Positions 1 through 64,000 of a DNA stretch of 64,000 bases are shown here, one piece after another. The stretch covers positions 1 to 64,000 of the forward strand of contig JAGGXR010000168.1 in assembly GCA_021162935.1 (NCBI GenBank), read 5' to 3'. The notes under the pieces were generated by a model. That model worked only from the letters and a program-made list of their open reading frames with translations, ran no database searches and had not been told where the DNA came from. The position numbers and the translations under genes are program-made. This DNA is from Deltaproteobacteria bacterium. Lineage in GTDB: Bacteria; Myxococcota_A; Polyangia; HGW-17; SLPX01. How positions within the stretch are numbered: the first letter of the stretch is position 1; every line of letters begins with the position of its first letter.

Positions 1-57
1 CCCGTTGTCAGAGCCGGGACCCGTTGTCAGAGCCGGGACCCGTTGTCAGAGCCGGGT
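1..57. repeat. Three tandem 19-bp repeats at the left edge
   Basis: Three head-to-tail copies (1-19, 20-38, 39-57) of a 19-bp unit beginning CCCGTTGTCAGAGC. The third copy differs only in its last base. Each unit is flanked by CCCG and CGGG and can fold into a small hairpin. The array starts at the first base of the window, so more copies may lie to the left. It sits downstream of the M50 protease gene that ends at 121. No coding role is apparent. Confidence 0.85.
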
Positions 58-120
58 CCAATTGGCGGCCTGTTCCCCAAGACACAGTCCAAAAGAAGGA
101 TATGACGAAGATCGTCGGGG

Positions 121-936
121 CTACCAGCGCCAGTGCTCAATGACGACGTGGCTACCATCGGGCCCACGATACATGTGACGTCGCCCCCGACCGAACCCGG
201 GAGGGGCCGCATCTCGGGCACCCGTCCTCTGTCCGTCACGACTGTACCAACCAACCGACGACCCGTCCGAATCCAACACCTCGAAGGAGGGTTCCTCGTC
301 CTCGTAATGCCACATCCCGGCCATGCGACCTTCCTGACTGCCCATAAACCAAAGGACCACGGCCAGCAACACAAGTTGCCACGATCCCATCAGGGCACCG
401 AGGACTCCAATGCCAACCGCAGCCCAATGGGTAATCCGCACAGCCAGCACCGTGGCCTGGAGTCGCCCCATGCGCCTGGACAAAGCCGCCCGCATGACGC
501 GACCGCCGTCCATGGGCAAAGCCGGCAGGAGGTTAAAAGCCCCCAGGACCAAGTTGACGTAGGCCAAAAGTCTGAACACACCGATCCCCGTCACAAATGC
601 CAACAAAGCGGATACGCCTCCCAGAATGAACGAAACCGCTGGGCCGGCGGAAGCAATCCATATTTCATCCCGAGCAGATCGTGGGGGCCCAGCCATCTTG
701 GCCACGCCTCCGAAAAAGTAGAGTTCGATTCCTGCGATGGGGACCCCGAGATGCCTGGCCACCACAGCGTGCCCCAACTCATGGAGCAGGACCGACCCGA
801 AAACGAAAACCGCCAGCACCAGGCCAGCAAGGATGCCCTCAAAAATGGCAACGAAGGCCAGCAGCAGCCAGAAGGTAATATGCACATCGATCTCGAATCC
901 GGCAATACGGCCTATTCTCGTACTTCCTCGAAACAT
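121..936 (-). CDS. Site-2 protease family (M50) membrane metalloprotease
   Basis: 271-residue integral membrane protein of the compact S2P/SpoIVFB type. Seen: the zinc-binding HELGH at residues 52-56 inside a hydrophobic segment, and the second metal-ligand motif NLLPALPMDGGR at about 135-146, with hydrophobic segments on both sides. Neither a PDZ nor a CBS domain is present. The last 70 or so residues are hydrophilic. Members of this family cut substrates within the membrane; the substrate here is unknown. The start at 936 is preceded by AAGGA at a good distance; the open frame runs 27 codons further upstream, but that part looks non-coding. It is one of three M50 proteases in the window and the only one without PDZ domains. 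Confidence 0.9.
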   Translation of the reverse strand: MFRGSTRIGRIAGFEIDVHITFWLLLAFVAIFEGILAGLVLAVFVFGSVLLHELGHAVVARHLGVPIAGIELYFFGGVAKMAGPPRSARDEIWIASAGPAVSFILGGVSALLAFVTGIGVFRLLAYVNLVLGAFNLLPALPMDGGRVMRAALSRRMGRLQATVLAVRITHWAAVGIGVLGALMGSWQLVLLAVVLWFMGSQEGRMAGMWHYEDEEPSFEVLDSDGSSVGWYSRDGQRTGARDAAPPGFGRGRRHMYRGPDGSHVVIEHWRW

Positions 937-1132
937 CGCATATCCTTCTGCCTTGGCGGTGATCGCGGTCCAACCTGGACAGCCTGCTTCGGTCCGCCCC
1001 CGAAACGCCGGCTGCACTTTCTAACATAACCCCGATAAGCACAGAGACAAGCAACCTTTGCCCTGTCGAGCAAAACTCCCCCTACTATGCTAATATGCCG
1101 CACAAATTGGTGGAACCGCAAAAGGTCGAAAC

Positions 1133-1792
1133 TCACAGAGCCCAGTAGTACGTGGCCTGAAATCCGACCGTCCAGATGACACCAATATCATCGTTGTCCA
1201 CATCGTCACAACGGATCGATCCCCGTGCCTCCGTGCACTCGTCATTGAACCAGGGCTTGTAAAACCAGAACCCCAGGCCCAGGCCCACCCGACTCGTAAG
1301 CACGTAATCGGCCCCAAAACCCCAAGCAAGGGCAACCCCGTCGGCCCGGGTGTCATAGTCCACCCACCAGGGTCCGAAGTACTGTTTCCCCGATTCCATG
1401 AACCGATCCCAGCCCAAGGCCAGGCCGGCCCACAGGTCCATCGGAAATCCTGCAATCCGATCCAGGGGCAACAAGCCCCGCACCTCCGGCCCCAGGAACA
1501 CGTTCCAGTCCGTATCCACGTCACGCCCAGCCGGTGCATCTGGATGCCCGAAAAGGAGCCCCACGTGGACACCAACTTCCACGTACTTCAAAAACCGAAA
1601 GCCCACGTTTGTTCTCAAGAATACCAAAGGATCCACGTGATCGCACCAATGGTCCGTGCAGCCGTCTACCCCAAACCCAATCTGGAACATCAGGGACTGG
1701 AATCGTCCCGATGCCCCTGCGTGTCTCGGAAAAGCACCGACCGGAGTCGACCACAAAATCACCACCGCAACAACGACCCAAAGCTTCTTCAT
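1133..1792 (-). CDS. Predicted outer-membrane beta-barrel protein, exported
   Basis: 219 residues. It begins with a clear signal peptide (MKKLWVVVAVVILWSTPVGA), and the rest alternates polar and aromatic or hydrophobic residues with many Gly, Trp and Tyr, ending in an aromatic-rich strand (about FQATYYWAL). This is the pattern of a small OmpW/OmpA-like barrel or a porin-like family beta-barrel protein. Two Cys close together near residue 46 and two near 185 could form disulfides. GGAGGT lies just before the start at 1792. It follows the symporter gene by 174 bp on the same strand and may be transcribed separately. No specific family is recognised and no function can be given. Confidence 0.65.
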   Translation of the reverse strand: MKKLWVVVAVVILWSTPVGAFPRHAGASGRFQSLMFQIGFGVDGCTDHWCDHVDPLVFLRTNVGFRFLKYVEVGVHVGLLFGHPDAPAGRDVDTDWNVFLGPEVRGLLPLDRIAGFPMDLWAGLALGWDRFMESGKQYFGPWWVDYDTRADGVALAWGFGADYVLTSRVGLGLGFWFYKPWFNDECTEARGSIRCDDVDNDDIGVIWTVGFQATYYWAL

Positions 1793-1966
1793 GACACACC
1801 TCCCCACCGAGATCTCAAACGCACAGCACCATGGGGCAAACAACCAAGGCCCCAACCACCAAGAACGAACACTCCGTATTCCCGGACCACGGCCCCCGAT
1901 CGATCACTCCATCAAAACCGGCAACGCAAAGGTCCCTTCCAGTTTTTCATGCCTTGAAGCGTCCTC

Positions 1967-3847
1967 CTACATAATCTTCTCGACGCGCACCTTCCCGTTC
2001 TTCCTCCGCGGCCGCACCAAATTCCATACATCCTTGGGCAGTTCCACACGATCGGACGATGCAGTCCGCTCCGACAAAACAACGTGTGCCGAACGGAGTC
2101 CTCCAAGGTACCACCGTGGATCGGTCACGTACAGCAGGTCTCCTGGCTGCGCATGGAGCTGCTCCCTGGCGGACAGGGGAAGCCGAATCTCAGGCCGCCC
2201 CTTTCTGATGATCGACTCACCGAGCAGAACAGCCAGGAGATGCGCTGGCTTTCCATCAGCAGGACTGGGTTGTTCCCCCTTGAAATTCGCCCGCGCCTCA
2301 TTGAGGGTTCCCCAAACCAGCCCCACGAGCGACTTGGTCCTGGTTTCCTTACTCACGAGCGCCACGATGATCCCGATGGCTCCACAGATCACGAATCCGT
2401 AGAGGGCACGAACAAAGAAGTACGACTTGAGGTGGCCTGCGAGCCCCGGCCCACCGGCCTTGGCGATACCGAACGCGAACGGAGCCAGCACATCGGGCCA
2501 GATCACGGACAAGGCCATGGCCCCGATACCCGCTGCAATGGTCCAAAACGCCGCCCGAGCCGAGAATCGCCTCCAAAAAGCTCCCAGCAACACGGCAACA
2601 GCAAGGGGAGGCCCCACCATGGCCGTGAACGCCGCATGCGCTGCGTAGATGGACTTGAAACTCGCATACACCGGCACCATGAGAACGCCGATTCCGGCGG
2701 CCGCAACAGAAACGATCCGGGCCATCCTCAGCGTTTGGCGATCCGGCGCATCAGGATTGACATAGACCTTCCACAGATCATTGACCACCACGGCCGACGT
2801 GGCGTTGATGAGCGTATCCGCCGTGGACATCAAAGCTGCTGTCAACGCCGCCATGACCAGGCCGAACACGCCAGGCTGACACAGGATGCTCGACACCACC
2901 ACGAAAATGGTGTTCGCGTTCGAATGAACCGGAAGGTCTCCTCGCTCGGCCATGGCCTTCCCAAGCCACCCAGCACCCGCTACGGCAAGCGCCGCCACCA
3001 CTTGGAGCCCAATCAAAACAAAGGTGATGGCTTTCTTGCCGTCCTTGACCGACTTGGCCGACAGGAACCGCATCATGATTCCCTGGTTCAGGAAAAGCAC
3101 GAAAGCGCCCTGACTGAGGCCATCCTGCCACAGGATGCCCAACATGTTGAAGTCGGGTGGGCGGTTCGTATAGGCCAGCACCAATCGATGGCGATACGGC
3201 ATGTTGTCCCAAAAGGACCCAAAGCCTCCCAGGTAATAGATGCCGAGTCCAAAAAGCAAGAAGCCAGCCGCCAATAGGAGCACGCCTTGGAGCAGGTCGG
3301 TCATGATCACGGACGTCTGGCCGCCAGCCGTGACGTAGATGGCAGAAATCACCGCGATCACCACGACTGCCAGCATCAGGTTCCAACCGAGCATCGCATT
3401 GAGCGCCACGCCCAACGTGTAGAAGTTGATGCCGATATACCCCAACAGGTAAAGGAGCATCACAATAGTGGCCAGCAGCCTCGTGGGCCGATTGAATCGC
3501 CTCTCAAAGTATTCGGGAATCGACGTAACCCTGCTGTAATAAAGGATGGGGAGCCATCCGAACACGAAGAGCGGCATCCAAAACCAGTCGTTCCAGTAGG
3601 TGTGCGTGGAACTCATCCCGTACGAATAGGCCACGGCCGAATATTTGATGAAACTGTACGAACCAACCGTGGTCGCCACCATGGAAAAGGCGATCAACCA
3701 CCAGGGGAACCGCTGCCCGCTGAAGAAGAAATCCTTCGTGGTCTTGGTGTACCTCCCGAAGAAGGCGCCGAACCCCAGGACCAAAACGAAATACCCGATG
3801 ATGATGCCGTAATCGAGTGTGGTGCCGATGATGTGCGAATGCTGCAT
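1967..3847 (-). CDS. Sodium:solute symporter (SSS) family transporter
   Basis: 626 residues with about 13 hydrophobic segments, typical of the SSS/SLC5 fold that couples solute uptake to Na+. The N-terminal pattern (early TM, then a basic TKTTKDFFFSGQ stretch followed by a Trp-rich TM) and the conserved GGQTSVIMTDLLQG segment in the middle are characteristic of the family. The last 100 or so residues form a soluble tail beyond the usual core, ending in a basic stretch (RPRRKNGKVRVEKIM). The substrate is not deducible. The start lies 12 bp after the stop of the IPT/TIG lipoprotein gene, so the two are probably co-translated and may form a transporter with an accessory surface protein. Confidence 0.9.
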   Translation of the reverse strand: MQHSHIIGTTLDYGIIIGYFVLVLGFGAFFGRYTKTTKDFFFSGQRFPWWLIAFSMVATTVGSYSFIKYSAVAYSYGMSSTHTYWNDWFWMPLFVFGWLPILYYSRVTSIPEYFERRFNRPTRLLATIVMLLYLLGYIGINFYTLGVALNAMLGWNLMLAVVVIAVISAIYVTAGGQTSVIMTDLLQGVLLLAAGFLLFGLGIYYLGGFGSFWDNMPYRHRLVLAYTNRPPDFNMLGILWQDGLSQGAFVLFLNQGIMMRFLSAKSVKDGKKAITFVLIGLQVVAALAVAGAGWLGKAMAERGDLPVHSNANTIFVVVSSILCQPGVFGLVMAALTAALMSTADTLINATSAVVVNDLWKVYVNPDAPDRQTLRMARIVSVAAAGIGVLMVPVYASFKSIYAAHAAFTAMVGPPLAVAVLLGAFWRRFSARAAFWTIAAGIGAMALSVIWPDVLAPFAFGIAKAGGPGLAGHLKSYFFVRALYGFVICGAIGIIVALVSKETRTKSLVGLVWGTLNEARANFKGEQPSPADGKPAHLLAVLLGESIIRKGRPEIRLPLSAREQLHAQPGDLLYVTDPRWYLGGLRSAHVVLSERTASSDRVELPKDVWNLVRPRRKNGKVRVEKIM

Positions 3848-3859
3848 GTGACTTCCCGC

Positions 3860-4873
3860 CTAATACCAGCCAGACAACCAGAACTGAAAAACACCGATGA
3901 GCAGGGCATAGAAGAGCAATCCTGCCAGCATCCAGGCCAGGTTGAATCGCTTCTTCTTCGTTCCGAGACCAACGTCACCCTGTCGATAGGCCATGATCAT
4001 ACCCAAGAGAAACACGAACCCCATCACGACAAAATAGATGACAAAATCCTCGGTTCGCTCCGACATGCCAGCCGGCGGCTTGGCAATGATCAGCAGGTGG
4101 TCAAAATCCGTCGGCTGCCCCTTGTGGGTCGATGTCTGAATCTGAATCGTGTACTTCCCGGCCGGTAGATCCGCTGGAATCGTTCCCGAAATACGCGCCG
4201 CATTTTGTTCGGAAACGCGAAGGAGATGGACACGTCGCGCCTGATGAAACGGCCAGGGCACCCCAAGACCCACCTGCAGCAACAACTGCGTATCCTTGCT
4301 GTCCTTTGGAAGCGGCCCAATGAGGATAATGGCAATAGGGTCGTCCAAATTCCCCCCCAGGATCGACAACCTGGCCGGTTGCCCCGCAATGACGCGACTG
4401 GGGCGAATCTCCCGAATGAACGGAGGCCCCCGATTCGGTTTTACTTGATACACACGATATGCACTCTTGGTAAACTCGAGTCCCATGTGCCGACGGAATA
4501 CCAGGTGATACAGGCCAGGCGGCACCCCAGGAGGAACCTCTGCACGCATGAGTTCATCGGACAGGACCGTGGTGCGTTCCAGAGAAAATCCTTCCTTTAA
4601 CCGTTGACTCGATCCCTGCCACATCTCCAATCGGACACTCGTTTTGGACGTGCCTTCGAGGCGAGTAGGTAACTGCACCTTGCCGCCCAGCAAAGAAATG
4701 AACCCGCTGCCTCGAATGAAAATCCTGACCGAATCGTAGTTTGGCCCGTGATTCGGGGTCACAGACGACACGTCAAAGGACCGCTTCGCCCCACTTCCCG
4801 AGCACCCGATTGCAGCCGCCGCCATCAGGCTCGCCAGCCAAGGCCACATCGGTCTCTGTCTCGTACCATTCAT
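3860..4873 (-). CDS. IPT/TIG-domain lipoprotein with C-terminal membrane helices
   Basis: 337 residues. The N-terminus is a signal ending in a lipobox-like AAIGC, predicting a lipidated Cys near residue 24. Two Ig-like IPT/TIG modules follow: one around residues 35-130 (starts SSVTPNHGPNYDSVRIFIRG) and one around 155-265 (IREIRPSRVIAGQPARLSI). The C-terminus holds two hydrophobic helices (about 285-305 and 315-335). An exported lipoprotein that also carries C-terminal membrane spans is unusual. If it is not lipidated it would be an inner-membrane protein with a periplasmic Ig-like domain. It sits directly upstream of, and probably coupled to, the SSS symporter. A role as an accessory or substrate-capturing subunit is inference only. 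Confidence 0.7.
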   Translation of the reverse strand: MNGTRQRPMWPWLASLMAAAAIGCSGSGAKRSFDVSSVTPNHGPNYDSVRIFIRGSGFISLLGGKVQLPTRLEGTSKTSVRLEMWQGSSQRLKEGFSLERTTVLSDELMRAEVPPGVPPGLYHLVFRRHMGLEFTKSAYRVYQVKPNRGPPFIREIRPSRVIAGQPARLSILGGNLDDPIAIILIGPLPKDSKDTQLLLQVGLGVPWPFHQARRVHLLRVSEQNAARISGTIPADLPAGKYTIQIQTSTHKGQPTDFDHLLIIAKPPAGMSERTEDFVIYFVVMGFVFLLGMIMAYRQGDVGLGTKKKRFNLAWMLAGLLFYALLIGVFQFWLSGWY

Positions 4874-4928
4874 ATCGCTTCTCTCTCGCTCGTCTCGTTA
4901 CCGCGCCCCGCCCTGCGTCCCGATCGCA

Positions 4929-5801
4929 TCAGGCCTCGTGCACGACGTCCAATCCAGAAAAAATCTGTTGCAATGCCCAAATCACGCCCTTCGATCCAGC
5001 GAACGGAGCCACGATGTCCGCAGCCGCCTTGACCTCCGGTCGTGCATTGGCCACCGCGACCCCGATGCCGGCCCGCATCAGCATGTCCGAGTCATTCGGG
5101 CCGTCGCCAAAGGCGGCCACCTGCTCCGGACGAATCCCGAGCACCCGACAGGCGCGCAGCAATCCATCCGCCTTCGACATCCCAGAAGGCAAAACCTCCA
5201 AAAACTCCGGTTCGGAAAAGACCAACACGGCCAGACGCCCAAAACGTTCTTCCAACTCCCGCCGGCATTCGTCCAAACGCTCGGAAACGCCGATGAGCAG
5301 CAGCTTGACGGGATCACGATCCAATAAATCCGCCAGAGACGCCACCCAATGAGGATCATAGGTCTCCTTGGCAATGAACGCCCTGGCCCATTCGTCGTCC
5401 GAATCCATGAAATACCGGTCTTCCCGATAGAGATTCACGTGGAGGCCCAGTCGTCCAGCCGCCTCGAGCGCCAACCGGGCCGCTCCCTGGTCCAGGTGCG
5501 CCTGGAAATATGCCTCGTTCGTGTGGGGATCGGCAACCCGGGCACCGTTGAACAAGATGGCGGGCGCATCGCAACCAGATGCATCCAGGTATGGTCGCGC
5601 CGACTGGAACATCCTACCGGTGGCGATCCCGACCCGGATGCCGTCATTCTGGAGCCGACTCAAGACGTGACGAACCGCCGTTCCAACGCGCGTCGCGCCC
5701 TTGCGATCCTGCTTGTCGCCGGCCCCACGCACATCGTCGAGCAGGGTCCCGTCCAGATCGAAATACACCGCCGCAATGTCGTGAACCTGCCTGGACGTCA
5801 C
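4929..5801 (-). CDS. HAD-superfamily hydrolase, Cof type
   Basis: 290 residues. Motif I is FDLDGTLLDD near residue 14, the motif II region is GIATGR, and motif IV is AFGDGPNDSDML followed by GIGVAVANARPEVKAAADIV, the classic signature of Cof-type HAD phosphatases with a C2 cap. These enzymes dephosphorylate sugar phosphates, flavin precursors or related metabolites; the substrate is not predictable. A GTG start at 5801 is preferred because AGGAGG lies six bases upstream. An in-frame TTG at 5807 would abut the ribosome-binding site. The gene is 32 bp downstream of tsaB, in the same apparent operon. Confidence 0.88.
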   Translation of the reverse strand: MTSRQVHDIAAVYFDLDGTLLDDVRGAGDKQDRKGATRVGTAVRHVLSRLQNDGIRVGIATGRMFQSARPYLDASGCDAPAILFNGARVADPHTNEAYFQAHLDQGAARLALEAAGRLGLHVNLYREDRYFMDSDDEWARAFIAKETYDPHWVASLADLLDRDPVKLLLIGVSERLDECRRELEERFGRLAVLVFSEPEFLEVLPSGMSKADGLLRACRVLGIRPEQVAAFGDGPNDSDMLMRAGIGVAVANARPEVKAAADIVAPFAGSKGVIWALQQIFSGLDVVHEA

Positions 5802-5833
5802 ATCCAACCTCCTGTCGCACGACCCGGCATGAC

Positions 5834-6799
5834 CTACTGCCCGCCTTGAGGAGAAAGGGACAGACCAAACTTGGCCTCGGCATCGGACGGACGTAGATAA
5901 ATGGGCTGAGCCCCGTCCAAATCGGCCATCTGGCCCTGGTCGAGCATCATCCCTCCTATTCCGGCCAGGGCCACCGCATCGGGCCAGGGATCCAGATCAT
6001 CCCGCAATCCCACCGAAATACCCGCATCCTCGCCCATCCGCCCCACGTTGGAACGAATCAGGTCCAACCCAGTGCCAAGACACACAAGCGATCTCGTTCC
6101 ACCACGCATCGAATCGCCACGACCCACCGCAGAGTCACCCCGCTTCAAAAGAGAGCCAGGAGTCGTGCCCGCTCGATCGTCACCGTCGTATTGGGTGAAG
6201 CGTTCGATCACCAGCGCAAAAAAATCTTCAGGCCGTACGGCCCGATCCTCCAGCCAACGCCCAGAGCCAGCTTCCGCCATGGCGCGCAGCCCAGCGTCCC
6301 CAATCCAGCCGGCCACGTACACCTCACCGCGTCTGGCATCCATGCAGGCCATCACGAAATCGGCACATCCTTCTCGTGTCATCTCGTGGCCGGAAGATTC
6401 CGCTCCGAATCCCAGCGTCACTTTCTCTGCCGGCCCAGACGACCCGCCCAGGGCCCGAGCCGCCACCGCGTCGAGAGACCGCGGCAGCACCAACGGGATG
6501 TCCAGCGCAAAACACAGACCCTTGGCCGTGGCGAGGCCGACACGAACACCGGTAAACGAACCAGGTCCGGCACCGCATGAAACAACATCGATCTGTTTCG
6601 GCCGCACCTGGGCCTCAGCCAAGACCTCTTCGATCAAGGGAACGAGGGCTTTGCCGTGCGTGGAAACAGGCTGATCCCGTCTGGCCAGCGTCCGCCCCGA
6701 CAGGTCAGCCAGCACCGAAACCCTCGTGCCAGCCTGCCATTCGAGCAGAGCGACCGAAGCAGTTGGCGTCGACGTGTCAAAGGCTAGGATGAGCGGCAT
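5834..6799 (-). CDS. tsaB: tRNA threonylcarbamoyladenosine biosynthesis protein TsaB
   Basis: 321 residues. The N-terminal LILAFDTSTPTASVALLE and GAGPGSFTGVRVGLATAKGL are diagnostic for TsaB, the ASKHA-fold partner of TsaD/TsaE in making t6A37 in tRNAs that read ANN codons. The usual length is about 230 residues. The excess comes from insertions in the C-terminal half: around residues 125-145 (Gly/Ser/Glu-rich) and 205-240 (Arg/Gly/Ser-rich, with repeated RGDS-like words). The start at 6799 has GAGGAGAGG just upstream; an ATG at 6832 abuts the rseP stop but lacks this site. It lies between rseP and a HAD phosphatase with gaps of about 33 bp, so an operon is likely. Confidence 0.93.
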   Translation of the reverse strand: MPLILAFDTSTPTASVALLEWQAGTRVSVLADLSGRTLARRDQPVSTHGKALVPLIEEVLAEAQVRPKQIDVVSCGAGPGSFTGVRVGLATAKGLCFALDIPLVLPRSLDAVAARALGGSSGPAEKVTLGFGAESSGHEMTREGCADFVMACMDARRGEVYVAGWIGDAGLRAMAEAGSGRWLEDRAVRPEDFFALVIERFTQYDGDDRAGTTPGSLLKRGDSAVGRGDSMRGGTRSLVCLGTGLDLIRSNVGRMGEDAGISVGLRDDLDPWPDAVALAGIGGMMLDQGQMADLDGAQPIYLRPSDAEAKFGLSLSPQGGQ

Positions 6800-6832
6800 T
6801 GCCTCTCCTCGATGCTTCGCCAGCAGAATCAA

Positions 6833-8470
6833 TCAGTTCAAAATATACCGAACGATATCGTTTTTGAATGCCAAGACCATCAGGGCCAACAGCAACGCGA
6901 GCCCAAGGTAGCTCACCGCAGCCCGAGCCTGCAGGCTCAAAGGCTTCCGCCGAACGGCCTCGATAGTAAAAATGAGCACGTGTCCCCCGTCCAGAATGGG
7001 CACGGGGAGCAGATTCAACAAACCAAGGTTGATGGAAATCAGCGCCATGATCCACAAAAACACGTCCCACCCCTTGGATGCGGCCACCTTCGCAATATTC
7101 GCCAACATGATGGGGCCGCCGACCGTATCGGACGCCACCTTCCCTCGAAAAATCTGAACCACCGCCAAAACCATGTCCGAAATCACCTCGCTGGACATCA
7201 AAGCGGCCATGTGCACGGCGTAGACGAACCTGCCGTCGATGGGTTCCTTGGGTGGATACCGATAGACCATGCCATTCGTGGCGCCGAACACGTACACCGT
7301 GCGTTCCTGCTTGAACTCGTCCACCACGTGTTTCCGCTCCAATCGGACCGTGCCCCGATGCAGGGGCCCTCCTGGAGACTGCCACGTGATGGTCATGGCC
7401 TTATCGCGCTTCTGACTCAGCAGATTCGCCAAAACCAACCAACTCCTCAACTCCTGACCGTCGAGGGTCAACACGAAATCACCGGGCCTGAGGCCCATAC
7501 GAAAAGCCGGTGTGGCAGGATCCACGTGCGACACGAACATCTCCGCCGACCTGAGACCGGTCTCCACCCGCCCATCGATCAAATTCGGCCGGAGATCTAC
7601 GGTCCCAGGGCGCCACAGGGACAGCCCCATGCTCCCTGCCGGGCGAATGGCCCGCAGAAAAAACACATGAAGCACCGCAGGACGCTTCAGGTGCTTCAAA
7701 AACGACCGAAGTTGATGCCAATATGGAGTCGGCCGACCATTGACTGACAGGACCCAATCGCCCGTCCGAATCCCGGCGCGCCCCGCTGGACTGTTGGGAT
7801 CGATCACACCAACCTGGGCTGCGGTCATGGCGGGCATGATCCCCAGGAGCCCGACCTTGTCCACCACCCCGAGCCTCGTACGCTGCAGCTCCAATCGAGG
7901 GGTTGCATCCAAGGCCAAGCGGCTCCCCTCGCGCTCGATCACGAGGCGCACACGCTGATTCGGCTTGCCCTGGATGATCTTGGTCACATCCGTCCAGTAT
8001 CGAATCTTGTGCCCGTCAATCGCGAGTACCCGATCGCCACTTCGCAGGCCCGCCGTCGCTGCCGGCTCTCCTGGAATGACTGTTCCAATCACTGCGGGCG
8101 CAGCGGTCGATTGAGCTAAAAAGTAAAAGAAATACACGAGCACTGGAAAGACCAAATTGAACAGCGGACCCGCCGTCACAATCAGGTATTTCTGCCACAA
8201 AGGCTTGTGCTGCAACGCCCGCCCCTGGTCTTCTGGTGCAATCTCAGCGGTGGGATCCTCGCCGAGCATCTTCACGTAGCCCCCAAGGGGCACATAGGCC
8301 ACCTTGTACTCCGTCTCCCCCCATGTCCAATGGAGCCCTTTGATCGCCGGACCGAACCCCAAAGAAAATTGGAGCACCTTGACTTTAAACAATTTTGCAA
8401 AGGCAAAATGCCCCAACTCATGGATGAAAATGAGCGGGCCTATCAGCACCAAAAACCAAACGACGATCAT
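6833..8470 (-). CDS. rseP: RseP-type site-2 protease with three PDZ domains
   Basis: 545 residues. The zinc site HELGH lies at residues 17-21, followed by the family stretch GPLIFIHELGHFAFAK and the FGPAI and VPLGGYVKMLGED motifs. Three PDZ-like modules follow (about residues 125-200, 215-285 and 320-385, each with a GLRSGDRVLAIDG-like core), then the C-terminal NLLPVPILDGGH metal-ligand motif and a last helix. E. coli RseP has two PDZ domains and about 450 residues, so an extra PDZ accounts for the length. The family performs intramembrane cleavage of anti-sigma factors and signal-peptide remnants. No dxr, cdsA or bamA neighbour is present, and tsaB follows instead. A second RseP paralogue lies at 25006-26400. 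Confidence 0.93.
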   Translation of the reverse strand: MIVVWFLVLIGPLIFIHELGHFAFAKLFKVKVLQFSLGFGPAIKGLHWTWGETEYKVAYVPLGGYVKMLGEDPTAEIAPEDQGRALQHKPLWQKYLIVTAGPLFNLVFPVLVYFFYFLAQSTAAPAVIGTVIPGEPAATAGLRSGDRVLAIDGHKIRYWTDVTKIIQGKPNQRVRLVIEREGSRLALDATPRLELQRTRLGVVDKVGLLGIMPAMTAAQVGVIDPNSPAGRAGIRTGDWVLSVNGRPTPYWHQLRSFLKHLKRPAVLHVFFLRAIRPAGSMGLSLWRPGTVDLRPNLIDGRVETGLRSAEMFVSHVDPATPAFRMGLRPGDFVLTLDGQELRSWLVLANLLSQKRDKAMTITWQSPGGPLHRGTVRLERKHVVDEFKQERTVYVFGATNGMVYRYPPKEPIDGRFVYAVHMAALMSSEVISDMVLAVVQIFRGKVASDTVGGPIMLANIAKVAASKGWDVFLWIMALISINLGLLNLLPVPILDGGHVLIFTIEAVRRKPLSLQARAAVSYLGLALLLALMVLAFKNDIVRYILN

Positions 8471-8559
8471 TGCATCAACAACTTTCCGTACAACTCGGCG
8501 CCTAAGTACGACAGCCTTGATAGCAGTAAACCTGCCGGACAACAAGCACCACCAATTTG

Positions 8560-8588
8560 TTGACAGCCACGAAGGCTTCGACTATACA
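8560..8588 (+). promoter_or_regulatory. Sigma-70-like promoter of tRNA-Phe
   Basis: TTGACA at 8560-8565, a 17-bp spacer, and TATACA at 8583-8588. The expected transcription start falls just before the tRNA at 8606. This is the best consensus promoter in the window. Confidence 0.8.
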
Positions 8589-8605
8589 CCAACTCCGAAA
8601 AACGA

Positions 8606-8678
8606 GCCCAGGTAGCTCAGTCGGTAGAGCAGGGGACTGAAAATCCCCGTGTGGGCAGTTCGATTCTGTCCCTGGGCA
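8606..8678 (+). tRNA. tRNA-Phe (anticodon GAA)
   Basis: Full cloverleaf. The acceptor stem GCCCAGG (8606-8612) pairs with CCTGGGC (8671-8677) and A is the discriminator. The D arm is GCTC..GAGC. The anticodon stem GGGGA/TCCCC encloses the loop CTGAAAA, giving anticodon GAA at 8639-8641. The T arm contains TTCGATT. CCA is not encoded. A consensus promoter precedes it and a terminator follows, so it is transcribed as a single-gene unit. Confidence 0.98.
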
Positions 8679-8692
8679 TCGGTGAGACAAAG

Positions 8693-8722
8693 AAGGAGTG
8701 CAAAAAGCACTCCTTTCCTTTT
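8693..8722 (+). terminator. Rho-independent terminator after tRNA-Phe
   Basis: AAGGAGTGC (8693-8701), a five-A loop, then GCACTCCTT (8707-8715) form a perfect 9-bp stem followed by a T-rich run (ccttttttt). Confidence 0.92.
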
Positions 8723-8941
8723 TTTGGAATCTCGGTTTTCGCCCCCTTGGACGGTCATCCTTGCCACACCTTGGATGCTCATTCTCAGAGTCTCTCGAAC
8801 GCTCCTCTTTCGCACAGCCTGCACGGTTGCTGACACAGGATCGCTGACCGCCTTGCCCCTCGAACAGAATCACGGTACCCTCTTCGCTGTCTCTTCTTCC
8901 ACAGCCTGGACTCAAAACCAGGAGAGTCAGGACCAGGATCC

Positions 8942-10312
8942 ATGGCACGACGCAGCGGCACCGCAAACCTTCCTCTCCACGGGGGCCGGGTCCCTGGCTG
9001 GCTCGCTGCACGCATGACGAATCTGGCCGGCCTCATCATCGAGGCCATCGTCGAAGACGCCGGGCCGCATCACGTGCTGACACGATTGTCCGACCCCTTC
9101 TGGTTTCAGGCATTTGGCGCGGTGCTTGGCATGGACTGGCACTCTTCTGGCATCACCACGTCGGTCCTGGGCGCCCTGAAGCGATCTCTGGCCGACCGAC
9201 AGGACGCCCTAGGCCTTTACGTGTGCGGAGGCAGGGGCCGCCATTCCCGAAAAACCCCGGACGAACTGCTGGCCGTGGCGAATCGGACCGGACTCGACGG
9301 GGACGAACTGGCCACCACGAGCCGGCTCGTGGCCAAGGTGGACAACAATGCCCTGTCCGACGGCCATCAGATCTACCTCCACTCGTTCATCGTCACCCAG
9401 GACGGCCACTGGGTCGTCATCCAGCAAGGTATGGCCCCGGACCGTGGCACCGCCAGGCGGTACCACTGGCGATCCGACCTGGTGACGAGCTTCGTCGAGG
9501 AGCCTCACGAGGGTATCGTGGGGCCCAACCAGGGCGTCATTTTGAACCTCACGGACCGACGCGCTGCAGCAGCGCGTCAGGCCATGTGCGACCTGACCCG
9601 GCAGCCGCCCCAAGACGTGACGAACGAACTGCGCCGCATCCGTCACCTGGACCTTCCGGCCCACCACGACATCCGGGTCAGCGACGTCCTCCTCAACCGG
9701 CTGCAGGCCACACTGGTCACTGCAGCACAGCGTCCCATCGAGGACCTGACCGACCTGCTCCTGGTCCCAGGCCTCGGGCCCAGAACCGTCCAGGCCCTGG
9801 CCCTGGTCAGTGAAGTGGTGTATGGGGCACCGAGCCGGTTCGACGACCCGGCGCGATTCGCCTTTGCGCACGGTGGAAAGGACGGACACCCACACCCGGT
9901 CCCCCTGAAGGTGTACGACCAGAGCATCGCCACCCTTCGGGCCGCCCTAGACCGCGCAGTCATTGGGAGGACCGACAAGATCGAGGCCTTCCGACGCCTC
10001 GATCGACAGGTCCGGATGGTGGAACGGTCTGGGGTCATCGACGGACCCGACCTCAATGAAATCATGGAGCACGAACTTCTCGCCGCGCCTGGATTTGGAG
10101 GACGGACCGTGGGGCAAGGCAGACAGAGACCATCCAACCTGGGGCGTACAGAGAGCCAACAGAGCCCGCAGGCCATATTTCGGAACGATTCTTGCTTAGC
10201 CACACAACACAACGCCAAAAACGAGCCAAACAGGCAACTCACCTTGCCCGGCATCGAACCTGCCGACCCCCACAAAGACCGCGGCAAGAAACCCAGGAAG
10301 CCGACCTCATGA
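8942..10312 (+). CDS. DUF763 domain protein
   Basis: 456 residues. The N-terminus ARRSGTANLPLHGGRVPGWL, then LSDPFWFQAFGAVLGMDWHSSG and GGRGRHSRKTPDEL, are hallmark blocks of DUF763, a family known mainly from archaea and some thermophilic or anaerobic bacteria and still without an assigned function. A helix-hairpin-helix-like stretch (DLLLVPGLGPRTVQALALV) near residues 275-295 suggests nucleic-acid contact, as does the basic C-terminal tail. The last 65 or so residues are low-complexity. The gene starts after a weak AGGA-type site and ends in a 4-bp ATGA overlap with the activase gene, so the two proteins are probably made together. Confidence 0.85.
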   Translation: MARRSGTANLPLHGGRVPGWLAARMTNLAGLIIEAIVEDAGPHHVLTRLSDPFWFQAFGAVLGMDWHSSGITTSVLGALKRSLADRQDALGLYVCGGRGRHSRKTPDELLAVANRTGLDGDELATTSRLVAKVDNNALSDGHQIYLHSFIVTQDGHWVVIQQGMAPDRGTARRYHWRSDLVTSFVEEPHEGIVGPNQGVILNLTDRRAAAARQAMCDLTRQPPQDVTNELRRIRHLDLPAHHDIRVSDVLLNRLQATLVTAAQRPIEDLTDLLLVPGLGPRTVQALALVSEVVYGAPSRFDDPARFAFAHGGKDGHPHPVPLKVYDQSIATLRAALDRAVIGRTDKIEAFRRLDRQVRMVERSGVIDGPDLNEIMEHELLAAPGFGGRTVGQGRQRPSNLGRTESQQSPQAIFRNDSCLATQHNAKNEPNRQLTLPGIEPADPHKDRGKKPRKPTS

Positions 10313-12132
10313 TCACCGCAGGGATCGACGCAGGCCTCAGATCCGTCAAGGTGGTCCTCTGGTCTGCCCAAGATAGGCGGATCCTCTCGCGCAGCAAGGT
10401 CCCCACGGACTTCGACATCGAACGGTCCGTGAGGCAGGCCCTCCGCCAGGCCTGCGAAGAGGCTCGGATCCACGAGCGGGACCTGGCCGAGGTGGCCTGC
10501 ACCGGTGCGGGCAAAACCCACACGACCTTTTCCGACGTCCGTCAGGTCACCCAGGTCAGTGAGGTCACCAGCCTTGCCGCTGGCATCACATCGCTCATTC
10601 CCACGGCCCGGACCATTCTGGAACTGGGCGCCGAAGAGGCCAGAGCCGTCAAGCTCGACACCCAGAACACGGTTCAGGACTTTGCCACGAATGACCGCTG
10701 TGCGGCTGGATCCGGAGCGTTTCTCGAAGCCATGGCCCGTGCCTTGGACCTCTCGGTCGAGGAACTCGGTCGCACGGGCTCGGAACACATCCATGTGGCC
10801 CATATGTCGAGCCAATGCGTCGTGTTCGCTGAAACCGAAGTGATTTCCATGATCCACTCGGGGGTCGCAAAGCCCGCCATCGCCGCGGCCATCGCCGAAT
10901 CCATGGCCATTCGCGCCGCGGCAATGGGCCGCCGCGTCCGACTGGAGCCCGACCTGGTCCTTGCCGGCGGCGTCGCCCTGAGCCCGATCTTCGCCGCTGC
11001 CCTCGAAGCCGTCACAGGGCTCCCCGTACTCGTCGCGGACCATCCTCAACACGTCTCTGCTCTAGGCGCCGGCATCATTGCAGCATCCCATGCCATCGCC
11101 GCGTCCCAGCCCAATGTCACATCCAGAAACCCGTCGGACGAACCCAACATCCACAGCGCTGGCCCAACATCGATCCAGACGACCCAGACGAAGCCTCGCA
11201 GCACCCCTCTAGACCTCGCCTCGCAAGGGCACAAGTTAGACGCCCCCATCGGCAAAAACCATCCGGCAGCGAACCCGAACTGGCAATGGCCAGAAGGAAC
11301 GTTCCACGACCCCAAGCTCGACTGGCACCGAGCCCAGCGCCTCGTTGCTGGCATCGATGTGGGCTCTGTCTCATCCCAGGCGGTCATTCTCGCCGACGGA
11401 GAACTCCTCGCCTACGCGAATATCCGCACAAACTTCGGCAGCAGCGACAGCGCCCGGGCCGCCCTGAACCGAGCCATGTCCGGAGCCGGCCTGTCCGAGG
11501 ACCAGGTCCACTTCGTCGTGGGCACCGGCTACGGCCGCCAGAATGTTCCCTTCGCCCAAAAAACCGCGACGGAAATCGCCTGCCATGCCAGAGGTGCACG
11601 GTTCATCTATGGACCGACCGTCCACACCATCTTGGACATGGGCGGTCAGGACTGCAAGGCCATCCGGCTCGACGACCGAGGCAAGGTCGAACGTTTCGTC
11701 ATGAACGACCGCTGCGCCGCCGGGACAGGACGCGGCCTCGAAGTCTTCGCCGACCTCCTCGCCGTCCCCATCGACCAAGTTGGAGACCTGTCTCTCCGTC
11801 CCACAGGCCCGCTGCCGTCCATTGCCTCCATGTGCGTGGTGTTTGCAAAAACAGAAGCCCTCGGCCTGCTGCGGCAAGGATACGACAAAACGCAGGTCCT
11901 GGCCGCTTTCTGCGAGGCCATGGCGCACCGGGTGGTCACCTTGATCCGCCGCGTCGGCGTCCAAGCCGACTTCGTCGTCACCGGAGGCATCGCCAAAAAC
12001 CGAGGGGTCGTCTCCCGCATCGAAGCCGAACTCGGACTCACCGCCCTCCACCCCACCCTGGACACGCAGATCGCTGGTGCCCTGGGCGCCGCCCTGCTCG
12101 CCGACATCCGACTGAAACGTCGTGCCAAATAG
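10309..12132 (+). CDS. Single-chain tandem acyl-CoA dehydratase activase (BadF/BcrA/HgdC family)
   Basis: 607 residues with two ASKHA ATPase domains (about 1-262 and 345-605) joined by a disordered linker of about 80 residues. Each half has the cluster-binding pair: Cys131 (in NDRCAAGSG) and Cys170 (SSQCVVFAETE), and Cys469 (NDRCAAGTG) and Cys509 (ASMCVVFAKTE). Known activators such as HgdC are homodimers that hold one [4Fe-4S] cluster between subunits with two Cys from each, so here one chain supplies all four. The second half keeps the nucleotide motifs TGYGR and DMGGQDCK; the first has TGAGKT and ELGAEEAR in their place and may have lost ATPase activity. No dehydratase or reductase subunit is nearby, so the partner enzyme is unknown. 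It starts in the stop codon of the DUF763 gene. Confidence 0.88.
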   Translation: MITAGIDAGLRSVKVVLWSAQDRRILSRSKVPTDFDIERSVRQALRQACEEARIHERDLAEVACTGAGKTHTTFSDVRQVTQVSEVTSLAAGITSLIPTARTILELGAEEARAVKLDTQNTVQDFATNDRCAAGSGAFLEAMARALDLSVEELGRTGSEHIHVAHMSSQCVVFAETEVISMIHSGVAKPAIAAAIAESMAIRAAAMGRRVRLEPDLVLAGGVALSPIFAAALEAVTGLPVLVADHPQHVSALGAGIIAASHAIAASQPNVTSRNPSDEPNIHSAGPTSIQTTQTKPRSTPLDLASQGHKLDAPIGKNHPAANPNWQWPEGTFHDPKLDWHRAQRLVAGIDVGSVSSQAVILADGELLAYANIRTNFGSSDSARAALNRAMSGAGLSEDQVHFVVGTGYGRQNVPFAQKTATEIACHARGARFIYGPTVHTILDMGGQDCKAIRLDDRGKVERFVMNDRCAAGTGRGLEVFADLLAVPIDQVGDLSLRPTGPLPSIASMCVVFAKTEALGLLRQGYDKTQVLAAFCEAMAHRVVTLIRRVGVQADFVVTGGIAKNRGVVSRIEAELGLTALHPTLDTQIAGALGAALLADIRLKRRAK

Positions 12133-12257
12133 CTCTTCCCCATCATTGCTCGGTCGTCGTCCCTTCCCGACAGCCGTAGCCGAACCCCACTGCCATGGCC
12201 AGGCGATGGCAGCCTTGCGTGGGAGGCCAAGATCAATGTTGCCGCACCAGGGCAAGG

Positions 12258-12286
12258 TTGACCCTTCGGCCCATACCGATTATTCT
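12258..12286 (+). promoter_or_regulatory. Putative sigma-70 promoter of the coiled-coil lipoprotein gene
   Basis: TTGACC (12258-12263), a 17-bp spacer and TATTCT (12281-12286), about 30-45 bp upstream of the possible ATG codons. Confidence 0.55.
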
Positions 12287-12317
12287 GAAAAAAGCGCTGT
12301 AATCCGAACCATCGCCA

Positions 12318-13352
12318 ATGAGAGTAAAAAACATGCGAAAAGCAATCATTCCCTCGATCCTGGCGACCTTGCTGCTCGTCGGCCTCCCGGCTTGTTCAAA
12401 AGGGAAAACGGGCGGCAACAAACAAAACACCAAAGAAATCGAGATCGCGGTCAAAGAGGACACGAAACTGGCGACGTCTCAGGACGACCTCCTCCGAAAG
12501 CGCGGCGCCATCATCAGACTGAGAAAACAGATTCACGAGCAACGCAGCGCTCTGGAAAAAAAGAAGCTGGAATTGAAAAAAAAGGACCCGAAGGCAGCCG
12601 CTGCTCTGTCGGCTCAGGAGCAGGCACTTGACAAAAAGGAGAAAAACCTATTCGGCCAGGAACAGGCCCTGACCACGCACCTGAACGATCTCCTCAAGAA
12701 ACGAGCCGCCCTGCTGACCAAGGCCAACGCCGCTCTGTCGGCCTCGGTGCCGGGGACTCCAACCACGGCACGACGAGAGCATGCCGTGGCCCTCAGGGAA
12801 CTGGCCTTGGCCAAGAGGGAAAAGAGCGTGGCCCTGCGGGAGGCGGCGCTCGCCAAACGTGAGGCTTCCATTGCGACCAGGGAACGACAACTCGCCAAAG
12901 GCTGCGCAGGCTTTGCCCCAAGCATCGTCATGCCAAAAATCACCATGCCATCCGGCCCATCGACCCCGCGGTACACACAGCGAGACGTCAAAGCCGTCTA
13001 CAGCCGGGCCCTGCATACCTTCTCCTCGAAAGGCATCCTATCGGCCGACCTGCCCAGCCCGATCCTGAAGATCAAGAGCAACGTCCGGTCGTTCCTGGCA
13101 AAGAAGGAATACTTCCGGGCCAAATATGCCGCCGATCAACTCCTGGCCATTGCCAGGGCCATGAAGATCAATCGCGGCTTCGTGGCCGCCAAAGTCGCCC
13201 GCCTCAACCGAGCCATTGGGCGCAAACATCTCAATGCCAACCGCCAGCGCAAGGTGAACAACCTGCTCCGCCAGGCCACGACCGCCTATGGAGATGGCAA
13301 CTTTCGGCGCGCCAATTCCAGGCTGAACCGCATCTACTCATTGCTGCATTGA
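12318..13352 (+). CDS. Coiled-coil lipoprotein, unknown function
   Basis: 344 residues. The signal peptide ends in LLVGLPAC, a lipobox, so the mature N-terminal Cys is probably lipidated. Residues 45-200 are strongly charged and Ala-rich with heptad-like spacing, including a repeated block (ALRELALAKREKS, ALREAALAKREAS) typical of a coiled coil. The C-terminal 120 residues are basic and helical, with a FLAKKEYFRAKYAADQLLAIA segment resembling a TPR-like helical pair. A second ATG at 12333 is equally plausible as the start because the upstream sequence is poor for both. The next gene is convergent. Its role may be structural in the periplasm; no family is recognised. Confidence 0.7.
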   Translation: MRVKNMRKAIIPSILATLLLVGLPACSKGKTGGNKQNTKEIEIAVKEDTKLATSQDDLLRKRGAIIRLRKQIHEQRSALEKKKLELKKKDPKAAAALSAQEQALDKKEKNLFGQEQALTTHLNDLLKKRAALLTKANAALSASVPGTPTTARREHAVALRELALAKREKSVALREAALAKREASIATRERQLAKGCAGFAPSIVMPKITMPSGPSTPRYTQRDVKAVYSRALHTFSSKGILSADLPSPILKIKSNVRSFLAKKEYFRAKYAADQLLAIARAMKINRGFVAAKVARLNRAIGRKHLNANRQRKVNNLLRQATTAYGDGNFRRANSRLNRIYSLLH

Positions 13353-13363
13353 GAGGACCTGCT

Positions 13364-13384
13364 CGGGCCCCTGACAGGGGCCCG
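13364..13384. terminator. Strong hairpin between convergent genes
   Basis: CGGGCCCCTG (13364-13373) and CAGGGGCCCG (13375-13384) are perfect inverted repeats one base apart, located between two convergent stop codons (13352 and 13418). There is no clear T tract on either side, so it may act as a bidirectional pause site or a Rho-assisted terminator. Confidence 0.5.
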
Positions 13385-13417
13385 CTGAACGAAAAGTGGC
13401 CTGTTGCCGCCCTCTGG

Positions 13418-14302
13418 CTAAAAAACAGCCGCCACATACCCCACGAAGCTGTTGTCCGGCCGAACGTCGTAGCTCGTGCCATAGTCCAAGACCGCGCCTC
13501 GCTTGGCGCCGACCTGTCGCCCTGCCGCGAGCGCGGCACCGGCGGCCCCAGGACAGCAGGCGTTGCGTCGCTCCAAGGCACCTTCGAGCAAGGCAGCCGC
13601 ATCAAGCGCCTCGATACAGTCCAGAGCGGCGCGATCATTCTTCTCCCGCACCCACTCGACCGCCTCGGGACCCAAACCGACCGGTGAAAATCCATAGTTC
13701 AGACCGTAATGGGTGAGATCCGTCGATCCCACGAATAGGGTCCTACCTTTCGACCGAGCCGCCACCTCGGCCACCATTCGGCCCACCTCCAAACCCTCCA
13801 GACGCGCCGGCACGCCCAGCGTCACCACCCGTGCCCCTTCGAAAAAGTGGCGCACCATGGGCATCTGCAGTTCGATGGTGTTGTCCGGTTCGTACCCAGA
13901 AGGAGGCAGCACATCGATCCCGTCGTGATTGATTCGCGAAACCACCAACTCGACGAATTCCTCATCCGTGTCCAGCGCACCAACAGGCGTCTCCCATCGG
14001 CCGCTCCTCAGGATCCACCCCCTCGACCGAGGGCCGAGATGACCACCAAAGAGCACCACCCGGCTGACCGGATCACCCTCACCGCGCGACAGGGTATCGA
14101 ACACCCTGCAGGCCAGGCGCCCCGAAAAGGCCCAACCGGCATGGGGCACCACCCCCCCCGACCAACCCTGTGCCGAAACGTCGAGCGCCCGAGACTCGCC
14201 CCGTTCCTTCACGAATCCATCGATCGCCGCACGACAACCTTCCGAATCCAACGGATACCATCCCTGCCTGGCGAAATAATCCCCCAATCTCACCGTCTCC
14301 AT
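13418..14302 (-). CDS. MEMO1 / AmmeMemoRadiSam system protein B homologue
   Basis: 294 residues of the MEMO family, a fold related to extradiol dioxygenases. Seen: VVPHAGWAFSGRLACRV near residue 50, GPRSRGW, the FVGSTDLTHYGLNYGF block and the final NSFVGYVAAVF. Conserved His residues in the first and third of these are the usual metal ligands of this fold. In many prokaryotes the gene sits beside an AMMECR1-domain gene and a radical-SAM gene; neither is present here, so this copy stands alone. The function of the bacterial family is not established. AGGAGG precedes the start at 14302; the frame runs nine codons further upstream without a ribosome-binding site. Confidence 0.88.
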   Translation of the reverse strand: METVRLGDYFARQGWYPLDSEGCRAAIDGFVKERGESRALDVSAQGWSGGVVPHAGWAFSGRLACRVFDTLSRGEGDPVSRVVLFGGHLGPRSRGWILRSGRWETPVGALDTDEEFVELVVSRINHDGIDVLPPSGYEPDNTIELQMPMVRHFFEGARVVTLGVPARLEGLEVGRMVAEVAARSKGRTLFVGSTDLTHYGLNYGFSPVGLGPEAVEWVREKNDRAALDCIEALDAAALLEGALERRNACCPGAAGAALAAGRQVGAKRGAVLDYGTSYDVRPDNSFVGYVAAVF

Positions 14303-14770
14303 CTGCACCCCTCCTTGGCCATGGCCCACCCGTTTCGCGTCTTCGGAGCCACAAACACATGACTCTTGTCCGCGTTACGCTCGTCACGAAGCGACACAAC
14401 GACACACACGATTTCATCAATCAGCCATCCAAACACGAACGATTCTGAGCCGCAATCCTTGTATCAATATCCAAGTGATCAATCAAACATTTTTCTTTTC
14501 ACATAATCCCTCGATTCCCTCGACGAACCACCTTTCATTGACAACGAACAGTGGTCCCAAAAAGAACCTTTCGTTGACAACGAACAGCAGCCCCCGTAGT
14601 TTTGATGCTGCTCATGTTGAGTGGACCAAACTCCTGTCCATCACGTGGTGAGCTGCACGAGAGATATCCCGTGGACTCGCATCGTGATCCGTCCATGGAC
14701 ACATCACGATGGGTTCAATGGGCGTAGCGCTCCCCACGTCTCCATCGGACAGGATGAGGAGGTGCTCGTC
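14303..14770. promoter_or_regulatory. Divergent intergenic region with paired 22-bp direct repeats
   Basis: This AT-rich region separates the MEMO gene (leftward) from the molybdenum hydroxylase operon (rightward). Two copies of a 22-bp element (ACCTTTCRTTGACAACGAACAG, split here as ACCTTTCRTTG and ACAACGAACAG) lie at 14530-14551 and 14566-14587 and differ at one base, with a spacing of 36 bp. The second contains a possible promoter: TTGACA at 14574-14579, 17 bp, then TAGTTT at 14597-14602. Paired elements over a promoter suggest operators for a regulator. An open frame from 14621 to the GTG at 14771 is not convincing coding sequence. Confidence 0.5.
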
Positions 14771-15682
14771 GTGCTCGATCAACTCACGGACTTTCTCTAT
14801 CCAACCACCGTGGAAGAAGCGGTGGAGGCCCTCGCCAAAGCGGGAGGCAAAGCACTGCCCCTTGCGGGAGGAACCAGTTTGGCCCTCTCTCGCAACGCCA
14901 GGGTCGAAGTTCTGGTGGACATCACGCGTCTCGGTCTGGACCGCATCGACGTGGATTCGGATCGGATCGAAATCCAGTGCTGTGCCACGGCCCACGGCAT
15001 CACCAGATCGAGCCTGGCCGACCTGCCCGAGGCGGGCGCACTGGTGGACGCGGCTCAAGTGTCGGGCCCATCGGGCGTCCGAGCTGCCATGACCATGGGC
15101 GGAAGCTTGGCTCAATGTTACCCCTGGTCCGACCCACCGGTGGCCCTGCTCGCCCTTGAGGCGAAAGTGGAGATCACAAGAAAAACGAAACGGACCGTGG
15201 GGATCACCAAACTCCTCGAACAACACCCGAGCAAGGCATTGACGCCCGGAGATCTCATCACGGCTATCGTGCTGCCGAGGTCGGGAGGCGCCAGCGCATT
15301 CCTCAAGCAGGGTCTGACCGTGACCGACGATGCCCTGGCCTCGGCAGCGGTGAGCATCCGTATCGACCAAGGCCAGGAACATGGCAAGAAGAGCACGAGG
15401 CGAAAAAAGAAGGCGGAAGCGCCTCAGTTGTCCCACCTACGCGTCGCCCTCGGCGGATTGCGGCCTCTGCCCATCCTTGCAACCGGGCTCGAAGACCTGG
15501 TGGGTCGTCCCATGGACGACGCCTGGTACGAAACTCTGGCAGACCTGATCCGCAGCCAGGTGCGCCCCACCGAAGACGCACGGGCCCCGAGCGCATACCG
15601 TCGCACCGTCGCGGGCGTCCTGGCGAAACGAGCCGTGCAGAAGGCTGTGGAGCGATGGAAGGGCGAACCGACACCCGTGTGA
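14771..15682 (+). CDS. FAD-binding medium subunit of a molybdenum hydroxylase (CoxM/XdhB type)
   Basis: 303 residues. It matches the FAD-binding subunit of xanthine-dehydrogenase-family enzymes: LYPTTVEEAVEALAKAGGKALPLAGGTSLAL at the start (flavin pyrophosphate site) and TMGGSLAQCYPWSDPPVALLAL in the middle (second FAD motif). The C-terminal third is the CO-dehydrogenase flavoprotein C-terminal domain, containing an unusual Lys/Arg-rich insertion (KKSTRRKKKAEA). FAD passes electrons from the 2Fe-2S subunit to the acceptor. A GTG at 14771 is chosen because GAGGAGG lies eight bases upstream; the frame is open for another 50 codons upstream without family similarity. First gene of an operon of four. 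Confidence 0.88.
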   Translation: MLDQLTDFLYPTTVEEAVEALAKAGGKALPLAGGTSLALSRNARVEVLVDITRLGLDRIDVDSDRIEIQCCATAHGITRSSLADLPEAGALVDAAQVSGPSGVRAAMTMGGSLAQCYPWSDPPVALLALEAKVEITRKTKRTVGITKLLEQHPSKALTPGDLITAIVLPRSGGASAFLKQGLTVTDDALASAAVSIRIDQGQEHGKKSTRRKKKAEAPQLSHLRVALGGLRPLPILATGLEDLVGRPMDDAWYETLADLIRSQVRPTEDARAPSAYRRTVAGVLAKRAVQKAVERWKGEPTPV

Positions 15683-15785
15683 ACCCAACACGGGTGCAAG
15701 CCGGACACGGGGCCGACCCCGACAGAAGACAGAAACCGACAGGAACCCGAAAGGACCGACCGGCACAACGAATGAGGAAGGACCG

Positions 15786-16340
15786 ATGAAGCTCGAACTG
15801 ACCGTCAATGGAAAACCCTGTCACTGGGACATCGAACCAGGGGCCCTGCTGCTCGACGTGCTGCGGGAGCATGGATACACGAGTGTCAAACGAGGCTGCG
15901 GTGAGGGCGTCTGCGGCGCCTGCACGGTCCTGGTGGACGGCAAGCGACAAAACTCCTGTCTCCTGCTGGCCGGACAGATGCAGGGCAGGACCATCACCAC
16001 CGTCGAAGGACTGGGCACCATCGATCACCCCCATCCCATCCAAAAAGCCTTCGTGGCCGCCGGAGCCGTTCAATGCGGGTTCTGCACGCCTGGTATGGTG
16101 TTGGCCACCAAGGCGCTGCTGGACGAGACCCCTGAGCCTACCGATGAAGAAATCCGCCGGGCCTTGGATGGAAATCTATGCCGCTGCACCGGATACGTGA
16201 AGATCCTGGATGCGGTCCACATCTCCGTCGACGCCCTGAAAACGGGCGGCCAACACCCCGACCAAGCAGGTCGCCACAAAGCCCACCAGGCAATCGAGGA
16301 AGCAATGGATCAGGCGACCAAGGCAGGAGATACGCCATGA
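15786..16340 (+). CDS. 2Fe-2S small subunit of the molybdenum hydroxylase (CoxS/XdhC type)
   Basis: 184 residues. The N-terminal plant-ferredoxin-type cluster uses Cys38, Cys43, Cys46 and Cys58 (GCGEGVCGACTVLV). The C-terminal four-helix cluster uses Cys97, Cys100, Cys132 and Cys134 (QCGFCTPGM and LCRCTGY). All eight ligands are present. It relays electrons from the Moco site to the FAD subunit. The last 35 or so residues are a hydrophilic extension beyond the usual end. The stop overlaps the start of the large subunit by 4 bp. Confidence 0.95.
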   Translation: MKLELTVNGKPCHWDIEPGALLLDVLREHGYTSVKRGCGEGVCGACTVLVDGKRQNSCLLLAGQMQGRTITTVEGLGTIDHPHPIQKAFVAAGAVQCGFCTPGMVLATKALLDETPEPTDEEIRRALDGNLCRCTGYVKILDAVHISVDALKTGGQHPDQAGRHKAHQAIEEAMDQATKAGDTP

Positions 16341-18700
16341 CGAACAAGGTGGACAACAGGCAGGCAGCACCCTGGACCGAAGACTGGAACGTGGTCAACC
16401 GCCCTGTGGAAAAAATCGACTCCCTCGGACTGGCCACTGGCGTTCCAGCCTTCACCGATGACGAGACCTTCAAGGACATGCTCTACGGTGCCATCCTGAC
16501 GTCACCCCACGCGCATGCGCGCATCCGACGAATCGACGTCTCCAAAGCCGAAGCGCTCGCCGGGGTGCACGCGGTTCTCTTCCATGGAAACGTACCCAGG
16601 GTCCCTCACACCACGGCGGGCCAGAGCTATCCCGAGCCATCCGCCTACGACACGTTCATGTTTGATAACAAGGTCCGATACGTGGGCGATCGCGTAGCCG
16701 CCGTTGCAGCCGAAACGCCTGAGCGAGCCTTGGAGGCCTGCCGTCTCATCGAGGTGGAGTACGAGGAACTGGAACCGCTCCTGGACCCGAGACGGGCCAT
16801 GGAGCCGGGCGCCCCCGTGATCCACGACGAACCCGACGCCACGGTCATCATTCCGATGGACTACGACCCGAAACGCAACCTCGCCGCCCACGTGGACTTC
16901 GAAATCGGCAGCATCGAACAAGGCCTTGCCGAAGCCGATGTCCACCTCGAGGGCGAATTCGAAACCCAGTATGCCCAGCATTGCCCCATCGAGCCCCATA
17001 TCACGATCTCCTACCTGGACGAACGAGGTCGGGTCGTGATCCGTACCTCCACCCAGGTGCCCTTTCACGTGCGTCGGATCGTGGCCGCCTGCTGCCAGAT
17101 TCCCGTGGGCCGCATCCGCGTGATCAAGCCGCGCATCGGCGGCGGCTTCGGCGTCAAGCAGGAGATCCTGCTCGAAGACGTCTGCGCCATGCTGACCCTG
17201 CGCACGGGCCGGCCCGTCAAGATCGAATACAGCCGCTCGGAGGAATTCGTCTCGTCTCGCACGCGGCACCCGTCAATCATCCAACTCGACCTCGGTCTGA
17301 AACGAACCGGCGAAATGACCGCCATCAAGATGGACGTTCTCCTCAACACCGGCGCCTATGGGTCGCACGCCCTGACCGTAGGCTCCAACTGCGGGGCCAA
17401 AGTGCTGCCTCTGTACCGGAGCCCCAACGTAGCCTTCAACCTGAACGGCGTGTACACGAACCTGCCGGTGGGCGGCGCGTACCGGGGCTACGGAGCCACC
17501 CAGGCCTCGTTCCCAATGGAATGCCTCATGGACGAAGCGGCCGAAGCGCTGGGCATGGACCCCATCGATCTGCGGCTCAAAAATCACATCACCACCGGCC
17601 AGACGTCCGACGTGTTCAAGGCCTTGGGAGAAGGTCGCCCCGGAGTGGAGATGATCATCGGATCCTGCGGCCTGGACGAATGCCTCAAGCAGGGCGCAGA
17701 CGCCATCTCGTGGCGCGAACGCCGGGGCAAACCGGGCGACGGGCCCATCCGGCGAGGCCTGGGACTCGCCGCATTGATGCAGGGCTCCTCCATTCCTGAA
17801 ATCGACATGGGCGCGGCCTTCATCAAAATGAACGAAGACGGGTCCTTCAATCTCCTGGTGGGCGCAACCGACCTGGGAACCGGCTCGGACACGGTGCTCG
17901 CACAAATCGCCGCCGAGGTCCTGACCGTGGATCTGGATCGCATCGTGGTCAAGTCCTCGGACACGGACATCACCCCCTTCGACGTGGGCGCCTACGCATC
18001 GTCGACCACCTACTTGAGCGGCATGGCGGTCAAAAAGGCCGCTGCCCGCGTTCGCCGGCAGATCCTGGAAGTGGCCGCAAAAATGAAGAACAAGGATCCC
18101 GACGACCTGAGCCTCAAAGACGGCGCGGTCGTGGGCGCTGGCATCGAGGTGCCCCTTTGGCAGGTCGGCACGCACAGCCTCTACAAGGAGGACCAGTTCC
18201 AGATCGCTGCCACGGCGAGCCACGTAACCCACAAGTCGCCGCCACCATTTGCCGCCCACTTCGCCGAGGTCGCCGTGGACACCGAGACCGGTCACGTCCA
18301 GGTGGTACGATACGTGGCAGCTGTAGACTGCGGCACCGCGATCAATCCTCAGCTTGCAGAAGGCCAAACCGAAGGTGCGGTGCTCAACGGCATCAGCTAT
18401 GCCCTGACGGAACAGTATCTGTTCGACTCGGCGGGGCGGATGAAGAATCCGCACTTCCGGGACTACAAGATCTTCTCTACGGTGGACCTGCCGTCCATCG
18501 AGACCATCCTGGTGCCGACCTACGAACCCACTGGCCCCTATGGAGCCAAAAGCGTTTCGGAGATCTCCATCAATGGACCGGCGCCGGCCATTGCCAACGC
18601 CATCTATGATGCGGTTGGTGTACGCTTGAGGACCATTCCCTTCACGCCGGACAAGGTTTTGGCCGCCATCGAAGCACAGCGGAAAAGCCACGGCACATGA
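16337..18700 (+). CDS. Molybdopterin-binding large subunit (xanthine dehydrogenase family)
   Basis: 787 residues, the usual length of the Moco-carrying subunit. Visible motifs include the Moco-binding RIGGGFGVKQE, the loop GGAYRGYGATQASFPMECLMDEAAEALGMDP, GATDLGTGSDTVLAQ, and the C-terminal GAKSVSEISINGPAPAIANAI with the catalytic Glu of the family. The loop reads AYRGYG, not AYRCSFR, so it is not a form I CO dehydrogenase; a purine, aldehyde or aromatic-heterocycle hydroxylase is likelier. The substrate is not predictable. No Moco chaperone gene is nearby. It starts in the stop codon of the 2Fe-2S subunit, and its own stop overlaps the phosphoesterase gene. Confidence 0.93.
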   Translation: MTNKVDNRQAAPWTEDWNVVNRPVEKIDSLGLATGVPAFTDDETFKDMLYGAILTSPHAHARIRRIDVSKAEALAGVHAVLFHGNVPRVPHTTAGQSYPEPSAYDTFMFDNKVRYVGDRVAAVAAETPERALEACRLIEVEYEELEPLLDPRRAMEPGAPVIHDEPDATVIIPMDYDPKRNLAAHVDFEIGSIEQGLAEADVHLEGEFETQYAQHCPIEPHITISYLDERGRVVIRTSTQVPFHVRRIVAACCQIPVGRIRVIKPRIGGGFGVKQEILLEDVCAMLTLRTGRPVKIEYSRSEEFVSSRTRHPSIIQLDLGLKRTGEMTAIKMDVLLNTGAYGSHALTVGSNCGAKVLPLYRSPNVAFNLNGVYTNLPVGGAYRGYGATQASFPMECLMDEAAEALGMDPIDLRLKNHITTGQTSDVFKALGEGRPGVEMIIGSCGLDECLKQGADAISWRERRGKPGDGPIRRGLGLAALMQGSSIPEIDMGAAFIKMNEDGSFNLLVGATDLGTGSDTVLAQIAAEVLTVDLDRIVVKSSDTDITPFDVGAYASSTTYLSGMAVKKAAARVRRQILEVAAKMKNKDPDDLSLKDGAVVGAGIEVPLWQVGTHSLYKEDQFQIAATASHVTHKSPPPFAAHFAEVAVDTETGHVQVVRYVAAVDCGTAINPQLAEGQTEGAVLNGISYALTEQYLFDSAGRMKNPHFRDYKIFSTVDLPSIETILVPTYEPTGPYGAKSVSEISINGPAPAIANAIYDAVGVRLRTIPFTPDKVLAAIEAQRKSHGT

Positions 18701-20325
18701 TGCAACAGGACGACATCTACATCGTTTCCGACCTCCACATCGGATCCGGATTGGAAGATGGTTCGGTGCGATTCAGTCGCCTGGAAGGATTCTTCTACGA
18801 CGACGTGTTCGACCGTTTCATCAACAAAATCCTCGAGACCCAAACGAGACGCTCCAAACGAGCCACGCTGATCCTGGGTGGCGACATCTTCGACTGTCTC
18901 TGTCTCACTGAACTCCCAACGAGACTCGAGGCCCGCACCCTGGGCATCCAAGTCACCAGGGATATCCGACGATTCGGTCTGGGGAGCACACCCAAACACG
19001 CCGAATGGAAGGTGCGCCGAATCGCCAAAGGCCACCCCTTGTTCTTCGAGAGCCTGGGACGATTTCTGGCCTCGGGACACAAGATCGTTCTGGTCAGCGG
19101 AAACCACGATGCCGAGCTGTATTGGGCGCGCGTACACGAGACGGCCTTCGAGCTGATCATGGCCCGGGCTATCCGCATCCGGCCCGATATCCCGCCCAAA
19201 GAATTACGGGAACGCCTCGTTTTCCGTCACTGGTTCTACCGGGAAGCTCATCGGTTCTACTTCGAACACGGCAACCAATACGAAGCATCGAACAGCTTTC
19301 GCTACAACCTTTGTCCCCTCCAACCCACGAGCACAGGAGAAGTGTCCAAGAATCTGGACCCTCCGGTGGGGTCCTTATTCGCTCGATACATCGTCAATGA
19401 GAGCAGACGCCGCAACCCGTACCTGACGAACCTCGTGTCCATGGAGCAGTACATGGGGGCGCTTGCCAGCATGAACCTCATGAACATGCTCGGGGTCTTC
19501 ATCCGCAGGACGCCCTTCTTCGTCCGCGCGCTCAATGCAGCCCGCATGTTTGAAACGAGCGCCTGGAACGAGGTCAAAGCGCGCCATTGCCACGGCGTCT
19601 CCGAAGTCGCCGAACGTGAGGGCCTCGACCCTGAAGCAGTGCGAAAAATCCAACACCTACGCGCCATGCCGGACGGGATGACCAAGTACCACCTGGCCAT
19701 GAATATGCTCAAGCCGGTCCTGTACAAGGTGCTCAAGTACCTACTGTTCGCCTTGGCCGCCATGTTCGTCTGGTTCGCCGTATTCAGCATCATCCAAAAT
19801 ACCCCCTGGTTGGCGGACTCGGTTGTGGGCAAGGCCTCCCTGACCGCGCTGCTCGCTATGGTGACCGTCACCATGTTCCTGTTGTACCTGAACCGAGTCA
19901 CGAGCAAGGTGCATCAGATGACCGTGGGTGCCCCACCGGACATCTACGTCAAGGCAGGAACCATCGCAAAGTTGACCGGAGTCCGGCACGTCATCATGGG
20001 CCACACGCACATGGCGGACCTGAGGCCACTACCCCATGCAGCGGGATTCTATGCGAACACAGGCACCTGGATCGCCACCACCGGATCATGGGACTTTCTT
20101 TGGCCGAACAGCCGACGGTTCACCTTCGTGCGCATTCGCGGCGACAAGCTGAGCCTGCTCCGGTTCAACGATCAGGCAAATCGATTCGACCGGGTGCAGT
20201 TCATCGAGGAATATCAGCTCAGCCCGGCCGACGTCATCTTCCCGGACGAACCGATCCGGAGCCGATCGCCCAACGACGACACCACCACCCTGACAGACCT
20301 CCTGGACAAGGCACGACCCGACTGA
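18697..20325 (+). CDS. Membrane-associated metallophosphoesterase
   Basis: 542 residues. Calcineurin-like motifs appear in order: SDLHIGSG (residues 11-18), GGDIFDC (near 63), SGNHDAELY (near 133), a His in FEHGNQYE, and MGHTHMADLR (near 435), covering the usual dimetal ligands. Between the fourth and fifth motifs sits a large insertion that includes two hydrophobic helices (about 348-368 and 378-395), which would tether the catalytic domain to the membrane with both halves on the same side. The substrate could be a phospholipid, UDP-sugar or nucleotide. It overlaps the Moco subunit gene by 4 bp, which is an odd pairing. The frame begins ATGATG, so either Met may be used. Confidence 0.87.
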   Translation: MMQQDDIYIVSDLHIGSGLEDGSVRFSRLEGFFYDDVFDRFINKILETQTRRSKRATLILGGDIFDCLCLTELPTRLEARTLGIQVTRDIRRFGLGSTPKHAEWKVRRIAKGHPLFFESLGRFLASGHKIVLVSGNHDAELYWARVHETAFELIMARAIRIRPDIPPKELRERLVFRHWFYREAHRFYFEHGNQYEASNSFRYNLCPLQPTSTGEVSKNLDPPVGSLFARYIVNESRRRNPYLTNLVSMEQYMGALASMNLMNMLGVFIRRTPFFVRALNAARMFETSAWNEVKARHCHGVSEVAEREGLDPEAVRKIQHLRAMPDGMTKYHLAMNMLKPVLYKVLKYLLFALAAMFVWFAVFSIIQNTPWLADSVVGKASLTALLAMVTVTMFLLYLNRVTSKVHQMTVGAPPDIYVKAGTIAKLTGVRHVIMGHTHMADLRPLPHAAGFYANTGTWIATTGSWDFLWPNSRRFTFVRIRGDKLSLLRFNDQANRFDRVQFIEEYQLSPADVIFPDEPIRSRSPNDDTTTLTDLLDKARPD

Positions 20326-20464
20326 CCTGGTCCAAGGCCTTTTTCTCGTGGACGAAAGCACAGCCCCCCTGATTTGATCTGCCGACGCAAAGCCGGGATC
20401 GAACCGGCCGACTGACGCAACACAAACCCGACCGACAGCGATCAAACGGTCGAGTCGTCATTGT

Positions 20465-20500
20465 GATTCGAAGAAGGCCCGAGCCGTCCTCCTTCGAATC
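20465..20500. repeat. Inverted repeat between convergent genes
   Basis: GATTCGAAG (20465-20473) and CTTCGAATC (20492-20500) form a 9-bp stem with an 18-base loop, between the convergent stops at 20325 and 20510. No T tract follows, so terminator function is uncertain. Confidence 0.4.
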
Positions 20501-20509
20501 GCAGAAGGC

Positions 20510-22468
20510 CTATCTGGTCTGCCGGCGCCTGCGCCACCACATCAGCCCAAACACGAGCATAAAGGGCCAGGCCGCCACAGGGCCCGAACCAGCGGAACGA
20601 CAGCCGCATCCTCGCCCCTCACCAGGTCCCGACCCGGCGCTTCCGTCGGCGCCGACCCCAGCGTCGTCCGCTGGCAGGTCGTCCACCACGATGAGCAATC
20701 CCGCTCCAATGCCGACTCGGTGGCCCGGATTTTCCACGAGCACATCGGTGGGCCCCAAATCAGCTGTTGCACCCACCACGATAGAAACCTTGATCTCCTG
20801 GTCGGACACGAACTCCTGCTGGTTCACCGCGACCTTGTCCTGGCCGAAACGCACCCGCAGGCCACTCAGGTTCACGAATCCCTCCCCGTGGACGGTCAGT
20901 TTTTGGTCCTGTGTCCCACGCTTGACGTACATCGGATCCACGGACAGCACCTGCGGAATCGGAGCCAGGTACCCCATCGAATACGTATAGTCGCCGACGG
21001 TCCAATGGGTGGTGTCCGGGTCGTACCCTTCGCCACCCAACAGGCATACCACCATGACGAGCTTGTCTCCATTGGTGGTGTTCGTCTCCATGTGGCCCAC
21101 GGCGCTGTCTCCGATCTCCATCCTTTGGGACGTGCTGTCCTGGCCATTGGCGATGGTGAGCAGGTCCACGTTCCACAGAAGGTCGTCCTGCCCGTCGAAA
21201 TCGATGCTCAGGGGAACGTCACTGTCCCTCGTGATATCCAAGACGATGTAGTTGCAGCCGTTGGGCTGAGGACGATCGGCCGACGCCGGATGTTCCTCCG
21301 TGATCGGCAGGTCCGACGTGTCCCACTGAGCTTCCTTGGCCACCTCGGCGGACCACCATGAGCTTGCATTCGGCAGATGCTGTCCGTCGTCGTCCGAGCT
21401 GGCAAAGTACCGATACTGTGCAAAAGTCTTGACCATCGCATCAAAGCCGCCGATGTCCTGAAGCTTGTCCGACAGCACGTCGAAGTAGTCCGGTTCGTTG
21501 ATCATGCCGACCTGGACCGACCCTTCCCAGACCTCACGGATCCAGCGCGGATCCTGATTCCCATACAGGTACTCCATGAAATAGAGCCACAGGGCACCGC
21601 CGTATTCATACATGTCGGAATTGCCCCCGTTCATGTGTTCGAGGGGATAGAAGGGCCGCATCTGAAAGTACGGAAACGTGCCCATCGTGTAACTCCATGC
21701 CGAAGAAAACACCTGGCTCATGATATAAGTCGCCGTGTTCTCCCAAAAAGCCGTCACCTCCACCACGTCCATGGCAGCCTGGCAAGTATGATTGAACTCG
21801 TGCGCCACGATCCCGGGCAACTCATACTCACCGTTGTTCTGGTCCACCACGATGTAGGTGAATGCATCTGCCGTGTCCGTGGCCGGATTCATCGCATAGG
21901 GCGCTGTGTAGGCACCGCCGCCCATACCGGTCGACTGGATATAGATCCTGAAAAAGTCCTCGCCCGGCTCGATGAGTGGAGCCCAAAATCCCCAATTTGT
22001 CACCTCGGTCTGATAGGCGGTCTCCGCCGAATCCAGGATAAGCTGCGCCATACCTTCCTGGTTCTGGTCGTTATACGACACGCGAAAGGGGAAGGGGTCG
22101 GTCGCCTCGATGTGGTAGGCGAGGTCCGCAGGCGGCGCAAGCAACTTGCCAATCTTCTTCTGCCAGGTCGGGGTCACCTCCGACAGGTGCTGGAATGCAT
22201 CCACCATCACCGGGGTCACACATGCCTTGCTTGCCGGCGCTGCTGTGAATGCCAGCCGCCACGACTTGGGCAACAGGTCCGGCCGTTTGACCGCCGCCAC
22301 CTTGTAATAGAGCTGCTGACCCCGACTGATCTGGCCAGCTGCGTAGGCGCGGTCGATCCCGCGCAACACGGCCACACGCGACGCATAGGGCGCACCGGCC
22401 CAGACCGGTCGCCCCACCCCAAAAACGCACACAACCGCGATGGTCAATGCAAACAAAGAACGTCTCAT
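20510..22468 (-). CDS. Exported putative zinc metalloprotease with IPT domain and MYXO-CTERM tail
   Basis: 652 residues. A Sec signal covers residues 1-24. A zinc-protease-like HEFNH lies at 223-227, followed about 18 residues later by FWENTATY, where a third ligand may sit; this resembles the MXAN_6640-type putative metalloproteases of myxobacteria. An IPT/TIG module lies near 510-600 (SVDPMYVKRGTQDQKLTVHG). The C-terminus is GRGCGC, a Ser/Gly spacer, a hydrophobic helix and RRRRQTR, the MYXO-CTERM sorting signal, so the protein is probably exported, processed by a myxosortase and attached at the cell surface. GGAGGT precedes the start. Proteolytic activity is inferred from the motif only. 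Confidence 0.85.
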   Translation of the reverse strand: MRRSLFALTIAVVCVFGVGRPVWAGAPYASRVAVLRGIDRAYAAGQISRGQQLYYKVAAVKRPDLLPKSWRLAFTAAPASKACVTPVMVDAFQHLSEVTPTWQKKIGKLLAPPADLAYHIEATDPFPFRVSYNDQNQEGMAQLILDSAETAYQTEVTNWGFWAPLIEPGEDFFRIYIQSTGMGGGAYTAPYAMNPATDTADAFTYIVVDQNNGEYELPGIVAHEFNHTCQAAMDVVEVTAFWENTATYIMSQVFSSAWSYTMGTFPYFQMRPFYPLEHMNGGNSDMYEYGGALWLYFMEYLYGNQDPRWIREVWEGSVQVGMINEPDYFDVLSDKLQDIGGFDAMVKTFAQYRYFASSDDDGQHLPNASSWWSAEVAKEAQWDTSDLPITEEHPASADRPQPNGCNYIVLDITRDSDVPLSIDFDGQDDLLWNVDLLTIANGQDSTSQRMEIGDSAVGHMETNTTNGDKLVMVVCLLGGEGYDPDTTHWTVGDYTYSMGYLAPIPQVLSVDPMYVKRGTQDQKLTVHGEGFVNLSGLRVRFGQDKVAVNQQEFVSDQEIKVSIVVGATADLGPTDVLVENPGHRVGIGAGLLIVVDDLPADDAGVGADGSAGSGPGEGRGCGCRSAGSGPVAAWPFMLVFGLMWWRRRRQTR

Positions 22469-22995
22469 AGTCTACCTCCTAGTCTCAAATCTCGACGAAC
22501 CGTCTCCTCGTTCCAACAAAGCGCCATTTCAGTCTCAAACGTCACACCAACTGAAACGTCACACTAAACAAAACCACCCCACCCTGATCTTCGCCTCCGC
22601 CTCACGACCCAAAGCGACCACTTGCCACAGAGTTCACACAGGCTGCACAGAAACCTTTTCGCGTATAGGCTGCCCCCAAAAACTTCGTAATGCAAGTTCG
22701 AACTTGACCATACAGGCGGAACCATCACCTCGGGCAGCCTGTTCAGAAAAGGCAACGACACAAGACCAGCCGCCAAATCGAGACGATACTCGCCATGCCA
22801 TACGGGCTACGGAATCTCCAGCAGAGATGTTGTGGAATCAAGAACAATGATTCTGATATAAAATCATATGATTCTTATGGATTTGGCAGTCAGAACTGTT
22901 TCTGATTTGTATCCAAAAAGCAGGACCCCAAGACCGACACGACGGCGCAGGGACCGATGATCGAGGAGGGCCGACGACCATGGTCGATCCCCTGG
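22469..22995. other. Intergenic region, AT-rich, with small repeats and a palindrome
   Basis: 527 bp between two minus-strand MYXO-CTERM genes. It contains a 12-bp palindrome AATCATATGATT at 22862-22873 within an AT-rich stretch, and a 16-bp-spaced direct repeat AAACGTCACAC at 22538-22548 and 22554-22564 close to the start of the upstream protease gene. The palindrome may be an operator or part of the protease-gene promoter region. No credible gene was found. Confidence 0.4.
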
Positions 22996-24216
22996 TCAGA
23001 AGGCACGAACACGGCGGCGGAGCCACAGGCCGAGGCCCAGAAGCAGCAGCCACAGAGCGCCTCCGGGAGGATTCGTCGATCGGCAGTTGCACCCGCTGCT
23101 CGACTTGGTGGGAGCACCGGCCACACAGACCCGTGACTGACAGGTCTCGCCCCCCCAACACTCGTCATTGGATGCACAACTCTTGCGACACACGCCGTCG
23201 CGGCACACCTCGCCGCCTTCACATTCCGTGCTCTCGATGCAGGCCTGCTGGCAGAGATCGTCGGCGCAGACCTCACCACCAAGGCACTGGCTCGATGCCG
23301 TACAGGTCACCTTGCACAATCCGTGATGACAACGGCTGCCACCAGGACAATCCTCGTCCTTGCTGCACACCGAACGGCACGTGTGCTCGTAGCAGACCTG
23401 TCCGCCCTGGCAATCGGTAGAACTGTTGCAACCGGTGACGGATCCGTCCGATGACCCGGCACCATCAGCCGTCGCCCCGTCCTGGGTCACAGCACCGTCG
23501 GCCATCGCCCCGTCCTGGGTCACAGCGCCGTCGGCCGTCGCTCCGTCCTGGGTCACAGCGCCGTCGACGGACACACCGGCGTCGGGACTCGTGGCAAACG
23601 TGTCCACCTCGGCCCGCATGACCCAGTCTCCTTGCACCCCAAGCGATTGGGCATCGTACCAGGTTGCGGAGCTGTAGATCCAATTCCTGCCTGCATGGAT
23701 GCCATCCATGTCGCGACAGATGCCCGGCGCTCCGTTGTGCTGCACCTCCAACGCCACACGAATGGAGGATCCGGCCGGAACCACGATGTTCTGGGACGAC
23801 ACGTCGATCTGCTGCATGGAGTCGTCTGCTCCAGTGACCTGATAGTCGCCATGATACAGTTCCGTTCCAGGATTCGTGCCGCCACTGTCCAGGTAAACAT
23901 GCAGGGTCAAAGTCACCTGCGTCTGCGCGCCCCCGAACACGAACTGAATGTTCTGAACGCGAAAGCCGTTCGTCACGGGCCCGAGGGTCACCCCCGACAT
24001 CTCTCCCGACGCAAAGCCGGCCTGGCACCCGACGCTGCCCCCGGACACGAATGAGTCATTCTGGAGGGTCACGGTGGCGGCCTCCGCCTCGGAGGCAAAC
24101 AAGAGCAAAGCAATCAGACTCCCAAACAGGAGAACCGTGGCGCATCGGACCCTCTGCCGCGCCCAACCAAGCCCCTTTGCGCCTTCCACGATTGGTCGAT
24201 CCATGACCCATCCCAT
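22996..24216 (-). CDS. Exported Cys-rich MYXO-CTERM surface protein
   Basis: 406 residues. A signal sequence of about 45 residues ends in SEAEA. The first domain (about 45-200) is a beta-rich module like those in other myxobacterial choice-of-anchor proteins. Next comes an Asp/Ala repeat region (three copies of an 11-residue unit, AVTQDGATADG-like), then five Dickkopf-like Cys repeats (C-x5-C-x-G-G-x2-C-x4-C), and finally GCNCRS, a hydrophobic helix and an RRR cluster, the MYXO-CTERM anchor. It probably displays a binding domain on the surface. AGGAGG precedes the start at 24216. It is separated from the metalloprotease gene on the same strand by 527 bp. Confidence 0.83.
   Translation of the reverse strand: MGWVMDRPIVEGAKGLGWARQRVRCATVLLFGSLIALLLFASEAEAATVTLQNDSFVSGGSVGCQAGFASGEMSGVTLGPVTNGFRVQNIQFVFGGAQTQVTLTLHVYLDSGGTNPGTELYHGDYQVTGADDSMQQIDVSSQNIVVPAGSSIRVALEVQHNGAPGICRDMDGIHAGRNWIYSSATWYDAQSLGVQGDWVMRAEVDTFATSPDAGVSVDGAVTQDGATADGAVTQDGAMADGAVTQDGATADGAGSSDGSVTGCNSSTDCQGGQVCYEHTCRSVCSKDEDCPGGSRCHHGLCKVTCTASSQCLGGEVCADDLCQQACIESTECEGGEVCRDGVCRKSCASNDECWGGETCQSRVCVAGAPTKSSSGCNCRSTNPPGGALWLLLLGLGLWLRRRVRAF
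23468..23566. repeat. Three tandem 33-bp coding repeats
   Basis: Units at 23468-23500, 23501-23533 and 23534-23566 encode the Asp/Ala-rich linker of the Cys-rich MYXO-CTERM protein. They differ by one to three bases, so copy number could vary by slippage without changing the frame. Confidence 0.9.
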
Positions 24217-24439
24217 GCTGCACCTCCTCGTTCCCGCGCTCCGACTCGATGGCGCTAACGCATCCACCGCCGGCTCACTTCAAGCCTGACGCCCAGGGGC
24301 CCGCCACCGTGTCTCGGCCCACAGCATCGCAGGGTCACGGTGCCACCGGACCACAACGACGCAGCACGAGATTGCCACAGGATCGGGGCATTGTACTACG
24401 TCACCACGACGACGGGTCACCAACCATTACCCTGGTATG

Positions 24440-24952
24440 TTACCGCTTTCGAAACTTTCGCTCCAGCTTCTGCAGAGCCAGGGCCGCCCCTTTCATCTGG
24501 CGTGTCCCTTGGTCCTTGAGGCGCAGGCCCTTGCGAATTTTGGCAGAGTTTCGCGTCGAAAGACCGTCGAGCAGAATGTGATAGGCTCGCGCCAGCGTCC
24601 GATAGCCGGCGAGTTCCTTTCGATACACTCGCTTCACGCTTCTGGATTTGACCGTCATGTGACCGTAGCGCTTCGCGAAGGCATCCGCTCGGGCCACGAG
24701 GTCCGCCCTAAGGAGGTCGGCCGCGGCCTCCTGATTCACAAACACCTTGTCGTCGAACTCTTTCATCCTGGCCAACAGCCCCCGTCGCTGGTCCGCCATG
24801 TCCTCCCGTTGCTTCAGGAAATGGCGCAGGTCACTCTCCACAGGGTCCAGGTCACAACTCCTGACGCAACCCCGTGAACAGGCGGGAACGAGGGACATGA
24901 AGAGGGTCGTCCATAGGACGGACAGGCCAGCGGCCAGAGTCGAATATCGCAT
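24440..24952 (-). CDS. Small helical lipoprotein, unknown function
   Basis: 170 residues. The signal segment ends LFMSLVPAC, a lipobox, with a lipidated Cys near residue 25. The mature part is rich in Lys, Arg and Leu and predicted to be helical (for example LRHFLKQREDMADQRRGLLARMKEFDD), ending KLERKFRKR. The true start is taken as the ATG at 24952 because the signal peptide begins there; the frame is open for 125 codons upstream, but that part runs antisense to nothing and overlaps the RseP gene end. The ribosome-binding site is poor. It follows the second RseP gene by 53 bp and may be expressed with it. No family is recognised. Confidence 0.7.
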   Translation of the reverse strand: MRYSTLAAGLSVLWTTLFMSLVPACSRGCVRSCDLDPVESDLRHFLKQREDMADQRRGLLARMKEFDDKVFVNQEAAADLLRADLVARADAFAKRYGHMTVKSRSVKRVYRKELAGYRTLARAYHILLDGLSTRNSAKIRKGLRLKDQGTRQMKGAALALQKLERKFRKR

Positions 24953-25005
24953 GAAAGCACACACGCTACGCGGTTCCACGTACCTGGTTGGGCCTGCGCA
25001 GCCCG

Positions 25006-26400
25006 TCACAGCCCAAAAAGACCACGACAGTCCTTCACCGTGACCAAAATCATGAGGGCGAAGAGCAACAGCAACACGAAGTAATGCACCTTGGCCTCGG
25101 TGGTCGGTGCCAGCCGCCGCCGCGTCACGAATTCCATGAGCCGAAACACGAAATGGCCGCCGTCCAGGGCGGGCAGGGGCAAGATGTTGAACAGACCCAA
25201 CATGACGCTCAGGTACATCACGACGGACAGACCATAGACGAACCCCTGGCGCATCCTGGTCTTGACCACGACCACGATCCCCACGGGGCCCGCCACCTGC
25301 GATGCCGTGGCCGAGGGACGATGCCACAGGCCGGACAGCATCTGTCCGATCCCCACGAGCATTTCCTTGGACTTGACCACCGGATACTCCATGGCGAGTT
25401 TGAGCCGTTCACCAAGCGGCACCTTCATCCATTCGGTGGCCTGCTCGAACACCACACCGATGAGCCCGGACCGGTCCGGATAGACCTTCACGTCGAGCCG
25501 CTTGTCCCCTCGTCTCACCGTCAGGACGAGGAGCTTCTCCATGTGCGCCGGACAGGACAGACCCCGACGCGCCGCAGCGAATCGCTTGCGCAGATCGGCC
25601 ATACTCGCCACTGACACACCGTCGGCGGACACAATGCGATCACCGGGACGCAAACCCGCCCGCAACAGATCGGTACGACCGATCCCCGTCACCCATAATC
25701 CCCGTGCCATGGGCACGTAGAGCCCGGCCAACGATGACCTCCCTGACGCCACGGTCAGGTCGAGAGTCTGAGGCTGCGAGGCCAGGTGCCACTCGAGTTC
25801 CAACTGCTTCGTTCCGCGCAGCACCTCCAAATGGACGACACGCTGATCCTCGGGCACGTGCCGGCAGCCCCGCAGATAGTCTACCACGATGGCGCGATAG
25901 GCCTGGTAGCTGTCCACCGTCTTGCCGTCAACGGCCACGATGCGATCACCCTGCCGCAAACCGGCCTTGGCAGCAGGCCTCGCCTTGGCCACCTGAGACA
26001 AAACCAATGGATAATGCTCGGGTTGGACCGGAACGCCTTTGAACCCGAACAGGATGATGGCCATCACCCAGGCAAATAGGTAATTGATCCCCGGCCCGGC
26101 CACCACCACGGCCATCCGCTTGAGCACCGGCTGGTTCAAAAAGGCAGTAGGATCGTCCTCTCGATAGTCATCTTCGTCGTATGGATTCGAGCCGGCGATT
26201 TTCACATAGCCGCCCAGGGGAATCCAGGCCACCTGAAACCGGGTCTCACCCCAGCGCCACTCGAGATGCGGAATCGCCGGGCCAAAACCAATGCTGAACA
26301 CGTCCACGCGCATGCCCGACCACTTGGCCACAAGAAAATGACCGAACTCGTGGATGGTCACCAAAAATCCGAGCGCCAGTATCGCCAAAAACCACGTCAT
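25006..26400 (-). CDS. rseP: RseP-type site-2 protease, second paralogue
   Basis: 464 residues, the usual RseP length. HEFGH lies at residues 17-21, IGFGPAIPHLEWRWGET and IPLGGYVKIAG follow, two PDZ-like modules lie in the middle (GLRQGDRIVAVDG and GLRPGDRIVSADG), and the second metal motif LPLPALDGGHFVF lies near the end, before two helices. It should cut membrane-embedded substrates within the bilayer. The paralogue at 6833-8470 is longer by one PDZ. Here the upstream gene is an M24 peptidase and the downstream gene a small lipoprotein, so the two RseP copies sit in different settings and probably have different substrates. Confidence 0.93.
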   Translation of the reverse strand: MTWFLAILALGFLVTIHEFGHFLVAKWSGMRVDVFSIGFGPAIPHLEWRWGETRFQVAWIPLGGYVKIAGSNPYDEDDYREDDPTAFLNQPVLKRMAVVVAGPGINYLFAWVMAIILFGFKGVPVQPEHYPLVLSQVAKARPAAKAGLRQGDRIVAVDGKTVDSYQAYRAIVVDYLRGCRHVPEDQRVVHLEVLRGTKQLELEWHLASQPQTLDLTVASGRSSLAGLYVPMARGLWVTGIGRTDLLRAGLRPGDRIVSADGVSVASMADLRKRFAAARRGLSCPAHMEKLLVLTVRRGDKRLDVKVYPDRSGLIGVVFEQATEWMKVPLGERLKLAMEYPVVKSKEMLVGIGQMLSGLWHRPSATASQVAGPVGIVVVVKTRMRQGFVYGLSVVMYLSVMLGLFNILPLPALDGGHFVFRLMEFVTRRRLAPTTEAKVHYFVLLLLFALMILVTVKDCRGLFGL

Positions 26401-26468
26401 CTATTTCCCTTTGTGCACCTTGCGCATTGCCCCCCGGGCATCTGGAAAAAAAGCACGGATCGATCGAC

Positions 26469-27653
26469 TCAGTCGATGACCACGAGTTCCTTCTGAACAG
26501 GCCCGTAGATCACGGGACGATTCTCTGCGGAAATGTAGACGTCGATCTCGGTACGAACCCCAATCTTGCGGTCGTAGAGATAAATGCCCGGCTCGATAGA
26601 AAACATGGCTCCAGGCACGAGACGGCGACGATCCTGGGTTTCCAGGTTGTCGATGTTCGCACCATTTCCATGCACCTCGCGACCGATGCTATGCCCGGTG
26701 CGATGCACGAAATACTCGCCGTAACCTGCTTCGGTCACCACACCTCGACACACGTCATCCACCTCGTAGCCATGCACCTCGTGGCCGGCTTCGAGCCGCT
26801 CACCAATGAACGCCACGGCCTTGTCCCGGGCCTGCATGACCACGTCGAACACCTCGCGATAGAGCGGATCCGGTTCCTGGGAACCGACCTGCGCGCACCA
26901 GGTGATGTCATAGTAGATTGCATCCTCCTGGTCGAGCCGCGTCCACAAATCGATGAGCAGCCGATGACCAGGCTCGACCAACTTGGCAAGCTCGGCCCTG
27001 GGTTCGAAATGGGGGTCGGCCGCATGCTCGTCCACCCCGACGATGGGCGGCGTACCATCCCATGTGAGCCCTTCGCGGGTGAACCCGTCCAGCATGAACT
27101 TCTGGACATCCACCTCGTTCGGCACCTTGCCGGCATTGATACGGGCTGCGATTTCCTTCCAGGTCTCTTCGAGCACGAGGTGCATCTTGCGACCCGCCTC
27201 GACGTGGGTCTCATAGCCGGCCTCGTCCACGAGGCCCTCGAACCGCTGCACCAGATCCGCCGAGGACACCACCTCGACCCCCTTGGATCGCACCAACTCC
27301 ACCGTACCGCCGTCCACCACGGAAATATAGGGAATGGAGCAATCGGGCGAGTACTGCATGGCCACCGTACCGAGCCCCAAAACCATCTCTGCGAGACGAT
27401 CCCCCATCTCCTTCCAGGACGAATAGAGCACCTTCTTGCCGGGCAGGCTGTCCAGCTTGCCCGGCTCCACCCTATGGGCCAACTTGACCGGCTCACCATG
27501 CGCCGGGATCATGTAATACCACCGCCGCGACGCATGCTTGTTCGGCAGCCCTAGGACACGATACGAAATCGGGTCCCGATTCCCGAAATCGAAAAACAAC
27601 CAACCGCCGATATTGAATTCGTCTAGTGCCGCCTGAATCGCCTCGAGATTCAT
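26469..27653 (-). CDS. M24-family metallopeptidase (Xaa-Pro aminopeptidase-like)
   Basis: 394 residues. The C-terminal pita-bread domain has the five metal ligands in order: Asp of LIDLWTRL, Asp of YYDITWCAQVG, His of HRTGHSIGREVHGNG, Glu of MFSIEPGIYL and Glu of GVRTEIDVYI. The N-terminal 150 residues form a creatinase-like domain with the start WLFFDFGNRDPISYRVLG. The enzyme probably removes N-terminal residues from peptides with Pro in position 2 or a related dipeptide. AAGGAGAT lies upstream of the start at 27653; the frame is open for 18 more codons. The next gene downstream, 68 bp away, is an RseP paralogue. Confidence 0.9.
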   Translation of the reverse strand: MNLEAIQAALDEFNIGGWLFFDFGNRDPISYRVLGLPNKHASRRWYYMIPAHGEPVKLAHRVEPGKLDSLPGKKVLYSSWKEMGDRLAEMVLGLGTVAMQYSPDCSIPYISVVDGGTVELVRSKGVEVVSSADLVQRFEGLVDEAGYETHVEAGRKMHLVLEETWKEIAARINAGKVPNEVDVQKFMLDGFTREGLTWDGTPPIVGVDEHAADPHFEPRAELAKLVEPGHRLLIDLWTRLDQEDAIYYDITWCAQVGSQEPDPLYREVFDVVMQARDKAVAFIGERLEAGHEVHGYEVDDVCRGVVTEAGYGEYFVHRTGHSIGREVHGNGANIDNLETQDRRRLVPGAMFSIEPGIYLYDRKIGVRTEIDVYISAENRPVIYGPVQKELVVID

Positions 27654-28177
27654 CCTCAATCTCCTTTCGTGATCATCACGATCTTTTTCGATCGAACAGT
27701 CGAACACGAACAGTCATGACCGCTCGTGCTCGGCGGGCCCTCGGGTCCGTCATCCCCAACAAACCATCTGTACGTCCATGTACTATCCAAAAAGTATCCA
27801 GGCAACAGAAAAACTCGACAGCCGGAGAGCCCGAGGAGGACGCACCCACAGACAACAACAGGCCAGACGGAAGCGGAACAGACAATGACGAAGACGGCGC
27901 AGCCAAACAGACGACGGCAAAAAACCCAAGGACAGGATGCCATGCAAAACAAGAAACGATTTGACAGTGAGGATCATCCCTGGCACGAACAGCCAGTCAG
28001 CGTCGCTTTGCTCCGGTGGCGATCGGACTCACCTCATCGATCGGAATCATCGGATCGGAATCACTGAATCGGGTGATCGGCGTGGAATGAAATCCATGAT
28101 CGAATGCAACTGGCGACGACCCCAGAGACGAAGAAACAGTGATGCCTCCGCAGGAGGTGTATGGGAGTTTCAAACAC
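27654..28177. other. Divergent intergenic region rich in GATCGA-like words
   Basis: 524 bp between the M24 peptidase gene (leftward) and the MFS gene (rightward), so it must hold both promoters. It is low in complexity, with repeated words such as GATCGAAC, CGAACA and ATCGGAATCA (twice near 28039-28064). No convincing gene or full-consensus promoter was identified. Confidence 0.4.
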
Positions 28178-29653
28178 ATGGCTGAGAAAATCAGAAAACT
28201 TCTGAGGGATTCGAAGGCGGCTCGTTGGGGTGCCCTGCTCATCTTGTCCTTTGCAATGTTCGCCGGCTACTGGTTCACAGAAGTCATCGACCCCATCAAG
28301 GGCCCGCTCGAAGCCTCGTACGGCTGGAGCAGTTCGGACTTCGGCGCCGTGGTCAGCGCCTACGGCTGGTTCAACGTGTTCCTCGGCATGCTCGTCATCG
28401 CGGGCATCGTGCTCGACAAAATGGGCATCCGCTTCAGCACGTTGGCGGCCACCATCACCATGGTGGCTGGTGCCAGCCTGAAGTACTATGCCCTGTCCGG
28501 ACGCGTCGACCCCACCAGCACCATCATGGGCATGCGCACCCAAATCCTCTTGGCGTCGCTTGGATATGCGACTTTCGGCGTCGGGGTCGAATACGCGGGC
28601 ATCACCGTGTCCAAATCCATCGTCAAGTGGTTCAAGGGCAAGGAGATGGCCCTCGCCATGGGCATGCAGGTAGCCCTCGCGCGCCTGGGCTCCTTCGTCC
28701 CCCTGGCATTCGGCGCCAAATTTGCCAAAGAGACGAGCATCCCAACCTACGTCCTGGTGAGCCTCCTCGCCCTGGTCATCGGCTTCTTCTCCATGCTCAT
28801 GTATAACGTCATGGACAGGAAACTCGAAGCGGAAGATGCGGCCAGCGCGGCGAACGGCGACTCGGAAAAAGACAAGTTCAAGTTCTCCGACCTCAAGGCC
28901 ATCGTCGGCAACCTGGGCTTCTGGTACATCGCCCTGCTCTGTGTCCTGTTCTACTCAGCCGTGTTCCCCTTCTACAAGTACGGCCCGGACCTGATGGTCA
29001 ACAAGTTTCATGTGCCGGAAAGCTGGGCCGGCATCATTCCGAGCCTCGTTCCCTTCGGTACCATCTTCTTGACGCCTCTGTTCGGCGGCATCTACGACAA
29101 GAAAGGCAAAGGCGCCACGATCATGATCATCGGTGCCATCATGCTCGTATTCGTACACGTCGTGTTCTATCTGCCCTTCATCGACAGCATGTACGTGGCC
29201 ATCGCCAACTCGATCCTGCTCGGAATCGCCTTCTCCCTGGTTCCTTCGGCCATGTGGCCCTCGGTCCCCAAACTCATCCCGGAAAAACAGCTCGGTTCCG
29301 CCTATGCGCTCATCTTCTGGATTCAAAACTGGGGCCTGATGGGTATCCCGTTCATCATCGGTAAAGTCCTGGACAAGACAAATCCGACCATTGCCCCGAT
29401 GATCGCCAAGTACCAGGCCCAATTCAAAGCGCAGGGCATGACCACCGAGCAAATCGCCCATCACATCGACAAGCTGAAAGCGGCCGGCACCATCCCGACC
29501 TACAACTACGCCACCACCTGGCTCATTTTTATCGGGCTGTCTCTGCTGGCCGTCGTCATCGCCTTCCTGCTCAAACGCGAGAACAAAAGGAGGGGATACG
29601 GCCTCCAAATGCCCAATATCGAAAGCGAAAGAAACCAGACCGACTCAGCCTAA
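28178..29653 (+). CDS. MFS transporter
   Basis: 491 residues with about 12 hydrophobic segments. The first loop between helices 2 and 3 has DKMGIR, a form of the MFS motif A, and a Trp/Gly-rich YGWFNVFLGM helix precedes it. The cytoplasmic loop near residues 208-240 is charged, splitting the two six-helix halves. A region of about 50 residues between helices 10 and 11 is predicted outside the membrane (YQAQFKAQGMTTEQIAHHIDKLK). The C-terminus is ENKRRGYGLQMPNIE. Close relatives are typical of Bacteroidetes-type MFS proteins in my recollection, so transfer is possible but not shown. The start at 28178 is preceded by GGGAG at ten bases; an ATG at 28142 is a less likely alternative. The substrate is unknown. 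Confidence 0.85.
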   Translation: MAEKIRKLLRDSKAARWGALLILSFAMFAGYWFTEVIDPIKGPLEASYGWSSSDFGAVVSAYGWFNVFLGMLVIAGIVLDKMGIRFSTLAATITMVAGASLKYYALSGRVDPTSTIMGMRTQILLASLGYATFGVGVEYAGITVSKSIVKWFKGKEMALAMGMQVALARLGSFVPLAFGAKFAKETSIPTYVLVSLLALVIGFFSMLMYNVMDRKLEAEDAASAANGDSEKDKFKFSDLKAIVGNLGFWYIALLCVLFYSAVFPFYKYGPDLMVNKFHVPESWAGIIPSLVPFGTIFLTPLFGGIYDKKGKGATIMIIGAIMLVFVHVVFYLPFIDSMYVAIANSILLGIAFSLVPSAMWPSVPKLIPEKQLGSAYALIFWIQNWGLMGIPFIIGKVLDKTNPTIAPMIAKYQAQFKAQGMTTEQIAHHIDKLKAAGTIPTYNYATTWLIFIGLSLLAVVIAFLLKRENKRRGYGLQMPNIESERNQTDSA

Positions 29654-30082
29654 CCTGACCGACCATCTCTCCATCACGACACAATCTGGACCTCACCAGA
29701 GCCACACGCCCCTCGGCCGCATATGGCAAGCGAAGCGACTCTCCTCCGGTCCAAACCACCGTACCACCTGGGCATTCGCCTGAACCGAGACGCAAAAAAT
29801 CCGCATGTTGCGCCGATGGAGGCTGCTCAGTCGAGGCGCTGCCGAACGCGGCCCCTCGGGTCGCGGTCACACGAGCCGTCCGAAAGAGGCCAACATGCGG
29901 ATTCCAGAGTCTGGGTTCTTCCACCCAGCACATGTGAAGCCGGGCCCCATGTGCGGACGCATATCATTTTTTGAGACCCACTTGCGTTTTTCGAAACGTC
30001 TATTACCTTGTCACGACACGAGCCACCGCGACAGCCTTCGTCCTCTGGCGCATGACGAACCCCACGAAGTAGGCCGAAAACC
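29654..30082. other. Intergenic region with a 13-bp inverted repeat
   Basis: 429 bp between the MFS gene and ribF. AATCCGCATGTTG (29798-29810) and CAACATGCGGATT (29891-29903) are perfect inverted repeats 80 bp apart and could close a long stem around a GC-rich loop, as in a structured leader or small RNA. An AT-rich stretch before ribF (about 29968-30005) may hold its promoter. No riboswitch type is recognised and no gene was found. Confidence 0.45.
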
Positions 30083-31012
30083 ATGCGCGTATTCCAAAAA
30101 CCCAGCGAAGCAGCAGCAGCATTCCCAGGGGCCATTATGGCCCTTGGCAACTTCGACGGCGTTCACCTGGGACACAGGGCCCTCTTCGAGGTGGCCTGCC
30201 AACAGGCCAAAGATCGCAACCAACCCTGGGGTGTCGTCACCTTCGAGCCGCACCCGGCTCGGGTCCTCGCGCCCGAGTTGGCGCCGCGCCTGATCACCAC
30301 GCCGCAGGGCAAACTCGACCTGATTCGCGAAAGCGCTCCCGATCTGACCCTGGTCCTGCCGTTCACCCAAGGTCTGTCCCGCATGACACCTGACCAGTTC
30401 GTCAACGACGTCCTCGTAAGGCAACTGCGACCCTCGGCCCTCGTGGTGGGACACGACTTCACCTTTGGATCCGGGCGGGCGGGCACGGTCTCGGACCTGC
30501 GGGACATGGCTGCAACCCACGACTTTCAGGTCCACGTTCTCGACCCCTTCGCGATTCACGGCATGGTCGTCAGTTCCACGAAAGTACGGGCCTTCGTGCT
30601 TTCTGGTCGCGTCTACGCCGCGTCCCTGCTGCTCGGACGCCCTTTCGTCCTGACCGGCCCCGTGATCCGAGGCGACGGCCGCGGCAAGACCATCGGATTT
30701 CCAACAGCCAACATCGACGCCGAACAGGAACTTCTGCCTAGCGCTGGTGTCTATGCCTGCTGGTTCGACGTCAAGGGCCATCACATGCCCGCGGCCGTCA
30801 ACGTGGGACGCCTACCCACCTTCCGCGCCGACGGCATCCTCACCGTGGAGGCCCACGTTCTGGACTGGTCCGGCGACCTGTACGGACAACGGGTCTCCAT
30901 CGAATTCGTGCGACGCATCCGACAGGAACGCCGCTTTGCATCACCCGACGAACTGGCGAAACAGATCCAACTCGATCTGGCCCGAACCAGAGAGGTCCTG
31001 CTCAAGCTATGA
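30083..31012 (+). CDS. ribF: Bifunctional riboflavin kinase / FAD synthetase
   Basis: 309 residues. The N-terminal adenylyltransferase domain has ALGNFDGVHLGHRALF (residues 20-35, the HIGH-like nucleotide site) and VGHDFTFGSGRAG (about 130-142) and STKVRAFVLSG. The C-terminal kinase domain has GRPFVLTGPVIRGDGRGKTIGFPTANI (about 190-215), with the conserved GFPTAN motif. It turns riboflavin into FMN and then FAD in the cytoplasm. Full length and intact. It supplies FAD for flavoenzymes such as the molybdenum hydroxylase of this window, although not physically linked to it. A weak AGG site precedes the start. Confidence 0.95.
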   Translation: MRVFQKPSEAAAAFPGAIMALGNFDGVHLGHRALFEVACQQAKDRNQPWGVVTFEPHPARVLAPELAPRLITTPQGKLDLIRESAPDLTLVLPFTQGLSRMTPDQFVNDVLVRQLRPSALVVGHDFTFGSGRAGTVSDLRDMAATHDFQVHVLDPFAIHGMVVSSTKVRAFVLSGRVYAASLLLGRPFVLTGPVIRGDGRGKTIGFPTANIDAEQELLPSAGVYACWFDVKGHHMPAAVNVGRLPTFRADGILTVEAHVLDWSGDLYGQRVSIEFVRRIRQERRFASPDELAKQIQLDLARTREVLLKL

Positions 31013-31155
31013 TCAACAGGTCGGTCGCTCCGTGCGATGGTCACGACCGCACCCACAGTTGCCGACCATCGAACAAGACGAGCGAACAGGACCATCGACC
31101 GTGACCATGAACCGCAACCATCGAACAGAACCATCGACCTCGACTGGAGTTGCTC

Positions 31156-31710
31156 ATGCCCGACGATCGAACCATCCTTGCGAGTGAAACCCTGGCGCGA
31201 CTCTACGAGTCCCAGGGACAACCCGAACGGGCCAAGGCCCTGCGGGGACGCATCGAGACAGAGGGCCGATGGACCCTGGTCGAGCAGGGGCCAAGACAAC
31301 CGAAACGACGAGGCAGACCAAACAACGCGGCGGCAGTCCGATCCTCGATGCACTGCCGCGTCTCGAAAAATCAACTCTCGTGCGAATGGACAGTGCTGGA
31401 ATCGGATATTCAAACCGCCAGGGCGCACCTCCACGAAGAACTCCAGGCAGATGCCACGCTTGCCCTGCGAGTCATGAGCTATCACCGAGAACAGCCGGAC
31501 ACACCAGTTTTTTGGCAGACAACAGACATTGCTCCAGACGCCTCGGTCGTCCTCGAATCACCCGAACCATTGCCCCTCTGGGTCACGGTTTCGGTGGGGC
31601 TCATCGCCCGAACCGGCCGCTTTCAGCCCATTGCCCACGCCCCTTCGATGACCACGGAAACTTCAACCACCACCGAATCGTCGAACGACCCGCAGGGATC
31701 AAAAACCTGA
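31156..31710 (+). CDS. Hypothetical protein with TPR-like N-terminus
   Basis: 184 residues. Residues 5-35 (ILASETLARLYESQGQPERAKALRGRI) look like one TPR-type helical pair. After a basic linker, a beta-rich domain of about 100 residues follows (MHCRVSKNQLSCEW ... VTVSVGLIARTGRFQPIAHAPSM) and resembles proteins of the DUF4912 kind in shape, but I cannot assign it with confidence. The tail is Ser/Thr-rich. TGGAG precedes the ATG at 31156. The gene is 143 bp downstream of ribF on the same strand and converges with the next gene. Conserved order with ribF would support an operon. Confidence 0.6.
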   Translation: MPDDRTILASETLARLYESQGQPERAKALRGRIETEGRWTLVEQGPRQPKRRGRPNNAAAVRSSMHCRVSKNQLSCEWTVLESDIQTARAHLHEELQADATLALRVMSYHREQPDTPVFWQTTDIAPDASVVLESPEPLPLWVTVSVGLIARTGRFQPIAHAPSMTTETSTTTESSNDPQGSKT

Positions 31711-31855
31711 AGCCAGACGATGCGACGTGGCCATTGGAACCAGTGGGGTACGAGCAGCACCGGGTACGGCGCCGAACCAGTCAGCTTCCATTCACGCTCT
31801 TTGCAATCTGTGGCAGTAGGGGTAAAAGTCGGCGCCGGATGCGACGCCAAGCGAG

Positions 31856-32947
31856 TCAGCGGGGATTGGCTGGACGCGGACGGGCGCCGGGCCTGGCGGT
31901 GGAACGGGGTCGCGCGACCGAATGCGGTGACGCGCCAGCTACCGAACCGGCTGAACCCGCCATGACACCGGTCGGGGTTCCGCCCCCTGCAGAGATGGCG
32001 GCGAAATCGGCGGCAGCCCCCGTCCTGTTGGGCTGAGCCACGGTCGTGGTGGGCGCCATGACCGGCTGGTGCTTGGACAAGACACAGCGAAATCCGATAT
32101 CGTCCCCTCTCGTGTTGGGCAGAAGTCGGAATCGATACGAGGCCCAAAGCGGGCTTGGGCTCCCCGTATAGCCGCCGCCTCGTAGAATCTTGTACCGATA
32201 CACGCGGCGGCCGGTGACCGGATCCGTCGGATTGGACGGTCCAGCCGGGTTGCGCGCAGCCTCGGGCCTACGATAAAATTGCGCGTCATACCAGTCGCTG
32301 ACCCACTCCCACACATTGCCGGTCATGCCCAGGGCACCAAAGGGGCTCGCTCCCGTGGGATGCTTCCCCACCACCTGGATTTTGCGCCCGCACACATCGA
32401 TATTGGCTCTCTTGCAATTCGGCGGGCTGTTGCCCCAGGCGTATCGCCTGCTGTCGGTTCCCCTGGCGGCCTTCTCCCATTCGGCCTCGGTGGGCAGTCT
32501 CTTGCCCAGGGCCCGGCAATAGGTGTCGGCATCCTTCCAGCTCACGCCCACCACCGGATACTTCGAATTCACCTTGATCCGCACCTTCTTGGTCGTCTTT
32601 TCCCGAATCCGGCCCACGGGCGCCTTGCCGAGCAAAATATAATGCGGCTTGCGACAGCGACCAGCCGTGACACATCGATTGTACTGCGCGAAGGTCACCT
32701 CGGTCTTGTCGATAAGGAAGGCGTCCACAAACACCATGTGCGACGGCTCCTCATCCACGTCGCCCGAATAGGATCCCATATGAAACCGACCAGCCGGCAC
32801 GCAAACCATGCCTGACCTGGACATGCCACAGGGCGTCGCGCTGCTGCTTCGATGCGCAGGCCGAGCCGACGTGTCTTGCTGCGACATTACGGCGAGCGCC
32901 GCTGCGCCCACCAGTGCCACGCCCCACCAATGCCACGACTGCTTCAT
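31856..32947 (-). CDS. Exported formylglycine-generating-enzyme-like (SUMF1) domain protein
   Basis: 363 residues. A signal peptide covers the first 28 or so residues. The SUMF1/FGE-sulfatase domain runs from about 46 to 290: MVCVPAGRFHMGSYSGDVDEEPSHMVFVDAFLIDKTEVTFAQY at its start, RLPTEAEWEKAARG, YAWGNSPP, GMTGNVWEWVSDWYD and GFRCVL. True FGEs need two active-site Cys near the C-terminus; only the Cys in GFRCVL is obvious there, so this is more likely a domain of unknown catalytic use, as common in surface proteins. The last 65 residues are Ala, Pro, Arg and Ser-rich. AGGAGG lies upstream of the start. Confidence 0.88.
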   Translation of the reverse strand: MKQSWHWWGVALVGAAALAVMSQQDTSARPAHRSSSATPCGMSRSGMVCVPAGRFHMGSYSGDVDEEPSHMVFVDAFLIDKTEVTFAQYNRCVTAGRCRKPHYILLGKAPVGRIREKTTKKVRIKVNSKYPVVGVSWKDADTYCRALGKRLPTEAEWEKAARGTDSRRYAWGNSPPNCKRANIDVCGRKIQVVGKHPTGASPFGALGMTGNVWEWVSDWYDAQFYRRPEAARNPAGPSNPTDPVTGRRVYRYKILRGGGYTGSPSPLWASYRFRLLPNTRGDDIGFRCVLSKHQPVMAPTTTVAQPNRTGAAADFAAISAGGGTPTGVMAGSAGSVAGASPHSVARPRSTARPGARPRPANPR

Positions 32948-33042
32948 CGATTCCTCCTGTCCGTTCCAGATTCCGGACTCATTCTCAACAGATCGCCAAC
33001 CACGTACCGCCCCCTCGACGGTTTGTCGTCAGGTTCCTTCTT

Positions 33043-36000
33043 TTATGCGCCTTTCTGGATTTGAGTCAACTCAGCATCGATCTCCCCCAGCAAAGCCTTC
33101 ATGCGATCCGGCTCGATCGATGCCACATCGGCGACCAGAGACGCAAGCTGCTCCCGCACACGAGCCACCGCTTGCTGGAGTTGGGACACGTTGCTGTACA
33201 GAAGCAACACCTCAGCATCCTTGTCGCCGAGTTGCTTGCTCAACTCCATCACCTTCGCTTCACTGTGGCGCGACGAGTCGTCGCGCGCGGTGAGCGCCTG
33301 TTCGAGGTGCTTCACCCGACGAGCCATTTCCGCCTGCCGCACCTCCCACTCCGCAGGCGCCCCCTGTGCACCACCCGCCTGAGCCAATTCCGACTGGAGC
33401 CGATCCAGATCCAGGGACAGGACCTGCACCTGCTCCTCCCTCTTGTCGTATTCCTTTCGAAGAGACACGAGTTCCCGCTCCAGGGAAACGACCTGGGCCC
33501 TGAGCCGATCCCGCTCCGCCACCGCCTCCTGGTCAGCTGTCTCGTCTCGACCCGCGACCGAACCAATGGCCTTCCCCTGGCCCTCGACTGGACCCACGCC
33601 CAGCTCCGAACCTGCTTCATCCATATGCACGAGCAGACGCCGCAGCGACTCTGCAAGGACCTCGATGCGCTCCGCCTCGGTTCCGAGCACGCCGCCCACT
33701 TCCGATACACGGCCGCGCTGCTCCTGCAGCCCGGCGGTCAACCCAGCGACCAGATCCCGCTCTGCCTCCAACAGCCGTCGTTGCTCGTCGGCCCGACGGC
33801 TCGCCTCGTCGGCGCGATGGGACTCCTCCTCCATCCGGCGGCTCGCCTCGTCGGCGCGTCCCTCCGCTGCTTCGATTCGACCCCTCGCGTCGTTCAGCTC
33901 GCCCGTCACGATCTCGATCCGCCGCTCCAGATCCTCTACTTTAGCGTTGAGTTCTTCGGCCCGGACCCGTGCCTGATCCGAACGTTCACCCACGACCTGG
34001 CCGTCCCGGCGAGCTACTGCCAACTCATCACTGACCAACCGGACGCGACGCTCCGCATCTTCGGTCTGACGCCGCCAGGTCTCAGCCTCGGCCCTGGCCC
34101 GATTCAACTCACCCCTGAGCCCGTCCACCATGCCGTCCAGGTCCGACACGCGTGGACTCATCTGGTCGAGTTGCTCATTCACTTCGGCGAACCGATGCTC
34201 CAGGTCCGTCTCATGCAGCCGCACCGCCTCGAATCGACGACGATAGCCCAATGCCTGCTGCTGGGCCTGCTCGAGCGCCTTCTCCAACGAGCCCATCCGA
34301 GCCGCAAGTTCGGCCTGACCTTTGCGATACAGGTCCATCTCCTGCTGAGCGCCAGCGAGTTCCATGACGAGGACGTGCGCCTCTTCCTGAAGACGACTGT
34401 TCTCGTTTTTGAGGGACACCACCAGCTCCTCGTGCGACGAATCAGACAGCACCTCCACGGCCACCGGCACAGAGGCCCCACGCTCCTGTTCGTCCCGACG
34501 GCCCAGACCGCTTGCCGCCCCTTCCCCATCCAAACCGGCTCCACGATAGGGCGCCGCCGTCTCGACCTGGGCCCCCTGCGCCTGTCCCTCGATGCCCACC
34601 TCCAACTCGACGAGCCCCACCTTGGGCCCCAGCCCCAGCGCTGCCACCCGAGACCGCACGTGGGCCTCGTGCCGCTCGGCCCGAGCAAGGCGCGACGCCA
34701 TGTCCGCCTCTCGGGCGCTGGCAACGTCCATCTCATGCTGGGCTGATGCAAGTTGGCCCACGAGGACCTCGATCTCCTCGGTGCGCTGCCGCACGACGGC
34801 ATGGAGTGCCGACGCCTCGGCCCGAAACTGCTGGGCCTCGCGTTCGGCTGTCAACAGACGCGCCTCGGCCTGAGCGAGCCGATCCTGAATCTGCCGTCGC
34901 TCGGCCTGGACGTGGCTCAACTTTTCCTTGGATCGGGCCACGGCGCGCCTCGCATGCCCAAGCTCGGCCTGCATGTCGGCCGTGGCTGCAGCCTGCTCGT
35001 TCAGCGTGGCCACTGCCTGCTGCCTTGCCGCCTCAGCCTGCGCAAGCCGTGCCTCCATATCCGCCACCCGACGCCGGGCCTCTTCGACCTCTTCGGGTGC
35101 AGCGGTCATCGACCCGTGTCGCCCGGCATCGGCTTGTTCACTCTGCTCGGCCAAGCGCTGCTCAGCCGCCTCACGCTTCTGCTCGGCAAACTGGAGCGCA
35201 GCCTCCAACTCGGCCACCTTGGCACCAAAGGCATCCTTGGCCTCACGGTTCTCTGCCAACTCGATCTGCAGCTCTTCGATCCGATGGCCCGCCTGCTCCA
35301 AACCGAATTCCGCCCGTTGGAACTCCTCGACGACCGCATCGACCCGAGCCTGGGACTCGCCCTGGAGGCGTTCCAACTCAGCCCGCGCTCCTGCATCTTC
35401 TGCCTGCTCCCGCAGGGCCCGCTCGGCCTGATCAGCCCGATCGGCCGCCCGCTCCGCTTCCTTGGTAGCCTGATCCAGGAACTTCTTGAGCTGCTTGATC
35501 CGGTCCTTTTTCTGCGTGGCCTCGTTGCGCCACTTGCGGCTCCGCTCCTGTTCTTCGGCCAATTCCGCCCGCAACTCGGCCGCCTCCTGGGAGGCCGCAT
35601 CCCACTGGGCCGTCATGACCAGCAGCCGCCTGGCCGTCTCATCGGCCGCCTGGCCAACCCGCTCCGCCTGGTCCTGCATCTCTTCGAGCTGCTGCGACAG
35701 GGCCACGATCTCGTCGCGTCCCCGTTCCGCTTCGGCGTCCAACCCGACCATCTGGTCACGCAATTTGGACCGCTGACGACGCGCGTCCTCCAGCTCGGCC
35801 TCCACGACCCTGAGTCGCTCCTGCACCTCGTCGCGCTCCACCTCCAACTCCACGAGACGACTCTCCTTGGGCCCTACCTCGCCTTCCAAATCCCCAATCT
35901 GCTGGCCGGCGCGAACCAATTCCTGCTCGATGGACAGAATCTGCTGGTCCCGCTCGGCAAGATCCACCCGCAGGTCTTCGATCTCGCGCTCCTTCATGCG

Positions 36001-39000
36001 CAGATCGTGGCGTAACTGCCGAGCCTGATCCTTGCGCTGCCTCGTGTCCTGCCTGAGTGCCGCAACCACGACGTTGCGATCCTCCAACCCCTGAATCGCA
36101 TGCAAAAGCGCCTGGTTCTTATGCTCCAGTTCCGACTTGAGCTGCTTGATCAGCTCGGTCGATCGCCGCAGATCCCGACCCACGCCATCGAGCTGCCCCG
36201 CCAGGTCTCCGACCACCTCCGACGTCTCGACGCGCACCTCTTCCAGCTCGGAATCGATGCGTTCGCGCACCGCGGCGATCACAGCCACGACGGACCTCAA
36301 CGAAGGATCCAGATCGAGCGCTTCGACGAGCGAGGCGAGCACTTTGGCCGCGTCCGCCTGGGTCGCCTCACGATCCTCGACGGCCTGACCGCCCACGCGT
36401 AGCAACTCACCTTCGGTGCGGGCAAGCTGTCGCGCCTTCTCATTCGCCGCCCGCATCACATCCACGACCCGCTGCTCGAGCGCCTGACGCTGCTCATCGC
36501 GCTCGCGAATCGTCTCCTCCAGGGTCGCCACCCCGTCCCGAAGGCGCTCGATGGTCGCATCCCGCTCCTTGAGGGAAATCGCCATCCTGTCCATCTGCTG
36601 AGCCTGGATGGCCAAGGCATCCTGGATGCGCTTCGCCTCGCGATCACGCATGGCCAGCCGCTCGGCCAGCTCGTCCCGTTCCCGGGCCCCTGTCTCGGCC
36701 TCCTGGCGCCGAGCCTGCTCATTGGCAAGCCGGGCCTCCAGCTCCTCGGCCTGCCAGGTCCGTTCCTGGAGGGCGGCACGCAAGCCGGCCACCGTGTCCG
36801 CCACGGCCTCGGCCTTTCTACGCAACTCGTCGGACTCCACCTTGGCCGCTTCGGCCCGCTCCCGCACCCGAGCCAGCTCGGCCACGGCCGCGCCTACCGA
36901 TGCCTCACGCCCCGACTCCTTGGCCTCGGCCAGAGACGCGGACAGATCGTCGATACGCTGCAGACCCGCCTCGACCTCGTTCTCGAGCGCTTCTTTACGC
37001 TGCACGAAGGATCGAATCTGCTCGAGCGCCTCGCGATGCCGCCGTTCGCTCTCCTCCACCCGACGCGCCAACACGTCGCGATCAGCCACAGCCGCATCCC
37101 GCTGGGCCTCCAGCTCCGTCTTGCGCTCCTGCCAGGATCGCTCCTGCTTCTCGTGACTCTTCTGCAAGTCCTCGACCGTTGCCGCTAAGTCCCGAAGCCT
37201 CCCTCGCTCCCGATCGAGCTGGGCGGTCAGATCGCTGCGGACCCGGTCCAGTTCTTGAGTGGCCGCCGCGGCCACCTCACGGTCCTTGTCCACGGACTGG
37301 AGCTTCTCTTCCAGTGCCTGACGCTTTTGCTCCAGGTGCACGATCCGCTCGGCCATCTCCGAAGCACGCCCCGCCTCGGTGCCGGCCTGCGACTCCGCAT
37401 CCAGGGCCCGCTGGCGCCAGGTGGCCAGCACCTCGTCCGCCCGGACCTTGCCCCGTTCCGTCTCGGCGAGACGCCGGGTCAGATCCAAAGTCCTCGCTTC
37501 GAGTTCGTCGACCCTGGCATGCTCATCCGAAAGCCGCGCCTCCAGCTCGCCGTTGCGCTCTTCCAGGACGCGCTTTTCCACCTCGACGCCCGACAAACGT
37601 TCCTCGGCCTGCCGCTCCCGCGCCGCAGCCGCGTCGCGTCCCTGGGCCAATGATTCGTTGAGCGAGGCGATCTCGACAGCCTGCTCCTGCACCTTGCTCT
37701 TCAGAGCTTCGACCTTGGCGCTCACCTTCTCGGCGTTCTGAGCCAATCTGGCCGCCTCACCCGTGCTCCGCTCCAGCTCCACCTGGAGCCGTTCCTTCTC
37801 GGCGGTACGAGCCTCCAACTCGGACACGAGGCGCCCCACCTCACCCTGGAGCCGTTCCACCTCGGCCTGAAGCTGGGCCTTCTCCTCACGAAGCGCTCCT
37901 GCCTCGGCGTCGCCCTCCTTCGATGCAGCCAACTCGGCCCGTAGGCGCTCCAACTCCTCGTTGGCCGTCGTGAGTTCTTCGGCCATGCCCGCAGCATCCT
38001 GTTCGAGCGACTTGCTCCGCATCCGGAGCTGAGCCAACTCGGCCTGTTCCCGGGACTTCGCGCTCCTGTCCTGGACCGCGCCCTTTTCAGCAACCTCCCG
38101 GTTCGCCGCCTCCAGACTCTGCCTCAGCCCGCGCACCTCGGACCTGAGCGCATCCAGTTCGGCCTCCTGCGACTCGATCCGACCCCGCGCCGCTTCCAGC
38201 TCCATCTCGGACGACTTCAGGTCACCACGCAAAGCAGCAAGTTCGGCCTCCAACTCAATCGTTGCCTCGGCCCCTACCCCGTCATCTACCTCATGCCCTC
38301 GACCGACGGCCGCCCCCGTCCGGCTTTCGAGCAGCTCCACGGAAACCCGACCTTCTTCTACCGCACTGCGGAGCCGATCCAGCTCGCCCACCAACTCGTC
38401 GATCCGCGCCTCGCGCTCTGCGAGTTGCCCGGCGAACTCCTCGGATTGGATCCTCGTCTCTTCCAGTTCGCGGGCCCGCTCTTCGAGCCGCGATTCGGCC
38501 TCCTCGGCCTCGGCGCGCAGCCGTTCGACCCGCTCGCCTGCCTCGGTCAATTCTTCGCGGACGGCTTCCAACGCCGCCTCCAGGGCCTCACGATCCTCCG
38601 CATCGGTGCCTTCGGCCGCATCAGCCCCCTCGACTCCACCACCTGCGCCACCGCCACGCCGGACATCGTCGCCTGCCGTGTCTCCACCGACTCCGCGACC
38701 CAGCCGCCGCACCTCGTCGGGAGGCGCGCCGGCATCCAGAGCCAGCTCCATCTCGAAGAGACGGCCCAGCCGCCGCTCCATGGCTGCAAAGGGCACCTGC
38801 ACCACGTACGACGGTCTCAGGGGCACCTCGGACCGGCTACAAAGGGCCAGGTAGTCACCCGCGTCTTCGGTATCCCCATTCAGCAACGAATCGTCGAGCG
38901 CCAGCTCGGGCTCCTCGGTCCTGGGCACGAACTCCACCAGAGAGAACCCGGAGAAAATGCTCTGGGACACCATCACGACCTGGGAAAATCCAGGCTCCAG

Positions 39001-39435
39001 CACGGACAGGAGATCGTAATAGGCCATGGCCTGAGGGGTCTCTTCCATGTCCCCGTTGTGCACCGCTACGTATAGCACGCCATCGTCGGTCAGACGACTC
39101 ACGAGCGCCTCGACCGCCCCTGGCCGCGCCAGCCAATGCGCCGCCTCAGGCACACAGATCACGTCGAACGGGCCGGGCACCGCGCTCTGGTCCATGAGAT
39201 CGGCACAGGTAAATTCCAGGTTGGAGCGACGATACCGCACCCGGGCCCGCGCGATCTGCGTCTCGTCCGCATCCAGGCCAACAACCTGCTGCGCATCGAG
39301 GCCCGCCAGGAAATCTGAAGCCAACCCCACGCCGCAATCCACTTCGAGCACTCTCTTGCCCCGAACCAGATCTTCGATGAACACGTACCGCGGCAGTCTG
39401 CGAAACCATGGGTCCAACAACTGGTGATAGAGCAT
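33043..39435 (-). CDS. Giant protein: SAM-methyltransferase-like domain fused to about 1800 residues of coiled coil
   Basis: 2130 residues. Residues 22-175 resemble a class I methyltransferase: VLEVDCGVGLASDFL (29-43, motif I with Asp where the first Gly is usual), VVGLDADETQI (51-61), ADLMDQ and FDVICVPEAAHWL (90-102). A spacer (175-275) includes a Gly-rich run. From about 280 to near the end, almost every stretch is charged, Leu-rich and heptad-like, with Pro nearly absent: a long coiled coil. Breaks occur near residues 1440 (GRHGSMTAAPEE) and 1580-1650 (Gly-rich). A continuous helix of this size would span roughly a quarter of a micrometre. The architecture recalls AglZ and FrzS, which are motility-related receiver plus coiled-coil scaffolds, but that is only an analogy. 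AGGAGG precedes the start. Confidence 0.88.
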   Translation of the reverse strand: MLYHQLLDPWFRRLPRYVFIEDLVRGKRVLEVDCGVGLASDFLAGLDAQQVVGLDADETQIARARVRYRRSNLEFTCADLMDQSAVPGPFDVICVPEAAHWLARPGAVEALVSRLTDDGVLYVAVHNGDMEETPQAMAYYDLLSVLEPGFSQVVMVSQSIFSGFSLVEFVPRTEEPELALDDSLLNGDTEDAGDYLALCSRSEVPLRPSYVVQVPFAAMERRLGRLFEMELALDAGAPPDEVRRLGRGVGGDTAGDDVRRGGGAGGGVEGADAAEGTDAEDREALEAALEAVREELTEAGERVERLRAEAEEAESRLEERARELEETRIQSEEFAGQLAEREARIDELVGELDRLRSAVEEGRVSVELLESRTGAAVGRGHEVDDGVGAEATIELEAELAALRGDLKSSEMELEAARGRIESQEAELDALRSEVRGLRQSLEAANREVAEKGAVQDRSAKSREQAELAQLRMRSKSLEQDAAGMAEELTTANEELERLRAELAASKEGDAEAGALREEKAQLQAEVERLQGEVGRLVSELEARTAEKERLQVELERSTGEAARLAQNAEKVSAKVEALKSKVQEQAVEIASLNESLAQGRDAAAARERQAEERLSGVEVEKRVLEERNGELEARLSDEHARVDELEARTLDLTRRLAETERGKVRADEVLATWRQRALDAESQAGTEAGRASEMAERIVHLEQKRQALEEKLQSVDKDREVAAAATQELDRVRSDLTAQLDRERGRLRDLAATVEDLQKSHEKQERSWQERKTELEAQRDAAVADRDVLARRVEESERRHREALEQIRSFVQRKEALENEVEAGLQRIDDLSASLAEAKESGREASVGAAVAELARVRERAEAAKVESDELRRKAEAVADTVAGLRAALQERTWQAEELEARLANEQARRQEAETGARERDELAERLAMRDREAKRIQDALAIQAQQMDRMAISLKERDATIERLRDGVATLEETIRERDEQRQALEQRVVDVMRAANEKARQLARTEGELLRVGGQAVEDREATQADAAKVLASLVEALDLDPSLRSVVAVIAAVRERIDSELEEVRVETSEVVGDLAGQLDGVGRDLRRSTELIKQLKSELEHKNQALLHAIQGLEDRNVVVAALRQDTRQRKDQARQLRHDLRMKEREIEDLRVDLAERDQQILSIEQELVRAGQQIGDLEGEVGPKESRLVELEVERDEVQERLRVVEAELEDARRQRSKLRDQMVGLDAEAERGRDEIVALSQQLEEMQDQAERVGQAADETARRLLVMTAQWDAASQEAAELRAELAEEQERSRKWRNEATQKKDRIKQLKKFLDQATKEAERAADRADQAERALREQAEDAGARAELERLQGESQARVDAVVEEFQRAEFGLEQAGHRIEELQIELAENREAKDAFGAKVAELEAALQFAEQKREAAEQRLAEQSEQADAGRHGSMTAAPEEVEEARRRVADMEARLAQAEAARQQAVATLNEQAAATADMQAELGHARRAVARSKEKLSHVQAERRQIQDRLAQAEARLLTAEREAQQFRAEASALHAVVRQRTEEIEVLVGQLASAQHEMDVASAREADMASRLARAERHEAHVRSRVAALGLGPKVGLVELEVGIEGQAQGAQVETAAPYRGAGLDGEGAASGLGRRDEQERGASVPVAVEVLSDSSHEELVVSLKNENSRLQEEAHVLVMELAGAQQEMDLYRKGQAELAARMGSLEKALEQAQQQALGYRRRFEAVRLHETDLEHRFAEVNEQLDQMSPRVSDLDGMVDGLRGELNRARAEAETWRRQTEDAERRVRLVSDELAVARRDGQVVGERSDQARVRAEELNAKVEDLERRIEIVTGELNDARGRIEAAEGRADEASRRMEEESHRADEASRRADEQRRLLEAERDLVAGLTAGLQEQRGRVSEVGGVLGTEAERIEVLAESLRRLLVHMDEAGSELGVGPVEGQGKAIGSVAGRDETADQEAVAERDRLRAQVVSLERELVSLRKEYDKREEQVQVLSLDLDRLQSELAQAGGAQGAPAEWEVRQAEMARRVKHLEQALTARDDSSRHSEAKVMELSKQLGDKDAEVLLLYSNVSQLQQAVARVREQLASLVADVASIEPDRMKALLGEIDAELTQIQKGA

Positions 39436-39705
39436 GCCTCCTCCACGATTGGGCATTTTGGGACGCTCACAGGCTCGACACCGGGTCGACGCCAAGCTTG
39501 CCATAGTAATTAGACTGTTCTAAAGCCTGTGTAAACTGTTTTCCCATCCGGGTCGGTCCGGCTGGACCGAACGGAGCGAATGGAGAAGGGCCGGACCGAA
39601 CGGAGCCGGGCGTTCGGACCCGGAGGCACCGAAATGCACAGGGCGCCAAAAACGAACGAAAAACCAAACAACCAGCACAGGCCAGCATTCCGTGAGGACG
39701 ACATC
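39436..39705. other. Divergent intergenic region of low complexity
   Basis: 270 bp between the giant coiled-coil gene and the acyltransferase gene. Repeats of GGACCGAACGGAGC-type words occur around 39560-39605. It must hold at least one promoter. No gene is supported. Confidence 0.4.
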
Positions 39706-40470
39706 ATGACCCAGCCACCCACGAAACCGAACAGGCAATCACCACCACGAGACGACCGACCAGCACAACGACCCGATTCGTCGATCGACCGACCAGGCCA
39801 ACCAGCCAACCAGGCCGACGATCGGCCCGGCCAGGCCGGCCCCACCGATCAGCCAGCGCCCTTTGTCCATGAAACCGCCATCGTGGAGCTAGGCGCCACG
39901 CTCGGCCCCGGCACCAAAGTCTGGCACTTCTGCCACGTCATGGGCGGAGCCAGAATCGGCCCGTCCTGCATCTTCGGCCAGAACGTCTTCATGGGAGACG
40001 TGCAGGTGGGCGCAGGCTGCAAGGTGCAAAACAACGTCTCGCTCTACAACGGCGTCCTGCTCGAAGACCACGTCTTCGTAGGGCCGTCCGCCGTGTTCAC
40101 GAATGTGCGCACCCCGCGCGCGCACGTGAGCCGCCACGACGAGTACCAGCATACCGTGGTGCGCAAGGGCTGCACCATCGGGGCCAACGCCACCATCGTC
40201 TGCGGCGTCACCCTGAACGAGTACGCATTCGTGGGCGCCGGATCCGTCGTCACCCATGACGTGCCCGCCCATGCCATGGTGTATGGCGCCCCGGCCCGTC
40301 AGGCCGGCTGGAGCTGCCGATGCGGCGAAATCCTCAACCTTCCCGTACAGATCGGCTCACAGACCAGCGCAAACTCTGAATCCATCATCGCCACCTGCAC
40401 CCGATGTGGGGATCGCTACCGACTGACCGGCTCGACCCTCACCCTGGAACGAGACGGCACGAAACGCTAG
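39706..40470 (+). CDS. Left-handed beta-helix acyltransferase (WbpD/WlbB-like) with C-terminal zinc ribbon
   Basis: 254 residues. After a disordered N-terminal tail of 50 or so residues (Pro, Arg, Asp, Gln-rich), residues 55-190 show hexapeptide repeats (for example VELGATLGPGTKVWHFCHVMGGARIGPSC), the fold of CoA-dependent sugar N-acetyltransferases. DEYQHTVVRKGCTIGANATIVCGVTL and the GYGAPAR-like YGAPARQAGW are typical of enzymes acetylating 3-amino-sugar nucleotides. A C-terminal CRC ... CTRC pair (about 205 and 232) suggests a zinc ribbon. It is likely to make an N-acetylated sugar for the EPS. A modest GAGG site precedes the start at 39706; the frame is open upstream for 42 codons. Confidence 0.87.
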   Translation: MTQPPTKPNRQSPPRDDRPAQRPDSSIDRPGQPANQADDRPGQAGPTDQPAPFVHETAIVELGATLGPGTKVWHFCHVMGGARIGPSCIFGQNVFMGDVQVGAGCKVQNNVSLYNGVLLEDHVFVGPSAVFTNVRTPRAHVSRHDEYQHTVVRKGCTIGANATIVCGVTLNEYAFVGAGSVVTHDVPAHAMVYGAPARQAGWSCRCGEILNLPVQIGSQTSANSESIIATCTRCGDRYRLTGSTLTLERDGTKR

Positions 40471-40553
40471 GTTGCTGTGCCCAAACGACGCCGCAACCGG
40501 CTCGGAAACCAAACGGTGCGATAAGGAACCCGACCACAAGGAGACCGTCACCC

Positions 40554-41732
40554 ATGAAAGTCCTGGCCCTCACCCCGAACACCGCCACCATGGCGACGAC
40601 CCGATACCGACTCGCTCAATACGACCCCATCTGCCGGGCACATGGTATCGACCTGGAAATCCGGCCCTTTTTGGACGAGACCACCGAGCGTATCCTGTAC
40701 CACTCAGGCCACAATCTCTCCAAACTCGCCGGCCTAGCCGCCGCTGCCAGACGCCGGATCACCACCACACTGTCCGGTCTGGATGCGGACCTGGTCTACG
40801 TCATGCGCGAGGCCTGTCTCATGGGCCTGCCCTGGGTCGAAACCAGCCTCGCCGCACTGGCGGGGAAGCCCATGATTTACGACCTGGACGATCCGATTTG
40901 GCTCTCGTATCGCTCTCCCACCTACGGCAGACTTGTCATGCTCGCCAAGATACCGGGCAAGGCCAACTTCCTCATGCGCATGGCCGATAGGATCATCGCA
41001 GGCAGCGACTTCGTCGCCGCCCACGCACGGCAGTACAACAAGCAGGTCACCGTGGTCCCCACCGTCGTGGACACGGACCGATTTCGGCCAAAATCCACCA
41101 TTGGATCCAACGTCCCATCCAACGACGGCCCCAACGACAGATCGAACAATCGATCGAATGATAGATCCCGTCATGAATCTCACAAAAAAGCCGGACCAGT
41201 CACCCTGGGGTGGATCGGCAGCCACTCCACCACGCCGTTCATGGACCGCATCATCGACGCCTTGGACGAGGCGGCCCGCCAGGTCTCCTTCCGTCTCGTC
41301 GTCGTGGGCGCCTCGCACCCGTTCCATGCCAGACACTTCGAGGTGGACAATCGATCCTGGAACCTGGACCGCGAGATCGCCGACTTCCAAAATCTCGACA
41401 TCGGACTCTATCCCATGGAACCGAGCATCTGGTGCATGGGCAAAAGCGGACTCAAAGCCGTCCAGTATGGCGCCGTGGGCATCCCGACCATTGCGAGTCC
41501 CATCGGCGCCGTCAACCGGGTCCTCGAACAGGACCGCACCGGTCTCCTCGTCGGCACCCCGATCCAGTGGCGCGACGCCGTGGTGCGCCTCGTCTCCGAC
41601 CCGGACCTGCGCGCCGAGATGGGCGCAGCAGCGCGCAAGCGCATCGTCGAACGCTACAGCCTCGGCGCCTGGGCGCCCAGATGGGTCTCCATCCTGCAGA
41701 CCACCCGCCACTCGGCCCGCTCGCACTGGTGA
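40554..41732 (+). CDS. Glycosyltransferase, GT4/GT1-like
   Basis: 392 residues with a Rossmann-like N-terminus (MKVLALTPNTATMATTRYRL) and a C-terminal GT-B donor half: VTLGWIGSHSTT, the FQNLDIGLYPMEPSIWCMGKSGLKAVQYGAVGIPTIASPIGAVNRVL segment with Glu/Gly-rich nucleotide-contact residues, and SLGAWAPRW near the end. A low-complexity insert of about 35 residues (around 180-215, rich in Asn, Asp, Ser, Arg) lies between the two halves; at DNA level it is made of GATCGA-like words. AGGAG lies nine bases before the start. Acceptor and donor sugars are unknown. It follows the acyltransferase gene on the same strand by 83 bp. Confidence 0.88.
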   Translation: MKVLALTPNTATMATTRYRLAQYDPICRAHGIDLEIRPFLDETTERILYHSGHNLSKLAGLAAAARRRITTTLSGLDADLVYVMREACLMGLPWVETSLAALAGKPMIYDLDDPIWLSYRSPTYGRLVMLAKIPGKANFLMRMADRIIAGSDFVAAHARQYNKQVTVVPTVVDTDRFRPKSTIGSNVPSNDGPNDRSNNRSNDRSRHESHKKAGPVTLGWIGSHSTTPFMDRIIDALDEAARQVSFRLVVVGASHPFHARHFEVDNRSWNLDREIADFQNLDIGLYPMEPSIWCMGKSGLKAVQYGAVGIPTIASPIGAVNRVLEQDRTGLLVGTPIQWRDAVVRLVSDPDLRAEMGAAARKRIVERYSLGAWAPRWVSILQTTRHSARSHW

Positions 41733-41762
41733 TCCCTGACTCGAAACCCTTTCCGGACATGG

Positions 41763-42719
41763 ATGCTCTGTGATAGAAACCTCGTCATGGAACAGGCAAC
41801 GGCCATGATCGACCAACCCAACCATCCGAGCAACCTGCGCAGCGAACGCCGGAGCGTCGCCGTGCGCGCAACGCCGACTCGACTGCTCACCCCTGTCTCC
41901 CGGTCCATGCGGGGCAGGTCGACCGTGCCGGGCGTCTCACGCCTGTCACGCTTCTCGTTCGTTTCACGGGTGTCTGGGATGGCCCTGTCGGTGGCGACGA
42001 TCGGGGTGATGCTGGCAGCATCGGGATGCGCGGCGCACTTCCGAATCTGGACGGAGTACTCGTACAAGAAAATCGGCCAGGAAAAGAGGATCGTCCATCT
42101 CGACAAAGGGCGTTTCCAGTACCGATTGAAATACGACAAAGGAGTGTACTGGCTCCTGTTCTCGAAGCAAAAACTCTGCCAGGAGGTGTCCGAGGATCTC
42201 GTGCGCGAGGTGGCCAAGGTGCGGATCAAGGCGCCGCTCGCCCCCTATTATCTCGGCCTGGGCGCCGTGGTCATGGGTATCTCCGCCCCCTTCTTCTACA
42301 TGTCGGCAGCGGCAAAGGACAGCACCAGACGCCGTAACAACGCACTGGTGGGCTCCCTTGCCTTCCTGGCCCCAGGAGCCGCTTTGGTGGCCCTCGGCAT
42401 CTATCAAAAAATGGTCGAAGGCACCAACACCAAGGTACTGGGCATCACCCACCGCAAGCATCCAGGCAAGGTGTCGGTCTGCGGCACGCGACCGGCCAAA
42501 GGCCATTACGTCAAGGTGGGCACCGCCACCGGCATCCAGTCACTGGGCACCACCGACGCAAACGGCCGGGTCCTCGTGCCCGCAAGTCAGTTGCAGCCAC
42601 TCGTGCGCCACCGATTCCACAAAATCGTCAAGGTCTATTTGGACGTCATCCTGGACGAGACCCACCTCGGGGAGATGACCGTGCCCTGGCCCATCCGCCG
42701 CCACAGCCCGACGCAGTGA
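41763..42719 (+). CDS. Predicted lipoprotein with two membrane segments, unknown function
   Basis: Up to 318 residues. A hydrophobic stretch ending VMLAASGC is a lipobox, so the mature Cys lies near residue 89 of the longest frame. The n-region is long, basic and low-complexity, so the actual start is unclear: ATG codons at 41763, 41787, 41802 and 41907 are all possible and none has a strong ribosome-binding site. Downstream are a domain of about 70 residues, two hydrophobic helices (about 165-185 and 205-220) and a beta-rich C-terminus (residues 235-318). It sits 30 bp after the glycosyltransferase and is convergent with the YkgJ-type gene. No family recognised. Confidence 0.6.
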   Translation: MLCDRNLVMEQATAMIDQPNHPSNLRSERRSVAVRATPTRLLTPVSRSMRGRSTVPGVSRLSRFSFVSRVSGMALSVATIGVMLAASGCAAHFRIWTEYSYKKIGQEKRIVHLDKGRFQYRLKYDKGVYWLLFSKQKLCQEVSEDLVREVAKVRIKAPLAPYYLGLGAVVMGISAPFFYMSAAAKDSTRRRNNALVGSLAFLAPGAALVALGIYQKMVEGTNTKVLGITHRKHPGKVSVCGTRPAKGHYVKVGTATGIQSLGTTDANGRVLVPASQLQPLVRHRFHKIVKVYLDVILDETHLGEMTVPWPIRRHSPTQ

Positions 42720-42748
42720 TGGCTTGGTTCTCCTGACACTCGTGATTC

Positions 42749-43384
42749 CTATTCTTCCAAAACGATGTCCGCGATCCGAATCCGACTGCCCGATGCACCG
42801 TAGAGACGATTTGCCACCACGAGCACCTCATTGACCACGTCCAACGAAAGAACGTGTTCGGGCTCGGGAGGCTTCGATGCATAGTTGAGGGGACAATGGT
42901 CGAGACGCTCACCCAAGTCCACGGCCAAGCCGTGGCTGCGACAGATGAGCGGTCGGTCCTCGTACACGATACAGCGTCCATCGTCATCGAGCATGGCACA
43001 GTGGCGTCCTTCGGCAGCACGCTGACCCGCCTTGACCTGGACCGCCGGGTCCAACCTGGCAAACGCCTGCCGCACCAGATCGGCCTCGATCCCGAACAGA
43101 CCGAGATCCACATGACAGCAGGCGCTGCATCCAGGCTTACAGACAACCTGATCCGGCTGGGCCGCCTGAGCCGCATCGAAAAACGCATCCACCCTGCGGT
43201 AGAGCGCCAGGATCGCATCCACGGAATCGGAACCGCCAGGCTGCGGCCCATCGCCTCCCGACCGATCAGCTTGCGACGAATCGCCATCGGCCACGTCTCG
43301 GTGATCGCTTCGCGATCCGCGAGCCTGTGGAGCCATCGGCATCTCGCCACGTTCCTCGCTCCGACCCTTCTCTTCGTAGCTCAC
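42749..43384 (-). CDS. YkgJ-family Cys-cluster protein
   Basis: 211 residues. The pattern Cys82, Cys86, Cys89, Cys90 (VCKPGCSACCHVD), followed by Cys129, Cys138, Cys148 and Cys164, is that of the YkgJ family, which probably binds zinc or an Fe-S cluster. The domain contains DRPLICRSHGL, the usual second block. The first 55 residues are hydrophilic low complexity. A GTG start at 43384 overlaps the stop of the GT2 gene by 4 bp and is preceded by AAGGA in that gene, so translation is coupled. The family's function is unknown. Confidence 0.87.
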   Translation of the reverse strand: MSYEEKGRSEERGEMPMAPQARGSRSDHRDVADGDSSQADRSGGDGPQPGGSDSVDAILALYRRVDAFFDAAQAAQPDQVVCKPGCSACCHVDLGLFGIEADLVRQAFARLDPAVQVKAGQRAAEGRHCAMLDDDGRCIVYEDRPLICRSHGLAVDLGERLDHCPLNYASKPPEPEHVLSLDVVNEVLVVANRLYGASGSRIRIADIVLEE

Positions 43385-44628
43385 GATTCGTCCTTTCCTT
43401 TGATCAATCCATTGGTCGATCCATCCGCCGGTCGCCTGTTTTGTAGATCGATCGATCCGCCGGTCGATTCACCACTCTGTCCTTCGGCCGGTCCGTCGGT
43501 CGAACCAGCACTCGATCGATGGGGCGATGGGTCGGTCACCCCATCGAGCGATCGCATCGGCCCTTCTGGGGTCGATGGTGCGATTGTCCGGTCGAAGTTG
43601 ACCCGCTCACGAATCAGATAGGTGGGTTTCCCCTGGGATTCATGGTAGGTGCGCACAAGCAATTCGGCGAGCAGACCCATAAAAATCATGAGCAGGCCCA
43701 CGATGAACAAAAAGACGGCCAGCAGGAGCAGCGGGTTCTTGTGCACCCAAGCACCACTGACGTACTTCTGGACCAACGTGATGATCCCGAAGATGCTCCC
43801 GGCCAGGCAGGACAGGCTCCCGAGTCCGCCGAACATGTACAGGGGCTTGGTGGAATAGTCGCCCAAAAACTTCAAGGTCACCAGATCCATCAACACCTTG
43901 AAGGTCCGGCCGAGGTTGTACTTGGAGCGACCCGCGACCCGTGGGCGATGGTTCACGGGCATCTCGGTGACCCGCGCTCCATTCCACATGGCGTAAATGG
44001 GAATGAATCGATGCATCTCACCGTAGAGGCGCACTGGTTCGAGCACCTCACGCCGATAGGCCTTGAGGGTACAGCCGTAGTCATGGAGCTTCAGCCCGCC
44101 TACCCAACTCACGAGGCGATTGGCCGCATGCGATGGGAGTTTTCTGGTGAGCCAGCGGTCCTGGCGGTCCCGGCGCCAACCAGAGACCACGTCAAACCCC
44201 TCATCCAGCCTCTCGAGCAACCTGGGCACATCGGCCGGATCGTTTTGCCGATCCGCGTCCATGGGCACGATCACCCGGCCAGACGCCTCGGCGAAACCGG
44301 CGCTCATGGCGGCGGTTTGGCCAAAGTTACGGCGGAATCGAATAATCCTTAAATACGCGCGATCCCGCGCCAGAGCAGTGGCCAACTCGAAGGTGGCGTC
44401 CCGGGAGCCATCATCGACGAGGATCACCTCGCAGGTGCGACCCGATGCCACGAGGGTCTCGACCATGTGATCGAGTTCGTCCACGAGGGCCTCAATGTTT
44501 TCGCCTTCTTCATAACAAGGAATGACCACGGAAAGATCCAGCGACCCGGCGGACGTGGATCCCGTATCAGGGATCGGATCGCCTCGGTGTTCGCTTTCGC
44601 CTGCCTTCTGCGATATGGATGGGTTCAT
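43381..44628 (-). CDS. Family 2 glycosyltransferase with two C-terminal membrane helices (GtrB/ArnC-like)
   Basis: 415 residues. The GT-A catalytic domain shows SVVIPCYEEGENIEALVDEL, EVILVDDGSRDAT and the metal site PMDADRQNDP. Two hydrophobic helices follow (about 265-290 and 305-335), then VRTYHESQGKPTYLIRER, a sequence typical of polyprenyl-phosphate glycosyltransferases such as GtrB, ArnC and DPMS. It probably makes an undecaprenyl-P-sugar. The C-terminal 70 residues are a low-complexity Ser/Gly/Asp tail made of CGATC-like DNA words. The start is uncertain: 44628 begins the conserved part, but no ribosome-binding site is seen; the frame is open to 44775. Confidence 0.88.
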   Translation of the reverse strand: MNPSISQKAGESEHRGDPIPDTGSTSAGSLDLSVVIPCYEEGENIEALVDELDHMVETLVASGRTCEVILVDDGSRDATFELATALARDRAYLRIIRFRRNFGQTAAMSAGFAEASGRVIVPMDADRQNDPADVPRLLERLDEGFDVVSGWRRDRQDRWLTRKLPSHAANRLVSWVGGLKLHDYGCTLKAYRREVLEPVRLYGEMHRFIPIYAMWNGARVTEMPVNHRPRVAGRSKYNLGRTFKVLMDLVTLKFLGDYSTKPLYMFGGLGSLSCLAGSIFGIITLVQKYVSGAWVHKNPLLLLAVFLFIVGLLMIFMGLLAELLVRTYHESQGKPTYLIRERVNFDRTIAPSTPEGPMRSLDGVTDPSPHRSSAGSTDGPAEGQSGESTGGSIDLQNRRPADGSTNGLIKGKDES

Positions 44629-44821
44629 GGGGACCCATGGTGCGGCCAGTGGCCGTGCGTTGTCAAGATCCCACCTTTGGACGGCTCCTCGCCCTCGGAC
44701 TCCGGCACACGGCTCGGGGCCTGTCCACGATTCATCTTCGCCGAGACTGCGGGTCCGCTTCGATGAATCACCCACCGGCCAGCCGAAGGAGGAGTCGTTT
44801 TTTCTGAAGCGATCATTTTCA

Positions 44822-44851
44822 TTGACGATTTCAAAAAACCGGTCGTATACT
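44822..44851 (+). promoter_or_regulatory. Putative promoter of the secreted protein gene
   Basis: TTGACG (44822-44827), an 18-bp spacer and TATACT (44846-44851), 47 bp upstream of the ATG at 44899. Confidence 0.6.
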
Positions 44852-44898
44852 TCTTGTATATCTGTTGAATATGACTCTCACATTGGGAGGACGCGGTT

Positions 44899-45480
44899 AT
44901 GCGTATTTCGAACTCGATGAAGAGGTGGATCGCAGTCGCGGTGCCATTACTAGCTGTTTTGACTGTTGGGCCGGCGCTGCTCGCGCAGCAGGCGAAAAAG
45001 AATGCGGCCAAGGGACCGTACATTTCTCCATCCGAGGCGATCCGCCAGGGCGCGGTGGAACTGTGGAAGGCTGAAACGGCCAAGGGCCGCGTGGGCCGCT
45101 ACCTGGCCGACGCCCAGCGCAAGAAGGACATCATCCGAATCAACTGCGTCCAGGAGAAGCTCGTGCGCCTGAACACCGTGGTGGAGATGGCGCGTCAGAC
45201 CCTCCAGCGACTCCGCGCCGAGGCCCCCAAAGACGAATCCGGTGATTCGAGCCGACTCCTTTTCGAGAAGATCTCCCTGCTGCGGGAACGGTCCGAGGCC
45301 CTGCGCCGCGACGCAGAAGCCTGCTCGGGCGAGGAAATGAGCTACACGGGCAACACCAAGGTCTTTTTCAAGACCGATCCAAACATTCCGATCGAGGATC
45401 CTTCGGACCCGGGCCCCATGTTCATTCCGCAGGAAACAGGCGGCTTCGACCGACCACCGGAGGTTTCTCCGTACATCTAA
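44899..45480 (+). CDS. Exported hypothetical protein of the EPS locus
   Basis: 193 residues. A signal peptide (MKRWIAVAVPLLAVLTVGPALLA, after MRISNS) is followed by a helical, charged domain (residues 45-140, with INCVQEKLVRLNTVVEMARQTLQRLRAEA) and a Pro-rich tail (residues 150-193) with IPIEDPSDPGPMFIPQETG. It contains two Cys that may form a disulfide. GGGAGG precedes the start and a fair promoter lies upstream. It is divergent from the GT2 gene and upstream, after a 534-bp gap, of the beta-barrel gene, so it may belong to the export machinery. No family is recognised. Confidence 0.7.
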   Translation: MRISNSMKRWIAVAVPLLAVLTVGPALLAQQAKKNAAKGPYISPSEAIRQGAVELWKAETAKGRVGRYLADAQRKKDIIRINCVQEKLVRLNTVVEMARQTLQRLRAEAPKDESGDSSRLLFEKISLLRERSEALRRDAEACSGEEMSYTGNTKVFFKTDPNIPIEDPSDPGPMFIPQETGGFDRPPEVSPYI

Positions 45481-46014
45481 CATCGCCCAAAAGGACGGCA
45501 TCACACAACAGGGAGGTTCTGTCCGCCAGCGGCACCGAGCCGGAAAATGCAGGAAACGACGTGCAGAAGTTGCTGTGCACAGATGGAACGAAAGGCGGAT
45601 GCAGAAACCCAAACGATCGGAAAGCGGTTCGAATCGATCGAAAAACGATCCGAACCGTCACGTCGACGGTCCTGATGGATCCGATCCCACGATGGTGGGA
45701 CGAGTCCCACGACGGCCAAAAAACGTGGAAATCGAGTGGAACAAAAACTGAGATACGTGATTGCGAAAAAAGCCACAACGTATAAATATAGACCAAAACG
45801 ACAGACAAGCAGGAACCACGAACCGCTGACAGAGACACGAACAGAAACCAGGAAGGACAGGGCATCGTTTAAGACTTGACAGGGACCGTGGACTGGGCAA
45901 AACTGGCTTCTACTTGACGAAGGTGCTGCTGGGGAAAATGCAGTGCCGAGCCACGAGATAGTTACAGAGCGGTATCGGTGGCGGGACGTTCCTAGGCTTG
46001 CAAGATAGCGAGAC
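45481..46014. other. Long intergenic region before the polysaccharide porin gene
   Basis: 534 bp. It is low in complexity, with words such as GATCGAAAAACGATC around 45620-45650, and an AT-rich patch near 45770-45790. A possible leader for the export operon may reside here. Short frames exist but show no family-like sequence or ribosome-binding site. I found no convincing promoter by eye. Confidence 0.4.
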
Positions 46015-47328
46015 ATGAAACAGCATCATCTTGTACTCAATACTCTCCTTGCTCTCGTCCTCGTTGCGGGCACAGCCCATGCGCAGGCTAGCGGCGGTGC
46101 CGCCGTGGCCCGCTCCCAGAGCGGGTTCGGCGGCGGTGCATCCAAACTCGTCGGGGTGCCCACGTTTACAGCGCCAGGGTTCCAGGTGGGCCGAGCCGCC
46201 CTCCATCCGACTTTGGACCTAAGCTTTGGCTACGACAGCAACGTGTTTTACGCGGACAAAAGCGAAAACCCGGACGGGTCGGTGTTTCTGACCATCGCTC
46301 CAGGCCTGTTCTTGGCGAACGGCGCCCAGTCGAAAGCAAGCAAGGTCCTCTACTCCTTGTTCCTGGGTGGCGACTACAAGCGCTACTTCCAGGAACTGAC
46401 GGGCCGCACCCAACGCGACTTCTTCGGAGCGAACCTGGCGGGCCGACTGAACCTGTTTCCTACGGGCATCTTCGGATTCGACCTGCACGAGACCTTCGTG
46501 CGCACGAGCGAGCCCCGCTATGCCACCAGCAATCAAAACTTCGACCGCGACTCCAACACCGCAGGTCTGGGCTTCTCCCTTCGGCCGGGCGGCGGGCTCC
46601 TCCAGTTCCGACTCGGGTACCGGTTCGCCCTGAATATGTTCGAAGACTCCAGCATGAAGGGCGGAAGCTACTACTACCACCAGGTAGAATTCCTGGCCAA
46701 GTGGAAGTTCTTCCCCCAGACCTCCTTCTGGTTGGGCGCCACCTGGCAGTACATGCATTACACGGGTTCATTCGGCACCTATACCAACAGCGACTCCAAG
46801 CCGCTGCGGGCCATGCTGGGCGTGACCGGTCGGTTCGTGCCCAAACTCGTGCTGAACGCGGGCATCGGCTACTCGTATAGCTGGTACGACAAGGGCCCGA
46901 ACTACAACCTGCCCATTGCCATGCTGGACGTCACCTGGGAAATCGGCCCATTCGCCAAACTGAGCGTTGGATACCAGCACAACTTCCAGGACGTGATGTG
47001 GGGCAACTACTACAACGTGGACACGGCCTATCTGAGCTACTATCAAATGATTGCCCAGAAGGTCGAATTGAACGGCACCTTCAGATGGCTCTTGGCGGGA
47101 TACGAAGGCTTTTCGGATCCGCTCGCCGGCACGGCGTTCGACCGGAAAGACAACGCGATCTCCCTTGGCCTCAGCGGCATCTACCACGTCACCACCTGGT
47201 TCGCCGCGGGACTGAGCTACCAACTCTTTGCGAACTTCTCGAACTTCTCGCAAAACAGCGGAGGCGTCGTTTCGAAGCCGAGCTACGTCAAGCACATCGC
47301 TCTCCTGACGGCCCGCTTCAGCTACTAA
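46015..47328 (+). CDS. Outer-membrane beta-barrel protein of Wzp type (polysaccharide porin)
   Basis: 437 residues. A signal peptide (MKQHHLVLNTLLALVLVAGTAHA) precedes a protein with regularly spaced aromatic/polar strands (for example LDLSFGYDSNVFYADKS, FWLGATWQYMHYTG, SVGYQHNFQDVMWG, WFAAGLSYQLF) and ends in LTARFSY, a typical C-terminal Phe/Tyr strand for BAM insertion. Length and position directly before an OPX lipoprotein without a transmembrane helix match the Wzp (WzpX/S/B) beta-barrels described in Myxococcus xanthus, which carry polysaccharides across the outer membrane. Assignment is by context and topology, not by a recognised catalytic motif. The stop and the OPX start are five bases apart. 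Confidence 0.82.
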   Translation: MKQHHLVLNTLLALVLVAGTAHAQASGGAAVARSQSGFGGGASKLVGVPTFTAPGFQVGRAALHPTLDLSFGYDSNVFYADKSENPDGSVFLTIAPGLFLANGAQSKASKVLYSLFLGGDYKRYFQELTGRTQRDFFGANLAGRLNLFPTGIFGFDLHETFVRTSEPRYATSNQNFDRDSNTAGLGFSLRPGGGLLQFRLGYRFALNMFEDSSMKGGSYYYHQVEFLAKWKFFPQTSFWLGATWQYMHYTGSFGTYTNSDSKPLRAMLGVTGRFVPKLVLNAGIGYSYSWYDKGPNYNLPIAMLDVTWEIGPFAKLSVGYQHNFQDVMWGNYYNVDTAYLSYYQMIAQKVELNGTFRWLLAGYEGFSDPLAGTAFDRKDNAISLGLSGIYHVTTWFAAGLSYQLFANFSNFSQNSGGVVSKPSYVKHIALLTARFSY

Positions 47329-47333
47329 ACGCC

Positions 47334-47975
47334 ATGGCGTCCCTCTCTCCAGTCGTCTCGGGAACGAACCTCCTGCAGCGCAGCCTGCTCGTGATCCTCC
47401 TCGGCGCAATGGCCGGCCTGTTGCCGGGTGCATGCCATCCGGGCCCGAGCACGGCCGTGCTCAAGGGCGCACCACCAGCAGGATACGTGGACACGAAGAT
47501 CGGGGCCGGCGACGAATTGGAGATCGTCCTCCTGGGCGAGGACCTGCCCAAACAGTACCGGGTGGAGCCAAACGGGAGCATCACCTTTCCCTATGTCCAA
47601 CAGGTGAAGGTCGCTGGCCTCACTCCGCCCGAGGCCGCGCGGCTCCTGGCCAAGAAATTGGGTCAGGGCTACTTCCGCAACCCGCAGGTGCACGTCTACG
47701 TCAAAGAATACCGATCCAAACGGGTCACCGTCTTCGGAAAGGTGAAAAAGCCCGGCGTGTTCTCATACACGGACAACATGAACATCATCGCAGCCATCAC
47801 CGAAGCAGGCGGGTTCACGGACATGGCGGACCAGAACGCCACCACTATCACCCGTATCGTGGACGGCCGCAAACACCGCATCCGGGTCCGGGTCAAAGAC
47901 ATCGGCGAAGGCAAGATCCAAAACTTCATGCTCCGTCCCGGTGACGTGATCTTCGTACCCAAGCGATTGTTTTGA
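47334..47975 (+). CDS. Short outer-membrane polysaccharide export (OPX/Wza-like) lipoprotein
   Basis: 213 residues. A signal peptide ends in GLLPGAC, a lipobox. The polysaccharide-export (PES) domain begins VDTKIGAGDELEIVLLG (about residue 47) and includes YRVEPNGSITFPYVQQVKVAGLTPPEAARLL. One SLBB domain follows (RVTVFGKVKKPGVFSYTDNMNIIAAITEAGGF), ending with LRPGDVIFVPKRLF. The C-terminal amphipathic helix that lets E. coli Wza cross the outer membrane is missing, as in the short OPX class that relies on a separate Wzp barrel; that barrel is coded immediately upstream. It starts five bases after the barrel stop without its own strong ribosome-binding site and ends overlapping the next gene. 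Confidence 0.92.
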   Translation: MASLSPVVSGTNLLQRSLLVILLGAMAGLLPGACHPGPSTAVLKGAPPAGYVDTKIGAGDELEIVLLGEDLPKQYRVEPNGSITFPYVQQVKVAGLTPPEAARLLAKKLGQGYFRNPQVHVYVKEYRSKRVTVFGKVKKPGVFSYTDNMNIIAAITEAGGFTDMADQNATTITRIVDGRKHRIRVRVKDIGEGKIQNFMLRPGDVIFVPKRLF

Positions 47976-50926
47976 AGCGACTGTCCGACAGACTCCTGAC
48001 CTGGAGCCCCCCGACCGCCCGAACCTTTCTCACAGCGGGCCTGCTGGCCCTCCTCACCCTCACCTGGATCTTGGTGGGTGGCGTGCATGCCGAAAGCCAG
48101 GTCATCTTGTCCTGGGGCGCCCTCGGCCTGGGCGTAGCCGCCCTGGTCCTGGCGCTCTGGCACAAAAGGGCCCTTGCCGCCTCGTTCGGGTTCTGGCTCC
48201 TGGCCCTGCTGGCCCTGGTACCACTCGTGCAGATCCTACCGCTGCCCTTTTCGGTCATGCGGACCATCGACCCAATCACCGCCGGGCTCGCCAAACAGGT
48301 CACCTCGCGCATTCCAGGTGCCACCGCCGCCCTGAGCTGGGACCGAACCGCCACCCTCCTGGTCGTACTCGTACGATCTTCGATGGTAGCACTTTTTGTG
48401 ACCGCCTCGATCCTGGCCAGGGGCAATGATGCCGGACGCCGGCTCGCCTGGGCCATCGACGCCATCCTGCTCACGGTCGGCGCCCTGTCGCTGCTGAACT
48501 GGGTCTCGGGCGACCCGCGCATCTGGTGGGTGTACCAACCCAACTACCACGGTGCCTTCTTCGCCCCCATGGTAAACGAAAACCACGCATCCGGGCTTTA
48601 CCTCATGGCCCTGTGCCTCCATGTGGGTCTGTCGTTCTCCGTGCCTGCCTCCCGCAAGCGTCACGTTCTGCTCGGCCTCGCCCTGATTCCAGGTCTGCTC
48701 GTACTCCTGGCCCAAAGCCGCGGGGGCTATGCCGGAGCCCTCGTGGGGCTGGCCGTGTTGTCCGCGCTCCTGTGGCGGATCAAAAAGATCCCGTCTTCGA
48801 CCTTCTGGCAGGCCGTGGCCGCCGTGGCGCTCGTGATCGTCGCCCTGGTTCCATCGGTGGGTCTGGTGCGCGATGCGTTCGGCCGCCAGGGTCTTGAAAA
48901 ACTCCCAGAGGACAGCAAGATCGTCATGTGGGGCGAAGCTCTGCCGCTCATGAACCGGCACCTGGTCGCAGGAACAGGAGCTGGCACCTACCAGCAGGCC
49001 TTTGCCAGAGTCAACCATCGCGTCCAGGCAAGGACCGTGAGCCACGCTGAAAACTGGCTCGTCGAAATGGGCGTGGAGATGGGTCCACTCTTCACGATCC
49101 TGATCCTCATCCTCGGCATCTGGGGGGCCATCCGGTTCTTCAAAAAGAACCGGCTCGACGAGATCCAGGCCGGCATGGTGGCTGGCGTGGCCGGCATCCT
49201 GGTCCAAAACCTGGGCGACTTCAACCTGGACTTCCCGGGCACCGCGTTTCTCACCGCTGTGTTTGCCGGCTTTTTGTCGGGCCGCTGTCTGACCAGAATC
49301 CGTTCAGTCAAAAAATGGCGACGCAAACATCGGCGCTCCTCGCGTAGCGGCCCGATCGTGGACTCCACGCCATCGCTGCCCGCCATGCGCGCCGTGAGCC
49401 CCGACCAGGCCGCTACCACGAAAGACCATGGTGACGCCGACCACGGCGACTTTGCCGACAACGACGGCGAAACGAGCCATGGCAACCACGACGACCACAG
49501 TGCAACCTCCGGCCTGACCAATGACGCAACGCACGCCGACGCCCCGTCGACGGACGGCAGCCTTTCGCATCACTCACACCAGTCGACGCACGACTCCGTT
49601 CGAACCCATCGCGCAAGCTCGCACGTGTCCGTCCCGAACTTTGCGGCCGTGGGACTCGTGCTCCTGACGGGCATCATCGTGGCCATCACTGGATCCAAAC
49701 AGGCCATTCGGCACAACCTACGTGCCGACACAAAGCAGGCGGCAAGGCTCCTTGCCAAAAACGAATTCCCTCAGGCCCACCGCTTTCTACTCGAAGCCCT
49801 GCGCCGCCATCCCATGGACGACCATCTCCAGTTGCTCATGGGTTGGACTGAATTCCGCCTGGGCACGGGCCATCCCCTTGCCTGGCTCAACCACTCGCTA
49901 CTCCTCAACCCGTACGACTCGGGCCCGCATCTCGTGGCGGCCCAGGTCCTGGCCAACTCAGGCCTCATCGAGCAGGCCGCAACGGAGTACCGCCGCGGCT
50001 TCGACTTGGGAGGCAGACGCCTGACCACCAAACCCATGCTCAAACAAATGGTGCGCCTCGCCGCCCAGCTCGCCGCCTCAGTGGAAAACGAGCACCTTGC
50101 GTTCCGCGCCGCAGGCCTGTCCGCCAGGCTCGCTCTGGTGGGCGCCTGGCCCAGCCTGGCCCTGGCGCTCGGCCAGGTGGACGATCGAATCACGACCGTG
50201 GCCACCTCCCGTCGGGTCACACTGCCCCTGCCCGAAAAGCCGAGCGTGTGGAAATGGCTTGGAAACGGCCTATTGGAAACCACGGGCAAAAAACTGGGCG
50301 CCGCGGTCTTGCAGGCCACGGTGGAGCGCTGGCCCAAGCAGCAGGACGCGCTCGCCCGGCTCGTGTCATACCATCTCAGGAACGGCCAGTCCGCCCAGGC
50401 GCTTTGGTGGGCCAAGGAACTGCTCGACGTGGACCCCTCGCCCAAGAACTTCCTGATGGCCGCTCGGCTGACCCTCCGAGTGGACGGCGCCACCGCAGCG
50501 GCCAAAATCCTGGCCCGGGGCGTGCGGCAGCATCCCGACCAAGTGGTCCTGCGGATCCAGCTCGCTCAGATGGCGCTCAAACTGCACCAGGACGCCAGGG
50601 CCAAACGCACAGTCGACGACATCATGGGGCGCCGCAACGTGCCCCTCAAAGACCGCGTCGGACTGCTCCAGGTCCTCCTTGAAGTGGCCCGCCGCCAGGG
50701 AGACAGCCGCGAAGTCCGACACCTTCAGCATCGACTCATACGCCTCAAATTTGCATTGGACAGCGACCCCGGCCGCTCGCACCGCAGACGGACCGGCACA
50801 GGACGTCATGAAAATCATGGCCTCGGGTCGGACAATCGCAACAGTCGAAGCCGCCAACCGAGCCGACCGGGGCTGACGAGCCACGACGCATCGCATCGAA
50901 GTACAACGAGTTCTTCTTCGCCATGA
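47972..50926 (+). CDS. O-antigen ligase/polymerase-like membrane protein with TPR domain
   Basis: 984 residues. About 12 hydrophobic helices lie in the first 445 residues, with the Wzy_C/WaaL-type block LLAQSRGGYAGALVGLAVL and a periplasmic loop containing VAGTGAGTYQQAFARVNHR and VSHAENWLVEMGVEMGPLF. A His/Asp-rich hydrophilic stretch follows (residues 480-550), then another membrane helix near 555-575, and helix-turn-helix repeats like TPRs from 590 to 930 (NEFPQAHRFLLEALRRHPMDDHLQLLMGWTEF). The tail is Arg/Ser-rich. It probably polymerises EPS repeat units or ligates them. A TTG start at 47972 overlaps the OPX stop by 4 bp, and MKRLSDRL is a good cytoplasmic n-region. Its stop overlaps the rmlD start. 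Confidence 0.87.
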   Translation: MKRLSDRLLTWSPPTARTFLTAGLLALLTLTWILVGGVHAESQVILSWGALGLGVAALVLALWHKRALAASFGFWLLALLALVPLVQILPLPFSVMRTIDPITAGLAKQVTSRIPGATAALSWDRTATLLVVLVRSSMVALFVTASILARGNDAGRRLAWAIDAILLTVGALSLLNWVSGDPRIWWVYQPNYHGAFFAPMVNENHASGLYLMALCLHVGLSFSVPASRKRHVLLGLALIPGLLVLLAQSRGGYAGALVGLAVLSALLWRIKKIPSSTFWQAVAAVALVIVALVPSVGLVRDAFGRQGLEKLPEDSKIVMWGEALPLMNRHLVAGTGAGTYQQAFARVNHRVQARTVSHAENWLVEMGVEMGPLFTILILILGIWGAIRFFKKNRLDEIQAGMVAGVAGILVQNLGDFNLDFPGTAFLTAVFAGFLSGRCLTRIRSVKKWRRKHRRSSRSGPIVDSTPSLPAMRAVSPDQAATTKDHGDADHGDFADNDGETSHGNHDDHSATSGLTNDATHADAPSTDGSLSHHSHQSTHDSVRTHRASSHVSVPNFAAVGLVLLTGIIVAITGSKQAIRHNLRADTKQAARLLAKNEFPQAHRFLLEALRRHPMDDHLQLLMGWTEFRLGTGHPLAWLNHSLLLNPYDSGPHLVAAQVLANSGLIEQAATEYRRGFDLGGRRLTTKPMLKQMVRLAAQLAASVENEHLAFRAAGLSARLALVGAWPSLALALGQVDDRITTVATSRRVTLPLPEKPSVWKWLGNGLLETTGKKLGAAVLQATVERWPKQQDALARLVSYHLRNGQSAQALWWAKELLDVDPSPKNFLMAARLTLRVDGATAAAKILARGVRQHPDQVVLRIQLAQMALKLHQDARAKRTVDDIMGRRNVPLKDRVGLLQVLLEVARRQGDSREVRHLQHRLIRLKFALDSDPGRSHRRRTGTGRHENHGLGSDNRNSRSRQPSRPGLTSHDASHRSTTSSSSP

Positions 50927-52032
50927 CCACCACGCCCCTGCAGCCAGAAACGGCCAGCCGAAGTTCGGACGATCAGCGCGCATCCGGAGATGACCTGGGA
51001 CGGATCTGCATCTTGGGCGCTGCCGGATCTCTCGGATCCGAATTCATGGACCTGCTTCGCCATACAAAGACGGCGGGGAGGCCGAACACGGCAGCCACGC
51101 CGACCATGCTCGTGGGTGCGAATCACGCCGACTGCGACATCACCGACGCCCAGGCCGTGGACCGATTCGTGGCCAAACATCGTCCCGACTGGGTCATCCT
51201 GACGGCTGCCTGGACCAACGTGGACGGCGCCGAAGTGGCGTCGGACCAGGCCTTTGCTGTCAATGAACAGGGCTCGGCCAACGTTGCGAGCGCCTGCCGC
51301 CGGCTGGGCGCTCGGCTCGTGGCCTTCTCCACGGACTTTGTGTTCGATGGCATCGACCACCAGGCACCGACGCCGGGACAGATGCGCACGCGGCCCTATG
51401 TGGAGCAGGACGAACCCCACCCGCTCAGCGTCTACGCCCGGTCCAAACTCGCAGGCGACCAGGCCATCCTGGCAGCCTCCCCGAACGCGATCATCCTGCG
51501 GGTGGGCAACCTGTACGGCCTGGGTGGTCACAACTTCCCTGCCAGGTTGGCCGACCTGCTGACCCGACGGGCCAGGGACCTCCGCCTGGACAACGAGCGC
51601 ATCATGACTCCCACCTGGTCCGCCCAGGTGGCCCGCCAGGCGATTTTCCTGATGGAACAAAACGCCCTGGGCGGCCTCTACCACGTCACATGTCAGGGCC
51701 AGGCCACCTGGGCCGAGTTCGCCCACCGACTCTGCGACCTGCTTGACCTGCCCCACGACTTTGCTGAAATTGCGTCCGCTGACCTGAACCTGCCGGCCCG
51801 AAGGCCTGCGTATCATGTCCTGAACAACGCCAGGCTCGCCAACCTCGGCTGGGACCTCATGCCACCCTGGCGCGACGCCCTGGACACCTACGTCTCACTG
51901 TGGCGGGCCGGCCACGAGATCGACGCCACGACATCCTCGATGAACAACGCGGAAGACAGCCCCACAATCAACGACACCAACACAGCCCGACCCAAAACCC
52001 ACGACCAATCCAACCACAGGAGAAACACATGA
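50923..52032 (+). CDS. rfbD: dTDP-4-dehydrorhamnose reductase
   Basis: 369 residues. Rossmann motif GAAGSLG at residues 32-38, the TAAWTNVDGAE block (94-104), STDFVFDG and the catalytic Tyr171-x3-Lys175 (VYARSKLAGD). These identify the RmlD/RfbD family, the last step of dTDP-L-rhamnose synthesis. The protein carries 25 extra N-terminal residues and 45 C-terminal residues of low complexity (TTSSMNNAEDSPTINDTN). It overlaps the preceding and following genes by 4 bp each, so it is translated as part of one long operon with the O-antigen-ligase-like gene and rmlA. Confidence 0.92.
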   Translation: MTTTPLQPETASRSSDDQRASGDDLGRICILGAAGSLGSEFMDLLRHTKTAGRPNTAATPTMLVGANHADCDITDAQAVDRFVAKHRPDWVILTAAWTNVDGAEVASDQAFAVNEQGSANVASACRRLGARLVAFSTDFVFDGIDHQAPTPGQMRTRPYVEQDEPHPLSVYARSKLAGDQAILAASPNAIILRVGNLYGLGGHNFPARLADLLTRRARDLRLDNERIMTPTWSAQVARQAIFLMEQNALGGLYHVTCQGQATWAEFAHRLCDLLDLPHDFAEIASADLNLPARRPAYHVLNNARLANLGWDLMPPWRDALDTYVSLWRAGHEIDATTSSMNNAEDSPTINDTNTARPKTHDQSNHRRNT

Positions 52033-52736
52033 AAGGCGTTCTTCTGGCAGGAGGCAGCGGCTCGCGCCTCTACCCATTGACCAAAGTCACCAACAAGCAC
52101 CTGCTGCCCGTGGGCCGCAAACCCATGATCTTCCACCCCATCGAAAAGATGCTCGAAGCAGGCATCACCGACATCTTGGTCGTCACCGGCACCGAGCACA
52201 TGGGCGCCGTGGTGGGCCTGCTCGGAAGCGGCGCCGCCTTTTCCTGCCGGTTCACCTACCGGGTCCAAGACCAACCAGGCGGCATCGCCGAAGCCCTTGG
52301 CCTCGCTCAGGACTTCGTTGGCTCGGACAGATGCCTCGTCATCCTGGGCGACAACATTTTCGCAGACTCGCTCCAGCCCTTCGTCCAGCGGTTCGAACAG
52401 CAGAGCGCCGGTGCCCGCATCCTCCTCAAAGAAGTGGACCAGCCCCAGCGTTTCGGCGTGGTGCATATGCACAGCGACCGGATCACCCGGATCATCGAAA
52501 AGCCCACAGACCCGCCCAGCAACCTGGCGGTCACGGGCATCTACTTCTACGACTCGGCGGTCTTCGACATCATCGAGACCCTGAAGCCCTCGAGTCGAGG
52601 CGAACTCGAAATCACCGACGTCAACAACGCGTACCTAAAGCGAGGCCAACTCGAACACGACATCCTCGAAGGCTGGTGGACCGACGCCGGCACCTTCGAA
52701 ACCCTGGCCCTCGCCACCCAACTCGTCAGCGAATAA
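52029..52736 (+). CDS. rmlA: Glucose-1-phosphate thymidylyltransferase-like nucleotidyltransferase
   Basis: 235 residues. LLAGGSGSRLYPLTKVTNKHLLPVGRKPMI is the nucleotide-binding and catalytic start (the usual motif is GGxGTRLxPxT). VILGDNIF, EKPTDPPSNLAVTGIYFYD and RGELEITDVNNAYL follow, all typical of RmlA. It lacks the 50-residue C-terminal allosteric part of E. coli RmlA (about 290 residues), so it is the short form. Probable product dTDP-glucose, although short forms sometimes use other nucleotides. It starts in the stop codon of rmlD. rmlB and rmlC are not in the window, so a full rhamnose pathway is not shown here. Confidence 0.88.
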   Translation: MKGVLLAGGSGSRLYPLTKVTNKHLLPVGRKPMIFHPIEKMLEAGITDILVVTGTEHMGAVVGLLGSGAAFSCRFTYRVQDQPGGIAEALGLAQDFVGSDRCLVILGDNIFADSLQPFVQRFEQQSAGARILLKEVDQPQRFGVVHMHSDRITRIIEKPTDPPSNLAVTGIYFYDSAVFDIIETLKPSSRGELEITDVNNAYLKRGQLEHDILEGWWTDAGTFETLALATQLVSE

Positions 52737-52750
52737 GTCGCCGCCATTCC

Positions 52751-52818
52751 CCTCCCAGGTTGGTTTTGCACACCTCCCAGGTTGATCGCGCCCAAGACCC
52801 AAGTTGGTTTTGCACACC
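52751..52818. repeat. Short direct repeats downstream of rmlA
   Basis: GTTGGTTTTGCACACC occurs exactly at 52759-52774 and 52803-52818. CCTCCCAGGTTG occurs at 52751-52762 and 52773-52784. They fill the 132-bp gap between the convergent rmlA and the phosphoglycosyltransferase gene. No hairpin with T tract is present. Confidence 0.8.
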
Positions 52819-52868
52819 GGCTTGCACTTTCCCCTTGTCCTGTATGTCCGGAGCAACGACCGCGATCC

Positions 52869-54935
52869 TCAGGTCGGATGGCTGTCGGCATCGGCGGACG
52901 ACTCACCCGCCCCCTGCGTGTGGTCGGCCTGCCCGAGACGCTCGGCCCGGCCCGCGCTCTCGTCGTTCCCAACTGGTTCATCCTGTGCGATCCTTGCCTG
53001 CCGGTCGTCACTTTCACGACGATCGTCCGGCCCGGTCAGATGAACGATGCGCAGGGTGAGTTGGAGGAGTTCCAAGCCGAGCGTCTGACTCGCCTGCTCC
53101 ACCTGGCCCAGGCGCTCGCGACTCAACCAGTCCGTGGAAAGCACGATCACCGTGGCGCCGGTTCGTTTCACGATTCGGTCCAAATCCTCGAAGGTGCCGA
53201 GCACGGACCGGCCCTGAATCGTGCGGTGCTGCTTGTCTGGATCGTCATCGATGAACCCGACCACGGACAAACGCCAGCCCTCGTTCGCCCGAGTCTCTCG
53301 CACGAGGAGGGCACCGGCGTCGCCCGCTCCGTAGACGATCGCACGCCTGCCCGCCTGGCGCCGCACCGGTTCGAGCCAGGTCCCGATGAGCCGAAAGGAC
53401 AAACGCGAGCCCACGAGCAATCCAAAAAGCAGAATGGCATCGAGCAGGAACATGGTCCGGGAAAAGCCCTGGAACCGATACCGAATGAGTAGATACACCA
53501 CGGTGCCACTCCAGGCCGCTGCCACTGCTTTGACGAAGCTGGCGAGATCGTCGAGCGTGGTATAGCGCCACATGCCGCGATAGAGACCGACTGCCAAAAA
53601 CGACACGAGCTGGATGGCCACCACCACGGGCAGGGCGTCCACGAGCAGGGCATAGTGGGGCTGGATGAGCGCGCCATCCCAGCGGAGCAGGAAGGAACCA
53701 AAGTAGGCGGCCACGATGATGACGAGATCGCCGAGCACCTCGAACAGGTGGCGCCGGTACAAAAAACCGGCCAGGGTCGGAAGCACGGCCGGCCGCAGAC
53801 CTGACGATCCCTCGGCCGATCCGCCGAGCGCGGCCCTAGCGAAGGAAACACCTCCAGATCCAGACTCGGCACCAGCGCCCGAGCGTTCCCGAGCCTCAAA
53901 TTCACCATCAGATCCAGGCGCATCATAGACCCGGACCTTGCCCACGAACACCGCGAGCAGCACCACGGTCAGGCCAAAGAGCAGGAGCAGGGTCATGGCC
54001 ACGGGCCAGGAAAACCGACGCACCACGAGACCGAGCAGACCCGATAGGACGGCAAGGGTCCACAGAAGGGCAGTGGCCGCCCGCTGCGACAGACCCAGGG
54101 CCACGAGGCGATGGGACGTATGGTCCCGGCCTCCCTGGCTCACGGGCCGCTGCGCCAGGCTGCGCGTCAGGGTCACGAGCGTCGTGTCCATGATGGGAAT
54201 GAGCAGGATGAGCACGGGCACGGCAAGCACACCGAGTGAACTGTGCGCCTCCACGGGCAGGTCGAGCAACGCGAGACCCGCGAGGCTGAACCCCAAAAAG
54301 AGGCTCCCACTGTCTCCCATGAAAATGCTGGCAGGATGCACATTGAACAGGAGGAACCCGGCTGCCGCGCCGCCCAGCGCCATGGCCATGGCCGCCTGGC
54401 CAAGCCCTCCGCCCGAGGCGAACACATAGGCGGAAAACCCGGCCGCGATCACCGCAATGCCAGCGGCCAGACCGTCCATGTTGTCCAAAAGATTGAGCGC
54501 GTTGGCGATCCCCACGAGCCACAGCAGGGTCACCACCACGTCGAGCACCTGGTTCGACAGCCAATGAAGGCGCAGCCCGAACAGCGTGAGGGATGCCGCC
54601 GCAACGAACTGAGCCACAAGCTTCACGTAGGGCTTGAGGTCAAGCACATCATCGGCCATGCCCAAAAGAAACATGGCCGAGGCGCTCACCACGAGCAGCG
54701 CATCACCCCGGATCGAGGCGGGCCGCACCACGAGATAGGCCACCAGGAATCCCACGTACATGGCCACGCCGCCGTGGAGCGCCACCGGCTTTCGATGCCA
54801 CCTGTCCTTGCGCACCGGCGCCAGCCACCCCTTGGCCCGACAGACCGATCGAACCACCCAGGTGGCCAGGGCCGACACCGCGAAGGCGATGAGGCCAGCC
54901 ACCAAGGGCCATGTCCATCCCAGGTCAGCCATCAT
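52869..54935 (-). CDS. WecA/MraY-type phosphoglycosyltransferase fused to a CapD-like N-terminal module
   Basis: 688 residues. The first 330 residues form a multi-helix WecA-family domain: GMADDVLDLKPYVKL (catalytic Asp pair), NALNLLDNMDGLAAG, NVHPASIFMGDSGSLFLG and GGRDHTSHRL. It should transfer a sugar-1-P to undecaprenyl phosphate and start EPS synthesis. A linker of 45 residues (Ser/Gly/Glu-rich) follows. From 395 to 625 the protein resembles the N-terminal half of CapD/WbpM proteins: four helices, then a Rossmann module (RRAIVYGAGDAGALLVRE, GFIDDDPDKQHRTIQG). The dehydratase domain that normally follows is missing. The Asp/Arg-rich tail is low-complexity. The start is one of two adjacent ATGs. 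Confidence 0.87.
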   Translation of the reverse strand: MMADLGWTWPLVAGLIAFAVSALATWVVRSVCRAKGWLAPVRKDRWHRKPVALHGGVAMYVGFLVAYLVVRPASIRGDALLVVSASAMFLLGMADDVLDLKPYVKLVAQFVAAASLTLFGLRLHWLSNQVLDVVVTLLWLVGIANALNLLDNMDGLAAGIAVIAAGFSAYVFASGGGLGQAAMAMALGGAAAGFLLFNVHPASIFMGDSGSLFLGFSLAGLALLDLPVEAHSSLGVLAVPVLILLIPIMDTTLVTLTRSLAQRPVSQGGRDHTSHRLVALGLSQRAATALLWTLAVLSGLLGLVVRRFSWPVAMTLLLLFGLTVVLLAVFVGKVRVYDAPGSDGEFEARERSGAGAESGSGGVSFARAALGGSAEGSSGLRPAVLPTLAGFLYRRHLFEVLGDLVIIVAAYFGSFLLRWDGALIQPHYALLVDALPVVVAIQLVSFLAVGLYRGMWRYTTLDDLASFVKAVAAAWSGTVVYLLIRYRFQGFSRTMFLLDAILLFGLLVGSRLSFRLIGTWLEPVRRQAGRRAIVYGAGDAGALLVRETRANEGWRLSVVGFIDDDPDKQHRTIQGRSVLGTFEDLDRIVKRTGATVIVLSTDWLSRERLGQVEQASQTLGLELLQLTLRIVHLTGPDDRRESDDRQARIAQDEPVGNDESAGRAERLGQADHTQGAGESSADADSHPT

Positions 54936-55141
54936 GGCACCTATCCGTCACCGTCTGACTCCCTCGGGGAAAAACCCGCCTCATCACCCAACTCGTCCGA
55001 GCCCCTCAACGCTGCCGGAGCGCTCACGCACCCTGGTTGGCCGTCATGCGCCGACCTCATACGAAGTTCGGCACCGCACGAAGTGGGCATCTAGCCACCC
55101 GTCTGCACATGACACCACCGGAGGCTCCGCCGAACGTCCGG

Positions 55142-56107
55142 TCAATCCTGTGCCCGCTCGAAGGCGATCACGTCTTCGAGGACATCGTCGAGACTCTTGG
55201 TCGCGGTCCAGCCCACGGTCTCGCGGATCCGGCTCGTATCGGGCAGCCGACGCCGCATGTCTTCGAACCCTGCTTCATAGGCCTGGTCGTAGGGCACGTA
55301 CACGATGGGAGACTTCGATTCGGTCCGCTCCTTGACCCGCTGGGCAAGTTGCCAGATGGTCACTTCCTCGGATGAGCCCACGTTGAACACGCGACCGTAC
55401 GCTTTGGGCTCTGCCACGAGCGCCTGGAGCGCGGACACCACGTCGGCCACATGGCTGAAGCAGCGGCTTTGCTTTCCATCTCCGAACACGGTGATGGGCT
55501 CGCCCGCCAGCGCCTGACGCACGAACGTGGGCACCACCATCCCGTACTGTCCCGTCTGCCTGGGCCCCACCGTGTTGAACAGGCGCACCACCACCGTGGG
55601 CGTTGCCCGCTCCTTGTGGTAGGCCAGGGCCAAAAATTCGTCGATCGCCTTGGAGCAGGCATAGGACCAACGTGCCCGACTCGTGGCCCCGAACACCACG
55701 TCACCGTCCTCGCGAAACGGCACCGCCTCCGCCTTGCCGTACACCTCGCTGCTCGACGTGACGAGCACCACCTTGTTCTTCTTCGCCGCCAACCGGAGCA
55801 CCACCTCGGTGCCCGAGATGTTCGTCTCGATCGTGTGCACAGGATGCTCCACGATGAGCCGCACCCCAACCGCAGCCGCTAGGTGGAACACCACGTCCGC
55901 CTCGTCCACCATCTCCGCCATGAGCCGCTCGTTGCGCACCGTGTCGATCACGTACGAAAACCCATCTCGGCCCTTGAGGTGTGCAATGTTGCGCATGGAC
56001 CCAGTAGACAGGTCATCGACGATGGACACTCGATCGCCCCGATCGAGCAGTGCCTGCGACAGGTGCGACCCGATGAATCCAGCGCCTCCGGTAATGAGAA
56101 CGTGCAT
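55142..56107 (-). CDS. NAD-dependent nucleotide-sugar epimerase/dehydratase
   Basis: 321 residues of the extended SDR family. The Rossmann motif GGAGFIGSHL (residues 7-16), DDLSTG, the HLAAAVGV block, TSSSEVYG and the catalytic YACSK are intact. FNTVGPRQTGQYGMVVPTFV and the C-terminal region are like UDP-glucose 4-epimerases and UDP-glucuronate decarboxylases. The exact substrate cannot be told. The true start is the ATG at 56107 (MHVLITGGAGF); 133 more codons open upstream are not coding by similarity. AAGGCGG is a weak ribosome-binding site. It is convergent with none and sits on the minus strand downstream of a decayed region. Confidence 0.9.
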   Translation of the reverse strand: MHVLITGGAGFIGSHLSQALLDRGDRVSIVDDLSTGSMRNIAHLKGRDGFSYVIDTVRNERLMAEMVDEADVVFHLAAAVGVRLIVEHPVHTIETNISGTEVVLRLAAKKNKVVLVTSSSEVYGKAEAVPFREDGDVVFGATSRARWSYACSKAIDEFLALAYHKERATPTVVVRLFNTVGPRQTGQYGMVVPTFVRQALAGEPITVFGDGKQSRCFSHVADVVSALQALVAEPKAYGRVFNVGSSEEVTIWQLAQRVKERTESKSPIVYVPYDQAYEAGFEDMRRRLPDTSRIRETVGWTATKSLDDVLEDVIAFERAQD

Positions 56108-56594
56108 ATCAGTACCGCCTTTGCTGTTGAGAAACATGAACGCCGTCAATATCGCACCGCTGCCGAGCAGCGTCAAGCCGACCAAAGATTGAACTCTTTG
56201 CGATCGTCCTGGCTGACCTGGCCGAAACCAACGACAACGAGGTGGCAGCAAACGGACCACTGTTGGATACCTGCACACGCTTTGCCCGGGCTGCCGACCC
56301 CACTTTTTGCGGCATCCAATTCGACAGTCTGACAGGACGAACAAAACCCATCGTCGTCCAGTTCGAACAGGCTGCAAGATTCGAACGGCTCCGCGACGCA
56401 ACTCAAAACAACTCTTCGGCAAATCGGAGAAGCCGACCGCGTCCATAGACCTGGACCGACTCTGGTTGCAGGACTTCCATTTCAACGGGCAACGTATTCG
56501 TTCCAACGCTCCATCAGAAACGCTCCCTGCCCCTCTGGTACCGGCTCTTCAATCCGGCGCCAAATCACGCCGGTTCTGCCACAACCACGCCGAA
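56108..56594. other. Non-coding region with decayed sequence
   Basis: 487 bp between the epimerase start and the methyltransferase remnant. No intact gene is seen. It includes a 30-bp imperfect tandem repeat, 56563-56592 and 56593-56622 (first ten bases AATCACGCCG identical, about 22 of 30 overall), whose second copy covers the end of the remnant. Confidence 0.5.
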
Positions 56595-56768
56595 TCACGC
56601 CGATTTTCGCACAACGACGATACGTTCGTTTCGAATGAGTCCAAACCGATTCTTTGGACCACCAAATTCTTCCGCATGCTCCCACCACTGGAACAGGGTC
56701 ACCTGGAATCCAGCCTCTTCGAGCCGCTCCACATCGTCCATTGCGTAGATTCTCACATGCCCGCCGCC
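56595..56768 (-). pseudogene. 3' remnant of a SAM-dependent methyltransferase gene
   Basis: The minus strand from 56768 to the TGA at 56595 encodes 57 residues with the look of the end of a class I methyltransferase: HVRIYAMDDVERLEEAGFQV, then WWEHAEEFGGPKNRFGLIRN, then ERIVVVRK. In these enzymes the pattern His-Val-Arg-x-Tyr, Leu-Glu-x-Ala-Gly-Phe and a final arginine-lysine after a short beta strand is common. Codon-like base use supports real coding sequence. There is no plausible start, and the 5' part is missing: upstream, beyond two tandem copies of TCTGGATCG (56774-56791), the frame runs into the glycosyltransferase gene in another frame. It is a deletion scar of a former gene of the EPS locus. 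Confidence 0.72.
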
Positions 56769-56806
56769 TCTTGTCTGGATCGTCTGGATCGGAATCGAAG
56801 AGGAAG

Positions 56807-58294
56807 CTACTGATCGAGGAGTTCGCGGTAGAGCGCCGCCATGTCGGCAACGAGACGACGGGCCGCGTAGCGCGCCCGGATGAGGTGGGAAATCTCGGCA
56901 GGATCAGGGGTGGACGCGTTCATCATGTCGCACATTGCACGGGCCAGGGCCCTGGCATCGCCCGGCTCGACGAGTCGTCCAAACCGGCCCTGTTCGAGCA
57001 CATCGGCCACCCCGCCCACTGCGGTGGAAAGCACCGGCACTCCAGCCGCCAGCGCTTCGATCACCGCCACGGGCGTTCCCTCGTTGTTGGAACTCAGCAC
57101 AAACAGATCCAGATCCGAGTAGATGCGATCCAGGTCCGACCGCCATCCGATGAAATGCACCCGACCTGCCAGGTCCGGTCTCGCTGCTCGCGCCTCGAGC
57201 TCTGCCCTGAGGCCGCCATCTCCCACGATCACCAGATGCATGGGCCGATGGGACCGATCACTGCCAAAACCGCCCACGCCCTGCTCGGCTTGTCGCAACG
57301 CCAGGGAGAATGCCTCCAAAAGAAGTGCGTGATTCTTGATGGGCACCAGTCGCCCCACCGTACCCAACACGAACGCATCGGCCCCGACGCCTTGCCACCC
57401 TTCGCCGAGTTGGGCGCCCTGCCCTGCGCCCAACTGGGTTGCGCCCTTTTCGGTCGCCCCTAACGCGCCCAATGCGAGTTGGGCCCTCGGCCCCCCAAAC
57501 AGCTCCTCGCGCAGCCCGCCACGCAACCGCCCCGACGCCCTCGCCTCCCACAGCGCGTCGAGGTGCTCGAAGCCGAGCGGGATCACTCGGAATCGGTCCT
57601 GTGGCGCCACGCGGTAGCGCTGCGACAGATCGGTCTTCTGACTCTGCGAGAGCGCCACGAGCACTGAACTGGACCGAGCCAGGAAGCGCTCTACCTGCAG
57701 GAACGCCCCGGACTTGAGCCTGCCGAAGTAGCCTGAAAACACGTGACCGTGGTAGGTGTGCACCAAAACCGGCCCACGGCGCTGGTGACGCCCATCTCCG
57801 CCGTCACGTCCGCCGTGACGTCCGCCATGACGCCCACCTGGCAGAACGCCAAACGTCGCCCCCGCTGCCATGCCGGCCAGCCTGCCCAGCAGCCCAGCTT
57901 TGGACATGTTCGTATGGATCACGTCCGGCCGAAAGGAACGCACCAACGCGATCAGTCGCGCCAGGGCCACGGCGTCGCTTGCCGGATCCACCTCGCGCGC
58001 CAACTCGGGAATGACCACCAGGTTCCCGACCCGCTCTGCGGCCCAATCGTACATCCCGACCTCGCCCTCGGACAGGCGGCCCGACACGAACAACGTCTCG
58101 AACCCCTGCTCCCGGAGCCCTTCGGTTAGGACCACCTCGTTTCGAGAAACCCCCCCAATGTTCAATCTGGTGATGATACGAAGAACACGGATGGGACGAC
58201 TTCGGTGGATGGATCCTTCCATGACTGGTTCGTCCTCTTCACGACCACCTGACATCTTCTTGTGGCTCGCTATGCCCAAACGACCGGCCCTCAT
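56807..58294 (-). CDS. Glycosyltransferase family 4 with low-complexity insertions
   Basis: 495 residues. GT-B fold: [25 protein letters not shown] at the start (about 36-60), [34 protein letters not shown], a second half with [86 protein letters not shown], the last including the E-x7-E retaining motif. Insertions not usual in the family: a Gly/His/Arg run (about 160-175) and an Ala/Gly/Leu/Gln-rich block (about 270-310). The ATG at 58294 overlaps the stop of the broken gmd gene by 4 bp, which sets the start; later ATGs are possible. Donor sugar unknown. Confidence 0.9.
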
Positions 58295-58824
58295 CCCTTG
58301 GTGTTAGCGACAGACCCGGCCTGCGCCCCAATGAGAGTCATATCATGGGCCACCATGCGACGCACCAACTCATCGAAGGTCACCTCGGACTTCCATCCCA
58401 GCTTCTCGCGCGCCTTGGCTGAATCGCCCAACAGGAAATCCACCTCCGTGGGCCGAAAGTAGCGCGGATCCACCTTGACCCGGACCTTGCCGTCCCGGTC
58501 CAGACCGCGACGTTCCAGCCCCTCGCCGAAAAACTCGATAGGCATGTCCGCAGCCCCGAAGGCCGCGATGCAGAACTCCTCGACACTGTGGGCCTCGCCC
58601 GTGGCCACCACGTAATCATCAGGCTCGTCCGCTTGGAGCATGAGCCACATGGCGCGTACGTAGTCGGGCGCATAACCCCAGTCACGCTTGGCTGCCAGGT
58701 TACCCAAGTAAGCCGCATAGCCCTTGGCCAACAGAAGCTCCGCCAGATACGACCCGTCCTGGCCCGTGATCCCGGTGATCAGCGCTGTCTTGTCCTTGTG
58801 CGATCCTGCTGCTTGCTCATTCAT
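58291..58824 (-). pseudogene. gmd: GDP-mannose 4,6-dehydratase gene with internal in-frame deletion
   Basis: 177 residues; intact Gmd is about 345-370. Residues 12-36 are a perfect Gmd start ([20 protein letters not shown] then AKGY). From residue 39 the sequence jumps to the distal part of the enzyme ([22 protein letters not shown]), normally near residue 200, and then continues normally to [21 protein letters not shown] and the C-terminus. About 170 residues are missing, including the Thr-Glu-Tyr-Lys catalytic residues. The frame is preserved and the 3' end overlaps the next gene, so it may still be translated but cannot be an active dehydratase. The junction is near 58708-58719. A misassembly must be excluded. 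The conserved start is 58824; a longer frame reaches 58854. Confidence 0.88.
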
Positions 58825-59049
58825 GGATGATGCTCTCTGCCGCTCTGCCATCATGGCCCGAAGTCATGTTCATCGCTGCCTACTGCATCCCTCTGGGCCG
58901 ATGCCCCACAAACCACGCATAGGTGGACTCAAGCCCCTCCTATTATGATAAATGTGTTGCGAAAACAGGTCAACGACAGGATGCATCCAACGACGGAAGG
59001 GGCGATAAAAACGCGCGGGGCGATTGGCGGCAAGACGGACGAAAAGCGA

Positions 59050-59823
59050 TCACGGAGATGGTTCGAGCAGGGCGAATTCGGTCTTCTTCATGTCGATTTG
59101 AACATGGGCGGCCTGCTGGAGCAGGCCCAGGTTGAGCACGAGGACGGAACGGCCGCGGCGTTCGAGCACGGTACCCACCAGACCAGCAAGCGGGCCGGAC
59201 AGGATGCGGACACGCCTGCCGGTGGGATCGAAGTCACCCCGTTCGAGGGTTTCTGAGGACACGCGGTAGGCAACGTAGATCTGGCGAAGCTCGGCCAGAA
59301 ACTGCTGCTCGTCTCCCACGGAGAGGAAGGAGACAATCTTGGAGGAACGAAGCAGAGCCAGCCTGGAAGCGGCATCGACGGCACAAAACAGGTAGCCGGA
59401 AAAGAGCGGAATCTCGAACGTGACGGCCTTGCGTCGGTACTTGCGCACCGAGGCCTGGACCGGGAGGTAATGGGGAATGGAGAGTTGTTCACAACGCCGG
59501 GCGACCACCTTTTCACTTCGGGGCCGACAGTGGACGGCGAGCCACGAAAGGCCGGGGTACGGACGCAGGACGGCGGTGGCGTCGGACCAGGCCCGGTGGC
59601 GGATGTCGGTGGCGACAGAGGCGTTGTCCGGGGCGGTGTCTGGCACAGAAGAGCCGGGTCGAACAGCCGACGCGGCCAAGGCCGATGAGCCGGACTCGCC
59701 CGTCATGGCCGATGAGACTGCCCGAGGCGATGGGTTCTGCGGGCCAGATGAGCTTGGAGCCCGTGTTGGGCGGTCCGTGGAGGACGGTCCGTCGCAGGCA
59801 GATGGGTCGTGCGTACGAGTCAT
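59050..59823 (-). CDS. NusG-like specialised transcription antiterminator (RfaH/UpxY-type)
   Basis: 257 residues. Residues 1-90 are a disordered Ser/Pro/Thr/Arg-rich extension. The NGN domain follows (about 92-185: LSWLAVHCRPRSEKVVARRCEQL, IPLFSGYLFCAVD), then a KOW domain (201-248: GRRVRILSGPLAGLVGTVLERRGRSVLVLNLGLLQQAAHVQID). It differs from housekeeping NusG in that it sits beside polysaccharide genes, as do RfaH, UpxY and LoaP. It probably lets RNA polymerase read long EPS operons. No ops-like element was recognised in the adjacent DNA. The start is uncertain, since the region before it lacks a good ribosome-binding site; the frame extends to 59964. Confidence 0.85.
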   Translation of the reverse strand: MTRTHDPSACDGPSSTDRPTRAPSSSGPQNPSPRAVSSAMTGESGSSALAASAVRPGSSVPDTAPDNASVATDIRHRAWSDATAVLRPYPGLSWLAVHCRPRSEKVVARRCEQLSIPHYLPVQASVRKYRRKAVTFEIPLFSGYLFCAVDAASRLALLRSSKIVSFLSVGDEQQFLAELRQIYVAYRVSSETLERGDFDPTGRRVRILSGPLAGLVGTVLERRGRSVLVLNLGLLQQAAHVQIDMKKTEFALLEPSP

Positions 59824-60143
59824 GGTGGATTTCTTGTATGATTTTTTGGTGAAGCGGACAAGAAGAAGCAAACGGAGATGCATGATGATGCGTTCGGGAG
59901 AAAGAGGCCGCGTCCATGATTGTGAAACGTAACAAAAACAGCCCGAACCTGAACAAAACGTCACTGTTTCATGTTGCTTGCTTGGCCAATCCGGCTACTG
60001 GGTGCACCAATCGACCCTGTTCGATCAGGCTTGGACAGAGAAAAGAACTGTGGTATTTTGTTTTTTTACAGTAGATCCCCTGGGGGTTTGCTCTTAAAGC
60101 CTTTGTTGAGTCGAGTGCGTTTCATAGATCGAGGATTCGGGTC
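59824..60143. other. Divergent intergenic region between antiterminator and kinase genes
   Basis: 320 bp. It is AT-rich near 60040-60075 and must hold promoters for both directions. One candidate for the kinase gene is described separately. No gene is seen. Confidence 0.5.
60032..60060 (+). promoter_or_regulatory. Putative promoter of the BY-kinase gene
   Basis: TTGGAC (60032-60037), a 17-bp spacer and TATTTT (60055-60060), 84 bp before the start codon. Weak match; by eye only. Confidence 0.4.
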
Positions 60144-62324
60144 ATGGCGGATACAGGAACTGGGGACACACAAGGAACGAGCGGCGAGGGAATCGCTCGC
60201 CTGCAGCAATACCTGGGCATCATCTGGAAACGGTTCTGGATCGTGCTGCTGGCGGTGGCAATCGGCGTGGGAGGGGCGTTTCTGATCACGTCGCGCATGC
60301 CGAAAAAGTACCGGGCGACGGCGTCGGTGGAGATTTCGCTGCAGGCGCCCCAGATACTGGGCAAGCAGGTGCAGACGATCGGGGTGCAGTCGGACTGGTG
60401 GTCCGGCAGGACGTTCCTCAAGACGCAATACAAGATTCTCAAGAGTCGGTTCACGGCGACGAATGCGGCAAAGCGACTCAAGGATCAGGATCTATGGAAG
60501 CTGCTCGGGGTGAAGAAAGACGAGCAGCGCGAGCCCACCGAGGCGGACTACACCAAGGCGGCGGGGATCATTCGAGGGGACCTGGACGTGGAGCCGGTCA
60601 AGGAGAGCCGGATCGTGCTGGTGAAATTCGTGCACACGGACCCGAAGGTGGCGGCGCACGTGGCCAACGCGCTGTGCAACGCATACATCGAGGACAATCT
60701 CATCAGAAAGCTGTCTTCGACCAAGGGCGCGTCGGTGTGGTTGGACGAACAACTGGAGACGATCCGCAAGGAACTGGACAATGCAGAGCTGGCCATCCAG
60801 AAGTTCAAGGAGAAAAACAACATCCTGTCCGTGTCCTTAGAGGACCGGATCAATATTTTGTCGAACACGATTCAAACCCTCACGGCGAAGCGAGACCAGG
60901 CCATGGTGGAGCGATTGGCCTTGGCGGCCAAGATGGCCCAGCTTCGCAAGATCAGAAACGCCGACGACCCCATCAACGACCCGGCGCTGACCTATATCAA
61001 AAGCCCGGTGATCGAGACCCTCAAAGAGGAGTACGTCAAGGCGTACCTCAAGCTCGTGGAGCTTCGAGGCACGTACATGGAGAAGCACCCAAAGATCCAG
61101 GCGCAGCAGGCGTTGCTCGCAGCGATCCGCCAGGATCTGGAGCGCGAGGCCATGCTCCAGCTCCAGGTGCTCAAGGCGAAGTACAGGACCCTGATGTCCA
61201 CCGAGGGGAGCTATCGATCCACTCTGGCACATCTCAAGAAGGAAGGGTTGCAACTGGCCAAAAAGGGCATCGTGTACAACCAACTCAAGCGGGACAAAGA
61301 GCACACGGCCAAGATGTACGAGTTGGTCCTGGGCCGACTCAAGGAAACAGACCTGGCCAAGGAACTGCGGACGAACAACCTAAGGCTCGTCGACGGCGCC
61401 TTGGTGCCTGCGGCCCCCTTCTCGCCCAAGGTGACGGTGAATCTGGCCATCGGGTTCGCCCTGGGGCTCATCCTTGGGGTGGGCCTGGCGTTTCTGCTCC
61501 ATTTCATGGACAACACGGTCAAGGACGAAACCGATATCGAACAGTTGCTCAAGGTGCCATTTTTGGGCTGGCTGCCGAGTTTTAAACAGCCGGTAGGAGA
61601 GGGCCCGAGCGATGAGCTGTACGTGTTTCGCAATCCCAAGTCCACGGCAGCAGAGGCCTGCCGGTCCATTCGGACGAACCTACTCTTCATGTCGCCCGAA
61701 AAACCACTCAAGACCCTGCTCGTGACGAGCGCCGGGCCGAGGGAAGGCAAGACCACCGTGGCGGTCCAACTCGCCGAGATCATGGCCATGGGCGGAGAGA
61801 AGACCCTGCTCGTGGACACGGACATGCGACGCCCAAGGGTGCACAAGGCGCTTGGTATGTCCAACGATCGGGGCGTGACCATGGCCATCGTGGGCGATAA
61901 GGAGTTGGACGACTTGGTCAAGAGCACCGAACTGCCAAATCTGTTCGTGCTGCCCAGGGGGCCGAGCAGCCCCACGCCGGCCGAGTTGCTCCAGTCAGCC
62001 AGCTTCAACGATCTCGTGGCCAGACTGGCGGAAAAGTTCGACCGCGTGATCTTCGATTCGCCACCAGTCCATGCGGTGACCGACCCAATCATCCTGTCGA
62101 AGCACGTGGACGGCACCCTGCTCGTGGTCAAAAGCGGCGTGACCATCAAGCAGATGGCCCTGTCCACCCTCAAGCAATTGCGCGACGTGGACGCACGCGT
62201 GCTGGGCTGCATCCTCAACGATGTACGACCCGACAAGCGATCCTACGGGTACAAGGGCGGGTACTACTACCGCCGGTCGCGCTACTACTACTACGGCGAC
62301 CATCAAGAAGCCGAAGGGCAGTAA
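60144..62324 (+). CDS. Polysaccharide co-polymerase fused to bacterial tyrosine kinase (Wzc-like)
   Basis: 726 residues. The N-terminal Wzz domain starts LQQYLGIIWKRFWIVLLAVA with TM1 at about 29-49. A long periplasmic coiled region follows, with a Pro-rich VPAAPFSPK (418-426) before TM2 (about 431-455). The cytoplasmic kinase has Walker A GPREGKTT (about 530-537), Walker A' LLVDTDMRRPR (about 555-565) and Walker B VIFDSPP (about 634-640). The C-terminal Tyr cluster (YGYKGGYYYRRSRYYYYGDH, residues 700-719) is the autophosphorylation site. It controls EPS chain length and export. A GAGGA site precedes the start. It is divergent from the antiterminator. Confidence 0.95.
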   Translation: MADTGTGDTQGTSGEGIARLQQYLGIIWKRFWIVLLAVAIGVGGAFLITSRMPKKYRATASVEISLQAPQILGKQVQTIGVQSDWWSGRTFLKTQYKILKSRFTATNAAKRLKDQDLWKLLGVKKDEQREPTEADYTKAAGIIRGDLDVEPVKESRIVLVKFVHTDPKVAAHVANALCNAYIEDNLIRKLSSTKGASVWLDEQLETIRKELDNAELAIQKFKEKNNILSVSLEDRINILSNTIQTLTAKRDQAMVERLALAAKMAQLRKIRNADDPINDPALTYIKSPVIETLKEEYVKAYLKLVELRGTYMEKHPKIQAQQALLAAIRQDLEREAMLQLQVLKAKYRTLMSTEGSYRSTLAHLKKEGLQLAKKGIVYNQLKRDKEHTAKMYELVLGRLKETDLAKELRTNNLRLVDGALVPAAPFSPKVTVNLAIGFALGLILGVGLAFLLHFMDNTVKDETDIEQLLKVPFLGWLPSFKQPVGEGPSDELYVFRNPKSTAAEACRSIRTNLLFMSPEKPLKTLLVTSAGPREGKTTVAVQLAEIMAMGGEKTLLVDTDMRRPRVHKALGMSNDRGVTMAIVGDKELDDLVKSTELPNLFVLPRGPSSPTPAELLQSASFNDLVARLAEKFDRVIFDSPPVHAVTDPIILSKHVDGTLLVVKSGVTIKQMALSTLKQLRDVDARVLGCILNDVRPDKRSYGYKGGYYYRRSRYYYYGDHQEAEGQ

Positions 62325-62527
62325 GCACAATGCCTGTGTTCACAACGAAGGCACCACAGTATTCACAGTGATTTTTTGCACGGATCGCTCGATGCACATC
62401 CAAACGGAACCGGCCTGTCCACCGGCCACCAATGTGAGGCGGCGTACTGGAATCATGTGCGAACCGACGGGGGCGAAGCCTGCGGTCCTGGACGAATGAT
62501 CGAAACGAAACAACAAGGCGGCCACCA

Positions 62528-63745
62528 GTGCGGATCGTAGTCGAGGCACGCAATATCCGGCCTGGCAAGGTGCGTGGGGTCGAACATTTTTGTTACCTCG
62601 TGGTACGCGGTCTGTCGGGACGGGGTGATTCCGTCGAACTCCAGGTGCCCCATGCGGACCGCGGCTGGTATCGGGAATACTTCCGCAAATACCCGGATAT
62701 CGAGATTGCCGCCGATCCGATCGGACGACTTTTGGATGAAGGCTATCGCTTGGGCATGCCTTGGAATCTTCCTTTCCGACTATCCAATCTGGCCCGGCGG
62801 GTCTTGTTTCATGAGGATCCGGTACGGCGGCGCCATTGGGAGCGTCGGCGAGGAGGCGACGTGGCTTGGTACCCGCTGCATCGAGACGCTCCACAACACG
62901 CCGAACTGCCACTGGTGACCACGATCCACGCCCTGCTACCCGAATACACGCAGCAGGACATCGCCATTGTACGCCGGCACGCCGAGCGGGCACAGGCGGT
63001 GGTGACGAGTTGGCCCAATCCGTTCCAAGAACTGCCCGAGCAATTTCCCTGCCTCAAGGACAAGCTGTTCATGATTCCCTTCACCCCGGTACAAAACGTG
63101 GAGCACCCAGACGAAGACGCGTTCCGCAGTCTCGAGTTGAACGAGCCGTATTTCCTCTATCCAGGTGGCTACCAGTGGCGCAAAAACCACGACGTTCTCG
63201 TTTCCGCCTATGGGCAGGCGCGACGGGAAGGCGTGGACCTGCCGACCCTGGTCTGCTGTGGCGGTGGCAATCAAGGAGTTCGGGCGCGTCTGGAGCGACT
63301 GGCCGGAGACTTGGGGGTGCGCAGGCAGTTTCGTTTTCTCGACTACGTGCCAGAGAGGCTTTTGGCGGCCCTCTACCGCCATGCTTTCGGAACCGTGTCT
63401 TCGACCCTGTGGGAAGCCGGCATGGCGACCCTCCAAGAAGGCTGCTACTGGGGGATTCCAGCAGCCTGCTCCGACATCGCACCGGCCCGTGCCCATGCGG
63501 AACTGTTGGACCTGGACGTGTGTTTCTTCGATCCGAAAGATCCTTTGGCACTGGCCGAACGCCTCGTTCATTTCGTGGAGCATATCGACCGATACCGGGT
63601 ATCGGCGCAGGGGGCGGCCAGTCGAGTTCGTGCCATGGGACCCGACTTCGTCGGCAAAGCCTATCGCGATGTCTTTGCATACGCGGCCGGCCTAGCCGAT
63701 CGGCCGGCCTGGGGCCATGTCTGTAATCCCCAAGGATCGGCTTGA
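62528..63745 (+). CDS. Glycosyltransferase, GT4-like
   Basis: 405 residues. The N-terminal half begins RIVVEARNIRPGKVRGVEHFCYLVVRGL, and the C-terminal half has YFLYPGGYQWRKNHDVLVSAYGQARREG and FLDYVPERLLAALYRHAFGTVSSTLWEAGMATLQEGCYWGIPAACSDI, a variant of the GT-B donor-site segment with Glu where the retaining enzymes have E-x7-E. The start is GTG at 62528, preceded by AAGGCGG. It is 200 bp downstream of the BY-kinase on the same strand and probably belongs to the EPS locus. Specificity is unknown. Confidence 0.88.
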   Translation: MRIVVEARNIRPGKVRGVEHFCYLVVRGLSGRGDSVELQVPHADRGWYREYFRKYPDIEIAADPIGRLLDEGYRLGMPWNLPFRLSNLARRVLFHEDPVRRRHWERRRGGDVAWYPLHRDAPQHAELPLVTTIHALLPEYTQQDIAIVRRHAERAQAVVTSWPNPFQELPEQFPCLKDKLFMIPFTPVQNVEHPDEDAFRSLELNEPYFLYPGGYQWRKNHDVLVSAYGQARREGVDLPTLVCCGGGNQGVRARLERLAGDLGVRRQFRFLDYVPERLLAALYRHAFGTVSSTLWEAGMATLQEGCYWGIPAACSDIAPARAHAELLDLDVCFFDPKDPLALAERLVHFVEHIDRYRVSAQGAASRVRAMGPDFVGKAYRDVFAYAAGLADRPAWGHVCNPQGSA

Positions 63746-63788
63746 TCATGGAAGAACCGGATTTGGTTTGGGTTACGCGGAGGTCCTG

Positions 63789-64000
63789 ATGTCCACTCTT
63801 GGTGAATTCGTTGGAAAACTGGGCCGAGTAGGGCTGCAGGCCACCGTAGGAGTGACGGCCGGTGCCTTGGCTCAGGTGGCCGGGCTCGGTGGCGGTGTGT
63901 TCGATCTGTTCGGCAGGACTTTGGGAATCAAAATGCTGCTCCAGGGCCATCACATCGGCGCCCAGTTGGTGAGTCGCCCCGTTGCGAGCTTCAGGTACTT
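63789..64000 (+). CDS. Start of a gene running off the right edge
   Basis: 70 codons are visible, beginning MSTLGEFVGKLGRVGLQ and continuing through GALAQVAGLGGGVFDLFGRTL and KMLLQGHHIGAQLVSRPVAS. GGAGG lies just upstream of the ATG, so the start is good. It follows the GT4 gene by 43 bp and is likely co-transcribed. The closing residues SRPVASFRY may lead into a class I SAM methyltransferase, a common gene in EPS loci, but too little is present to tell. Confidence 0.75.
   Translation, partial: MSTLGEFVGKLGRVGLQATVGVTAGALAQVAGLGGGVFDLFGRTLGIKMLLQGHHIGAQLVSRPVASFRY

Follow-up and report, generated by a model that had tools for sequence, protein, structure and literature searches.

FrzS and AglZ of Myxococcus xanthus are proteins in which a degenerate N-terminal regulatory head, a pseudo-receiver, is joined to a coiled coil, and for FrzS the atypical receiver, the coil and a C-terminal tail are all needed for localisation (PMC1974792). 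WbdD of E. coli O9a combines an N-terminal methyltransferase with a C-terminal coiled coil and sets the length of the O-antigen (PMC3482155). Coiled-coil scaffolds that bear a degenerate enzyme as their head are a known arrangement, whereas no precedent was found for a methyltransferase-type head on such a scaffold. Likewise, the open-access literature, of which coverage was incomplete, yielded no paper on an architecture of methyltransferase head and coil in myxobacteria.

The protein described here is encoded in the window, i.e., the whole analysed stretch of 64,000 nucleotides of a Deltaproteobacteria bacterium (contig JAGGXR010000168.1, assembly GCA_021162935.1). It represents an apparently undescribed family which is widespread in one class of myxobacterium-like bacteria. 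The original prediction, made from the sequence alone, had stated that no known family has this make-up; this holds for the literature searched, in which no description was found, but a family does exist. The analogy to FrzS and AglZ drawn there is borne out in layout, i.e., a degenerate head, a coil and a conserved C-terminal end, but not as homology. The head has a methyltransferase fold instead of a pseudo-receiver, Pfam gives methyltransferase families only and no N-terminal (pseudo-)receiver domain was found, and the coil comprises some 1750 residues compared with 258 in FrzS, to which no sequence relation was shown. The kinase domain and the length of 708 residues of WbdD have no counterpart in the protein, nor has its ABC-exporter O-antigen system one among the window ORFs scanned.

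Gene and reading frame

The positions of the gene and its parts are compiled in Table 1. Of the two candidate start codons, the downstream ATG is preferred because GGAGGAGG lies just 5' of it and the proteins of the relatives start at the same position. The original prediction had allowed for an artefactual frame lacking orthologues. An assembly artefact is unlikely, since third-position GC is steady across the whole gene, a single short repeat of 21 bp is the only repeat within it, and an independent relative (L020) features both conserved ends within one frame. The length and architecture originally claimed were confirmed by Pfam, AlphaFold2 and coil scoring.

Table 1. Location of the coiled-coil gene and of the features of its product in the window.
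Feature	Residues	Position	Strand	Basis
Whole gene, 2130 aa		33043..39435	(-)	ATG 39435 (alternative ATG 39504); start backed by GGAGGAGG and relatives
Head: class I methyltransferase fold and family-specific end	1-244	38704..39435	(-)	Pfam, AlphaFold2, PDB fold match, family alignments A1/A4
SAM motif I, VLEVDCGVG; first Gly of GxGxG is Asp	29-37	39325..39351	(-)	Alignment
Distal family motif, consensus VRMxGQxPFxGY; kept better across the family than motif I	152-163	38947..38982	(-)	Alignment
Coiled-coil rod with breaks	277-2024	33364..38607	(-)	Lupas-type scoring, periodicity
Coil break	1015-1075	36211..36393	(-)	Lupas-type scoring
Gly-rich coil break, largest break	1590-1665	34441..34668	(-)	Lupas-type scoring
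Conserved C-terminal foot (LGDKDAEVLLLY...)	2056-2129	33049..33270	(-)	Leave-one-out profiles (E 4.6e-9), comparison with L020

Methyltransferase-fold head

Residues 1-160 were assigned to the class I methyltransferase domain by Pfam, with matches above the cut-off to Methyltransf_25 (1.9e-9) and Methyltransf_11 (2.5e-9). For the head, AlphaFold2 predicted from a 37-row alignment a Rossmann methyltransferase fold with strands and helices in the usual order (pLDDT 89.5, pTM 0.85), and the nearest solved folds in the PDB are SAM methyltransferases, e.g., 3l8d. Apart from SMC matches to the coil, no family besides the methyltransferase domain was recognised in the protein by Pfam and profile searches. 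The original prediction had read an altered motif I, EVDCGVG, and this reading is correct: one of the three glycines is replaced, with Asp at the first position. The second and third glycines as well as E31, D54 and D91 are kept; the structure prediction with SAM-site comparison proposed at that time gives a confidently predicted methyltransferase fold with a mostly retained site. Alanine at the first glycine is known from active enzymes of this class, i.e., UbiE and glycine N-methyltransferase, and the position thus tolerates change. Aspartate is unusual there. Altogether, motif I appears only mildly altered, and the window head could, judged by these residues, still bind SAM. Enzymes of the Methyltransf_25 and Methyltransf_11 families (PF13649, PF08241) resemble the window protein in the fold of the head and in most of motif I, but lack its long coil and foot, and in the family of the window protein motif I was lost in most members.

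This loss concerns 23 of the 37 members examined, while L020 and 13 other heads are motif-intact. When the columns of motif I were excluded from tree building, the losses fell into one clade of 21 members and, singly, L032 and L077, which requires at least three changes. The support of the clade (90/92) narrowly misses the starred level. The fold is still predicted for a member of the motif-lost clade (pLDDT 84, with PDB fold matches), and both the distal motif and a strand YxxVQxP, which are conserved across the family, are kept despite the loss of motif I. Such a pattern would be expected of a binding head and not of a catalytic one. The repeated loss of the cofactor motif suggests that the protein serves as a scaffold or tether and not as an enzyme. 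The original view of a coil joined to a degenerate enzyme is supported, and the designation as pseudo-enzyme suits the family better than the window protein, which retains most of the site.

These observations also bear on the alternative of an active methyltransferase on a stalk. Motif-intact heads, including that of the window, would bind SAM and methylate a protein or small molecule, the coil would place the enzyme near its substrate, and the motif-lost clade would be a later offshoot. The residues kept in the window head, the further intact heads, and the fold with its nearest PDB matches, which are active SAM enzymes, are in line with this, but the aspartate at the first glycine is not, and because the motif-lost members keep the same architecture, the latter does not need catalysis. 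Active methylation is regarded as unlikely.

Coiled-coil rod and C-terminal foot

The coil was scored with a Lupas-type table, and reliance is placed solely on the contrast with shuffled sequences: 71% of residues 277-2130 score at least 1.5, compared with 8.8 +/- 3.8% in 20 shuffles. As a control, no residue of 1-240 in the head reaches even 1.3. In addition, LIVM residues of the rod recur with a period of 3.50 residues (z=26). The long coil of the original prediction is hence confirmed, with breaks at residues 374-386, 1015-1075, 1590-1665, 1911-1960 and 2025-2058. If unbroken, the rod would measure about 0.26 um (0.1485 nm per residue), compared with the fibre of roughly 0.27 micrometre initially estimated, and about 0.2 um if only high-scoring residues are counted. 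A long-period charge or packing repeat, as in filament-forming coiled coils, was looked for in the rod and none was found; filament packing is therefore not indicated by the sequence.

SMC models match the coil (TIGR02168, E 3.5e-47), which might point to a DNA-organising protein of the SMC or Rad50 kind. Nevertheless, the score of 160.9 bits is well short of the cut-off (567), the stretch that matches best is part of the coil, and neither an ABC-type ATPase head nor a hinge family was found by Pfam and profile searches. Matches of this type are expected from coiled-coil composition alone, and SMC membership was rejected since all of them fall in the coil and score well under the cut-off. A role of this kind is extremely improbable.

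The last approximately 150 residues match the sister protein L020 clearly above heptad-preserving shuffles and are the sole stretch of the tail to do so; other coil segments lie somewhat above their own shuffles, each against a different relative. Moreover, with the window protein left out of the profile, its foot was still recovered (residues 2059-2106, 27.8 bits), while the best reversed-sequence control reached 9.0 bits. The foot was likewise recovered in L020, L033 and L083, with the near-identical pair L069/L070 not left out in turn in these profiles. L022 gave a weak match, and the foot of L034/L035 was dropped after failing the leave-out (6.2 bits). The foot was thus found in several lineages, though not in all members of the family. 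At the level of sequence, only the ends are conserved, i.e., the head and, in several lineages, the foot, and the rod between them diverges freely.

Distribution of the family

In close relatives, this head was again found joined to a long coiled tail. The search for orthologues suggested originally gave matches in 200 of the 318 genomes of the class, mostly one per genome; ordinary methyltransferases may account for some of the weakest among them. L086, which has no coil, was first counted as a family match and then used as outgroup. The tails of complete members range eightfold, from about 240 to 1906 residues, and nearly every one of them is coiled coil. The upper limit is set by the window protein, the longest seen, with L104 (1894) and L020 (1848) next. 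In a scan of named genomes, the window head alone as query gave no match and alignment A1 was too diverse, so that a three-row alignment was used instead; it yielded two matches in MAGs, 'Deltaproteobacteria bacterium' (the L020 contig) and 'Myxococcales bacterium'. On the tree, L020 groups with the window protein with a support of 97/92, and both belong to the part in which motif I is intact. The L020 genome features a second relative, L036 (287 aa; 9638-10507), with a head, no coil and a short PE-repeat tail, which adjoins a gene for a TPR protein of 1093 aa.

Outside the class, the phylum contains weaker relatives (L089-L094), most of those read having the head start HTLDGEWHALLPRY. Their head is related to that of the window protein and has a glycine-rich motif I, but their tails are acidic or of other kinds with little coil. 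A gain or expansion of the long coil within the class of the window genome is therefore suggested. L089, L090 and L091 combine the HTLDGEWHALLPRY head with a long acidic, probably disordered tail, a type that many genomes of a single family in another class contain once each.

Genomic neighbourhood

In the window, the coiled-coil gene is divergent from an adjoining EPS locus that includes Wzy- and Wzz-type genes. The first gene of this locus encodes a hexapeptide transferase (39580, plus strand), separated by a gap of about 75-145 bp, and no sigma-70-type promoter was found in 39505-39579. Directly downstream of the coiled-coil gene lies a gene for a sulfatase-modifying-factor (FGE-like) protein (31856-32947, minus strand); its product has a signal-like start, and the two genes are possibly co-transcribed. 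Within the EPS locus, a NusG-like gene (59050-59964, minus strand) beside a Wzz/tyrosine-kinase-like gene may encode a specialised antiterminator. Besides, a GDP-mannose 4,6-dehydratase gene (58291-58854, minus strand) has an N-terminal start fused to the C-terminal part (profile 213-332); the missing middle reflects either an internal deletion or an assembly collapse.

The connection to EPS assumed in the original prediction was rejected after inspection of the relatives. No EPS gene was recognised beside them in the loci scanned; rho (12 loci), dnaJ (7) and prfA (6) are the most frequent recurring neighbours, counts which are lower bounds given the short loci, and the sister gene in L020 has DUF4388, TPR and amidase genes around it. 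For the time being, the EPS adjacency is consequently taken to be local to the window. Ser/Thr kinase genes also adjoin in 11 loci but were disregarded, as they belong to a large family of paralogues. In single lineages, PilZ, histidine kinase, MCP or cyclic-nucleotide-binding genes adjoin. PilZ-domain genes lie near the coiled-coil gene in L023 (8861-9232) and L024 (3613-3966), in the latter with a histidine kinase gene in between, and a link to c-di-GMP is possible in this lineage.

With regard to the adjoining locus, a function as WbdD-like chain terminator or ruler of the polysaccharide would agree with the shared methyltransferase and coiled coil and with the divergent orientation of the gene. 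However, Pfam found no kinase domain, the locus is of the Wzy/Wzz type (Wzy_C and Wzz/GNVR genes are present and an ABC exporter is absent among the window ORFs scanned), and the relatives lie outside EPS loci. The eightfold variation in rod length together with the missing kinase led to the rejection of this idea, which is highly improbable.

The window genome encodes type IV pilus/secretion type ATPases and contains Arf-like GTPase matches, so that motility of the organism is possible; nothing ties the coiled-coil protein to it. A strict organiser of polarity or motility as FrzS or AglZ, which would connect a landmark at the pole with type IV pili or with the secretion of EPS, would be a narrower form of the tether discussed below. 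It would be consistent with the FrzS layout (PMC1974792), with these genomic matches, with the adjoining signalling genes in some lineages and with the EPS locus beside the window copy. Still, a receiver domain is lacking, the relatives have rho, dnaJ and prfA as commonest neighbours in place of EPS genes, and signalling genes are common in such genomes. This strict form is considered quite improbable.

A proposed two-ended tether

The most suitable explanation is a two-ended cytoplasmic tether or scaffold, to which a probability of about 0.5 is assigned. In this proposal, the methyltransferase fold of the head would recognise one partner, serving as a binding module without a normal SAM motif in most of the family. 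The rod, a long and probably two-stranded coil with few flexible breaks, would keep the head at a distance (0.2-0.26 um here), and in several lineages including that of the window the foot would attach the opposite end to another partner or to a surface. The exact sequence of the rod would hardly matter as long as it separates what head and foot bind. Dimerisation, docking and the scaffold function are inferred. The process served might concern the pole, the chromosome or a signalling array, and positioning in the manner of FrzS and AglZ would be the leading guess for the role of the protein.

The tether is favoured because head and coil occur together in about 200 of 318 genomes, mostly in single copy, and because nearly every tail remains coiled coil over the whole range of lengths. 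Moreover, the end of the tail matches L020 beyond shuffles, leave-one-out profiles detect the foot, motif I was lost at least three times with fold and distal motif kept, and no family beyond the methyltransferase domain was recognised, while FrzS follows the same plan (PMC1974792). The largely retained SAM site of the window protein, the fact that the foot was not found in every member, the support of just 90/92 for the clade of 21 members and the lack of a long-period packing repeat count against it.

Taken further, the class might possess a family of coiled-coil tethers headed by pseudo-methyltransferases, acting as a sub-micrometre scaffold, i.e., an organiser of the cell pole, envelope or nucleoid. 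Its head would have been repeatedly turned into a binding or sensor module, with a rod free to evolve in length up to about 0.26 um. This extension is tentative, its probability falling short of even. As a mostly single-copy protein of about two-thirds of the genomes of the class on which no literature was found, the protein is a good candidate for a structural or signalling component that has so far gone unrecognised. Tractable test cases are offered by relatives with shorter coils, some of them in complete genomes. In addition, the family combines one architecture with SAM motifs that range from intact to lost, a natural series useful for the question of how enzymes become scaffolds.
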